From contig OX387184.1 of NCBI GenBank assembly GCA_947561395.2, positions 13,496,205-13,560,204 on the forward strand: a stretch of DNA of 64,000 bases, given 5' to 3'. Source of the DNA: Buxus sempervirens (Eukaryota > Streptophyta > Magnoliopsida > Buxales > Buxaceae). The translations under genes were made by a program, and so were the position numbers. The notes beneath the pieces are model-generated. The model ran no database searches, was not told the DNA's origin, and worked only from the letters and a program-made list of their open reading frames with translations. Shown here one piece after another: positions 1 through 64,000 of this stretch. Position 1 is the stretch's first letter; each line of letters starts with the position of its first letter.

Positions 1-159
1 TTAGAAAAATAATATGAGGTGCACCCCCGATTTAATAGGTCCAAGCTTTTACAGCTCAAACACACAACCCCAACCCCAGCATGCTATCCGACAAGTCATC
101 AAAAAGAACTGCTTGAATTATTTGCTTCAATTTCAGAAAAAGCATCAAAAAGACGGAGC

Positions 160-510
160 GGCACTTGATATATAAAATATATCAGCACTTATTATACCAT
201 AGATGTTGGTTAAAGCCATCTTTTTCTATAAAATATTGCGTATATCCGCGAATCAATATTATATATATCAAGTGCTTTTATTATTCGCGGTTGTATACTT
301 ATTATATACTTATTTCTATAATAAGTGCTGATATTATACCACAACATCATTTCGTGCATCTTTTTCTATAAGTGCTTTTCTTATTCGCGTTTGTAATCTT
401 TTAATCAAAAGATGTTGCTTATACCATAATAAGCCATCTTATTATTATATTTTATTATATATTGATATTATTTGTTATTCGACCAAAAGATGTTGGTCGG
501 TGTGCATCTT
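160..510. repeat. AT-rich hairpin-prone block (also 37855-38210, 52475-52830)
   Basis: Short words recur in both orientations: aagtgctttt, attcgcgg, aaaagatgttg. A perfect 17-nt inverted pair lies at 180-196 (tatcagcacttattata) and 317-333. The block is present in all three segmental copies, with small indels among the repeated words. It may be a decayed inverted-repeat element. I cannot name a family. Confidence 0.5.
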
Positions 511-592
511 TTCCGACCTCAAATTCCCCTGTTGTCCCCTCCGAATCACTACTTTTAGCTATTTTTTGCTATTTCTTGTAATATTTCGTTTG

Positions 593-850
593 TCAATTAG
601 GAAGTGATTTTAAACCCGATTTGGGCCAGATTTTTTGCAGATTGCTTATTTTATTCTGTATTTCATTTAGGCTTGATTTTTGGGATTTTGCCGTTTTTAG
701 TAACTTTCCAATACAGACGATTTTTTGGCTATAAAGTCCGGCTTGTGGACTGATTTTAGGGATAACTTGATTAATAATATTCAGTTGAATCTCAGAGACG
801 TATTCTCTGTGTTTTTGGGCAACTTTCTTATGTTCTTCCTTGTGAATCAT
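593..850 (-). other. Unrecognised 85-codon ORF, kept in part in three copies
   Basis: The frame encodes a charged, probably helical peptide (starts MIHKEEHKKVAQKHREYV). Just upstream on the same strand is a 28-codon frame starting MSTKNAIKVDVNL, whose stop overlaps this ATG (ATGA). In copies 2 and 3 the same region has a shorter end; copy 3 reads 52935-53153. I recognise no family. It may be a remnant of a longer gene or mobile element. The overlap of two small frames is odd for a plant nuclear gene, so I do not call it functional. Confidence 0.25.
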
Positions 851-950
851 CTACTAGAACAAATCTGCAGAATAATCGCTATTCTGTCCGACATCAGGTT
901 CACATCTACCTTAATAGCATTTTTGGTACTCATGGTTAAATAAAGCTTTT

Positions 951-3900
951 CTACTTTTAAATATCAATAATGAGGGGCCAAATATGTCAATTAACATTTT
1001 CTTAATTATGATTTTAAGGGTCAAAACTCTAAAAGAGGGCAATTGTTACCCATTAAATACTTAATTTTTGTTACAAAAAATAATTATGTACAATTAGCCC
1101 ATAGCAGGCCTGTCAGTTTCAAGAATTGATCCTATTTTCAGCATCTTTATTTGAAATTTTGCCTAATTTTATAATTAAGTATTAAATAGATTAGCCCTTT
1201 TCCCCTACCTTTTTTTTTTAATCAATGAATAACAGAGATTCATTAAGATTAGAAGAAAAACTGTACAGGGTTTAACTTGTATAAGGATTAAACTTCACTC
1301 ACCGAGCTAGTAGTAGCATCATTTATGAAACAAAGACCATGTTAATACAGCTAGTAGCACCAATCATTTGAACCCTGACATCAGTTTTAACATTACTCAT
1401 TTTAAGCTTAAGCTTCAAAAACTGTTTTTCAGGTAAGAGAAGCTATCTTATAAGAAGAGTCAAGATTGATTACAGTACTAACTCCTTTATATTTGTTTCT
1501 TTGTTGCTTGGATCATTCAAATTCAATAAAGCCCAATGTTTTCTGAACCAAGAAAACCTAATCAATGTCTTTCCAAGCTCCCATCAAAGAGTACACCTTT
1601 ATGCAACCTATCATAACAACTTATATATAAATCTGCTTACTGATAATTAGGAAGTAATAGAAAAAATGCTGCACTAGTTTCTAACAACATGGGGACCATG
1701 CATAATTCAAGTTTTCACATCTAAGAGATTGCAACCAAAACTATACGTTTTTTAATTAATGAGAGTATCGATTCATATGCAACAAGCTAGAAACAGAAAG
1801 GTGCTCCTCACTCTACATAGAAGCCAATAGAAAACACAGATGAGAATACACATGTAGGGAAAAAAATTCAGAGAGTAAGAGATAAAAATAATATGACATA
1901 AATGTTCCCCCTGAAGAAATTAATCTTGATAAAAGCCATGAAATTTATAAAAGAAAAAGTATATATATCAAAATATTACTTACACTAATATGAAGCTATC
2001 AGACCTCAAAACATTCGTTGTCCTTTTTCTATTAACTAGGTGGTTCAATCCAAATTTTACTTAAAAAATAATCTCTCTTGGCAAGCAAACCATAATGCTT
2101 AGGATAACCATAGATCATGTTACAGTTCCTAGAAAAGAATCTACACTTACAGCCCCAGATATTATGAACAACTTGTTTGTATATACCAAAAATATACATT
2201 AGGTTTTAAAGCCAAACAACTTGTCATTGACACAACAATTATAATACTCAAATACTGTCCCCATCATCACGAACAAAACTAGAAAAAGGAACATTATGGT
2301 ATAAACCAACACGACACAAAGAGCAAGTATGACATTGAATTGATAATAGTACCTGCCCCAACTTCATTTCCATTGGATATTGTCCCATCATGCTCCTTCC
2401 AAGGTGACTAGAAATTAAATACTGACCATGACCCAAATAATGCACTTCTACTCCTACACTTTCTCCATCTCCATGAAATAAGGGTGTCGTACATATTAAT
2501 TTTTGAACCCATAAGATATTGAACTTCTCCAACAAGGCTAATCAGTCACTCTGCAGTGAATGAAAGGCTTTTCAACTGATTCACACGGCTCCTTGCACAT
2601 AACACTCAAATGGTCAAGTGGGATAGCTTTGTGTAAGATTGCCATCCACAAGAAACACCACTTTCAATCCAATAGAACTTTTTTTTCCAACCAGTTTTGC
2701 AGGCCTAGAACCGACTCACTGAAACAATAGATGAGAAGAATAATTAAACAGAATGAAAACTGTCCACTCACCTCCCAAGTTCAACTTTTAGAGCCCAGAT
2801 GCACTCCCATCCTCACGACCTCAAGTGTAGATACCAAGGTGACCATGTACTCCCACTCTTGATTAACTCTTAAGTTGAATGGACAATGAGGTATATGATA
2901 GGAATCCGACCTGATTCTTGTAGATCGCTAGGAGCAATAATGAAGAAAAACAAACAGGAAAAACACAGATTTTACGTGCTTCACCCCAGAATAGGACTAT
3001 GTCCACGGCCGCTGTTTTCACTATGTCACAAATAGAAGAATACAATAAATGACTACAAGAGCAAGGATATAACATAATACAAAGCGAAATAGGGTATATC
3101 CCGCGAGGGTTGTGGCTGAATGTCCAGTATTATCAGGCTGCACAAACCTCAACAGTATATATTTCACTATTTTTTTCTTTATTGATAATTAAAACCTTCA
3201 TTCAGGAATTCTTGTTATAGGTTGCCCCGTATCAGGGCCATCGTGCAACAAACAACAATCCTTGCACCCAAAAAAATCCTCTCAAAAACTCATTCTCGAC
3301 CCATCTCCGGCTGGGAAACAGAATCCCACATGAAACAAATCTGACACTCCCGTGATAGTCTTCCGAAAACGTAAATCATAGGAAAACTCTGCTTTCCTGA
3401 TTCCAATGTCCCAAAGTGCCTCCACATTTTAATGACATAACTCTTTGCTACAGTTAAATTTTTTTCCTCCCTTGATCTCCATAACCATTTGCTTGATAAG
3501 TTTCAGTTGAAATCTATAAAAGGCATTGTCCAAAGACTGCCCAGCTCCTTGGGTGAACAAATCAATCCAATTCATCAGATTATGCTTGCTTTCTCCTTCA
3601 GTTACACTATAAATTAAAAGCTTCTTTATGATTGCTCCAATCTATTAGCAACTGGAACTGGAACTGGAACTGGAACTTACATAATTAGTATGTTATCCTT
3701 CCACCACATATAGAATTTTCTTTTTAATCTCTCTCTTTATCCGCATGTATGGTAGAGTGATTTTGTCCCCATGTTGTTCCATGCATATGGCAATACGTGA
3801 ATGTGAATTAATAATGTTTGATTTGCCATTTCTTCTGTGTTATTATCCTTGATGTCTTACCTAGTAGACTGTCTTCTGATTACAATCGCTCATCTACATG

Positions 3901-4740
3901 ATAATTTCAATCTCTCACCGTTTCTTTTCAAGCTGGTAGATACTTTGCTCCTGGACTCTTAAGTGGCTAACTAGGTTTTGTTAGGGGTAAGTCCATGCAA
4001 GAAACAGAATGAAGAAGCTTACATGAAAGTTGCAGCTTGAACAAGCTTGCTCTGTATCTGCAGTATAATTTTGAGCTCTTGAGATATTAATTCCTAGCTG
4101 CTAACATGGACAAAAATGTGGCTCCATATCTAGAGTATAACTACAAGAATGCTATTTGAGATGTGAATTTCTAGCCAATAATATGGACAAGGAGTAGCAA
4201 AATGATGCCGATCTTCAGCTTAAAAGCTGATGTTCACCAATAATATTTTGCCAGATCAATTAGCCAGTGATCTGCAACTAGCCTGTCTGATTGTGTCAAC
4301 ATTATTTCAAGCTGCCTTTCTAATTCTTAGGATAATCTCTCTTGATGCTGGGTTTCATTTTAGTGGTAAATCTTTTGGAAAACTGTATTGGTTAAAAATT
4401 AGAAGTTTTCATTTCTTTGCTCTTGTTTTCCTTCATAAAAACAACAAATAAAGGAAATATAAATTACTATGCACAAAATTACACCATATTTGCATAATAG
4501 GTTGGCTAATTCAACTGATGTCAAGTATTGTGATGATATCAAGAGAAGTACATAACCATGCCCCTTGTAGAAAAAATTTAGAGTCTGTTACTCAAAAATA
4601 AAAAAAAATTAAGTCAATCTTAACGTGAAACGCACATTCACAATTGCTAATAGATTTAAGTATTAGTATCACAGTTCCATATTTATAAGCAAACCAGCCA
4701 ATCTACATTCGAGATGTAATCAATTACATAATCAAAAATT
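951..4740. other. Duplicated intergenic DNA without a recognised gene
   Basis: AT-rich sequence shared with copy 2 (from 38640) and copy 3 (from 53255). Short open frames at 2248-2535 (minus), 2863-3075 (minus) and 4230-4451 (plus) resemble nothing I know. The last is conserved at 57139-57360. About 2893-3155 is absent from copy 3, with gtatat on both sides, so it is either an insertion or a microhomology deletion. Near 3170-3190 a T-rich run followed by ttattgataatt resembles the reversed tail of a LINE-type element. Confidence 0.6.
3650..3676. repeat. (AACTGG)n microsatellite, length differs between copies
   Basis: Four AACTGG units here. The aligned site has one unit in copy 2 (near 40731) and two in copy 3 (near 56555), so this site has expanded or contracted since the triplication. 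Confidence 0.85.
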
Positions 4741-5014
4741 AGAGAAAGACGATTCAAACCTCCACCAATGCAATTCTCTTAGGATTGAAGTCGATCTCTC
4801 TTGTCCCTGGCGGCCAAAACTACATGCGACCAGGCCCTTCATTGCACCATACCTACTGCCCACGATTATCGATATTTCCGAAATGTTTCAATTGAGGAGA
4901 GATTCAATTGGGCATTCACAGTTCAGCCATCCCAGGATTATTCGTTTATTTTTTCGCTTTTCGTTTTTCTATTACTCGTTCTATTATAAATTGGGAGTGC
5001 AAGGGTCCCAACAT

Positions 5015-5070
5015 GGGGTGGTGGCGCAGTTGGCTAGCGCGTAGGTCTCATAGCTTCTGAGTTATCCTGA
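5015..5070 (+). pseudogene. Truncated elongator tRNA-Met(CAU) gene, copy 1
   Basis: The 5' half of a plant nuclear elongator tRNA-Met is clear: GGGGTGG acceptor strand, the D arm GCGCAGTTGGCTAGCGC, the anticodon stem and loop with CTCATA (anticodon CAU), an 11-nt intron (gcttctgagtt), then ATCCTGA. Right after CCTGA the sequence jumps to agaatctgac, losing the variable region, T arm and 3' acceptor strand. Copy 3 shows those parts and a second CCTGA downstream, so the loss is a deletion between CCTGA direct repeats. It cannot give a tRNA. Confidence 0.85.
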
Positions 5071-6092
5071 AGAATCTGACCTGAAGAATCTGACCTAAAG
5101 TATGGGCAATACAGCCCTCTCTCCTTTTTTGGGATAAGGAGCTGTTCTGAAGAATTATAGGTTGCCACCTCTAAAACATCTTAGCATCCAAATCCCGGCA
5201 CCTTACAATCCAGCTTGAAATGATTTTATGCCTTCTACCATCCTCTTCTAGGCAAAATACCAAATGATGTTGAATTCATGTTCACCACGGTCCATTGTCA
5301 AGCTCGAATCTTACCTTAAACACGTTGATACGCATTCCCCATATATAAATCATTTAGGCCAGAAAACATAAAAATTGGCTAGCCTCTCTTCTTTGTTTAT
5401 GCAACAAAAATATCATTATCAACAAGCTGATATAGCAACACCCAATAATCCATTATCCAGAATTATGCTTACAACAGATTACACTCAGATATTATATCCA
5501 TATTTCTTCTCTATTTTTCTAAGTGCATATAAGGAAGATTTTCAAAGGAAAATTGGACATCAATCTTAACAAACGGGCCATTGTATATAAATCATGGTCA
5601 TTGGAAAAATGCTTACCTATTGCTTAAATATTGCAATTTCTTTGTAATAAATCAAAGAGAAAGGGAAATGGTAACTCAAAGGCAAACTGGAATTAAGGAA
5701 AACTACCTAAAATTTTCTTCCTTACCTTGTCTCCAGCATGTTGCCTGGGGGAATCTAGGCAATCTCCTAACCACTTAGGCAGTTGCCTAGGGGACAAGCT
5801 CCATTATACTAAGTCCTCTACATTCTACAACAAGTTGAGCAACAAATGAAAATTTTTCTCAAACAATGTTCAATGTATCATGTTTTCTAATTCCTATGCA
5901 CATAAACTACAGCTATGATCAACAATGTATTAAACATGAGGAACTTAGGAAGAGATAACTTCCAACTCAAAATCAAATGAAGGAATGAAAACTGATTTGA
6001 TATAAATATGCAGTGGCAATTAACATTGCAGCATGAAAAATAATGGAGGTAAGGAGGAAAACATATATAACACGCAAAGTGGCAAAACTCAC
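5071..6092. other. 3' flank of lost DnaJ body, with a repeat scrap at the breakpoint
   Basis: 5071-5735 aligns with 61080-61935, the DNA lying 3' of the DnaJ gene in copy 3. Homology stops near 5735. At 5741-5805 lies a short self-complementary scrap with gttgcctagg and cctaggc-like words, similar to the repeat at 28341-28440. The DnaJ exons expected here (end of the J domain, zinc fingers, C-terminal domain) are absent. Nothing recognised at 5806-6092. Confidence 0.6.
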
Positions 6093-9000
6093 TTGCTCAC
6101 ATGTGGATGACAACTCCTAGCAAGCTTCTGATAAGCTGAGCAACAGTATGTGTACCATCAGCACAAATATAAGTAAATAACATGCTACAGTAATATTAAC
6201 AAATCACTGGAATATTATCTAAACCATGAACAAAGAAAGAGGATGACCAAACTGAATGGATATTTAATAAAAGCCCAAGCTGGTTCAGTTTATACAGACC
6301 AGACAGATGAAACTCAAAAGAAATAGCATGTTTATTCACCAAAAAATTTAATAAATCCCTCACCAAAGGAAATGTGAGGCATGATCATAAATATCAATAA
6401 AATGGTGAGACTCGTCAAACAAGCAAATCAGTTGTGATCATCATGCCCACTCCTTTTCAATTCCTCAGGATTTGCTAATAATAAAATATGGTCCTAAAAT
6501 CAAATTGTTTCTACCACATATAGGAAATTCTTTTAAAAAATGAGATAAATTGGGAAATTTAATGGCAGCATGAACTGTGAAGGAAGGGGAAAGAAAACTA
6601 TGATCTTACTTTTCCTGTGAATAACAAGTTCAAATAGTATGTTAAAACATACTACTTGTGTGAGAGAAATAAGATAGCACTCGCCAAAGGAAATAGCACC
6701 AAAAATCAATATAAAGGAAATAAATAATGAATTAATGACAACTTGATAAGTTGATAATCAAGAATTTAGCACTTTGTTACTTCAACAACATCACGTGTTA
6801 CATGAAGATCTAACATGTTTTTTCATCTCTTATTGTTTCACTTGGTATGAGCTCCTGATTGAAAGAAACCCTGGAATACAGAATTTGTAAAAAAAAAAAA
6901 TGAAAGAAAAACTCATTCAAAACAAAAAACATGTAGAGCAACTTGTAGACAAAATTATCTGGAAAGTATACTTACCACTTTTTATCTCAGATTTACTAGC
7001 ATTTCTTGACACCCCCAGAACAGAATAATAATCCTGTAAGAGGAGAATATTTAATACTTGAAACAACATAATGAATCAGTTAATGAGTTCTCAAACACCG
7101 AAATGAAAAAAGGAAAATAGCAACACATGAATATCAGACACCAGAAACCATATAGCCACTTTATTCTTCACAAAGCCACAAAAAAAGAAGAAAATATTGC
7201 CAAAATTATGCTTACAGAATCCACTCTAACAACAAAGCATGCTCCTCTTCGCTGCCGTGGGTTTGGGGGTGAAGATGATTCAAATAATGCATGCAATGAA
7301 TCTTGAGAAAATAAGCTCGAACTTGGGGATCCAAAATTTCTTATCTTGCATGAAACACTGCATACAAGTGCTATTGGATTGATTAAGTTTCTAGACACAG
7401 AAATATTAGAAGGAATTTATTAAAATAAATAAAACCAGAAATGTGCACAGCATAGTCTGAGATAAAATCGGTAGATGGAATATCGATACAATGTAAGTAG
7501 CCTATACAAACTCATACACTTTGCGTGATGGAGCTGATAACTAATAGCATCAAGTGAGTCAGCATCACAACCATCAAACTACATATTTTAAGAATAAAAC
7601 ACAAGCATAAATTCTCTCTTCAACCACCCAACACCAAAACTATAATTACTTCAAATCATGTTTAATCATGGAAATTCTAGTGAAAACAGATTGGAGGATG
7701 GAAAAGTAAACATAGGTTTTTTACCAACTAATCTACGCTCTTTCACTAACAAACCACTTAATTCATTCACACTTCTGTTAGTTTTCAAAAGGATTTGGCA
7801 AGGAATGCACACGAAAGGGCCTAGGAAAAGAATGGAAGAGTGTCTATGCCCCCCACCAACAATCCTCCAAAAATCTTGACCTGTATGCTGTAATTCATAT
7901 GCATTTAAAAAGTAGGATTTCCATTTGAAGGTAAAATAGCAGCTTGACAACATGGAATATAAATCTCCAAATTTGTACATATCCAATGGGAGCCAATTTA
8001 ATGTGATATTGCAGCTTTAATAAATGAAATTTTTATGCTAACTGCATAAAGAACAAGAAGAAACGCAATCCGGAAAGTCAAATATCTAATACCGATATTT
8101 AGCTACAGATTCTTCTTTGTTTATTGAGGGCTACTTCCAGTAATGTTGTAGAATTATTTGATCTTGTATAACCATGGTTCTACATATTATATCATATTGA
8201 ATGTTACAATTTATAGGTATCATTTATTGACTATATCGTCATAACACTTCACTATAAGATATCTATAGTGAAGTGTATGAGATGAAACTCATGCTAATTC
8301 ATCATTATTTAGCTTAAAAAATAAGTCCTGCTTTAAGTATCCAAATGTTTTCATCTGTATCCATCATATCCATGATTTTTGACGCATTTACAACAGACCA
8401 ACAAACTACTACCATACAATATTTTTAACCATGAATGTGATATTGTCTTATAAGGGAAATTCATATTCCCTATCCAATAATACAATTTACAACAAAACCG
8501 ACCAGAGAATTTCCCTTAAATGTTCTACCAATGTAATAACCATAACCACTAACCAAGAAGCAATTTTCCTTGGTATATTTGGCACACAAGCAAAATAAGA
8601 TAATATTATTTCATACAATGGGAATCTTGGCTTTTTTTATTTTATTTAGAAGAGAAGAGGAAAGAAAAGAAGCTTCTTAGATGCAACAAATCAACAATAT
8701 TGGTAAACATAGATCAACATGTTTGAGCCCAGCATATAGCTCTATCAGTTATACATAAGGATATAAAAACCTTACCAGGAAGTAGACAAGTGACATTTTG
8801 TTCGTCAGACTCAGATATATTATGCATGATGTTCATCGGGCTCAAATATATTATATGTTTAAGTTGAGGATCATCATACAATCTTCACAATAATCGCTCA
8901 CTGTATGAGTTCAGATTTTCTTATAACCAAAACTCCAGAAGAATGGTGGGAAAGAGATGCAAAATCCATGTAAAAGTTTAAATAAATGTGGTCAGTAATT

Positions 9001-9637
9001 GGGTTTATAAAACATGCAATGGAAGTTGTGGTTCATTTTGTGTTGGGAAAAAAATGAAGTTTGTCATAGTAGAATAGTTAACTATATCTCCGGAGACCAA
9101 AGTTTAACTCATTGCAACGGACAGATTATGTATAATTTTCTTGTCCTTTACAATTATTTATTAAAATTTTATAGTTTTGTGTCACTTCATAATTTCTAGG
9201 CAGATTTTTTAGGAATTTCTAGGATCTTCTTTTACAAAGAGACAGCTGAATTGTTACTGTACAGAGATTAGCCAACTGATAACACACTAAAGGATATTAA
9301 GACTTGTTTATGTGAATCATGTGGAAGGATTCTCCAAGGTTACTTGCAACCAATTTCTAATACATCTTTTATTTTGCATTCTCAAACACAAGATGACCCT
9401 TAAGGTATCTGGAACATATTTCCTCATACTGAAGCTATTTGCATATAAAATACAGATATAGCACACACTATTGCTTCTTTAAACTCAGATAGAGGCACAC
9501 ATGGTGAATTTAGACATTCAATATCATCAGTAGCTCTTTAAAAGTACTTACCTGTATTGGGACATCAGTAAATTGTTTGTAACAGAAGACTTTAGCATGA
9601 ACCTAGGTCGAATACCCCACTGGGCCACCCACGACTG
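6093..9637 (-). pseudogene. Plastid DnaJ (Hsp40) 5' exons only, copy 1
   Basis: Four minus-strand exons of a plastid DJA-type co-chaperone. Exon 1 (9552-~9637) reads QSWVAQWGIRPRFMLKSSVT. Exon 2 (7216-7390) is the rest of the transit peptide, ending PNPRQRRGACFVVRVDS. Exon 3 (6976-7033) is J-domain helix I, DYYSVLGVSRNASKSEIKS. Exon 4 (6093-6135) is helix II and the loop, AYQKLARSCHPHVSK. Splice phases join without error and fit the next exon as found in copy 3 (63294-63342). All later exons are missing. The invariant HPD tripeptide that stimulates Hsp70 ATPase reads HPH. No start codon is visible upstream of exon 1, where the gene X inverted duplication begins. It is a dead 5' fragment. Confidence 0.85.
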
Positions 9638-10524
9638 TAACAATTATACTAAATGAGGGACATATATACAAATAATAAAGAAGATAATATAGATATGCAA
9701 ATATATTATGATTTAAGGATATTGATACAAAAAGTCTTGTTTTAAATTAAAATTTGTTGAATTTAATTTGAGCCAAACCAACCTGAGTCCATAAATTTAC
9801 ATTTCGCCCAAACCGCCTCACTTAAGTAGACGTATCAATTGAAAACCCTGAAAACTCTTCAAACCCCTAAACGCGTGTTTTTGTAGCGATTCTCACTGTC
9901 CGATTCAAGCTTTTACATTTATTCTCTGAACAATTTCGAGTTAGCTTTAGAGGGGTTCTCATGTCGTTGCTAGAAACCATTATGAAAGCTGCGGCCGATT
10001 CCCAGGTCTTCGCTTTCCAATCAAAATATCCCATTATTCTGAATGCCGACGAGGTTTTGCGCGGCTTGCAACCCGAGAACGAAGATGCGAATGACACCGC
10101 TCTAATCAAGCATCTCAGAAGATGGAGGATTTCTGAAATTGATCTAGAAATCATCGATTTGGGAACTCGTTTCACTAAAAAATTGAAACGAAAGCTCAAG
10201 AACCCTAGATCATTCAACCGGGAGGAATTTTTAGGTCTTTTGAATTCATTCCTAGAGAAAAACCAGCAAAAGATTGGAATTTCAGTTAGGGTTGACCCTA
10301 CTGATTTTGATTACACCCGTGTATTGATTGAAAAGGTGGGGTAATTGCTCGTGATGTTGCAATTCTGATTCTGGAAGCTTGTTTGGTTTTGGAGCTTTGG
10401 AAGCTATTAGAAGCCATGATAATCCAAAGACTTGTTCTACATTCGTCTTCGAGCTTGGTGGATCGTCTTATCGAGAAGAATAAATCGGATTTACTTTGTC
10501 TCTGTATCAAACACGTTTCTAATA
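9632..10524. repeat. Left arm of the gene X inverted duplication, copy 1
   Basis: This arm is the reverse complement, with divergence, of 11363-12512. It contains X upstream DNA, the X start and its first ~190 codons. The spacer (10525-11362) holds the 3' part of the minus-strand X gene. The outer end of the homology reaches into exon 1 of the DnaJ remnant, and the inner end lies in mid-CDS after the codons for KHVS. Copy 2 has the same arrangement (about 44713-45329 against 46185-47215). Confidence 0.85.
9961..10524 (+). pseudogene. Gene X, 5'-half fragment on the plus strand, copy 1
   Basis: Starting at MSLLETIMKAAADSQ, this matches the first ~190 codons of the minus-strand X gene that it faces tail to tail. 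A 4-bp deletion near 10338 relative to the minus copy shifts the frame and ends it after about 127 residues (10342-10344 stop). The homology continues to KHVS at ~10524 and then stops, so the C-terminal half is absent. Its interest is structural: transcription through both arms would give a long hairpin RNA. Confidence 0.85.
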
Positions 10525-10745
10525 ACTTGACTTACTGTTTGCCTCTTCTAACCTAATTTTCTCTTGTTAGTTCGGCAAATATTTCGAATTTTTCATTTCA
10601 TTTCCCTTCATAACCAAATCAAACAAAATTCAAATGACGAGATTTTGTCAATGTAAAGAGTACTAAATTAACCATTACCACAAATGTTACAAAGCCCTCA
10701 AATAAATTCAAGTAACAACCCAAGCAACACCAATCCCAGTTCAGC

Positions 10746-11930
10746 TTAACCACTCCTAGTCTCTGCTTTCAAATTCTCAATTACAGTTGCCACTGATAAA
10801 GACAATCTAGCTACTGAAGCTAAAGACTTCACCACCTCCTCTAATGATCTCAATTCTTCATGGAACTCAGGGTGTAAGACCAATGACGAGAACTGCTCAT
10901 CAAGAACCAACCCAAGACACCTGACAACAGATTCAAGGGAAGGGACCCATTCACAGGCTTTCAATCCCAAAACTGATGCCCCTTCTGAACATGGAACTGC
11001 TTGAGGAAACCTCTCATACTTCCTCAACCACTTTCCCAAATACCCAATCAAACTCAACATCTCCAAACCAGTTAATCGCCTGATTGAAGTCGAAAACGCT
11101 AGATCATCCACGTTAGGAGACACAAACAGATAATGCAGACAGAGTTCCGGCAACGAGAACCCATCATGAGCAACCATGAGCAGAACTGAAGCTTGCTTTG
11201 CCAACTGAGATTTCTTCTCTGGGAGGCTTTTAGAGGTGGCCTTCTCTATAGCTAAAAGTACTTGGATTTCCCATTCCTTCCTCACATTCGTCATAGTCGT
11301 GTATGAATCTTTAGAAGGGGAGAGGAAGTACTTCAGGATGCAGAGAATGTCCGATTGCCGAATATCAGAAACGTGTATGATACAGAGACAAATTAAATCC
11401 GATCTATTATTCTCGATCAGACGATCCACCAAGCTCGAAAACGAATGCGGAACAAGTCCTTAGATTATCATGGCTTCCAACAACTCCCAAAGCTCCAAAA
11501 CCAAACAAACCTCCAGAATCAAAATTACAACATCACGAGCAATTAAAAACACCACATTTTCAATCAGTACACGGGTATAATCAGAATCAGTAGGATCGAC
11601 GCCAACTGAAATTCCAATCTTTTGCTGGTTTTTCTCTAGAAACGAATTCAAAAGACCTAGAAATTCCTCCCGGTTCAAAGATCTAGGGTTCTTGAGCTTC
11701 CGTTTCAATTTTTCAGTGAAACGAGTTCCCAAATCGATGATTTCCATATCAGTTTCAGAAATCCTCCATCCTCCGATACGTTTGATTGGAGTGGTGTCGT
11801 TCGCAGTTTCCTTCTCGGGCTGCAAGTCGCACAAAACTTCATCGGCATTCAGAATAATAGGATATTTCGATTGGGAAACGAAAGCCTGAGAATCAGCAGC
11901 AACTTTCACAATGGTTTCCAGCAACGACAT
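10746..11930 (-). pseudogene. Gene X (unknown plant protein), copy 1, one nonsense codon
   Basis: Same length as the open copy at 45558-46742 (394 codons, no net indel) and colinear throughout. Codon 157, CAA in copy 2, is TAA here (11460-11462). This splits the frame after LLEAMII; the remaining 237 codons stay open. I chose the start at MSLLETIVK because the plus-strand fragment and copy 2 share it, and upstream DNA is a 58-bp noncoding repeat. The encoded protein is leucine-rich and probably all-helical. I do not recognise a domain. It is a very recent pseudogene, or a sequencing error or polymorphism at one base. Confidence 0.75.
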
Positions 11931-12512
11931 GAGAACGGTGAGAAATTGTTCGGAGTTTTCAAGTTTTGAAGTGAGAATCGCAACAAAACCTCGAATCGGA
12001 CAGTGAGAAATTGTTCGGAGAACAGTGAGAAATCGGCCGCGCAAAACCTCGAATCGGACAGTGAGAGATTGTTCGGAGAACAGTGAGAAATCGGCTGCAC
12101 AAAACCTCGAATCGGACAGTGAGAGATTGTTCGGAGAACAGTGAGAAATAGGCCGCACAAAACCTAGAATCGGACAGTGAGAAGCGCAACAAAAACGCGC
12201 GTCTAGGGCTGCGAAGAGTTTTTAGGTTTTCAATCGATCTGGCACTTGAGCAATGCGGGTTGGCCGAAATGGAAAATTTTTTTTCTTCTGATACGAGCGA
12301 AGTGTAAATTTATAGAGTCACGCTAGTTTAGCTCAAATTATATTCACAAATTTTTAATTTTTAATTTTAAAAAAAAAACCAACAAATTTTCATTTAAAAC
12401 AAGATTTTTTGCGTTAATATCTTTAAATCATAATATATTTGCATATCTATATTATCTTGTTTATTATTTGTATATATATCTCTTCATTTAGTATAATCAT
12501 TACATTGTATCC
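11363..12512. repeat. Right arm of the gene X inverted duplication, copy 1
   Basis: Reverse complement of 9632-10524. It is longer because it contains three 58-bp leader repeats and extra AT-rich upstream DNA. It covers the X start region, leader and promoter side of the minus-strand copy. Confidence 0.85.
11985..12185 (-). repeat. 58-bp tandem repeats in the gene X leader, copy 1
   Basis: Units start at 11985, 12043, 12101 and 12159 (exact 58-bp spacing): three full units and a partial fourth, each carrying aaaacctcgaatcgg and a cagtgagaaat word twice. They lie just upstream of the X start. Since 58 is not a multiple of 3, each unit changes frame, so peptides such as LTVLRTISHCPIRGF appear in all frames and are not evidence of coding. 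Copy 2 has two full units. Confidence 0.95.
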
Positions 12513-12639
12513 CCAACATTAAAGTCAGCTAATTTTTATTGTTTATGTTTATTAAATGACTAAAATAAAAAAAAATATATCGCATTTATATTTTCATTTA
12601 CATTATCTTATATTGTAGATAGAATCCCATTCATACACC

Positions 12640-13420
12640 TGCTAACATGAAGGGTATAACACGGTTCAATTTAGTCCGGATTGACATCAACGTATTTGTA
12701 ACTGTCAAACTAAACCGAACCAAATTGAGAGTTGATCGCTTTAACCTGAAAACCGAACCAAACATATATGCATATACAATTTTGATTTTGATTCGGTTTA
12801 GTTTAGAGGCTGTTCAGTATAACTTTTCAAAGTTATTTTTTTTAATTTTTCAAATTAGAAAATTCTAAAAAGTCAGTTGGGTAACCTCATTTAAAAAATT
12901 ACATTTCAAAAGTTGAAATGTCATTTTTCAAAACATTTTAGAAGAAAAAAAATAACTTTCAAAAGTTGAAAAGCAACTTATAGTTTTTATTTTCTCTCTC
13001 CACCACCACCACTATCATGGCACCTCCTCCATCACCACCACCACCTCTTCCACCACCACCATTACCACGACCACCACCTCCTCCTTCATCACAACCTTGA
13101 CCTCCACCACCACCACCACCTCCTCATCTACTAGTAACATCATCACCATTCCTATCATTAATATCAACTTTTTAACTTATAAATAGATTTTGACTTCTTG
13201 TTATTAGATAATTTCTCCTACTTACAAACGTAGAAAACTTATTTTCAAAAGTAACTTCTTAAAGCTTTCCTTTTGACCTATGAAAAGTTGCTTTTGAAAA
13301 ATTATACCAAACAGCATCTTAATATCATGCATTTTCAAGTTTCAGTTCGGTTTGGTTTGATTTTGAATCAATTGTTCTCCATTTACAATTTTCCTCAATC
13401 GGGGAAAGGAACAAAAAAAA
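12640..13420. mobile_element. AACCGAACC-type repeat split by a hAT-like MITE (12807-13317)
   Basis: The outer repeat has cggttc and accgaacc words at 12660-12800 and cagttcggtttgg at 13345. The inner element runs from gctgttcagtataacttttcaaa to the inverted ttgaaaaattataccaaacagc, giving terminal inverted repeats of about 20 bp. Inside, at about 13000-13130, is an imperfect (CCA/CCT)n tract. The same nested pair is in copy 2, with the MITE at about 47516-47984 and a shorter CCA tract. It encodes nothing. The superfamily call rests only on the TIR look. Confidence 0.55.
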
Positions 13421-15640
13421 AGGTTCGAAAAAGAGTGTATTAACAATAAAATATATTCTCTTTATTATAATCTAATCTAGCCAAAAAATCTACTACTTGA
13501 TTTGATTTCTCATAATTGATTATGCTTGCCATCGAATAATTGTGCAAGAGTCTGAAGATCTGAAGATCGCGTCCGTCGTAGGGGAAGATTTATGTTGTGG
13601 AAAGCAAAGAGAATCCTGATTATTAGGTTCTTTAGAGAGGTGAGTGTAATCAGGTTTGGATACCTAACAGGTATGTATCCAAAACCCTACAATTATACTT
13701 TGATCTTTTAGTATCCTCGAACAACTCAATGTTAATGCTATTACATCTTCAAAAGAAACAGAAGAAAACATGTTGATAAACAAGTTCGACCCATTTTACA
13801 TCTATTAAAAACATGTTAAAGTATTATATAAAATTTAACTAAGTACATATTGACAATAATCATGCAAAAAGAGTGAAATTGGTTATATTGTTGTGGGAGT
13901 CATGAAATTTGTTCAAACCAGTGTGATATGACCCTAACAATAGTTTCACAATTTTATGACCCAAGGTATAAAGCAAAATTTCAATACATGTAGAGTTACA
14001 AGTTTTCCTTCATATATGAATATTTCTATCTTCACCCAAGCTTTGAAGTTAATTTCAAATTTTATTTTACCCAATATGCAAAAAGCGTAAGGGCTAAAAT
14101 AAATTTTAAAATTAACATTAGAGAGCTTTTCAAATGAAAACTATCCATTAAAGTAAATGATATAAACTAGTCAACCATACAAGTAAATGATATAATCCAT
14201 ATCCATAATCATGCCTTAAAGATTATCTGTTCTTCCATTGTTTTCTTGTTGAAACATTAGCTTGTCATTGAGGAGTTGATTTTTTGTGTTTTATTTTAAA
14301 ATTTACCTATATTTAATTAAAATGTATAAAATAACAACTATACAAAGGGAACAATGTTCAAAAAGTTTACAATTAGCTTGGTAGGCTATCAGTAATTTTA
14401 AAATTTTATATATATGCACCAAAAAAATTATATATATTTATATATTACAAAAATTTAAAGGGAGATTAAGATATAGCCATACTAATTAGTATGGATTTTA
14501 TAAAGACATAGATAAAGGAAGGAAATAATTTTTTTTCAACCAATAAATCATTCAGTCCAACGGTTACTTTAAAAACTTTGGAAGTCATAAATCATTGATG
14601 ATCTTCCTTTGATCGTCATCCCTTGTTTGAGTTGTTTCATAAAAATACTAAGACGGTTTTCATTGGTCTATTCAAATTAAAAAATCAAAACAACTTTATA
14701 CACTGATTTGATTTCTCATAATTGATTTCACTTGCCATGGCATACCTGCCAACCCCTTGATTCCCTTCTCCCACCTGCAATGCATTTCCTTGTATGATGA
14801 TGTTTTAGATTCCTAAATTACATGCTATTTCCAAACTTTCAAATAAAGTCATAACTTGTTTCTCTCCTCTGCCACTCTTTTTGCTACTTGCATATAAAAC
14901 ATTACTAAATTTTTAGTTGCCAATTCTACAAGGTTTCTTGGGTACACTTTTTTATTTTCAAACCACATTTTGTTTCAAGCTATTCATATTACCCCACATA
15001 TGTACAGAAACTTTTCAAGAATATAAAAACTTTTTTTTGCAGCTTCCTTAATCAATGCTTGAATGTCCTTATTTTCTTGTTTAATTATATAAGAGAATTT
15101 CATTACATAATAACCAAACATGTTTCGAAAATATGCATTGCCTAAATAAATTTTCATACTTTCTTCATTTTCATTACAAAAAGTACATTTATAATCCGCT
15201 TTTATATTCCTATTTGCTAGTAATTATCCCGTTGGTTAAACTTTTTATAGAAACATACAAGAGTAACATTTTTAATTTTGGAAAGCATTTCCCCCTGTTT
15301 ATCTAACAATTCCCCCTCTTTATCTGCCACTGTAAACATAAATCTTGTGGTGGTAGAAATGAAATACGCTATAGTAGTAAATGGATTCTCAACATTAATC
15401 AAAGAAGGCCTAGATGGTTTACTCTTTCATTTTTTTTAAATGAAAATAAAAACAAAAGGAAGAAGGAAAAGCAAAGAAGAAGTAAATTCATGAATTAATG
15501 TCCTGCCAAACAAAAGTCTGCCAAGACACTGAGTTCTTCAAGTATCCGTATAAATATAGACAAAATCTTTTATTTTTCTTCTAAACCACAAACCAGCAGT
15601 CTCACATGGACCTATGATCAGGTTTACCAGACAAGTGGAA
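13421..15640. other. AT-rich tail of segmental copy 1 and its right flank
   Basis: No gene recognised. From about 14195 to 15392 it is nearly identical to 48835-50026 (one mismatch seen, at 15319), whereas the preceding kilobase differs at many positions. 15393-15640 is unique sequence leading into the prolamin/protease array. Confidence 0.7.
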
Positions 15641-15842
15641 TTTCTTGATTTATTCACGCCCCAATAGAGATTTAGAGTTCATAAATATGTGTGTGAAGAT
15701 ATATGCATTATTCTTGTCTGTTGTTCAAAAATATCCAAAAAAATGCTTTATTATCTGATGAGAGGAGTGTAGAATATTATTCTCCCAAATACTCTTCCCT
15801 CTAGTATAAAGAAGGGTATATTATTCTTGCTGAGCTAAAAAA

Positions 15843-16224
15843 CTAAAAGGAGGGAGAGGGTGGCACATCTCCTACTTGCTTAACACAGTAATTCCAAATG
15901 AAATCACTCCTCTGGATTATTAAGCGCTTGTAAGGCTTGTAAGCGGGAATTCTAATAAGCTCCTTTGATAACTCATCATGGCAATGTCTTCCGTTCTTTT
16001 TCACAAGCCTGTAGCAGCAAGGTCCATCAACGGGTTTCTTCCCAGATAGAGCTGAGAAGATTTCTTTCCCACATTTCTCTGTCAACGCTGCCGTGCATGA
16101 CGTCGAAGTTGCCGGAAAAAGGTGCAACCCCATCGTCGTCGGATGCAACTCTTTGGGCAGTCAAAATTGCACCACAGGATACAAACAGCATCACCACCAT
16201 TGAGAAACCAAAATATGTCGCCAT
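15843..16224 (-). pseudogene. Prolamin-like (ECA1-type) secreted protein, 95-bp deletion
   Basis: Paralogue of the intact gene at 20355-20831. The first ~36 codons (MATYFGFSMVVMLFVSCGA, a signal peptide) are in frame. A 95-bp deletion between two acg words at about 16101 then removes the variable spacer and the first conserved Cys region, shifting the frame. The cysteine-rich part (CGKEIF, DGPCCYRLVKK, GRHCHDEL, FIWNYCVKQ) is still readable in another frame to a stop at 15843. No normal protein can be made. Confidence 0.85.
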
Positions 16225-16289
16225 GCTTGACCTTTGTCTTTGCTGCTGTTGCTAATGAAGGATGGATTGTGTTGGTGGAGAGATGAGGA

Positions 16290-16296
16290 ATTTATA
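16290..16296 (-). promoter_or_regulatory. TATA box of the deleted prolamin-like gene
   Basis: TATAAAT on the minus strand, 66 nt upstream of the ATG at 16224, at the same spacing as in the intact paralogue. Confidence 0.6.
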
Positions 16297-16299
16297 AGA

Positions 16300-18110
16300 G
16301 ATGGGTTTCCATGGGGTTACGAAGTTCTCGCACAGAGAATATTAAATTCATTCATTAATTAGGTAACGTTTGCATATGCTGCATTTAAAATGGATGCTTT
16401 AACTTCAACTTTAATAAGCTTGTTTATGGATTAATTGCAAGACTCTAAATCTCTATGTGCACGGCACAGCATGAGAAGTCTCATAAATCAGCAATTGTAG
16501 GAAAATCATGCATGAGCGTCCACTGGATGATAGGAACATCTTAAAAAGTTGCAAAGCTATGGTGAAGATTAATTCTATATTTGTGGGTCATCACTGTTTG
16601 TTAATATTAGCATGAAGTTGAATCTCTTTGCTAGTGGAAGTGCTGTCTGTATAAGTTCAGTCTTGACAAGACTTGCAGATGTACAGATCCTATGTAGAAC
16701 AAATCTTTGATCGGGAAATTTTATGCTTGAGGTATTAGAAGTGGTCCAGTGACCACTGTACCTTATTAATTATCAGTAATGCATATTTACTCATCAGAGT
16801 TATTTGACCTAATCCATAACAAACTATAATTTCTTATACTAAACATGGATCCAAAGTTTGTGTTTGTTCCAAGTTCTGCAAATGCAAGGTCATCAAAAAG
16901 TAGGCTATCTCTATAAATTATGATATTGTGATGGTAAGCTCATTATTAGAAACTTCAATACTTGCGGTGCTTCATTCTTTCAAATTCTTCTCAGATTATG
17001 GGTACTTGACTACTGAGAAATTACACTTGACACTGTGTGTGCGTGCTATGAATTTGTTAAAATGAAAAAAATCCAACTCAAGATAGATCGGGCATACATC
17101 ACAGTTTCATCCATTTCTGAAATTTGGTTAAACCATACACTTTTTGTTGACTTAATCCAAAGGATTTTCTTCTTGTACCATATTACCCACTAAATTTTCT
17201 CAGGTTTTTTGCCTTAAAAAGGCATTGATGAATGAAATTAGTAGAGATTTCACCAGTTCATTTTCCTCCTTAAAGTCATATTCCTGATTATCACACTTGC
17301 ACTAGATTGTAATATGTTTTGATTTGTCATATCATGACAAAGAAGTGCTTTTTGCAAATATATGATTATTCTTTTAAATTCGTAATTTTTAGTCCTGATT
17401 TCTGGGTTCTGCCCAAGTGTGTAGTAGGTTAGTGAAGTGAAATTGCTACAACTCATTACCCTTCCCTGTGTTTCAAGGAGGTTGCAGTATTTGAATAATC
17501 TGTAAGATACAATGATTCAGAAGATTTAACCACTTAACCCAAATGGTTGTGCAAGGCATTTTATTCTGATACATTTTTGCATCATCTAGTGGTTTAAATT
17601 GTTATGAACATATAATTGTTCTTTGGTTAGGTTTATGTGACATAGCTATAGTCAAAGAAGACGATCAATTTAAATGTTTTATATACTGAATCCAAGAAAC
17701 ACAAAGGACAGAACAAACTTGTTAATAAAATAGGGGCAAGAATATATAAAATATAGACGAGTTTACATACAAATATATGAGTCTGTGAAAGACCCTTAAT
17801 TTGAAAGAGTTAGATGGGATGATGACAGCATTTTAAAATGCAAACAAAGCACGTAATTGTTAATAAACTATTGGTATTAATTTAAGGGGCCAAAATATTA
17901 TAGAATACACATTACAGATAGGTTATGAATCTACAACATATAGGAGCAACTTCCCCAAAATCAAAATTTTGTTGATTGTGACAACATGGAAGAATGTTAC
18001 TCCACAGAAATGGGTTATATCATTTGAATCACAACATCTTTAACAGCACAACAGCGAAGAGTACAATTCAACGATCAAATGGATATCAACAGATCACAAG
18101 AGGAAAAGTT
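16300..18110. other. Spacer between prolamin-like and protease genes, unit 1
   Basis: AT-rich intergenic DNA with no gene recognised. It aligns in pieces with 20907-21990 in unit 2, where about 0.7 kb is missing. Confidence 0.6.
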
Positions 18111-18114
18111 TTTC

Positions 18115-18122
18115 TATATAAA
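18115..18122 (+). promoter_or_regulatory. TATA box of protease unit 1
   Basis: TATATAAA about 73 nt upstream of the ancestral start position. The same motif is at 21998-22005 in unit 2. Confidence 0.55.
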
Positions 18123-18194
18123 CATAAGCAACCAAATAGTTCATGCATTCCAATCACTCATTCGATTCTGTCTTCAAAGCCACTTGCTAAATTC

Positions 18195-19435
18195 ACGGCT
18201 TTTACGAACAAATTTCAATGCACCTGTTTGGTATTGCTCTTTATTTTGGGAATGCGGGCAACTCCAACCATGTCTCGAACTATCCAAGACATATCCATGT
18301 CTGAGAGGTACGAGCAATGGATAGCACACTATGGCCACGTTTATGATGATGCATCCGAGAAGGAGAGGCGCTTTGAGATATCCAAGAAAAATGTTGAACA
18401 TATAGAATCCCACAACAACCGTGGTAACACACAGTATAGGCTGAGTGTCAACAAATTTGCAGACCAGACAAATGAAGAGTTCATAGCCTCACGTAATGGG
18501 TATATGAAGAGGGCAACATCAAAGCTGAGTTCTGGTTCAGAAGCAAAATCATTCAGATATGAAGACATGACTGCAGTGCCAGCTAGTATGGATTGTAGAA
18601 AGAAAGGAGCTGTAACCCCCATAAAGAACCAAGGCCAATGTGGTAAGAAAGAATAATTGTCTCGTCTGCAAAATTATTACCGTTTATATTTGTAACAAAA
18701 GGTCCAAGTTGCATTTTGTTATACTGAAGCTTTGCTGTTTAATACATTGGGATGGCAAACCAAGACTCTTTTTAATATTTGTGTTGCCAATCAATTGACA
18801 TTTAGCTTGAATGTTTGGACCTCTTACCTGTTGTAGCAAATATAGGATCTTGTTGGGCATTTTCAGCAGTTGCGGCCACGAAAGGAGTTACAAAACTCAG
18901 TACTGGTAAGTTATTCTCTCTGTCAGAGCAAGAGTTGGTGGACTGCGATACGCAAGAGGATAAAGGTTGTGAAGGTGGCCTCATGGACAATGCCTTTGCA
19001 TTCATCCAACACAACCATGGTCTCACCACTGAAGCTAACTGCCCTTACAAATGAGTTGACGGAAGTTGCAACAAAAGGAAAGCTACCTCTCATGCTGCAA
19101 ACATCACTGGTCATGAAGATGTTCCTGTTAACAATGAGATGGCACTGCTAAAGGCTGTTGCCAACCGACCTATTTCTGTTGCCATTGACGCTAGTGGAAC
19201 TGACTTCTAGTTCTATTAGAGCGGAGTCTTCAATGGACCATGCGGAACTGAACTCGGCCATGGTGTCGCCGCTATTGGTTATGGGGTAAGCAACAATGGA
19301 ACCAAGTATTGGTTAGTGAAGAATTCATGGGGAACCAGTTGGGGGGAGGCTAGATACATAAGGATGCAAAGAGATGTTCCTGCAAAGGAAGGCCTCTGTG
19401 GTATTGCCATGGATGCTTCATACCCAACTCCATGA
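18195..19435 (+). pseudogene. SAG12-type papain-like cysteine protease, unit 1, dead
   Basis: Two exons (18195-18642 and 18846-19435) of a C1A vacuolar-type protease. Exon 1 has the signal peptide (FTNKFQCTCLVLLFILGM), the I29 prodomain (YEQWIAHYGHVYDD, NKFADQTNEEF) and the start of the mature chain (NQGQCG). Exon 2 has the catalytic Cys (GSCWAFS), [19 protein letters not shown], the catalytic His (LGHGVAA) and Asn (VKNSWG). The start codon, ATG in unit 2 (22079), is ACG at 18195. Exon 2 also has three in-frame stops: one after NCPYK, and two in the DFQFYSSG region. Upstream frame is open to 17994, so initiation at another site cannot be excluded, but the stops are decisive. Confidence 0.9.
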
Positions 19436-19439
19436 ACTA

Positions 19440-20350
19440 ATGAAACCTCTATCATGGCATGAGCCAGGATCAGTTATTATGTGTATTTTCATCTTTGTTA
19501 TATATATACTCTTATACTAAAATAGTGATCTCATGTATTCAAAAAAGTAAGTTGAATCTTCTCTTTCTTGTCTTGTGTCATATAGAAGATCTGATTCCTG
19601 CAATAGCTGTCTGAAATCCTTGTCTCTCACTTAAAGGTATAGGAAATGTCTAAGGGAGGATGCAACTAGAGAACTGGAAAGATACTTGTGGCTGTACTTA
19701 TATGTTGAACTATATTGGGGATTGTTGTATCCAAATCGCCGCTCTATAAACTCAATCATTGGCCAACTTAATTTGAGGCCCTGTAGTCTTTAGTCTGTGT
19801 TCTTAGGACAACAAGATATGAATCGGAAATCAAAGCTAAATCATAAACTCTGCTTCTTCGTAATGACTTGTTATAGCCACTAAAGAACATACTAACAATT
19901 CATTGTAGAAAATGACAACTGCAATCTCTCATGATGTTACAATATCATCTTCTCCATTTTTTTGTTCTTTTGACATCACTTGATGATGTCCACAGATAAG
20001 TTTAGTGATGACAATAATTTTCAATGAGACAAGGGAATTAGCTGTTGAGCAGCAAAAAAATTATGAGGATACAGGGTGTTGATTCCTCATAACTTTTCTA
20101 AATTCAATAAAACAATGGAATTATTAAGCTTGCTCTTTAGGGACAGGAAATCCCTATTTCTTGAGTCAAACCCCTTAGAGATTTGGAGTTCAATAGATAT
20201 GTGTGAAGAAACATTATTCTTGTTTTTTATATAAATATACCCAAGAAATTAAAACATTTTATTATCTGATGAAATCAGGGCACAATATGACAGAAGTGTA
20301 GAATATTATTCTCTCAAATACTCTTCCCTCTAGTAGAATGGTATGATAAA
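19440..20350. other. 3' flank of protease unit 1
   Basis: AT-rich DNA with no gene. It aligns with 25305-26160 after unit 2. Confidence 0.6.
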
Positions 20351-20354
20351 CTAA

Positions 20355-20831
20355 TTAAAAAGAGGGAGAGGGTGGCACATCTCCTACTTGCTTAACACAG
20401 TAATTCCAAATGAAAGCACTCCTCTGGATTATTAAGCGCTTGTAAGGCTTGTATGCGGGAATTCTAGTAAGCTCCTTTGATAACTCATCATGGCAATGTC
20501 TTCCGGTCTTTTTCACAAGCCTGTAGCAGCAAGGTCCATCAACCGGTTTCTTCCCAGATAGAGCCGAGAAGATTTCTTTTCCACATTTCTCTGTCAATGC
20601 TGTCGTGCATGACGCCAGAAATTTGTAATATCCCGGTGCTTGCTCTGGTGGTAGCTGCTCATTCGGGGACAGTGCTGGCAGCTGGTCACCTACGGGCGAC
20701 GTTGCAACGTTGAAGTTGTCGGAAAAAGGTGCAACCCCGTCGTCATCGGATGCAACTCTTTGGGCAGTCAAAACTGCACCACAGGCTACAAACAGCATCA
20801 CCGCCATTGAGAAACCGAAGTATGTCGCCAT
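20355..20831 (-). CDS. Prolamin-like (ECA1/DUF1278-type) secreted protein
   Basis: Single-exon frame of 158 aa. Residues 1-~23 form a signal peptide (MATYFGFSMAVMLFVACGAV). A variable proline-rich spacer follows (residues ~40-70, with QLPPEQAPG), then a cysteine-rich helical domain: ASC, EKC, DGPCC, GRHCH and WNYC, six cysteines in the pattern of the Prolamin_like family. Family members, such as egg-cell-secreted EC1 proteins and relatives, are small secreted proteins of plant reproductive tissues. That link is family knowledge; tissue here is unknown. A TATA box sits 66 nt upstream. The neighbouring tandem copy is broken, so this is the only working one in the window. Confidence 0.85.
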   Translation of the reverse strand: MATYFGFSMAVMLFVACGAVLTAQRVASDDDGVAPFSDNFNVATSPVGDQLPALSPNEQLPPEQAPGYYKFLASCTTALTEKCGKEIFSALSGKKPVDGPCCYRLVKKTGRHCHDELSKELTRIPAYKPYKRLIIQRSAFIWNYCVKQVGDVPPSPSF

Positions 20832-20896
20832 GGCTGACCTTTGTCTTTGCTGTTGTTGCTAATGAAGGATGGACTGTGTTGGTGGAGAGATGAGGA

Positions 20897-20903
20897 ATTT
20901 ATA
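20897..20903 (-). promoter_or_regulatory. TATA box of the prolamin-like gene
   Basis: TATAAAT on the minus strand, 66 nt before the ATG. The flanking CTTATAAATTCC is identical in the paralogue at 16290-16296. Confidence 0.65.
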
Positions 20904-20906
20904 AGA

Positions 20907-21990
20907 GATGGGTTTCCATGGGGTTACGAAGTTCTCACACAGAGAATATTAAATTCATTCATTAATTAGGTAACGTTTGCATATGCTTCATTTAAAATGG
21001 ATGCTCTAACTTCAACTTTAATACGCTTGTTTATGGATTTCAAGACTCCAGATCTCTATGGTTCCTACTGATGGCCAACATACGTGGGTCTTTTATTCAT
21101 GTGCTTGTAGGAAACTCATGCATGAGTGTCCACTGGATCATTGGAACATATCTTAAAAGGTTACAAAGCTAAGATGAAGATTGAAGATCGTGGGTCATCA
21201 CTGTTTGTAAATATTTAGCATGAAGTTGAATTTTAGATTTTTTTTGCCTTAAAAAAGCATTGAGGAATGAAATTAGTACCAATTTAACCAGTTAATTTTC
21301 TCCTTAAACTCATATTCCTGATTATCCCACTTGCACTGGATTGTAATGTGCTCTGATTTGTCATATCATTACAAAGAAGTGCTTTTTGATAATTTTTAGT
21401 TCTATTTTCTGGGTTCTGCCCAAGTTTGTTGCAAGGCATTTTATTCTGATTCGTTTTTTCATCATCTAGTGGTTTAAATTGTTAAGAACATATAATTGTT
21501 CTTTGGTTAGGTTCATGTGACATAACTATAGCCAAGGAAGACCATTAATTTAAATGCTTTATATATTGCATCCAAGAAGACAAAGAACAGAACAAAACTT
21601 GATAATAAAATAGGGGCAAGAATATATAAAACATAGATAAGTTTACATACAAATATATGAGTTTGTGAAAGACCCTTAATTTGAAAGAGTGAAATGGGAT
21701 GATTTTTAAAATCAATTTTTAATAAAATACAAATAAAGCATGGAATTGTTAATAAACTGTCGGTATTTAAGGGGTCAAAATATTATAGAATACATATTAC
21801 AAACAGGTTATGAATCTACAACATATAGGAGCAACTTTCCCAAAATCAAAATTTTGTTGACTTTGACAACATAGAAGAATGTTACTCCACGGAAATGGGT
21901 TATATCATTTGAATCACAACATCTTTAACGGCACAACAGAGAAGAGTACAATTCAATAATCAAACGAAGCAACAGGTCACAGGAGGAAAA
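20907..21990. other. Spacer between prolamin-like and protease genes, unit 2
   Basis: Shorter version of 16300-18110. No gene recognised. Confidence 0.6.
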
Positions 21991-21997
21991 TTTTTTC

Positions 21998-22005
21998 TAT
22001 ATAAA
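21998..22005 (+). promoter_or_regulatory. TATA box of protease unit 2
   Basis: TATATAAA 74 nt upstream of the ATG at 22079, conserved with unit 1. Confidence 0.55.
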
Positions 22006-22246
22006 CATAAGCCATCAAATAGTTCAGGCATTCCAATCACTCATTCGATTCTATCTTCAAGCCCAACTTGATAAAATCATGGCTTTTACACACCAACTCC
22101 AATGCACCTTTTTGATATTGCTCTTTATTTTGGGAATGTGGGCAACTTCAACCACTTCTCGCACTATCCAAGATATATCCATGTTTCTCATCTGAAAACT
22201 TACTCCTGTTTATATATATAGGTAACAGAAGGTCCAAGTTGCATTC

Positions 22247-24569
22247 TGTTAGAGATAATTTGAAAACTCGTGACCTTATATTACTGTGAGACATGGGAAA
22301 AATCACCGGAATGATCATCCCTCCGTCAACACATGGGGCTCGAAATAAAAGTAGGAGAGTCGCCACCATTCATAATTTTGAGGTGAGAATGGACACCAAA
22401 GAATTCAAAAATAGGCAAAAAGAGTTAAAAAGCAAATTCTAGGGTAAAAATAACCCTACTTGAAAATCAAATCCAGAGATGAGTAAGAGGATTAGATTAT
22501 GAACGGGGGAAGGTGTTAGGCACCCCCATTCATCCACACAAAGTGGTTGCCAAGTATATGTTCATGCAAAAGATAGAAAGCTTGCTAAAATCATAGAAAA
22601 TCTTGAAAAAGGACCAATGTGTGATATTTTCACATGAAGATCTAAATGGATTCTAGATCCTCTTTTATGTCAATATCATTTCTGGAATATCTCAAAAGAT
22701 GGAAATCCAAAACTCAAGTTGCTTAAAACCAAGTTAAATCAAATCAGGAAAATTCGGTAAAAAGTATGCCATTTGCCTTGAAATCATTCAAATCCAATTC
22801 TAAATTGAACCAAACCAAATTCATTTGAAAGATTAGGGTAAATAAGAGTCTCATGCAAAATTTCACTTCATTCCGATGAAAATCCTAAGAGTTATGCTCC
22901 TTTGAAGTTGCTGCTGGGGATTTTTAAAAGTGATAAGTAGGCAACTTTGGGAAATTGCATAGAAAAATCCACTCCATAAAAATCCACGAAAATTGGTGTG
23001 ATTGAAGTCTGTATGGCCATCTTTCAAAAGAAACTAGCCTCATACAAAAATCCCTTCGGATGTGCCTTGGGTGGTCTCCAGAAAAGGCCCCGAAGATCAC
23101 AGATTTACCCAGAAAAGTACAAATGAACAGTTCTGAGTAAATCGGCTACCAATAATTCAAAGGGAATCCAAAAATTATGAAACCAACTGGATTTGAAAAT
23201 AGACTCATGAAGGAGTACTCAGAAACAAAATTCACTCGAATCGGACTTAAAACGAACACATGGCGCTCCGTCGAAGTGACAAGTTCTGTATTTGAACCTG
23301 AACTGTCCACTTAACTTCGACAGAGAGGTGTCAAAAATCCATTTGATGGAAATTTATGAAATTTGGTGGACATAAACTAGACAGCCTCACCTTTCCCATA
23401 GTTCTGGAATCGCTCCAAAATTCATCCGGATGATGAAGTTATGAGCATCCGAAGTTAGGGTACAGGTGCTGTCCAGTTAGGCCACTTTTGAGTAAAACCG
23501 ACTCAAAACTGTGATCAAGTGTGTGAGATTCGTGTGAGATGAATCCAAAACTTTTGAAAAACATTTAAAACATTCCAGAATTTGATTGAGGCCATTTATT
23601 TGAGATTTATCACAATGAATGTAATAAACCCCAAATATGAGCCTATCCCGTCAAAACGGTGCTATGTATGTGCAAATGTGAGAAATTATATAAGATCAAT
23701 AGAACAACATAGCATGCATATATCTCCATCAAAATGAGGTTCTAAAATAGCCTAGGGTTCCATTCCATTATCGTTTCCCTCTGTTCTCTCTCCCCGTTAA
23801 ACATGGTTCTTCGAGATAATCAAGGGTACTTTGATTATAGAACGGTTTTCAATCATTCAAAAGCCTTATGCTACATGGGTTCTAGCACTAGGGTCAATCC
23901 CCAGTCTCGTTTCTCCTAGATCCCGCCTTCACGTTTTACGGCTAGGGGGAGTCTTGAGATACTTTGAGCCGGGGAAGGATTTCCACACACAAAAAGAGGC
24001 TTTATTCTACAGAAAGGTAGAAGAAGAGATCTAGATCTAATAAATTAAATACAGAAAATAAATGAGGGTTGAGGCTTACCTGGGGTTCTAGAAGCAATCC
24101 GGCAGCGGTTCCCTTCTTCACTCGGAGTTCTTCGATCTCCAAAAACTTGGCCATTTGCTTGAAGAGGAGCCTCCTATTTATAGGCAAAGGCTAAGGTCAT
24201 TGGTAGACACAACTTAATGTCTAGAACCCCCCAACCTTAACCCTAAGGCTATTTCCGAGATTTCCCCTCATTAAATGAGGGACATGATGGTAACAAGTGA
24301 TTTCTCTCGGAAAACCCTAATTTTGAGCAAAACTTATGTATCCGGTATGTCAGACCGGATACACAAGGGCCTTAAGGTATCCGGTAGAGAATACCGGATA
24401 CCCTAAGCACTGCTTGTATCCGGTACTGGTTACCGAATACGAAAAGGCCTGCTTGTATCCGGCCTGAGTTACCGGATACAGGTAAAAATTCATTTTCTTC
24501 AATTTCTGTGCTGGCTTTCAAGGAGATAATGATTTTTTATGATTGTTTGTGCAATTTGGGGTGTCTACA
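22247..24569 (-). mobile_element. Insertion of 2.3 kb, probably a solo LTR
   Basis: The block interrupts the protease intron, which is continuous in unit 1. On the minus strand it starts TGTAGACACC and ends CTAACA, the TG..CA ends of a retrotransposon LTR. It contains ggtgttaggcacccccattc, a motif I have seen often in plant LTR-type repeats. No internal coding region is visible, so a solo LTR fits best. The target-site duplication is not clear. It is younger than the tandem duplication because unit 1 lacks it. Family not assigned. Confidence 0.5.
24338..24479. repeat. Four hairpins in a 39-bp-period array inside the insertion
   Basis: Four 25-nt palindromes start at 24338, 24377, 24416 and 24455, exactly 39 bp apart. 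Each has the form gtatccgg..N..ccggatac (the third has ccgaatac), with a loop of 7-9 nt and a 14-nt spacer between. The loops and spacers vary but the stems are held, so the stem pairing looks constrained or recently amplified. Confidence 0.9.
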
Positions 24570-25304
24570 ATTACTTAAGCTAGATTTGCTTTTCAATACA
24601 TTGGGATGGCAAACCAAGAATTTTTTTTAATATTTGTATTGGAAGTAATTTATATTTAGCTTCTTTGACTTGTTGAATCCAAATATAGGATCTTGTTGGG
24701 CGTTTTCAACAGTTGCAGCCACAGAAGGAGTTACAAAACTCAGTAATGGTAAGTTAATATCCTTGTCGGAGCAAGAGTTGGTGGATTGCGATAGGAAGGA
24801 GGATCAAGGTTGTGAAGGTGGCCTCTGGACAGTGCCTTTGAATTCATCCAACAGAACCGTGGCCTCACCACTGAAGCTAATTACCCTTACAAAGGGGCTG
24901 ATGGAAGTTGCAACAAAAAGAAAGAAGCTTCTCATGCTGCAAACATCACTGGTCATGAAGATGTTCCTGTTAACAATGAGAAAGCACTACTAAAGGCTGT
25001 TGCTAACCAACCTGTTTCCGTTGCCATCGACGCTAGTGGAACCGACTTCCAGTTCTACTCAAGCGGAGTCTTCAATGGACCATGTGGAACTGAACTCGAC
25101 CATGGTGTCGCCGCGGTTGGTTATGGGGTAAGCAACAATAGAACCAAGTATTGGTTAGTGAAAAATTCATGGGGAACTAGTTGGGGAAAGGCTGGATACA
25201 TAAGGATGCAAAGAGATGTTCCTGCAAAGGGAAGCCTCTGTGGTATTGCCATGGATGCTTCATACCCAACTGCACGAACTAATGAAACTTCTGCCATGGC
25301 ATGA

Positions 25305-27225
25305 GCCAGGATCAGTTATTACGTGTATTTTCATCATTGTTATATATATAAGCTTATACTAGGAGAATTTACTCATGTATTGTGTCATATAGAAGATTTG
25401 ATTTCTGCAATGGCTGTCTGAAAGCCTTGTCTCTCACTTAAAGGCATAGGCAATGTCTAAGGGAGGATGCAACAGAAAACTATAAAGATATTTGTGGTTG
25501 TACTTAATTTTATGTTTAACTATAGTGGGGATTGTTGTATCTATTGCCGCTCTATAAAATCAATGATTTACCAACTTAATTTGTGGCCCTGCAGTCTTTA
25601 GTCTGTATTCTTTGGACAGCAAGATACGTATCTGAAATCAAAGCTAAATCATAAACACTGCTTCTCTGTCATGACTTCTTATAGCCATTGAAGAAGAAAC
25701 AAACAATTCATTGTAGAAAATGAGAACTGCAATCTCTCATGATGTTATCAATATCATATTTTCTCCACTTTTATTTCTTTAGGCATCACTTGATAATGTC
25801 AACAGATAAGTTTAGTGATGACAATAATTTTCAATGAAACAAGAGAATTAGCTGTTGAGCCGGGAAAATATTTTGAGGATACAACATGGTGTTGATTCGT
25901 CAACTTTCTGAACTTATCTAACTTCTATGAAACAATGGAATTATTAAGCTTGCTCTTTAGGGACTGGAAATTCCCATTTCTTAGATTCACACCCCCTTAA
26001 GAGTTTTGGAGTTCAATAGATATGTATGAAGAAACATGATTCGTTTTTTTTTAGTTAAAAACATCCAACAAAACATTTTATTATCTGATGAGAGGAGACA
26101 AGACAGAAGTGTAGAATCTTATTGTCTCAAATAGGCTTCCCCTCTAGTAGAAAGAAGGGTATATTCTTGCTGAGCTGAAAACTACTAGTGATGAATTGCC
26201 TAGAATTTGATCCTTTTCCATTCCCAATTCCCAAAGACCCATCTTGCTGCTTTTTTCCTACACATGTTTGACTTCAATGAAGGCTTGTTCATGACAGGAG
26301 CTGATTGGCCATATCCGTCAATCAGCATTTTCTAGAGAATAATAACATTTAAGATGACAACACAAGTTCTGTTTCATCATTCCAATCTGCCAAAATTCTC
26401 ATTTAAATCATAAAGCGATGATGGAACTGGGATTCATGCTGTCAAACCTAACAAGATACCTAACCTACTATATAGTTTGCCCATTAGTGTCAGGAACATC
26501 ATCTCTGCTTTCAAATTTGTTTGTATATTCTTCCCAACTCAACTCCCTTTAATCAAAACTATGACTAGAGGATTGCTATTTTGTTGAATCTAAACATACA
26601 CGCAAAGCTCCTTATATTTTGATCTGTGTAATCAAATGGGTAGTCATCCTCAACATCTATGGTATACTAGAGATAGATTTTCTGCAACCATGTATGGTTA
26701 AAGCCACATGCCAAGTGCTAACCATGTCAAAATTTATTTAATTTTAAACATCTGATTTCTCTGTTTCACTCTAATAGATGGTCAATGGAAATAATGCAAA
26801 AACATAAGTACATTCGCGCAAGCCATTCTTCACATTTCCATCAAATCCTGAAAGAGAGGCGAAGCGAGAGTTAAATATCAGTAGAATTAACATGCTCACA
26901 AAACCAAAAATAAAAAGGAAAAAACCGACATTCATAATGATCAGTGCAACGAAGAGAACAATGTAGGGTTTCGGTCAAATTTGGTTTTACGAAATCAAAT
27001 AAAAACTCCTACAAAAAGTGTTTTCAAGACAAATAACTGTCACTATACTGAACTTATGAAGGAAAAACATGAGGGGCACACAAAAATAAGTTGCTTTTGA
27101 TTAGCATTCAAAGTATATTGTTTTAGAAAGGTGATAGCAAAACAGAAAATTTTCGCTTTTGAAGAAAGCAATTTAGAGACCACTTTTTATATGGTACCTT
27201 CTTCAGATGAATTCTTCAGGGTCAG
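25305..27225. other. 3' flank of protease unit 2 and unique intergenic DNA
   Basis: 25305-25975 is the 3' flank shared with unit 1. 25976-26190 matches the first ~200 bp of the array unit (compare 15641-15840 and 20153-20340), then stops before a third prolamin-like gene. 26191-27225 is unique AT-rich DNA with no gene recognised. Confidence 0.6.
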
Positions 27226-28184
27226 TCAATGCTTGGCATCTTCATCTTCGCAAAACTAGGAGTATTGATCTGAGTCCATTAAAGAGTTTACGTCACCTGC
27301 ATTGCTCATCTCAACCTTTACAATCCAACCATTTTCGTAGGGACTGGCATTAACCTGAAGCAACAACCATAGATTAAAAATTGAAATAACAACTCATCAC
27401 TGGTGTTCTGTGGTTTAGAGAAGCTGAATTCCAACAATACTAGGAAATCATGAGAGAAAACAAAAAACACTTACTCTAAAACAGTTCAGGAAGCCCTTGA
27501 ATAGGAAACCAATTTTTAAATTCCTTTTTCAATGGAAAGACATCCATGGATTGGTGAAAGAAATTTTAATGGCATAAAGTTATGAAGGAACAAACTTGTT
27601 CAACAGGAATGGAAGATGCCTAAAAATTAAGAATTTGACCCATAAAAAGCCTATAGACGGTTTAGCACATCGAAGGAATATTATTCGGAACAGAAAGTAG
27701 CAAGTATTTATTAGTAGAAATGTTTAACTTTTTAAAGAAATTGCTGGAAATCAATCATCTTACAAGTTTTATTGTTTTATTTATGAAGTATGCAGGTACG
27801 GTTTTTCAATACCATCTTAACATAGAATAGCAAGCAACAAGAAGTTTGCTCAATATCACAACCAAATCAAAAGAATTAGGATATGATTTAGAGAGCTATT
27901 ATATAATTGTAATGGAAGTTTCAAATTCAGAAATGGTAAAGAACAAATGTATATGGAGGCACTTAGTATGAACGGAAAGTAAGTCCAGTAAACTTATTTT
28001 CATTCACAAACAGCCTGATGAGTTAATTACTATAAATTGTTTGGTAAATCGAAATAGATGCTGACTAGCACAATACTTCTGCATGCATATAAGTGGATGC
28101 AGATATAGTGATTGAAGAGGTCCAGTACATAATATAGCATACGGAAAATATAGAATAAATTAAACAGATTATATAGAAAGTAAG

Positions 28185-28310
28185 AATAATCATCATAAAT
28201 GAATATAAGATTGGTGCAAGTAACGATTGTTAATATAATTTTTATATGAATAATCATCATAAATGGATATAAGATTGGTGCAAGTAACAATTATTAATAT
28301 TGTAAAACCT
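28185..28310. repeat. Two 64-bp tandem units
   Basis: aataatcatcataaat starts at 28185 and 28249. The second unit repeats the first with few changes. Confidence 0.75.
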
Positions 28311-28522
28311 TTTTAGTACAACAAGGGATGTGATAGGCCCAAGGTTATTAAAATTTGTAGGCAAAGCTAGGCAATAGACCTGCCTACAGCCTACATGATT
28401 AGGTGGTTGCCTAGGTGATGAATTCTAGGCCAATTCAGTTTAAATAATTCCTAAGCACTCAATGACAAGTCTAACAATATTATATCCCACACTTTCTCAG
28501 AAAAACAGTATATCCTTCCTAC

Positions 28523-29906
28523 TGTAACGCCCTAGAAAATTAATAGGGGTATTTAGTCATTTCCTAAATAACCTATTTAATTAATTAAATTTCTAATAGG
28601 CTGAAAATTTAAGTAGAATTAATATAGGGGTATTTAGTCATTCCCTAAATATGGAGTTTTATCATCATTAGGTGAGAAAAAGGGTATTTTAATGAATATA
28701 GTTAATTAGGGAAACTTAAATTGGTAAATAAATGAAGAAATAGGGTAAATATATAATATTAAAATTAGGGGAAAATAATATTACGAAAACTGAAGAAAAT
28801 AGAATAATTATTAGAGGTTTTAGAGTGGGATAGACATCCAACTTAGGTTGGATTAGGAAACCTAACACCCTATTATAAATATTACATTAGGATTCAATAT
28901 TAGAACTTTTTATCAAAATTGAAAGAAGGATTAGGCGTGAGAAACCCTAGAAGAAGCTTAGACGTTGGAAAAAATTGAAGGAAGTTTGCTGATCTAAAGA
29001 GAACTCGAGGTGTTTAAGTGAAAAAGGTAGGTGGATCATTAACTTTATTCTGCTTGGAGATTTTAGATTGATATTTGGCTATTAAGTTTTACTATAATGT
29101 TACCATATAAAAGAATATTAGAATCATTATTAGAGGTTACGTATAGGGCTTAACGGAGACACTCTGGGATGATCGAGATCAAAATATAATGTATGATTTT
29201 CTAATAACCCTACGTTTAGCCCCATGAACTGTCAATTAATTCCTTCTTATCCATATAATTCAATAAACAATATCTACCGTTTCATTTTTATTTACAGCCA
29301 TTAAATATTAATTAATAATTAAATAGAAAACAGTTTAGAACAATTCGTATGTAATTTAAATCGCTAGAAAATAATAAGGTATAGAAAATAACTAGATTTT
29401 TATGCTAATGTTTTATCAATATAATGATAACATTATAATAATAGTAGCCAAATCTACAATCTAAAAATCTCCAAACTAAATTAAGTTCATGATCAACCTA
29501 CCTTTTTCGCTAAAACCTCAAGCCCTCTTTGGATCATCAAGCTTCCTTCAATTTTCTCCAACGCCCAAGCTTCTTCTAGGGTTTCTCACGCCTAAGACTT
29601 ATTCCAATTTTGATAAAAAGTTTTAATAATAAATCCTAATGTAGCATTTATAATAGGGTGTTAGGTTTCCTAATTCAACTTAGGTTAGATATCTATCTCA
29701 ATCTAAAACCTCTAATAATTATTCTATTTTCTTTAATTTTCATAATATTCTTTTTCTCGCCTAATGATGATAAAACTACATATTTAGATTCAAATTAAAC
29801 TTATATTAATTCTAATTAAATTTTTAATCTATTAGAAATTTAATTAATTAATTAGGTTATTTAGGAAATGACTAAAATACCCCTATTAACTTTCTGGGAT
29901 GTTACA
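28523..29906. mobile_element. 1.4-kb fold-back element with ~0.5-kb inverted arms
   Basis: The left arm (28523-~29105) and right arm (~29400-29906) are inverted copies, from tgtaacgccctagaaaattaa at the left end to ttaactttctgggatgttaca at the right, through tagaagaagctt and aggtaggtggatcat. A spacer of about 290 bp separates them. The arms resemble the start of a gypsy-type LTR (TGTAACNCCC) with a TATA-like tract, so this may be two LTR pieces joined head to head. No coding sequence. Confidence 0.7.
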
Positions 29907-30017
29907 CCCACCAATATAACTCAACAAGATGATCAACTCATTAAATGAGAGAAACAAAAAATGAGATGAATTCAAAATAAAGCTCAAGGTTAGGAATTAT
30001 AGAAGCCCGATTTAATG

Positions 30018-30150
30018 AATAAATCATGTGGCAGCTAGCAAGTAAAGTTTCTTGCATGCCTGTATGAATGTTTCATAAATAAATCACGTGGCAGCTAGCA
30101 AGTAAAGTTTCTTGCATGACTTTATGAATGTTTCATGAATAAATCATGTG
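30018..30150. repeat. 60-bp tandem repeat
   Basis: aaataaatca(t/c)gtggcagctagc repeats at 60-bp spacing: two full units and the start of a third. Confidence 0.85.
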
Positions 30151-31439
30151 GGAATGCATGTGTTCACTGCTTACTAGTTAAAGGAATGTGTTAATTTCAC
30201 AACAAGTTAATGAATAATATTGAGAATAAGCATTAACAACTAATTAGACAAAAAAAGTTAAAAAATGAATATTTCATCACCACAATTACAAAAAGATATT
30301 AGAAAGGTTTTGGTACTAATAAAAAAAATCCAAAAAAATGGATAAAGTCAATGATACGTCATTGAGTACATGCAAGAGAGAGAAATAAAAGTAGCTATGA
30401 AGTGCTTAAAAAATAAAAGGAAAAAATAATGTTCAATTACAAAACAGGATAAGACATGATGGGAAGAGGCTTCTTGTGGAAAAAATTACTAAAAGCTCCA
30501 GCTAATAGCAGTCTGTTTGGATGATTAAAAGACAAAGAAACTTGCTTATTTTGGCATCTAATCCTTCCTCCTTCAAATGAATAAAGCTTTAATGTGTTTT
30601 CATAAATAAAAGAAATGAACATGCTAATTGTTATTAATTAGACTAAGCTATAATTATGTAATTAAGAGTACTTCGTTATTAATAACTTAATTTGAAATTT
30701 TTGCACATAAAAAGTTACATATGTTTAATAACAAAGAATTTCAAAATTATGTAATTACTTAAGCTAAGCAGTTTCCTGACCTAAATCATGCCTAGGTAAG
30801 CACCACCAAGGTCCTAAGAAGAAAGGCAAAGTTGCCTAGGCTACTATTTAAACAACATCGGATGGGCTTAGTATCAAGGGTTTATGCACTGTTGATAAAC
30901 TAGGGAACATGAACTGCCAAACCATGTAAACTTGGTTTAAAGACCTAAAATAACCTGTATAAAGGATTGGAATACAAGATGGTTAGGCATCAATATTAGT
31001 AAACAATACCAGAGAGATTGTAGAAGAAATGATTTATTTAAGTGTAATCTGGAGAAAATTTAATTTTGACCAAACAATATCTAGTAATTTTAACGGACAG
31101 GCTGTCTGGAGAATACAAGTACCTTTAAGAACAGAAATTTAGAACTTAAAAAATCAAAACAAGAGACTATCTGCAGTATTCTTGTTTCTTTAGTAGAAGT
31201 TATGTAAATATTCTTTAGTATGAAAATGGTGGCCCTAGTGGAATGTCGATGAGTATTAAACGGGGATACGGTAACAAATATAAACTATTTGGATATAAGA
31301 AGGTTTCAGTTTACGATAAAAGTTGGTCTCATGAACAATAACAGAAATACCATTGGGAATTGATAGAGGATAATGCACAGTTGGTTGATAGGTCAAGCGG
31401 CTAACATACCTATTGAGGATTTTCTGTTATGTAATAATT

Positions 31440-31610
31440 TTCAGGAGTTAGAACAAAAGGTGTGATTCGATTGTATGAATTCATCCCTGTCCTAGAGGGT
31501 TCCCTAAGCTAGATATGTAGTTACCTGGTTGTCCTGGTACACTTTTTGTGTACCTTTATTCTACTTTATCATATATATAATACACTTGCTTACTGATAAA
31601 AAAAAAATTG
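31440..31610 (+). mobile_element. Possible LINE 3' tail
   Basis: The sequence cacttgcttactgat followed by nine As at about 31600 looks like the 3' end of a plant L1-type element. No reverse transcriptase is visible upstream, so it would be a short 5'-truncated copy. Confidence 0.35.
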
Positions 31611-32549
31611 ATAGAAGAATTTAACTGTTAATCTTTAAGTATAGACTTTGAGAAAGATAAAGAAGCTAGTAACTATGACTTACCAAACATATATCAGCTT
31701 TCATGAGAATGTTCGACTACATTTGGAGACGTAAAGTGGGTGAGAGGGCTTTCCATGGGAACTGGATTTGTAAGAACCTACATCCAAATACTACAAAAAG
31801 TTTGTACAAAGAAGGGAGGGACTACAATTAAAGAATGTAGTCAGACCCACAATAGATAGTTTGGATATCAGAAGATTCGAAAAGGGTTTATGAGGCGGAT
31901 TTGAAAGAACCCTGTGGCTACTTTCTGGGATAAAGCTTAGAAAGGGATCTTCAGAATCTATTTTAACAGTTTCATGTTAAAAGGGTTTGGAAATTAGGAT
32001 GATACTTCCATTAGTCTTATTACTGAATTGGGTATGCTAATGAATAAAGGAATTTCAGGCCTATTATTTTACAAATGATAATTACAGAAGTCTTGCATAC
32101 ACGCTTGCAGTAAAAAAAAGAGAGTACCAACCCAATCCATCACCGCCTCTTCAATCCTAAAAATCAACAGGATATTATAGAAAAGTACAAGAGAATACAA
32201 AGAAGATCAGGAACTCTGTAAACAAAGGCCAGATCAACTCCCCAGCTTCTATTACAACAAAACTTAGGCCAAATCAAAAGAACCGCCCCGGAAAACACCA
32301 CAGATCAAGCATTTTCAAACACTGACAGACAAGATCTATCGGTATTAATATCCTTTTCGTAATTATTTCCACGTTCTGCTTTCAAAATCCATTAACAAAT
32401 AAATAAACAGTAAAAAAAAAAAATTTTTTTTTTTGGAAGAAGGATTAAACTTTGGGTATTGATTTACCAGACGCAAAGCCTCGGTGGAAAACAGAGATCC
32501 TGAGATGAGAAGCAACTCTTGAAGCCCACAATCTGGACGCCATGGAAAT

Positions 32550-34529
32550 CAAAACTCTACTTCTTTCCACTCGTGTGAAGTGCCTTGAGACTTGAGAGTG
32601 CACGTTTTTTAGGTTTGGAATCTTATACGAAAATAGCTTTTCCCTAGAATGTATAAAGCCTTTATTTATTAGGTGCCACATGGAAGTAGGAGTCAGTTTT
32701 GTAATCATATCCGACATATTCCTGTTACAAATAAACCCCACCCACGGTTGGTAGAGATGGCAATGGTTCGATTTTGAAAATACTACAAACCTAAACCCTA
32801 ACTGAACTAAAAGGGTTTGGTTCGGTTTGGTTCATATGTTTTAATCAATGTACCAAACTATCCCTAATTGGTGGTCTGACTTCAGCATTAAAACCAAGGG
32901 TGTCACCTGGACTGGCAATAAAGTTTTGTACTTAACATAATCAAGACCTAAGTTCCACCCCTGCTCTTGTCAAAAGGAAGTAATGCTTGACAGCCCCACC
33001 TCTAGTTAAAGACACTGGTTGTCGTTTGAGTTGCAGCCATTGCTTGAAGCCTGCAGTCCCTCTGAGGCTGCCTTATGGAGGTAAGTGGATAGGCACGTGT
33101 GTCATTATCGGCTATGTGTCGAGAAGGCAAATCCCTTTACCTTATGTAACAAAAAGAAATGAAATTATTTTGCACCTTAAAACCAGAATGAATCTGTTTA
33201 TGAAAAACCGAACCGAACCGAATCTGTTTTATATAATATAAAACGAACCGAAACCAATTATTAACGACCCAAAACAGCAGCTTTGGTTCATTTTAGTTTA
33301 TTGGTTAACCAAACCGTTGTCATCCTTGGTGAGTGCGGACTCGACTTGCTATTAAATTTGCTTTAAAAAAATTTGCTATTAAGTCTTGGAAAACTGAAGT
33401 AACACGAATTTCATACATGGTTCATGATTTAGATGAATTGGCAAGGGTATGCTAGGAAGCAATAGCCTTGGTGGGTGCTGAGTGATAACTAAAATTGCCA
33501 TTAAATTTGCCTTGAGAAACAAAACCAAAATCTTGATATTAAATTTATGACGCCAGGTTGATTGGTATTGTGCACCAGTGTTGGAAAATTGGTTTAATAT
33601 GGATTTCATACATGGTTCATGATTAAGATGAATTGGCAAGAGGGATGTCCGGAGCCAAAGGTGACCCACTAAAGGGATATTTTGTTATTGGGTTTTATCA
33701 TATTTGTAAATTTGTCAAGATGGAAGTGATAGGTATTGCCTCATAGAATTTTCTAATTTGAAAAAAAAACCCCACTTTAGCCCCATTAAAGCCAAAAAGC
33801 ATATCCAATCTTGTGTCTTTTAGCCACCCAGATCAATTTGAAATTAATCTCTTTAAACCTGTCTTGACAGATTGAGATCTCACTGTACTGTATCCCATCA
33901 TAGAAACTAAGTTCAAGACAATCCGGTGATGGAAATACCTGATCCAACCAATCACCCTTCTCAATCCCTTCAATAAAAAGGTAGATTGGAGTGGGGTCCA
34001 TCATGAACCATTCTTAATTACATAATGCTTATTCACTGCATGATAGATACAATTTAACTGCTATTCAAATTAATCAGTTGGAAAGACCTGTGTTAGCAAC
34101 CCTGTGGTCAGCTTATTACTCTCAGCACTTGATATCAACTCTATAACCAAGAGGGTTGCTCTTAAAACAAAGAAGATCACATCACCTGGAAACCATTTTC
34201 AGTTTTGGCCAATCATGACAGTTGGCAAAATATATAGATGGTTCAGATAGGTGAACTTGATTCAATTTTTACGGCATTCAAAACATTATAAAGATCCAAG
34301 GAACTGGAAAACAACAGGCAAATTTACATTTAGTTAAAGCCCATAGGGTACAGCTTGCAGGTATCTGTTCTTGTATAGCTTGATCATCCATTCAGGCAGT
34401 GAATGGTAAACCAGATTCTTGTATTGATTATATACATTTAGTCTGAATTCCAAGTTACTATATTTTGACTTAATTTAAATATTAAAGACGTACCAGGAAG
34501 CATGATATAGCAGGAGTACGTTATTCTCT
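32550..34529. other. Intergenic DNA between H-protein remnant and PPR gene
   Basis: AACCGAACC-type repeat words at 32815-32835 and 33205-33310 resemble the outer repeat at 12660. Direct repeats of about 45 bp (catacatggttcatgat..agatgaattggcaag) lie at 33412 and 33606. An open frame at 33786-34004 (minus) is not recognised. The rest is featureless. Confidence 0.55.
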
Positions 34530-36972
34530 TCAGCTTGGCAATGCTACCCTTATATCCTTGTGCATTGTTCTTATAACAGTTGTAACCTGCTCAATCTGCT
34601 CCTCACTTGAACATGCTGAGAGGAGGACTTTGGCTGTTCCTCCATCTGGGTAACAACCAACATCAATCATTTCTTCAAAGATTTCTATGCATCTTGTGTA
34701 CAGTTTCTTTCTAGAGTAGGCTCCAAGCTTAGAAGTCCATGTGATCACATCGGGTTCTAAATTTTTGGAGGGGAGTGAGTTGAAGAGCTCTTCCATTCTG
34801 TCACAAAATCCTGCCCTGCCGTAGATATTGATCAAGATATTATACGTGCTTATATCTGCCGCATATGGGCCATTTTCCATTGCACTTAAAACTTCTTCCA
34901 TTTTTTCAAAGTAACCCAATCGACCATACATATTGAGCATACTGTTCAGGACAAAGGTGTCTGGTTTGAGCCCAGATTTGTGCATTTGATTCACAATTTC
35001 CTCGCATTTTGCAATGTTCCCATTTTTTGAGTAGGCAGATAAAAGTAACATGTGGTATTCCATTGTTGGAGTCATACCCTGTTGTTTTAGCTCTTCGAGA
35101 ACTTCTTGTGCATCTAAACAAAGGATCTAACAAGATAAAAGAAAATGTGAGCTAAAGAAGATGAAGAATATATTTGAAATTGCTTTTATTGTCAATGTAC
35201 CAGACATTTACAATGAGCAAGCTCATAAGGGGATGAGCAAACATGGTTATTCAACAGTAACTTTCATAAGCCAGTTCAATTGCAGGGCTGTAAACCACTT
35301 GAGCCGCTTAAACATTCCTGTTCATTATAAGAATACTACAAAATTATTTTTATTTAACAAAAGTAAAACCTTCCATCTCAACTGGTCAGTGATAATTGAT
35401 TCAGTGCTTGTGTTCTTCTCAAACAGATTAATCCACTGGATAGGTGCACTCTGGTGTGATTATACATGCTTTTGCACTTATTATTTAATAGCACTTGCAG
35501 CTTTAGAATAAAATAATTTGGCTACATGATTTGCTAATGAAAATTTCCACAACAATCAAAAGGAACATACTACAAAAACTTTACCAATTTTTTCCTTCTA
35601 TTCCCTCTAGAAATAGAAGGAATAAATGGTTACACAAACAGTTTTGCATTCAGAATTGTAATGACATTCGAAGGATACACAGTAAAGATTTGGCTACAAA
35701 TATAGAACCTTACCCTCGTGAAGACCAGCTCTCCCATATGCATCTACCATAATCTTATATGAAGCTCTATCTGGTTCACAGCCCATGTGTTGCATGAGAC
35801 AGAAAATTTCTGCAGCACCGTAGGGAAAACCTGCACGACTTTTGGATGAAAAAAATTTTCGAGCACTTTTAGCCAAAGTATCCAGATTGATTATTAATAA
35901 TATGTAGCATGACAAGACGAACCGCATTAGATATTACCTGCAAGTTTCCATGAGGGCATTATCGGCATACACATCAGGCTCATACCCGGCCTCTTGCAAC
36001 TCCTCAAATATTTCTTCTGCTTTCTCGCAAAGTCCTTCCCTTGCAAATGCATTGACCATAGCAGTGTATGTGCAGATATTAGGTTTACATTTTTGACTTC
36101 TCATTTCATGAAACAATTTCAAGGCCATATAAGACTTATTTGCCTGCAATTATAGATATTTCACACATAGACATTAGGCTTCAAATATGGAGGAAACAAG
36201 AATTCTGATAGAAAATAGTTTACCTTTCCATATAAGTTGATCAACATAGTGTAAGTGTCAGTAGATGGCTGGCACCCATCTCTCTTCATCCTCTGAAAGA
36301 TCTCCAGTGCCTTTTGCGTGTTTCTTCCCTTCATTAACCCATCAATGTAAGCATTGTATACAACCTCACCTGAGAAAGATTGAGGCTCCTTCAACATCAA
36401 TTTATGAATTACAAACCTATAGGAAGTTATCCTACTTTGGGCAACTAACAAGTCAAGTAACTCGAGACGTATAGATATGATGGAATAACATAAAGATCCA
36501 TAGAGCCGGGGCATAGGACAAGGTATAGAAACAGAAGAAAAATATGAATACTTATTATCCCATCAAAACCCAATTAGTGTTTCCCATAATTAGACTCCGT
36601 CTCATCATTATCTTTTATAATATTCCTACTCAAAAAGTGCTTTTGTAGAAGCATATCCCAGAATGGATAGATGAGTGTATTGAGCTAAAATTAAGATAAT
36701 AACAGAAAGCAGAAAAACATACTTTGACGAATTCTCTGTTTCCGCATCTCAGCAAAGATTGCCTCAGCTTTGTCGAGAAAATTGGCTACACAATAGGCCC
36801 ATATAAGAAGAGCATAAGCAACTTCAGTAGGAACACATCGTGCTACCAGAAGTTCCAAGTAAATTGATTCTGCCTTCTGATATTGGGATTTCTGCCCATA
36901 AGCATCTATGAGTAAATTGTAACAGATGATGTCAGGCTTGAAGGGGCTCCTGTACAATATCCACTCGCATAC
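34530..36972 (-). CDS. PPR protein, orthologue of Arabidopsis At2g35130, 5' end unresolved
   Basis: Five exons join in phase: 36723-36972, 36224-36369, 35938-36143, 35714-35838, 34530-35113, giving 436 aa. The protein is a run of about 11-12 P-class 35-residue PPR motifs: CEWILYRSPFKPDIICYNLL, VVYNAYIDGLMK, CTYTAMVNAFAREGLCEKAE, DRASYKIMVDAYGRAG, ISTYNILINIYGRAG. It ends DGGTAKVLLSACSS..TTVIRTMHKD. PPR proteins bind organelle RNA; this one's target is unknown. An N-terminal exon with start and targeting sequence should lie above 36972. The frame at 37225-37271 (MAPSRKILLEVKLKDL) would splice in phase but is unconvincing. No stops or shifts are seen in the five exons. Confidence 0.85.
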
Positions 36973-37692
36973 CTGGTCTGATCTTGAACATGTTATACTC
37001 AAAAATTTACATAAGGAGAATGAAGTTTCATGTTGAATGATATACATGATAGAAGACAAGAATTTGATATAAGTAATCAAAAAATAGTTAACATGCATAA
37101 AGTTATGTCAATGACAGGGTAAAACATTTGTTCAACAAAAATGCAATGACATAACCACAGAAGCTCCTGGTACTGAATCAGTATATTTAGATTGATGGTA
37201 AGGTAGAAAGGAGCAGATAATACCAGATCTTTTAGCTTCACTTCAAGCAAAATTTTCCTGGATGGTGCCATTTGGTTACGTATGACCAGGAAAAAATCTG
37301 TGTTACTTATCAGATAAGCAGCATTTACAGTCCCCCAGTGGCATAGTCTTCCAAATTTACACATTCGTAAAGACCAGTCCCAAATTGCTGTTAGGGGATT
37401 CAATAAGCTGGAAACTGGCATCCTTTCTTTTTGATGATTCTAGCAATTTATTTTGTTTAAATGATTCGTGACACACCTCTGGGCTGTGTAAAGAATGAGA
37501 TGGAAGAGCTTAAAAATATAGCTTGGTTATAGTTTATCCACTTAAACCTCCTGCAGATGGATCGTCAAATGGCAAGTCCATCTCCCTCCCATTGGAAACA
37601 TGTCTATGGCACCCTTTTGGCAAGTTATCACTGATTATGACCTCACACTTTGCTTCAACATTCAAGATAGCAATCAATGAAGTACTCATCTC
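34588..37692. repeat. PPR block, source copy
   Basis: Almost the whole PPR gene and its 5' flank are repeated at 50027-52312. Together with the following segment A they form a tandem duplication unit (34588-50026 followed by 50027 onward). The junction at 50022-50027 shares ctcaa between the end of segment A and the PPR exon. Confidence 0.9.
36973..37692. other. 5' flank of the PPR gene
   Basis: No confident exon. The open frames here (37077-37421 minus, 37523-37711 plus) are not recognised. The duplicate at 51812-52312 is nearly identical from about 37190 on. Confidence 0.5.
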
Positions 37693-38639
37693 AATTAGAA
37701 AAATAATATGAGGTGCACCCCCGATTTAATAGGTCCAAGCTTTTACAGCTCAAACACACAACCCCAACCCCAGCATGCTATCCGACAAGTCATCAAAAAG
37801 AACTGCTTGCATTATTTGCTCCAATTTCAGAAAAAGCATCAACAAGACGGAGCGGCACTTGATATATAAAATATATCAGCACTTATTATACCATAGATGT
37901 TGGTTAAAGCCATCTTTTTCTATAAAATATTACATATATCCGCGAATCAATATTATATATATCAAGTGCTTTTATTATTCGCGGTTGTATACTTATTATA
38001 TACTTATTTCTATAATAAGTGCTGATATTATACCACAACATCATTTCGTGCATCTTTTTCTATAAGTGCTTAATATAAGTGCTTTTATTATTCGCGGTTG
38101 TAATCTTTTAATCAAAAGATGTTGCTTATACCATAATAAGCCATTTTATAATTATATTTTATTATATATTGATATTATTTGTTATTCGACCAAAAGATGT
38201 TGGTCGGTGTGCATCTTTTCCGACTTCAAATTCCGCTGTTGTCCTCTCCGAATCACTACTTTTAGTTATTTTTTGCTATTTCTGGTAATATTTCGTTTGT
38301 CAATTGGGCCACATTTATCGCAAGTTGCTTATTTTATTCTGTATTTCATTTAGGCATGATTTAGGGGATTTTGCCATTTTTAGTAACTTTCCAATACAGA
38401 CGGTTTTTTGGCTATAAAGTCCGGCTTGTGGACTGATTTTAGGGATTACTTGATTAATAATATTCAATTGAACCTCAGAGACGTATTCTCTGGTTTTTGG
38501 GCAACTTTCTTATGTTCTTCCCTATGAATCATCTGCTAGAACTAGCCTGCAGAATAATCGCTATTCTGTCCGGCGTCAGGTTCACATCTACCTTAACGGC
38601 ATTTTTGGTACTCATGGTTAAATAATGCTTTTCTACTTT

Positions 38640-41600
38640 TAAATATCAATAATGAGGGGCCAAATATGTCAATTAACATTTTCTTAATTATGATTTTAAG
38701 GGTCAAAACTCTCAAAGAGGGAAATTGTTACCCATTAAATACTTAATTTTTGTTACAAAAAATAATTATGTACAATTAGCCCATAGCAGGCCTATCAGTT
38801 TCAAGAATTGATCCTATTTTCAGCATCTTTATTTGAAATTTTGCCTAATTTTATAATTAAGTATTAAATAGATTAGCCCTTTTCCCCTACCTTTTTTTTT
38901 TAAATCGATGAATAACAGAGATTCATTCAGATTAGAAGAAAAACTGTACAGGGATTAACTTGTATAAGGATTAAACTTCACTCAGTGCGCTTGTAGCAGC
39001 ATCATTTATGAAACAAAGACCATGTTAATACAGCTAGTAGCACCAATCATTTGAACCCTGACATCAGTTTTAACATTACTCATTTTAAGCTTAAGCTTCA
39101 AAAACTGTTTTTCAGGTAAGAGAAGCTATCTTATAAGAAGAGTCAAGATTGATTACAGTACTAACTCCTTTATATTTGTTTCTTTGTTGCTTGGATCATT
39201 CAAATTCAATAAAGCCCAATGTTTTCTGAACCAAGAAAACCTAATCAATCTCTTTCCAGGCTCCCATCAAAGAGTACACCTTTATGCAACCTATCATAAA
39301 AACTTATATATAAATTTCTTACTGATAATTAGGAAGTAATAGACAAAATGCTGCACTAGTTTCTAACAACATGGGGACCATGCATAATTCAAGTTTTCAC
39401 ATCTAAAGAGATTGCTACCAAAACTATAAGTTTTTTAATTAATGAGAGTATCAATTCATATGCAACAAGCTAGAAACAGAAAGGTTCTCCTCACTCTACA
39501 TAGAAGCCAATAGAAAACACAGATGAGAATACAAATGTAGGGAAAAAATTCAGAGACTAAGAGATAAAAATAATTTGACATAAATGTTCCCACTGAAGAA
39601 ATTAATCTTGATAAAAGCCATGAAATTTATAAAAGAAAAGGTATATATATCAGAATATTTATTTACACTAATATGAAGCTATCAGACCTCAAAACATTCG
39701 TTGTCCTTTTTCTATTAACTAGGTGGTTCAATCCAAATTTTACTTAAAAAATAATCTCTCTTGGCAAGCAAACCATAATGCTTAGGATAACCATAGATCA
39801 TGTTACAGTTCCTAGAAAAGAATCTACACTTAGAGCCCCAGATATTATGAACAACTTGTTTGTATATACCAAAAATATAGATTAGGTTTTAAAGCCAAAC
39901 AACTTGTCATTGACACAGCAATTATAATACCCAAATACTGTCCCCATCATCATGAACAAAACTAGAAAAAGGAACATTATGGTATAAACCCACATGACAC
40001 GAAGAGCAAGTATGACATTGAATTGATAATAGTAACTGCCCCAACTTCATTTCCGTTGGATATTGTCCCATCATGCTCCTTCCAAGCTGGTAGATATTTC
40101 ACTATGTCACGAATAGAAGAATACAATAAATGATTACAAGAACAGGGATATACCCTAATACAAAGCGAAATAGGGCATATCCCGCGAGGGTTGTGGCTGA
40201 ATGTCCAGTATTATCAGGCTCCACAAACCTCAACAGTATATATTTCCCTATTTTTTTCTTTATTGATAATTAAAACCTTATTTCAGGAATTCTTGTTATA
40301 GGTTGCCCGTATCAGGGCCATCGTGCAACAAACAACAACCCTTGCACCCAAAAAAATCCTCTCAAAAACTCATTCTCAACCCATCTCCGGCTGGGAAGCA
40401 GAATCCCACATGAAAAAAATCTGCCACTCCCGTGATAGTCTTCCGAAAACGTAAATCATAGGAAAACTCTGCTTTCCTGATTCCAATGTCCCCAAGTGCC
40501 ACCACATTTTAATGACATAACTCTTTGCTACAGTTGAATTTTTTTCCTCCCTTGATCTCCATAACCATTTGCTTAATAAGTTTCAGTTGAAATCTATAAA
40601 AGGCCTTGTCCAAAGACTGCCCAGCTCCTTGGGTGAACAAATCAATCCAATTCATCAGATTATGCTTGCTTTCTCCTTCAGTTACACTATAAATTAAAAG
40701 CTTCTTTATGATTGCTCCAATCTATCAGCAACTGGAACTTACATAATTAGTATGTTATCCTTCCACCACATATAGAATTTTCTTTTTAATCTCTCTCTTT
40801 ATCCGCATGTATGGTAGAGTGATTTTGTCCCCATGTTGTTCCATGCATATGGCAATACATGAATGTGAATTAATAATGTTTGATTTGCCATTTCTTCTGT
40901 GTTATTATCCTTGATGTCTTACCTAGTAGACTGTCTTCTGATTACAATCGCTCATCTACATGATAATTTCAATCTCTCACCGTTTCTTTTCAAGCTGGTA
41001 GATACTTTGCTCCTGGACTCTTAAGTGGCTAACTAGGTTTTGTTAGGGCTAAGTCCATGCAAGAAACAGAATGAAGAAGCTTACATGAAAGTTGCAGCTT
41101 GAACAAGCTTGCCCTTTATCTGTGGTATAATTTTGAGCTCTTGAGATATTAATTCCTAGCTGCTAACATGGACAAAAATGTTGCTCCATATCTAGAGTAT
41201 AACTACAAGAATGCTATTTGAGATGTGAATTTCTAGCCAATAATATGGACAAGGAGTAGCAAAATGATGCCTATCTTCAGCTTAAAAGCTGATGTTCACC
41301 AATAATATGAACAAAGAAAGTGGATGACCAAACTGAATGGATATTTAATAAAAGCCCAAGCTGGTTCAGTTTATGCAGACCAGACAGATGAAACTCAAAA
41401 GAAATAGCATGTTTATTCACCAAAAAATTTAATAAATCCCTCACCAAAGGATATGTGAGGCATGATCATAAATATCAATAAAATGGTGAGACTCGTCAAA
41501 CAAGCAAATCAGTTGTGATCATCATGCCCACTCCATTTCAATTCCTCAGGATTGCTAATAATAAAATATGGTCCTAAAATCAAATTGTTTCTACCACAAA

Positions 41601-42053
41601 TAGGAAATTCTTTTCAAACATGAGATAAATGGGGAAATTTAATAGCAGCATGAACTGTGAAGGAAGGGGAAAGAAAACAATGATCTTATTTTTCCTGTGA
41701 ATAACAAGTTTAAATAGTATATTAAAACATACTACTTGTGTGAGAGAAATAAGAGAGCACTCGCAAAATGAAAAAGTAACAAACAGCAAAATAAAGGAAA
41801 TATATAATGAACTAATGAGAACTTGATAAGTTGATAATCAAGAATTTAGCACTTTGTTACTTCAACAACATCACGTGTTACATGCAGATCTAACATGTTT
41901 TTTTATCTCTTATTGTTTCACTTGGTATGAGCTCCTGATTGAAAGAAACCCTGAAATACAGAATTTGTAAAAAAAATGAAAAGAAAAACTCATTTAAAAC
42001 AAAAAAACATGTAGAGCAACTTGTAGACAAAAGTATCTGGAAAGTATACTTAC
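38640..42053. other. Duplicated intergenic DNA, copy 2
   Basis: Counterpart of 951-4245 plus 6227-6975. No gene recognised. The junction at about 41307 fuses ccaataatat with gaacaaagaaag. Confidence 0.6.
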
Positions 42054-44717
42054 CACTTTTTATCTCAGATTTACTAGCATTTCTTGACACCCCCAGAACA
42101 GAATAATAATCCTGTCAGAGGAGAATATTTAATACTTGAAACAACATAATGAATCAGTTAATGAGTTCTCAAACACCGAAATGAAAAAAGGAAAATAGCA
42201 ACACATGAATATCAGACACCAGAAACCATATAGCCACTTTAGTCTTCACAAAACCACAAAAAAAGAAGAAAATATTGCCAAAGTTATGCTTACAGAATCC
42301 ACTCTAACAACAAAGCGTGCACCTCTTCGCTGCCATGGGTTTGGGGGTGAAGATGATTCAAATAATGCACGCAATGAATCTTGAGAAAATAAGCTCAAAC
42401 TTGGGGATCCAAAATTTCTTATCTTGTATGAAACACTGCATACAAGTGCTATTGGATTGATTAAGTTTCTAGACACAGAAATTTTAGAAGGGATTTATTA
42501 AAATAAATAAAACCAGAAATGTTCACAGCATAGTCTGAGATAAAATCGGTAGATGGAATATCGATACAATGTAAGTAGCCTATACAACTCATAAACTTTG
42601 CGTGATGGAGCTGATAACTAATAGCATCAAGTGAGTTAGCATCACAACCATCAAACTACATATTTTAAGAATAAAACACAAGCATAAATTCTCTCTTTAA
42701 CCACCCAACACCAAAACTATAATTACTTCAAATCATGTTTAATCATGGAAATTCTAGGGAAAACAGATTGGAGGATGGAAAAGTAAAATATAGATTTTCT
42801 ACCTGCTAATCTACTCTCTTTCACTAACAAACCTCTTAATTCATTCACACTTCTGTTAGTTTTCAAAAGGATTTGGCAAGGAATGCACACGAAAGGGCCT
42901 AGGAAAAGAATGGAAGAGTGTCTATGCCCACCACCAACAATCCTCCAAAAATCTTGACCTGTATGCTGTAATTCATATGCATTTAAAAAGTAGGATTTCC
43001 ATTTGAAGGTAAAATAGCAGCTTGACAACATGGAATATAAATCTCCAAATTTGTACATATCCAATGGGAGCCAATTTAATGTGATATTGCAGCTTTCATA
43101 AATGAAATTTTTATGCTAACTGCATAAAGAACAAGAAGAAACGCAATCCGGAAAGTCAAATATCTAATACCGATATTTAGCTACAGATTCTTCTTTGTTT
43201 ATTGAGGGCTACTTCCAGTAATATGTTGTAGAATTATTTGATCTTGTATAACCATGGTTCTACATATTATATCATATTGAATGTTACAATTTATAGGTAT
43301 CATTTATTGACTATATCGTCATAACACTTCACTATAAGATATCTATAGTGAAGTGTATGAGATGAAACTCATGCTAATTCATCATTATTTAGCTTAAAAA
43401 ATAAGTCCTGCTTTAAGTATCCAAATGTTTTCATCTGTATCCATCATATCCATGATTTTTGACGCATTTACAACAGACCAACAAACTACTACCATACAAT
43501 ATTTTTAACCATGAAATTGATATTGTCTTATAAGGGAAATTCATATTCACTATCCAATAATACAATTTACAACAAAACCGACCAGAGAATTTCCCTTAAA
43601 TGTTCTACCAATGTAATAACCATAACCATTAACTAAGAAGCAATTTTCCTTGCAATATTTGGCACACAAGCAAAATAAGATAATATTATTTCATAAAATG
43701 GGAATCTTGGCTTTTTTTATTTTATTTAGAAGAGAAGAGGAAAGAAAAGAAGCTTCTAAGATGCAACAAATCAACAATATTGGTAAACATAGATCAACAT
43801 GTTTGAGCTCAACATATAGCTCTATCAGTTATAGATAAGGATATAAAAACCTTACCAGGAAGTAGACAAGTGACATTCTGTTCTTCAGACTCAGATATAT
43901 TATGCATGATGTTCATCGGGCTCAAATATATTATACGTGTAAGTTGAGGATCATCATACAATCTTCACAATAATCGCTCACTGTATGAGTACAGATTTTC
44001 TTATAACCAAAACTCCAGAAGAATGGTGGGAAAGAGATGCAAAATCCATGTAAAAGTTTAAATAAATGTGGTCAGTAATTGGGTTTATAAAACATGCAAT
44101 GGAAGTTGTGGTTCATTTTGTGTTGGGAAAAAAATGAAGTTTGTCATAGGAGAACACTTAACTATATCTCTGGAGAACAAAGTTTAACTCATAGCAATGG
44201 ACAGATTATGCATAATTTTCTTGTCCTTTACAATTATTTATTAAAATTTTATAGTTTTGTGTCACTTCATAATTTCTAGGCAGATTTTTTAAGAATTTCT
44301 AGGATCTTCTTTTACAAAGAGACAGCTGAATTGTTACTGTAAAGAGATTAGCCAACTGATAACACACTAAAGGATATTAAGACTTGTTTATGTGAATCAT
44401 GTGGAAGGATTCTCCAAGGTTACTTGCAACCAATTTCTAATACATCTTTTATTTTGCATTCTCAAACACAAGATGACCCTTAAGGTATCTGGAATATATT
44501 TCCTCATACTGAAGCTATTTGCATATAAAATACAAATACAGCACACACTACTGCTTCTTTAAACTCGGATACAAGCACACATGGTGAATTTAGACATTCA
44601 ATATCATCAGTAGCTCTTTAAAAGTTCTTACCTGTATTGGGATGTCAGTAAATTGTTTGTAACAGAAGACTTTAGCATGAACCTAGGTCGAATACCCCAC
44701 TGGACCACCCACGACTG
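42054..44717 (-). pseudogene. Plastid DnaJ 5' exons only, copy 2
   Basis: Exon 1 (44632-~44717), exon 2 (42294-42468, 175 nt) and exon 3 (42054-42111, 58 nt) match copy 1 in length and splice phase. Exon 2 reads PNPWQRRGARFVVRVDS and exon 3 encodes the J-domain start, DYYSVLGVS. The fourth exon and everything downstream are removed by the 2-kb deletion at 41307. The start codon is not visible, as in copy 1. Confidence 0.85.
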
Positions 44718-44770
44718 TAACGATTATACTAAATGAGAGGATATATATACAAATAATAAAGAAGATAATA

Positions 44771-44930
44771 TATGTCTACTTAAGCAAGGCGGGTTGGGCG
44801 AAATGTAAATTTATGGACTCAGGCTGGTTTGGCTCAAATTAAATTCAACAAATTTTAATTTAATTTGAGCCAAACCAGCCTGAGTCCATAATTTACATTT
44901 CGCCCAACCCGCCTTGCTTAAGTAGACGTA
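44771..44930. repeat. Near-perfect hairpin with 74-bp arms
   Basis: 44771-44844 and 44857-44930 are inverse copies. I see two differences: one substitution near the outer end and one single-base indel. The loop is about 12 nt and AT-rich. Copy 1 has only the right-hand arm (about 9745-9835), so the left arm is a local inverted duplication made after the segmental copies split. It lies 130 bp upstream of the X fragment start. Confidence 0.9.
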
Positions 44931-45056
44931 TCGATTGAAAACCCTGAAAACTCTTCAAAACCCTAAACGCGTGTTTTTGTAGCGATTCTCACTGTCCGAT
45001 TCGAGCTTTTACATTTATTCTCCGAACAATTTCGAGTTAGCTTTAGAGGGGTCCTC

Positions 45057-45329
45057 ATGTCGTTGCTAGAAACTATTATGAAAGCTGCGGCCGATTCCTA
45101 GGTCTTCGCTTACCAATAAAACTATCTCATTATTCTGAATGCCGACAAGGTTTTGCGCAGCTTGCAATTCTTATTCTAAAGGCTTGTTTGATTTTGGAGT
45201 TTTGGGAGTTGTTGGAAGCCATAATAATCCAAGGATTTGTTCCGCATTCGTCTTCGAGCTTGGTGGAACGTCTTATCGACAAGAATAAATCGAATTTACT
45301 TTGTCTCTGTATCAAACACGTTTCTGATA
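45057..45329 (+). pseudogene. Gene X 5' fragment on the plus strand, copy 2
   Basis: Same fragment as 9961-10524 but further decayed. A TAG follows MSLLETIMKAAADS (CAG in copy 1), and 291 bp are missing between two ttgcaa words (10066 and 10357 in copy 1), leaving one at 45162. It ends at the same KHVS breakpoint. Confidence 0.85.
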
Positions 45330-45557
45330 ACTTGACTTACTGTTTGCCTCTTCTAACCTAATTTTCGCTTGTTAGTTCGGCAAATATTTCGAATTTTTCA
45401 TTTCATTTCCCTTTATAACCAAATCAAACAAAAATCAAAAATCAAATGACGAGATTTTGTCAATGTAAAGAGTACTAAATTAACCATTACCACAAATGTT
45501 ACAAAGCCCTCAAATAAATTCAAGTAACAACCCAAGCAACACCAATCCCAGTTCAGC

Positions 45558-46742
45558 TTAACCACTCCTAGTCTCTGCTTTCAAATTCTCAATTACAGTT
45601 GCCACTGATAAAGACAACCTAGCTACTGAAGCTAAAGACTTCACCACCTCCTCTAATGATCTCAATTCTTCATGGAACTCAGGGTGTAAGACCAATGACG
45701 AGAACTGCTCATCAAGAACCAACCCAAGACACCTGACAACAGATTCAAGGGAAGGGACCCATTCACAGGCTTTCAATCCCAAAACTGATGCCCCTTCTGA
45801 ACATGGAACTGCTTGAGGAAACCTCTCATACTTCCTCAGCCACTTTCCCAAATATCCAATCAAACTCAACATCTCCGAACCAGTTAATCGCCTGATTGAA
45901 GTCGAAAACGCTAGATCATCCATGTTTGGAGACGCAAACAGATAATGCAGACAGAGTTCTGGCGACGAGAACCCATCATGAGCAACCATGAGCAGAACTG
46001 AAGCTTGCTTTGCCAACTGAGATTTCTTCTCTGGGAGGCTTTTAGAGGTGGCCTTCTCTATAGCTAAGAGTACTTGGCTTTCCCATTCCTTCCTCACATT
46101 CGTCATAGTCGTGTATGAATCTTTAGAAGGGGAGAGGAAGTACTTCAGGATGCAGAGAAGGTCCGATTGCCGAATATCAGAAACATGTTTGATACAGACA
46201 CAAATTAAATCCGATCTATTCTTCTCGATCAGACGATCCACCAAACTCAAAGACGAATGCGGAACAACTCTTTGGATTATCATGATTTCCAACAGCTCCC
46301 AAAGCTCCAAAACCAAACAAGCCTCCATAATCAAAATTGCAGCATCACGAGCAATCAAAAACGCCACATTTTCAATCAATACACTGTTGTAATCAGAATC
46401 AGTAGAATCGACCTCAACTGAAATTCTAATCTTTTGCTGATTTTTCTGTAGGAACGAATTCAAAAGACCTAGAAATTCCTCCCGGTTGAAAGATCTGGGG
46501 TTCTTGAGCTTTCGTTTCAATTTTTCGGTGAAACGAGTTCCCAAATCTATGATTTCCAGATCAGTTTCAGAAATCCTCCATCCTCCGACACGCTTGATTG
46601 GAGCGGTGACGTTCGCAGATTCCTTCTCGGGCTGCAAATCGCGCAAAACCTCGTTGGCATTCAGAATAATGGGATATTTCGATTCAGAAGCGAAGGCTTG
46701 AAAATCGACCGCAGCCTCCGTAATGATTTCTAGCAACGACAT
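45558..46742 (-). CDS. Gene X, conserved plant protein of unknown function, open copy
   Basis: Open frame of 394 aa from MSLLEIITEAAVDFQAFASE to NLKAETRSG, single exon. It is leucine-rich and probably all-helical. Stretches include LEIIDLGTRFTEKLKRKLKN, ARDAAILIMEACLVLELWEL, DIRQSDLLCILKYFLSPSKD, VLLMVAHDGF and LVLHPEFHEELRSLEEVV. I see no signal peptide, membrane segment or known catalytic motif. The frame stays open upstream to 46856 through the 58-bp repeats. I reject that extension because the repeats change frame and the shared start is MSLLE. A fragment of its own 5' half faces it tail to tail 230 bp away, so antisense small RNA control is possible. I sense wide conservation in plants but cannot name it. 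Confidence 0.75.
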   Translation of the reverse strand: MSLLEIITEAAVDFQAFASESKYPIILNANEVLRDLQPEKESANVTAPIKRVGGWRISETDLEIIDLGTRFTEKLKRKLKNPRSFNREEFLGLLNSFLQKNQQKIRISVEVDSTDSDYNSVLIENVAFLIARDAAILIMEACLVLELWELLEIMIIQRVVPHSSLSLVDRLIEKNRSDLICVCIKHVSDIRQSDLLCILKYFLSPSKDSYTTMTNVRKEWESQVLLAIEKATSKSLPEKKSQLAKQASVLLMVAHDGFSSPELCLHYLFASPNMDDLAFSTSIRRLTGSEMLSLIGYLGKWLRKYERFPQAVPCSEGASVLGLKACEWVPSLESVVRCLGLVLDEQFSSLVLHPEFHEELRSLEEVVKSLASVARLSLSVATVIENLKAETRSG

Positions 46743-46796
46743 GAGAACAGTGAGAAATCGTTCGGAGTTTTCAGGTTTTGAAGTGAGAGTCGCAAC

Positions 46797-46937
46797 AAAA
46801 CCTCGAATCGGACAGTGAGAAATTGTTCGGAGAACAGTGAGAAATCGGCCGCGCAAAGCCTCGAATCGGACAGTGAGAGATTGTTAGGAGAACAGTGAGA
46901 AATCGGCAGCGCAAAACCTAGAATCGGACTCTGAGAA
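46797..46937 (-). repeat. 58-bp leader repeats of gene X, copy 2
   Basis: Two full units (46797, 46855) and a partial third (46913), against three full units in copy 1. Confidence 0.93.
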
Positions 46938-47515
46938 GCGCAGCAAAACGCGCGTTTAGGGTTAGGAGTTTTTAGGTTTTCAATGGATACGCGTACTTCG
47001 GCAACGCGGTTACGCGAAATGTAACCGCGTTGGTTTGGCTCAAATTAGATTCAACAAATTTTTAATTTCTAAAATTTTTTAAAAAAAAATCAACAAATTT
47101 TAATTTAAAACAAGACTTTTTGCATTAATATCCTTAAATCACAATATTTTTGCATATCTATATTATCTTGTTTATTATTCGTATATATACCCTTCATTTA
47201 GAACAATGTTACAATTGTATCCCCAACATTAAGTCCGTTAATTTTTATTGTTTATGTTTATTAAATGACTAAAACAAAAAAAATACAGTTCGCATTTATA
47301 TTTTTATTTACATTATCTTATATTGTAGATAGAATCCCATTCATACACCTGCTAACATGAGGGGTATAACACGGTTCAGTTTGATCCGGGTTGACATCAA
47401 CGTATTTGTAACTGTCAAACCGAACCGAACCAAATTGAGAGCTGATCGCTTTAACCTGAAAACCGAACCAAACATATATGCATATACAATTTTGATTCGA
47501 TTTGGTTTAGTTGAG

Positions 47516-47984
47516 AGACTGTAAAATATAACTTTTGAAAGTTTTTTTTTTTTTCAAATTAGAAAAGTTAGAAAATTCTAAAAAGTTAGTTGGGGTAACC
47601 TCATTTAAAAAAGTACATTTCAAAAGTTGAAATGTCATTTTTCAAAACATTTTAGAAGAAAAAAAATAACTTTCAAAAGTTGAAAAGCAACTTATAGTTT
47701 TTATTTTCTCTCTCCACCACCACCACTATCATGGCACCTCCTCCATCACCACCACCACCACCTCCTCCTTCACCACCACCACCACCTCCTCATCTACTAC
47801 TAACATCATCATCATGCCTATCATTAATATCAACTTTTTAACTTATAGATAGATTTTGACTTCTTGTTATCAGATAATTTTTCCTACTTACAAAAGTAGA
47901 AAATTTATTTTCAAAAGTAACTTCTTAAAACTTTCTTTTCAACTTATGAAAAGTTGCTTTTGAAAAATTATACCAAACAGCATC
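47516..47984. mobile_element. hAT-like MITE with CCA tract, copy 2
   Basis: Counterpart of 12807-13317. The inverted ends gactgtaaaatataactttt and ttataccaaacagc remain. The CCA/CCT tract at 47714-47795 is shorter than in copy 1. Confidence 0.5.
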
Positions 47985-50026
47985 TTAATATAATGCATTT
48001 TCAAGTTTCAGTTCGGTTTGGTTTGATTTTTAATCAATTGTTCTCCATTTACAATTTTCCTCAATCGGGGAAAGGTAGGAAAAAAAAGAAGGTCCGAAAA
48101 AGAGTGTATTAACAATAAAAATATATTCTCTTTAGTACTTGATTTGATTTCTCATAATTGATTCTGCTTGCCATCGAATAATTGTGCAAGAGTCTAAAGA
48201 TCGCGTCCGTCGTAGGGGAAGATTTATGTTGTCGAAAGCAAAGAGAATCCTGATTATCAGGTTTTTTAGAGAGGTGGGTGTAATCAGGTTTGGATAGTTA
48301 ACAGGTATGTACCCAAAACCCTACAATTATACTTTGATCTTTTAGCATCCACCAACAACTCAATGTTAATGCTATTACATCTTCAAAAGAAATAGAAGAA
48401 AACATGTTGATAAACAAGTTCGACCCATTTTACATCTATTTAAAACATGTTAAGTATTATATAAAATTTAACTCAGTACATATTGACAATAATCATGCAA
48501 AAAGAGTGAAATTGGTTATATTGTTGTGGGTGTCATGAAAATTTGTTCAAATCAGAGTGATATGACCTTAACAATAGTTTCACAATTTTATGATCCAAAG
48601 TATAAAGCAAAATTTCAATACATGTAGAGTTACAAGTTCTCCTTCATATATGAATATTTCTATCTTCATCCAAGTTTTGAAGTTAATTTCAAAATTTATT
48701 TTACCCATTATGCAAACAGCGTAAGGGCTAAAATAGATTTTGAAATTAACATTAGAGAGCTTTTTAAATGAAAACCATATCCATTAAAGTAAATGATATA
48801 AACTAGTCAACCATACAAGTAAATGAAATAATCCATATCCATAATCATGCCTTAAAGATTATCTGTTCTTCCATTGTTTTCTTGTTGAAACATTAGCTTG
48901 TCATTGAGGAGTTGATTTTTTGTGTTTTATTTTAAAATTTACCTATATTTAATTAAAATGTATAAAATAACAACTATACAAAGGGAACAATGTTCAAAAA
49001 GTTTACAATTAGCTTGGTAGGCTATCAGTAATTTTAAAATTTTATATATATGCACCAAAAAAATTATATATATTTATATATTACAAAAATTTAAAGGGAG
49101 ATTAAGATATAGCCATACTAATTAGTATGGATTTTATAAAGACATAGATAAAGGAAGGAAATAATTTTTTTTCAACCAATAAATCATTCAGTCCAACGGT
49201 TACTTTAAAAACTTTGGAAGTCATAAATCATTGATGATCTTCCTTTGATCGTCATCCCTTGTTTGAGTTGTTTCATAAAAATACTAAGACGGTTTTCATT
49301 GGTCTATTCAAATTAAAAAATCAAAACAACTTTATACACTGATTTGATTTCTCATAATTGATTTCACTTGCCATGGCATACCTGCCAACCCCTTGATTCC
49401 CTTCTCCCACCTGCAATGCATTTCCTTGTATGATGATGTTTTAGATTCCTAAATTACATGCTATTTCCAAACTTTCAAATAAAGTCATAACTTGTTTCTC
49501 TCCTCTGCCACTCTTTTTGCTACTTGCATATAAAACATTACTAAATTTTTAGTTGCCAATTCTACAAGGTTTCTTGGGTACACTTTTTTATTTTCAAACC
49601 ACATTTTGTTTCAAGCTATTCATATTACCCCACATATGTACAGAAACTTTTCAAGAATATAAAAACTTTTTTTTGCAGCTTCCTTAATCAATGCTTGAAT
49701 GTCCTTATTTTCTTGTTTAATTATATAAGAGAATTTCATTACATAATAACCAAACATGTTTCGAAAATATGCATTGCCTAAATAAATTTTCATACTTTCT
49801 TCATTTTCATTACAAAAAGTACATTTATAATCCGCTTTTATATTCCTATTTGCTAGTAATTATCCCGTTGGTTAAACTTTTTATAGAAACATACAAGAGT
49901 AACATTTTTAATTTTGGAAAGCATTTCCCCCTGTTTATCTAACCATTCCCCCTCTTTATCTGCCACTGTAAACATAAATCTTGTGGTGGTAGAAATGAAA
50001 TACGCTATAGTAGTAAATGGATTCTC
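47985..50026. other. AT-rich tail of segmental copy 2
   Basis: No gene. From 48835 onward it is almost identical to copy 1, then joins the PPR block at 50022-50027. Confidence 0.65.
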
Positions 50027-51780
50027 AATCTGCTCCTCACTTGAACATGCTGAGAGGAGGACTTTGGCTGTTCCTCCATCTGGGTAACAACCAACATCGA
50101 TCATTTCTTCAAAGATTTCTAGGCTCCAAGCTTAGAAGTCCATGTGATCACATCGGGTTCTAAATTTCTGGAGGGGAGTGAGTTGAAGAGCTCTTCCATT
50201 CTGTCACAAAATCCTGCCCTGCCGTAGATATTGATCAAGATATTATACGTGCTTATATCTGCCGCATATGGGCCATTTTCCATTGCACTTAAAACTTCTT
50301 CCATTTTTTCAAAGTAACCAAATCGACCATACATATTGAGCATACTGTTCAGGACAAAGGTGTCTGGTTTGAGCCCAGATTTGTGCATTTGATTCACAAT
50401 TTCCTCGCATTTCGAATTGTTCCCATTTTTTGAGTAGGCAGATAAAAGTAACATGTGGTTTTCATTGTTGGAGTCATCCCCTGTCGTTTTAGCTCTTCAA
50501 AAACTTCTTGTGCATCTAAACAAAGGATCCAACAAGATAAAAGAAAATGTGAGCTAATGAAGATGAAGAATATATTTGAAATTGCTTTTATTGTCAATGT
50601 ACCAGACATTTACAATGAGCAAGCTCATAAGGGGATGAGCAAACTTGGTTATTCAACAGTAACTTTCATAAACCAGTTCAATTGCAGGGCTGTAAACCAC
50701 TTGAGCCTCTTAAACATTCCTGTTCATTATAAGAATACTACAAAATTATTTTTATTTAACAAAAATAAAACCTTCCATCTCAACTGGTCAGTGATAATTG
50801 ATTCAGTGCTTGTGTTCTTCTCAAACAGATTAATCCACTGGATAGGTGCACTCTGGTGTGATTATACATGCTTTTGCACTTATTATTCAATAGCGCTTGC
50901 AGCTTTAGAATAAAATAATTTGGCTACATGATTTGCTAATGAAAATTTCCACAACAATCAAAAGGAACATACTATAAAAACTTTACCAATTTTTTCCTTC
51001 TATTCCCTCTAGAAATAGAAGGAATAAATGGTTACACAAACAGTTTTGCATTCAGAATTGTAATGACATTCGAAGGATACACAGTAAAGAACTAAAGATT
51101 TGGCTACAAATATAGAACCTTACCCTCGTGAAGACCAGCTCTCCCATATGCATCTACCATAATCTTATATGAAGCTCTATCTGGTTCACAGCCCATGTGT
51201 TGCATGAGACAGAAAATTTCTGCAGCACCGTAGGGAAAACCTGCACGACTTTTGGATGAAAAAAATTTTCGAGCACTTTTAGCCAAAGTATCCAGATTGA
51301 TTATTAATAATATGTAGCATGACAAGACGAACCGCATTAGATATTTACCTGCAAGTTTCCATGAGGGCATTATCGGCATACACATCAGGCTCATACCCGG
51401 CCTCTTGCAACTCCTCAAATATTTCTTCTGCTTTCTCGCAAAGTCCTTCCCTTGCAAATGCATTGACCATAGCAGTGTATGTGCAGATATTAGGTTTACA
51501 TTTTTGACTTCTCATTTCATGAAACAATTTCAAGGCCATATAAGACTTATTTGCCTGCAATTATAGATATTTCACACAAAGACATTAGGCTTCAAATATG
51601 GAGGAAACAAGAATTCTGATAGAAAATAGTTTACCTTTCCACATAAGTTGATCAACATAGTGTAAGTGTCAGTAGATGGCTGGCACCCATCTCTCTTCAT
51701 CCTCTGAAAGATCTCCAGTGCCTTTTGCGTGTTTCTTCCCTTCATTAACCCATCAATGTAAGCATTGTATACAACCTCAC
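50027..51780 (-). pseudogene. PPR gene duplicate, truncated
   Basis: Exons match 34530-36369: last exon 50027-50515, then 51124-51248, 51349-51554 and 51635-51780. The last exon has lost its end beyond SSEEQIE at the duplication junction, has a 31-bp deletion near 50120 and a 1-bp deletion near 50460. The first PPR exon (36723-36972 in the source copy) is removed by a ~0.79-kb deletion at about 51810. The other exons are nearly identical to the source, so the event is recent. Confidence 0.9.
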
Positions 51781-52312
51781 CTGAGAAAGATTGAGGCTCC
51801 TTCAACATAAATTGATGGTAAGGTAGAAAGGAGCAGATAATACCAGATCTTTTAGCTTCACTTCAAGCAAAATTTTCCTGGATGGTGCCATTTGGTTACG
51901 TATGACCAGGAAAAAATCTGTGTTACTTATCAGATAAGCAGCATTTACAGTCCCCCAGTGGCATAGTCTTCCAAATTTACACATTCGTAAAGACCAGTCC
52001 CAAATTGCTGTTAGGGGATTCAATAAGCTGGAAACTGGCATCCTTTCTTTTTGATGATTCTAGCAATTTATTTTGTTTAAATGATTCGTGACACACCTCT
52101 GGGCTGTGTAAAGAATGAGATGGAAGAGCTTAAAAATATAGCTTGGTTATAGTTTATCCACTTAAACCTCCTGCAGATGGATCGTCAAATGGCAAGTCCA
52201 TCTCCCTCCCATTGGAAACATGTCTATGGCACCCTTTTGGCAAGTTATCACTGATTATGACCTCACACTTTGCTTCAACATTCAAGATAGCAATCAATGA
52301 AGTACTCATCTC
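50027..52312. repeat. PPR block, second copy
   Basis: Duplicate of 34588-37692 lacking 36401-37190. It precedes segmental copy 3 as the source precedes copy 2. Confidence 0.9.
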
Positions 52313-53259
52313 AATTAGAAAAATAATATGAGGTGCACCCCCGATTTAATAGGTCCAAGCTTTTACAGCTCAAACACACAACCCCAACCCCAGCATGCTA
52401 TCCGACAAGTCATCAAAAAGAACTGCTTGCATTATTTGCTCCAATTTCAGAAAAAGCATCAACAAGACGGAGCGGCACTTGATATATAAAATATATCAGC
52501 ACTTATTATACCATAGATGTTGGTTAAAGCCATCTTTTTCTATAAAATATTACATATATCCGCGAATCAATATTATATATATCAAGTGCTTTTATTATTC
52601 GCGGTTGTATACTTATTATATACTTATTTCTATAATAAGTGCTGATATTATACCACAACATCATTTCGTGCATCTTTTTCTATAAGTGCTTAATATAAGT
52701 GCTTTTATTATTCGCGGTTGTAATCTTTTAATCAAAAGATGTTGCTTATACCATAATAAGCCATCTTATAATTATATTTTATTATATATTGATATTATTT
52801 GTTATTCGACCAAAAGATGTTGGTCGGTGTGCATCTTTTCCGACTTCAAATTCCGCTGTTGTCCTCTCCGAATCACTACTTTTAGTTATTTTTTGCTATT
52901 TCTGGTAATATTTCGTTTGTCAATTGGGCCACATTTATCGCAAGTTGCTTATTTTATTCTGTATTTCATTTAGGCATGATTTAGGGGATTTTGCCATTTT
53001 TAGTAACTTTCCAATACAGACGGTTTTTTGGCTATAAAGTCCGGCTTGTGGACTGATTTTAGGGATTACTTGATTAATAATATTCAGTTGAACCTCAGAT
53101 ACGTATTCTCTGTGTTTTTGGGCAACTTTCTTATGTTCTTCCCTATGAATCATCTGCTAGAACTAGCCTGCAGAATAATCGCTATTCTGTCCGGCTTCAG
53201 GTTCACATCTACCTTAACGGCATTTTTGGTACTCATGGTTAAATAATGCTTTTCTACTT

Positions 53260-54440
53260 TTAAATATCAATAATGAGGGGCCAAATATGTCAATTAACAT
53301 TTTCTTAATTATGATTTTAAGGGTCAAAACTCTCAAAGAGGGAAATTGTTACCCATTAAATACTTAATTTTTGTTACAAAAAATAATTATGTACAATTAG
53401 CCCATAGCAGGCCTATCAGTTTCAAGAATTGATCCTATTTTCAGCATCTTTATTTGAAATTTTGCCTAATTTTATAATTAAGTATTAAATAGATTAGCCC
53501 TTTTCCCCTACCTTTTTTTTAAATCGATGAATAACAGAGACTCATTCAGATTAGAAGAAAAACTGTACAGGGTTTAACTTGTATAAGGATTAAACTTCAC
53601 TCAGCGAGCTATTAGTAGCATCATTTATGAAACAAAGACCATGTTAATACAGCTAGTAGCACCAATCATTTGAACCCTGACATCAGTTTTAACATTACTC
53701 ATTTTATGCTTAAGCTTCAAAAACTGTTTTGCAGGTAAGAGAAGCTGCCTAATAAGAAGAGTCAAGATTGATTGCAGTACTAACTCCTTTATATTTGTTT
53801 CTTTGTTGCTTGGATCATTCAAATTCAATAAAGCCCAATGTTTTCTGAACCAAGAAAACCTAATCAATCTCTTTCCAAGCTACTATCAAAGATTACACCT
53901 TTATGTACCCTGTCATAAAAACTTATATATAAATCTGCTTACTGAAAATTAGGAAGTAATAGACAAAATGCTGCACTAGTTTCTAACAACATGGGGACCA
54001 TGCATAATTCAAGTTTTCACATCTAAAGAGATTGCAACCGAAACTATAAGTTTTTTAATATTAATGAGTGTATCAATTCATATGCAACAAGCTAGAAACA
54101 GAGAGGTGCTCCTCACTGTACATAGAAGCCAATAGAAAACAAAGATGAGAATACACACGTAGGGGAAAAAATTCAGAGAGTAAGATTCAAAAATAATATG
54201 ACATAAATGTTCCCACTGAAGAAATTAATCTTGTTAAAAGCCATGAAATTTATAAAAGAAAAAAAATATATATCAGAATATTTACCTACACTAATATGAA
54301 GCTTAATCGTTGTCCTTTTTCTATTAACTACGCGATTCAATCCAAATTTCAATTAAAAAATAATCTCTCTTGGCAAGCAAACCATAATGCATAACCATAG
54401 ACATATTACAGTTCCTAGAAAAGAATCTACACTTAGAGCC
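53260..54440. other. Duplicated intergenic DNA, copy 3
   Basis: Counterpart of 951-2160. No gene recognised. Confidence 0.6.
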
Positions 54441-54449
54441 CCAGATATA

Positions 54450-54587
54450 ATGGATCTTCCCACTTTCTCCTAATTTTGCTGCCGTCGACACAGAAAGTGA
54501 TGTAGGACCAAGAAATAGAGCCTCATCTCCTATATCTTCTTTAAAGATCCAAGCCATTTGCGAGCGATCAAGTTTTAAAGAACACAT
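54450..54587 (-). pseudogene. Possible F-box/DUF295-like fragment
   Basis: The frame reads SLKLDRSQMAWIFKEDIGDE then ALFLGPTSLSVS, which recalls the LDxxxMxWxxVxxxGDxALFLG block of plant F-box DUF295 (KIB-type) proteins. No F-box or rest of the domain is visible. It lies only in copy 3, next to the LINE fragment, so it may be transposed debris. Confidence 0.4.
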
Positions 54588-54866
54588 GGCTTATCCTTCA
54601 AACTCTTAAGCTTTCACTAACATATATGCATTACCACAATCCTCGCCAACCCACCGCAACACAACCCAAGCCCTGAACTGGACAATACAAAAGGGAACAA
54701 AGAAAATCCTGTTCTATGATTAGATTTGATGGTACTAGCCTGTAAATATTTTGGAAACTTTGAAGAATGGGAATAAAGATTTGACGACCATATCCTTTTT
54801 CCAATCTGATTCTTCTAAATTTTCTAAATGTTCCGAGAAGGTAAAAGTTCTGTATATACCAATCTT

Positions 54867-55560
54867 TTTTCTTTTTTTTTGGTAGAAAATTCTAAAGTAT
54901 TCATTAAAATTAAGATAAAGTTACATAACGAGTTTCAGCATATCCTATAAATTCCTCTCCTAAAACATCTGAAATGTAAGAAGGAAAAAGATAACAAGAT
55001 TACTTATCCAAGGCAAGGTTTGCTAATGTGTCTGCGGTTCTGTTTTCAAACCCTCAAGAATTGTTGTTGCTTCTGATACAATGGAAGTAGTAAATCATAT
55101 ATAACTTGCTATTGCACCCAATATTCTGCCCCCTTCATTTCTGCATATGACCCCCATAGCTGTCTTTCCTAGATTACCTCTAGCTGCTCCATCTACATTG
55201 ATCTTAACCCTTGGTTCATAGGGACTAATCCACTGCACATGCACAGTTTCTTTGATTCTTTGTCCATTCCTCCGTCTCCATTGCCTTATGTTTTTGGAAT
55301 CCTCCTGCATTGAAAAGAATTTTGCCAGCATTAGTTCTAATGATGGTACTTTCCCCTCAAATATTACCTGGTTTCTCATTGTCCAAATAGCCCATATCAT
55401 ATCAATCCAGCTTGTAGTAATCTCTTGGTTAGCTCCATGCTTGCTGTCCTGTTTCATGAGATTACAAAACAGCCACTCCCACCTGTTCATTTCTTGCTCA
55501 AAATGATCAATCCTACTTCCTGTTCCAGCAAACCATAAAGCACGAAATAAAAAGGAACAT
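54867..55560 (-). mobile_element. LINE (L1-type) 3' fragment with RNase H
   Basis: On the minus strand the frame 55095-55490 reads WAIWTMRNQVIFEG, then RVKINVDGAARGNLGKTAMG and RNEGGRILGA. This is the linker and RNase H start found at the end of plant LINE polyproteins. RTADTLANLALD follows near 55020 in another frame, and a poly-A tail lies at 54878-54867 (poly-T on plus). The reverse transcriptase is absent, so the copy is 5'-truncated. It is present only in copy 3, so it is either younger than the triplication or was lost in the other copies. Confidence 0.75.
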
Positions 55561-57483
55561 TATGAACAACTTAAATACAGTCCCCATCATCATGAACAAA
55601 ACTAGAAAAAGGAACATTATGGTATAAACCAACATGACCTAAATAATGCACTTCTACTCCTACACTTTCTCCATCTCCATGAAATAATGGTGTCGTACAT
55701 ATTAATTTTTGAACCCATAATATATTGAACTTCTCCAACAAGACTAAGACGTCACTCTGCAGTGGATGAAAGGCTTTTCAACTGATTCACACGGCTCCTT
55801 GAACATAACACTCAAATGGTCAGGTGGGATAGCTTTGTCTAAGATTGCCATCCACAAGAAACTCCACTTTCAATCGAATAGAACTTTTTTTTCCAACCAG
55901 TTTTGCAGGCCCAGAACCGACTCACTGAAAAAATAGATGAGAAGAATAATTAAACGGAATGAAAACTGTCCACTCACCTCCCAAATTCAACTTTCAACTT
56001 CTAGAACCCAGATGCACTCCCATCCTCACAACCTCAAGTGTAGATATCAAGGCCACCATGTACTCACACTCTTGATTGATTCTGTAGTTGAATGGCAATG
56101 AGGTATATATTTCACTATTTTTTTTCTTTATTGATGATTGAAACCTTCATTCAGGAATTCTTGTTATGGGTTGCCCCGTATCAGGGCCATCGTGCAACAA
56201 ACAACAATCCTTGCATCAAAAAAATCCTCTCAAAAACTCATTCTCGACCTATCTCCGACTGGGAACCAGAATCCCACATGAAACAAATCTGCCACAACCA
56301 TGATAGTCTTCCGAAAACGTAAATCATAGGAAAACTCTGCTCTCCTGATTCCAATGTCCCAAAGTGCCTCCACATTTTAATGACATAACTCTTTGCTACA
56401 GTTGAATTTTTTTCCTCCCTTAATCTCCATAACCATTTGACTGCCCTGCTCCTCGGGTGAACAAATCAATCCAATTCACCAGATTATGCTTGCTTTCTCC
56501 TTCAGTTACACAATAAATTAAAAACTTCTTCATGATTGCTCCAATCTATTAGCAACTGGAACTGGAACTTACATAATTAGTAAGTTATCCTTCCACACAT
56601 ATAGAATTTTCTCTTTAATCTCTCTCTTTATCCGCATGTATGGTAGAGTGATTTTGTCCCCATGTTGTTCCATGCATATGGCAATACGTGAATGTGAATT
56701 AATAATGTTTGATTTGCCATTTCTTCTGTGTTATTATCCTTGATGTCTTACCTAGTAGACTGTCTTCTGATTACAATCGCTCATCTACATGATAATTTCA
56801 ATCTCTCACCGTTTCTTTTCAAGCTGGTAGATACTTTGCTCCTGGACTCTTAAGTGGCTAACTAGGTTTTGTTGTGGCTAACTAGGTTTTGTTAGGGCTA
56901 AGTCCATGCAAGAAACAGAATGAAGAAGCTTACATGAAAGTTGCAGCTTGAACAAGCTTGCTCTGTATCTGCAGTATAATTTTGAGCTATTGAGATATTA
57001 ATTCCTAGCTGCTAACATGTACAAAAATGCTGCTCCATGTCTAGAGTATAACTTCAAGAATGCTATTTGAGATGAATTTCTAGTCAATAATATGGACAAA
57101 GAGTAGCAAAATGATGCCTATCTTCAGCTTAAGAGCTGATGTTCACCAATAATATTTTGCCAGATCAATTAGCCAGTGATCTGCAACTAGTCTGTCTGAT
57201 TGAGTCAACATTATTTCAAGCTGCCTTTCTAATTCTTAGGATAATCTCTCTTGATGCTGGGTTTCATTTTAGTGGTAAATCTTTTGGAAAACTGTATTGG
57301 TTAACAATTAGAAGTTTTCATTCCTTTGCTCTTGTTTTCCTTCATAAAAACAAAAAATAAAGGAAATATAAATTACTATGCACAAAGTTACACCATATTT
57401 GCATAATAGGTTGGCTAATTCAACTGATGTCAAGTATTGTGTTGATATAAAGAGAAGTACATAACCATGCCCCTTGTAGAATC
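55561..57483. other. Duplicated intergenic DNA, copy 3
   Basis: Counterpart of 2225-4570, lacking 2893-3155. A 20-bp tandem duplication (gtggctaactaggttttgtt) lies at 56854-56893 and is single in the other copies. No gene recognised. Confidence 0.6.
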
Positions 57484-57950
57484 CAAAAAAGCATCCTTTG
57501 TGTTGTTCTCTCATATCTAATAAATTTTCTTCCTATATCATGCCAAAGCTCCAAACCAGTTCTTGATTGCAAAATTGAACAAAGAGATGAGTGTCTTTAA
57601 CAATAAAGTTTGATCTTTTTTCATGGACTTATACATGCTCCCATAATTATTCAAATATGTGGATGGACCCCCCGAATTTTGAACCAAGAGCGGGTAAGTG
57701 GTGGAACGAGGCTGAGGTTTTATACGTCAATTTTTAATAGTAGCACGTCTCATTAAGTTCTCCAGCTTTTTGTTCAATGCCTGCAAATCAAGATTAACAT
57801 CAACAACAATGCGTCATTGCAACTAAATATCTTATATTCTCCCTCTCAAAAGCCATAGCTTCTCTGTTTTCAAATAGTCTTTGACCTACTCCCTCCCCTT
57901 TCTGGATTGATACAAAAGATAAGAAACAAAACAGACAAAATCCTACTTAC

Positions 57951-58360
57951 ATGACCGCACGTGTTGCTGGAGGACGATGTCGTGGTGGTGGTGGTGCTGC
58001 TGCTGATACAAATTGATGCACGAGAGCAAGTGGTGGTCGAAGAAGTTTTCCAACCCATCTCCTCCAACAATCAATCCTCTTCCTGTCAATCACATGTTCA
58101 AGAGTTTGCCAAGCTAGCATCGCTGATTCCGCATTGCGAAACGTAATCTATACAACCAGAGCCATAATCTCCTGGAACTTGAAACAAGAAAAGGTGACTG
58201 AGAAAGAAAAGGAAAGACTTACAAATCCGAATCTCCTCGAACTTCCAGTAAACCTATCGGTAACAACTACAGCTTTTATAATGTCGTCTAACCGCGGGAA
58301 GTATCTACGGTCCTCCAATGTAGGCCTCGAACAAACAATTTGGTTTCGTCGCCATCACGT
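57951..58360 (-). pseudogene. RRM RNA-binding protein (RBM24/38-like), broken
   Basis: Exon 1 (58223-~58358) starts with the RNP2 strand ETKLFVRGLHWRTVDT in one frame and continues YFPRLDDIIKAVVVTDRFTG in another, so an indel lies between. It ends RRFGF at a GTAAGT donor. Exon 2 (57951-58147) reads ITFRNAESAMLAWQTLEHVI, DRKRIDC, then a Pro/Ala/Arg-rich tail. The order matches plant single-RRM proteins of the RBM24/38 (ARP1-like) type, whose RNP1 is RGFGFVTF; here the first G is R. No start codon is found upstream. The plus-strand frames here are shadows. Confidence 0.75.
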
Positions 58361-58399
58361 ACGACAAAGAAATAGAGAAACATTACTCTTGGTGCAGTA

Positions 58400-60525
58400 A
58401 AGGTAATCCATTTTAAATATAGCCTACGAATTAATCCATTCCCAATAACACAGAAATCAGAATTTTTTTTTTTTTTATTAGGTCTCAGAAATCAGAATGT
58501 AACTGAAAATTTTTGTTACATCACCTTGATTTCATGGTTATTTATGAAAGTCCTCACAGACTCAGAATTTTTAAGATGATCATTCTAGACGGTACTTAGA
58601 TTTCATTTATACCAGGGGAAATGCATGTTCTATGCCGTAGCAAAAGAATTAAATAAGTGATTGAAATTAATTGGGAGATAGAAGAAAAAATAAATTGAAG
58701 GAAATATGTGTATTTATATGTGTAAGGATATAGAAGTAAATATAATTAAATATAAAGGGCATTTTGAATAATATTAGGTAATTATATTAGTGTAAGTTAG
58801 TTGCGTGAATCTAATAAAATTCTACTAAATTAGAAAAACTGCGGTTATATAAATATCTAGGATTAAATATTAATTAATAAAACCCTACTAAATTAGATAA
58901 ACCTTGATTATACTTATCTAAAAGAGTTTAATTAAATAATAAAACCTAAATTATTAGTAACAATGATTTAGTAAATTTATCCATTATTCTAGAATATTTA
59001 ATTCAAAAACTACTTGTACTTTATCTTAAAAAATTTAATTAGAACATTTAATTTCAAAATTAAATGTTTTTGTTATTTAAGTGAGTCTAATAAAATCCTA
59101 CTAATTAGATAAACCTTAATTATATTTATCTAAAAGATATATAATTAAATAATATAAACCTAAATTATTGATAATAATAATTTTATATATTTACACCTTA
59201 TTCTAGAAAATTTAATTCAAAAGTACTTATAATTGTCTAAAAGAATTCTAATTGAATAAAATAAAAATATTCTAACAAAATTATTCAATTAAAATAATTT
59301 TAACGTGAAACAAATGAATTAATAAATTAATATATGCATATATGTGTTCATGCCTTCATGTGTGTGCATTCCAATAGAATTAAATGTCAATTCAATTCCT
59401 AATATTTAAATATTATTAATAGCCATTTATTTCAATTACTGTAATACTTCAACTTGAGAGCAATTTATTATTAAATTTATTATCAATTTACATAAGAAAC
59501 GTAAAAGACAAATATAATATTGTCATTTTATTTTTAAACAACTACTATGTGCAAAGTATGTGCATATTGAATAAATGTGTATGGTACATTCAATGGGTAC
59601 ATAGGTTATAATTAGGGTCACTTTGAATAAGTTAATTCAAGGTTAGCTATATATTTTGGGTCATGTCATATTGGATCATTTCTACTAAATTGGAAAATAT
59701 TGAATTAGATTATCCCGTGCTTGTTTATTCATTTAAGATAATTAAGAAATAATTGGAATCCAATCAAATATACATTAAATATAAATAATTTCATCTTATA
59801 AAAAATTCTAAAATAAAATTGATTTCACTAGAATATATTAAATATAATAATCATTTTAAATTATTATAAATATCAAAGCTCTGTTTTTCGTGCATTTTAT
59901 TGTATGGTCTTAAGTCTCATGTTAAATATATTGATTATTTTAATCATTAATATATTAAATTATAAATATATGATATTAAATCATTATAATACTGTATCAT
60001 CATAATTACGTTTATTATTCTTTCAATTATAATAATATATATTATTAAAAATATTTATTAATTGCTTCGATAATTAATAGCAAAATATTTAATCTATTAA
60101 TTATATTAATATGAAACTTTTATAAATATTAATTTATCTCAATAACTAATACACTTAATTAATTAAAATAAGTATATTGATAATTATTAATATAGATTAA
60201 TAGTTGGATTATATTCTATTTGATTAATTTTACTATTATTTCAAGATCTCTGGTACTTTTGAAATCAAATATTCTAGAAAATGATATTTTGGTATATAAA
60301 AATAAAGCACACTTTAGATAGTTAATAGTAGTATAGATTTAAATTCTATAAGATACAAAACTCTTTTGATATTTAAAAAAATAATTGAATATAATAATTT
60401 TAATTTACTAATTAAAAATTAAAATAAAAAGTATAAATCCAATGAAATTCAAGAAAAATGAAATATCATTTGGGAATAACTATAATAATTAGTAAAAAAA
60501 AATTAGCATTTTCATTTAATAACCC
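58400..60525. other. Very AT-rich gene-free block, copy 3 only
   Basis: About 2.1 kb of low-GC sequence without open frames of note. A unit of about 210 bp (ctactaaattagataaacct..cattattctagaa..atttaattcaaaa) recurs at about 58877 and 59092, with a partial earlier start at 58804. The block is absent from copies 1 and 2 at the aligned site (4572). Origin unknown. Confidence 0.65.
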
Positions 60526-60957
60526 GAGTCTGTTACTCAAAAATAAAAAACAATTAAGTCAATCTTAGCGTGAAACGCACATTCACAATTGCTAATAGAT
60601 TTAAATATTAGTACCATAATTCCATGTTTATAAGCAAACCAGCCAATCTACATTCTGAATGTAATCAATTACATAATCAAAAATTAGAGAAAGACGCTTC
60701 AAAGCTCCAGCAATGCAATTCTCTTGGCATTGAAGTCGATCTCTCTTGTCCTTGGCGGCCAAAACTGCATGCGACCAGCCCTTCATTGCACCATCCCTAC
60801 TGCCCATGATTATCGATATTTCCGAAACGTTTCAATTGAGAAGAGATTCAATTGGGCATTCAGGGTTCAGACACCCCAGGATTGTTCGTTTATTTTTCCC
60901 TTCTCATTTTTCTATTACTCGATCTATACTAAATTAAGCGTGCAAGGGACCCAACAT

Positions 60958-61038
60958 GGGGCGGCGGCGCAGTTGGCTAGCGCGTAGGTCTCAAAGCTTG
61001 TTATCCTGAGGTCGAGAGTTCGAGCATCTCTCATCCCA
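60958..61038 (+). pseudogene. Elongator tRNA-Met-like gene, copy 3, altered
   Basis: All arms are present (81 nt including a short intron), unlike copy 1. But the anticodon loop is CTCAAA, so CAT has become CAA. The intron is shortened to about gcttgtt. The acceptor stem has ggggCgg against tcatccca, with a mismatch and a wobble, and the T stem has A opposite G (gagcatctc). It is best called a tRNA pseudogene. A second 3' half with an intact T stem (gagcctctc) follows in the tandem duplication at 61174. Confidence 0.7.
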
Positions 61039-61362
61039 TACCATTTTCATCCCGTCCAGTTTTAATAAAATGACAGCTCGCAGTTCCTGAAGAATCTGAT
61101 CTACAAGTATGGGCAGTACAGCCCTGTCTCCTTTTTTGGGATAAGGAGCTGTTCTGAAGAATTATAGGTTGCCAAGCTTGTTATCCTGAGGTCGAGAGTT
61201 CGAGCCTCTCTCATCCCATACCATTTTATTCATTTTCATCCCGTCCAGTTTTAATAAAATGACAGCTCGCAGTTCCTGAAGAATCTGATCTACAAGTATG
61301 GGCAGTACAGCCCTGTCTCCTTTTTTGGGATAAGGAGCTGTTCTGAAGAATTATAGGTTGCC
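60994..61362. repeat. 180/189-bp tandem duplication starting inside the tRNA
   Basis: Unit 1 is 60994-61173 and unit 2 is 61174-61362, the second with an extra ~9 bp (attcatttt). Each begins at aagcttgttatcctgagg, in the tRNA intron, and ends at ttataggttgcc. So the second copy carries a tRNA 3' half without its 5' half. Confidence 0.92.
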
Positions 61363-62157
61363 ACCTCTAAAACATCTTAGCATCTTGAAACGATTTGATG
61401 CCTTGTACAATCCTCTTATAGGCAAAATACCAAATGATGTTGAATTCATGTTCACCACGGTCCATTGTTAAACTCGAATCTTACCTTAAACACATTGATA
61501 CGCATTCCCCATATATAAATCATTTACGCCAGAAAACATAAAAATTGGCTAGCCTCTCTTCTTTGTTTATGCAACAAAAATATCATTATCAACTACTGAG
61601 ACCCATGCATGAACTCTCATAAACAAGCTAATACAGCGACACCCAATAATCCATTATCCAGAAGTATGCTTACAACAGATTACGCTCAGATATTATATCC
61701 ATATTTCTTCTCTACTTTTCTAAGTGAATATAAGGAAGATTTTCAAAGGAAAATTGGACATCAATCTTAACAAACGGGCCGTTGTATATAGATCATGGTC
61801 ATTGGAAAAATGCTTACCTGTTGCTTAAATATTGCAATTTCTTTGTAATAAATCAAAGAGAGAGGGAAATGGGAACTCAAAGGCACACTGGAATTAAGGA
61901 AAACTACCTAAAATTTTCTTCCTTGCCTTTTCTCCAGCATGTTTATAAATAAGACAAAGCGAGTCCAGAAGGATAATCTATACTTTGCTACAGATGATTG
62001 CCCAATCTTCGTCTTTCCTGACTGAGAAGTCAGTATCAAATTTCCCTTTAGCATATGCATCAAAAACAGTCCAGTATCACTCACCGACAAGAAAGAATTG
62101 GGCATGACTCAGGATCAGCAAGATTTGTACTAGAACATACATTTTTCACCCCTGCAG
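61363..62157. other. 3' flank of the DnaJ gene
   Basis: Shared with copy 1 (5175-5735) up to about 61940, then unique. It should include the DnaJ 3' UTR. No other gene recognised. Confidence 0.6.
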
Positions 62158-63907
62158 CTATCTCCTACTGGTTGCCATCTTGGCCTTGTTTAGGTTTGCA
62201 AGCTCTTCAATCAGCTTCCTCTCTTCACTGCTCAGCCTTTTAGGGATCTCTACTTGCACCCGGACCAATTGATCACCTCTCATATTGCTTTTATTGAGTA
62301 GGGGCACACCTTTCTTTGCCATCACCAGTGTCGTGCTTGGCTGGGTACCAGGTGGGATCTTCAAGTCAACGACGCCATCCACTGTAGGAACCTTGACTGT
62401 CGTCCCTAAAATTGCATCAACATATGACACCTTGCACGTGTAGAGGATGTTCGTGTCATCACGTTTCAAAACGGGGTCAGGAAGAACGTCAATAATGACA
62501 AAAAGGTCTCCTGGAGCTCCACCTCTCTTTCCAGAATTTCCTTCTGATCGGACCCTTAATCTGCTACCAGAGTCCACTCCAGCTGGAACTTTCAGACTAA
62601 TGCGCTTCGTTCTTCTCACTCTACCATCCCCACCACATGTGTTGCAAGGAGTGGATGATTCACCAGTCCCTCCACAAGTGGAGCAAGTCATTACCTGCTG
62701 GAAGACACCCAATGGGGTCCTTGCGGATGATATAACCTGGCCTTGCCCCCCACATGTACCACACGTGGATGGCTTGGTCCCTGGTTTGGCACCTGAGCCA
62801 TTGCAGGTGCCACAGATCTCTAGTCGGGTTATCTCAATCTCTTTCTCTACCCCAAAAACTGCTTCCTTGAAATTTAAGACCAGATTGTAAACCTCATCCT
62901 CGCCATCTACTGCCCTATTCCTGGAACCTCTGCCACCCATACCACCCATACCACCCATACCGCCCATACCCTCAAATAATGATTCAAATAGATCAAAAGG
63001 GTTGCTGAAATCCTGCAACCATGAATAATCAATGCCAATTAGAGTTGATTCATATCAAGGAAATATAGAACTTGAATTTATCTGTCACTGTAAGAGAACT
63101 CACCCCCATGCCCATGCCAGAACCTTTAAGACCAGCCTCTCCGTACTTGTCATATAAGGAACGTTTTTCATCATCTGACAAAACCTGCAGAAGCACGTTA
63201 TAACTTTTCAGATCAACTATAAATCATCTGTCTCTAATTTGCCACACTCAAATATGAGGAAACTTGAAGGATGATCGCAAAATTAGAGTCTACCTCATAA
63301 GCATTGCTTATCTCTTTGAATTTCTTCTCTGCATCAGGTTCTCTGCAGCATAAAATAAAATCAATCCCCAATACAGATTTTATAATCAGCAAAACAAAAC
63401 AAACTCTGAATACAATAAAGATGAAATGTTAAGTAAAATATGTGTGAGTGCTGTGTGTCGTTCCTTAAAAAAAACACAATCTTTTTTCAATCAGAGCATA
63501 CAGAGACCCAATGCATTTATCTATCATATGTGTGTGAGTGCCCTTCCTTAAAAACCAAGATGAGCTTTCCCCAATCAATGCACACACACAAACCCTGACA
63601 TATACTTTGCGCACAGAGATAATCTGGGTAAATCATGCCAAGAATAAATTTGTGAGCTTCTCATTGCAAGCATATCCACATAAGATTTAATTCAAGGTGA
63701 TTTCCATTATATCTCATGGCTGATTATATGTGCACACATATAGCCATGTTTTCTCACAACACTTGCAGACTCTCTGCAGCATTTCTACTTGCTTTTTTTT
63801 TCTTCTTCCCCTCATCGGTAATGAGAATATATTGTTAACAGATAGAATGTACAGAGGAGAATTGCAATCAATAACTTCAGCGAAAGATGCTTAAGTGCAA
63901 CTCCCGA

Positions 63908-63988
<81 letters not shown>

Positions 63989-64000
63989 TTCCCTTGAAGG
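62158..64000 (-). CDS. Plastid DnaJ (DJA-type Hsp40) co-chaperone, 5' end beyond the window
   Basis: Exons in transcription order: 63294-63342 ([16 protein letters not shown]), 63104-63184 ([20 protein letters not shown]) and 62158-63012 (284 aa). These give the end of the J domain, [15 protein letters not shown], a Gly/Met-rich linker (GMGGMGG), four zinc-binding repeats ([32 protein letters not shown]) and the substrate-binding C-terminal domain ([19 protein letters not shown]). It recruits Hsp70 to clients. Plastid location follows from transit-peptide exons kept in copies 1 and 2. It is closest in memory to Arabidopsis At1g80030 and DJA5/6. The exon with the HPD motif and the transit exons are not found up to 64000, so they lie outside. 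No lesion seen. Confidence 0.92.
63343..64000 (-). other. DnaJ intron with a (GA)n microsatellite
   Basis: No J-domain helix II exon is visible here. A long perfect GA tract (about 63921-63984), preceded by gata repeats from 63910, ends near 63985. Since the upstream exon must exist, this is intronic DNA. Confidence 0.7.
63910..63985. repeat. (GATA)n(GA)n microsatellite
   Basis: Three GATA-type units, then about 32 GA dinucleotides, likely polymorphic. Confidence 0.95.

Follow-up and report, generated by a model that had tools for sequence, protein, structure and literature searches.

Gene-derived inverted repeats are known sources of small RNAs in plants, and the soybean CHS inverted repeats, for instance, yield siRNAs directed against the gene family. 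Equal marking of all cytosine contexts is a hallmark of RNA-directed methylation. That inverted repeats of genes make siRNAs and methylate themselves has been described for the Arabidopsis PAI and VIM4-VIM2 loci (PMC13213937). According to that source, the siRNAs of the PAI inverted repeat come mainly from the stem and are accompanied by CG and non-CG hypermethylation, and VIM4-VIM2 has read-through RNA, few loop siRNAs and silencing in trans. Hairpin transgenes are also methylated in the inverted repeat, and when C is exchanged for T in the sense arm, the RNA still pairs through G:U and self-silencing is prevented (PMC9263138). Among the titles and abstract openings on C>T footprints at inverted repeats, no record of an arm-confined C>T excess at a natural gene palindrome was noticed, which does not prove its absence.

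The locus analysed here lies in a window of 64,000 bp (C4:13496205-13560204) of a genome of 676,531,615 bases, which by its size and the appearance of its open frames is probably that of a plant. Gene X and an inverted copy of its own 5' half form a palindrome, as the first-pass annotation had proposed. Arm 1 (9632-10524, plus strand) pairs with arm 2 (11363-12512, minus strand) in three blocks of 80-90% identity, and a separate repeat search of the window gave the same inverted blocks as the pairwise alignment. The inner block joins 9955-10524 with 11363-11936 (570 bases in arm 1, 87.8%, E 0.0), the middle block, containing the leader, joins 9793-9914 with 12159-12279 (122 bases in arm 1, 80.5%), and the outer block joins 9636-9759 with 12380-12504 (124 bases in arm 1, 90.4%). 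The gap between the inner arm edges (10525-11362, minus strand) is 838 bp and contains the X 3' half (ORF 10746-11294, minus strand) together with about 220 bp of X 3' flank. Both X starts are at the outer sides and directed inwards, that is, tail to tail, so the proposed spacer and orientation were also confirmed. A gene segment is therefore present in two long inverted copies that a short spacer separates. The arms had been described as repeated X start, leader and upstream DNA; the three paired blocks agree with this, but the arms are not uniform. Arm 1 consists of a truncated outer repeat, the X leader and the first ~190 X codons with a broken frame, while arm 2 consists of the X 5' half, a leader with three tandem units of ~58 bp (11983-12182), which are absent from arm 1, and the outer dispersed repeat. 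Matches of the right-hand outer repeat extend to about 12560-12614, so 12512 marks where pairing stops and not where an element ends.

Both this locus and the soybean CHS repeats are gene-derived inverted repeats, but in soybean the siRNAs and the phenotype were measured, while here the evidence is sequence only. PAI4-PAI1 of Arabidopsis Ws and Cvi is likewise an inverted repeat of a gene in tail-to-tail orientation, and single copies of that gene exist at unlinked sites. It differs in that its siRNAs and methylation were measured and the repeat is recent, whereas here the arms are ~12% diverged, one of them is a 5' fragment, and a putative mark is deduced from mutations. VIM4-VIM2 of Cvi is also a natural gene inverted repeat but is arranged head-to-head with first exons 100% identical and a 50-bp centre.

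The X reading frame of copy 1 (10746-11930, minus strand) has 394 codons with one in-frame TAA, which by alignment is a C>T change in a glutamine codon, and the copy-2 frame (45558-46742, minus strand) has 394 codons and no internal stop. Arm 1 of copy 1 is a broken X fragment whose frame ends after 127 codons. An intact X with a single open frame of 394 codons and no inverted partner is located on contig C8; within the surrounding 19.8 kb, a single inverted pair exceeds the BLAST threshold, and it lies in the upstream repeat and not in X. The C8 protein gave 10 matches in the genome, namely three full-length ones (C8, copy 2 and copy 1), the arm fragments and three 34-residue fragments. DNA searches, in which the best candidates were scored, added short X fragments of about 36-115 bases among the matches listed, and no further full-length X donor was found in the assembly by protein or DNA searches. 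The ~85-bp part of X at 10259-10342 has 87-92% matches on C3, C4, C6, C8, C10 and C22, which are short relics of X. A Pfam search with X returned only Nol11_C below the cut-off (E 0.055, 13.4 bits against a cut-off of 25), a PDB search returned only NOL11 (E 0.25-0.26), and the AlphaFold model of copy-2 X is poor (mean pLDDT 44.1). It had been suggested that siRNAs of the locus would target X itself. A homologous gene that could serve as a target is indeed present elsewhere, but the X of the palindrome would largely be the source, and the natural target in trans would be the intact C8 X, which 365/550 21-mers from arm 1 of copy 1 match with two or fewer mismatches (45/550 exactly).

An inverted duplicate of a segment comprising the X 5' half and leader arose beside X, and the entire arrangement was subsequently copied in a tandem array. 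Copy 2 is composed of arm 1 (44713-45329, plus strand) and arm 2 (46175-47213, minus strand, from the alignment). Its layout had been called the same as that of copy 1, and this holds for the junctions, which are kept; however, ~290 bp of arm 1, corresponding to about 10067-10356, are missing, and the arm ends on its outer side in a short foldback without a spacer (44770-44931, ~80-bp arms, 94.5% identity), which is found in copy 2 only and probably arose later within arm 1 by foldback or template switching. Because both copies have the same junctions, the palindrome predates the duplication into copies 1 and 2, and the arm 1 loss and the short foldback appear to have come after it. That 9632 is a true junction follows from the third tandem unit, which lies downstream (C4:13566132-13566703): it has the same left flank as far as base 9632 but different sequence after it, and this different sequence was found nowhere else in the genome by search. 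At the inner junction, X-sense sequence passes into X 3' flank with about three bases in common. End joining or template switching may have produced the palindrome through segmental duplication in inverted orientation. Transposon capture as the origin was unsupported, as the left boundary lies within a dispersed repeat, the right repeat runs past 12512 and the inner junction has few shared bases.

Positions 1-57481 and the DNA past both window ends form a tandem array of large segmental duplications with more units up- and downstream. At 14323-15392 copies 1 and 2 are almost the same (1 difference in about 1070, compared with 3-11% nearby), apparently by recent exchange. The right flank 12615-13000 has 74-80% matches at several sites on C8 (45.25-45.36 Mb), close to the intact X at 45.40 Mb, so the C4 and C8 regions are related.

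Divergence between copies 1 and 2 was counted by segment. The copies differ at 63/574 positions in the arm 2 X block (11.0%), at 19/168 in the inner part of arm 1 (11.3%) and at 9/111 in its 5' part, and at 15/838 in the spacer (1.8%). The unpaired leader 11937-12092 differs at 6/156, and the paired leader block 9793-9914 is barely above it (6/121). The divergence steps are compatible with the arm edges: change points were fitted at 10440 (2-lnL range 10440-10525, with arm edge 10524 at its very end), 11373 (11332-11437, with edge 11363 inside) and 11978 (11915-11998, with edge 11936 inside), the outer edge 9632 being left out because copy 2 is rearranged there. Within 7000-13000, and with the outer arm parts excluded, the paired X arms differ at 91/853 positions versus 111/4014 at other positions, and this difference was reached by 26/5594 circular shifts of the mask. 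The stretch 12606-12900 beyond arm 2 is likewise divergent (24/294), and other stretches of the array reach 19/250. The four arms share one history, so they represent one locus and not replicates.

The mutations were polarised as singletons among copy-1 arm 1, copy-1 arm 2, copy-2 arm 2 and C8 X over 564 columns, with 19 variable non-singleton columns dropped. Flank controls were taken from copies 1 and 2 plus the third unit (1807 columns) and from four units (1549 columns, 11 non-singletons dropped). The numbers of singletons (26, 25, 28 and 19, respectively) give nearly a star. Synonymous versus other singletons were 12/14, 12/13, 9/19 and 9/10 in the same order, with 32% expected to be synonymous, and this share gave no clear sign of strong constraint or diversifying selection on the arms. 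C>T or G>A made up 51/79 singletons in the three arms (21/26, 16/25 and 14/28, so that copy-2 arm 2 by itself has 14 C>T and 14 other changes) and 38/143 in the flanks; the share expected in the arms from the flank spectrum was 33% (p about 1e-8). Per C/G site, these changes amounted to 51/726 in the arms (7.0%), 38/3770 in the flanks (1.0%) and 8/664 in the spacer (1.2%), a rate in the arms 7.0-fold over the flanks and 5.8-fold over the spacer. All C/G-site changes together were 4.8-fold up (66/726 versus 71/3770 in the flanks) and A/T-site changes not significantly (13/921 versus 72/7807, p = 0.16), so greater age than the flanks does not by itself account for the arms, and cytosines are the target. 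The excess is not all C>T, because T>C (3.0-fold) and C/G transversions (2.4-fold) are also up relative to the flanks, where A/T transversions in the arms stand at 0.4-fold, and A/T-site changes are up relative to the spacer (13/921 versus 3/894, p = 0.02); the arm-spacer contrast may therefore partly be homogenisation of the spacer.

The C>T rate in the arms was equal by context (CG 12/174, CHG 9/132, CHH 30/420), while that in the flanks fell from CG (7/156) to CHG (7/529) and CHH (24/3075), with a region-by-context interaction of p = 0.009. The C8 X, which is the same sequence without an inverted partner, has 5 C>T and 14 other singletons versus 51 and 28 in the arms (Fisher p = 0.004). The part of arm 2 whose partner is deleted in copy 2 has 4/11 C>T and the remainder 10/17, a comparison of no help because copy 1 has the same trend. 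Of the two proxies used for RdDM, the arm-confined C>T excess in all contexts was found, and the same mark on the trans target was not; the matching 5' half of C8 X has no C>T excess (5/19 singletons) and thus gives no sign of lasting methylation in trans. Since the C>T changes are arm-limited, occur in all contexts and show no excess in the partnerless C8 gene, long-lasting methylation guided by foldback RNA would be the best explanation. The pattern fits past siRNA-directed methylation of the arms and gives indirect support for a foldback source of dsRNA and siRNAs. The locus thus probably resembles Arabidopsis PAI: a natural foldback-RNA locus whose own siRNAs would have guided methylation to its arms in the course of evolution.

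A gene-conversion mosaic is the main rival: exchange between tandem units would have homogenised the spacer and left flank recently, the arms would keep an old divergence, and the steps would be tract ends. The very uneven divergence between copies of the array (0/250 to 19/250 per counting window), the nearly star-like arm tree (singletons 26, 25, 28 and 19 of 564 columns) and the lower frequency of non-C>T changes in the spacer (5/1564) than in the flanks (105/11617) all speak for it. However, tract ends would be required at three arm edges, greater age should lift all types of change alike, contrary to the difference between A/T and C/G sites, neither the equal CG, CHG and CHH rates nor the C8 contrast is predicted, and the searches of the assembly gave no additional full-length donor of X. 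We therefore consider a mosaic unlikely, though deserving of serious attention. Palindromes are fragile, and pairing of the DNA itself, by cruciform extrusion or inter-arm heteroduplex, could have made the arms error-prone with no role for RNA; such mutagenesis would be arm-limited too. Loop and flanks beside the arms are unaffected, though, a C>T bias is not its obvious product, and exchange between the arms should make them alike, which does not agree with 88% identity, so this explanation appears improbable.

Methylation spreading in the ordinary way from the dispersed repeat at the outer ends would agree with the matches of the outer parts to that repeat (45 and 43 among the matches listed). 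Yet the leader 11937-12092, which is closer to the repeat, differs at only 6/156 positions, the divergence step is found at the arm edge 11363, some 1 kb away from the repeat, and the same repeat upstream of C8 X is accompanied by no C>T excess there; spreading is, if anything, slightly more improbable than DNA pairing. In fungal RIP, C>T mutation is confined to a repeat, as it is here, and a RIP-like process would mutate any duplicated DNA. The direct tandem duplicates (spacer and left flank) are spared, however, and a CpA preference is absent (3' neighbours of the 51 mutated C were T 18, G 12, C 11 and A 10, for 61, 58, 55 and 68 sites), so that neither feature of fungal-type RIP was found, and this already disfavoured explanation has hardly any chance of being correct.

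Under the preferred explanation, methylation guided by foldback RNA, the X promoter would transcribe the minus strand through arm 2, spacer and arm 1, and the read-through RNA would fold back on itself. Dicer-like enzymes would cut the stem into siRNAs, which would direct cytosine methylation in all contexts to the matching arms while sparing the loop. Over many generations, the methylated cytosines would be deaminated and repaired, which would leave the C>T-rich scars in the arms, and the siRNAs may act on the intact C8 X too. The ability of a transcript to fold into a long duplex, as claimed before, is supported by RNAfold of 9632-12512, which, run without a shuffled control, predicts -1493.5 kcal/mol and 811 arm-arm pairs for the minus strand and -1341.9 kcal/mol and 558 arm-arm pairs for the plus strand.

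The arm changes are also biased by strand. On the plus strand there are 36 G>A and 15 C>T (24.9 G>A expected, p = 0.0014, in a test chosen post hoc); all three arms and all contexts agree in direction, and with copy-2 arm 1 added in shorter five-way alignments the counts are 29 versus 9, from data that overlap with the former. The flanks have 22 C>T and 16 G>A (p = 0.42). Because C>T prefers the minus strand, which is the strand of X, minus-strand RNA keeps more G:U pairs: 37/66 mismatches of the copy-1 X block are G:U in minus-strand RNA versus 15/66 in plus-strand RNA, and in copy 2 they are 11/23 and 9/20 versus 4 and 7 for the other strand. The leader and outer blocks have no such asymmetry (5 to 4 of 22 and 4 to 5 of 11). 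Two readings fit the strand bias, deamination of the strand exposed in minus-strand transcription or selection for pairing, and either would point to read-through RNA in the X direction.

A more speculative and rather doubtful extension is that the hairpin edits itself: its siRNAs would methylate its own arms, C would turn into T mainly on the read-through strand, and the arms would diverge as DNA while the RNA could still pair through G:U. The minus-strand C>T scars, which leave G:U pairs in minus-strand RNA, resemble the engineered G:U hairpin of PMC9263138, but there C is fully replaced in one arm, and here the drift is partial, natural and in both arms. If this is true, the locus would be a natural counterpart of that hairpin, one that slowly escapes self-silencing without losing its capacity for siRNA production, and inverted repeats would hold a readable mutational record of past RdDM. 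If methylation guided by foldback RNA is true, past siRNA-directed methylation would be readable from DNA alone as a C>T excess that is equal in CG, CHG and CHH and stops at the edges of an inverted repeat. Silent or extinct siRNA loci could then be dated and mapped in every plant genome that has been assembled, hairpin silencing would be seen to carry a mutational cost, and it could be tested what becomes of young gene-derived inverted repeats, which are possible ancestors of MIRNA genes.

Rfam gave 0 matches at the gathering score in 9000-13500. A bacterial promoter and terminator scan found 5 and 2 sites versus 7.0 and 2.2 in shuffles, and it is irrelevant to a eukaryote. The window contains a second long inverted repeat at 28500-29930 with arms of about 0.6 kb (85%). 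It has 120 genome-wide matches among the matches listed, the nearest on C8 at 45.23 Mb, and as part of a multi-copy repeat it is unfit as a clean test of generality. By eye, some open frames appear protease-, PPR- and DnaJ-like.
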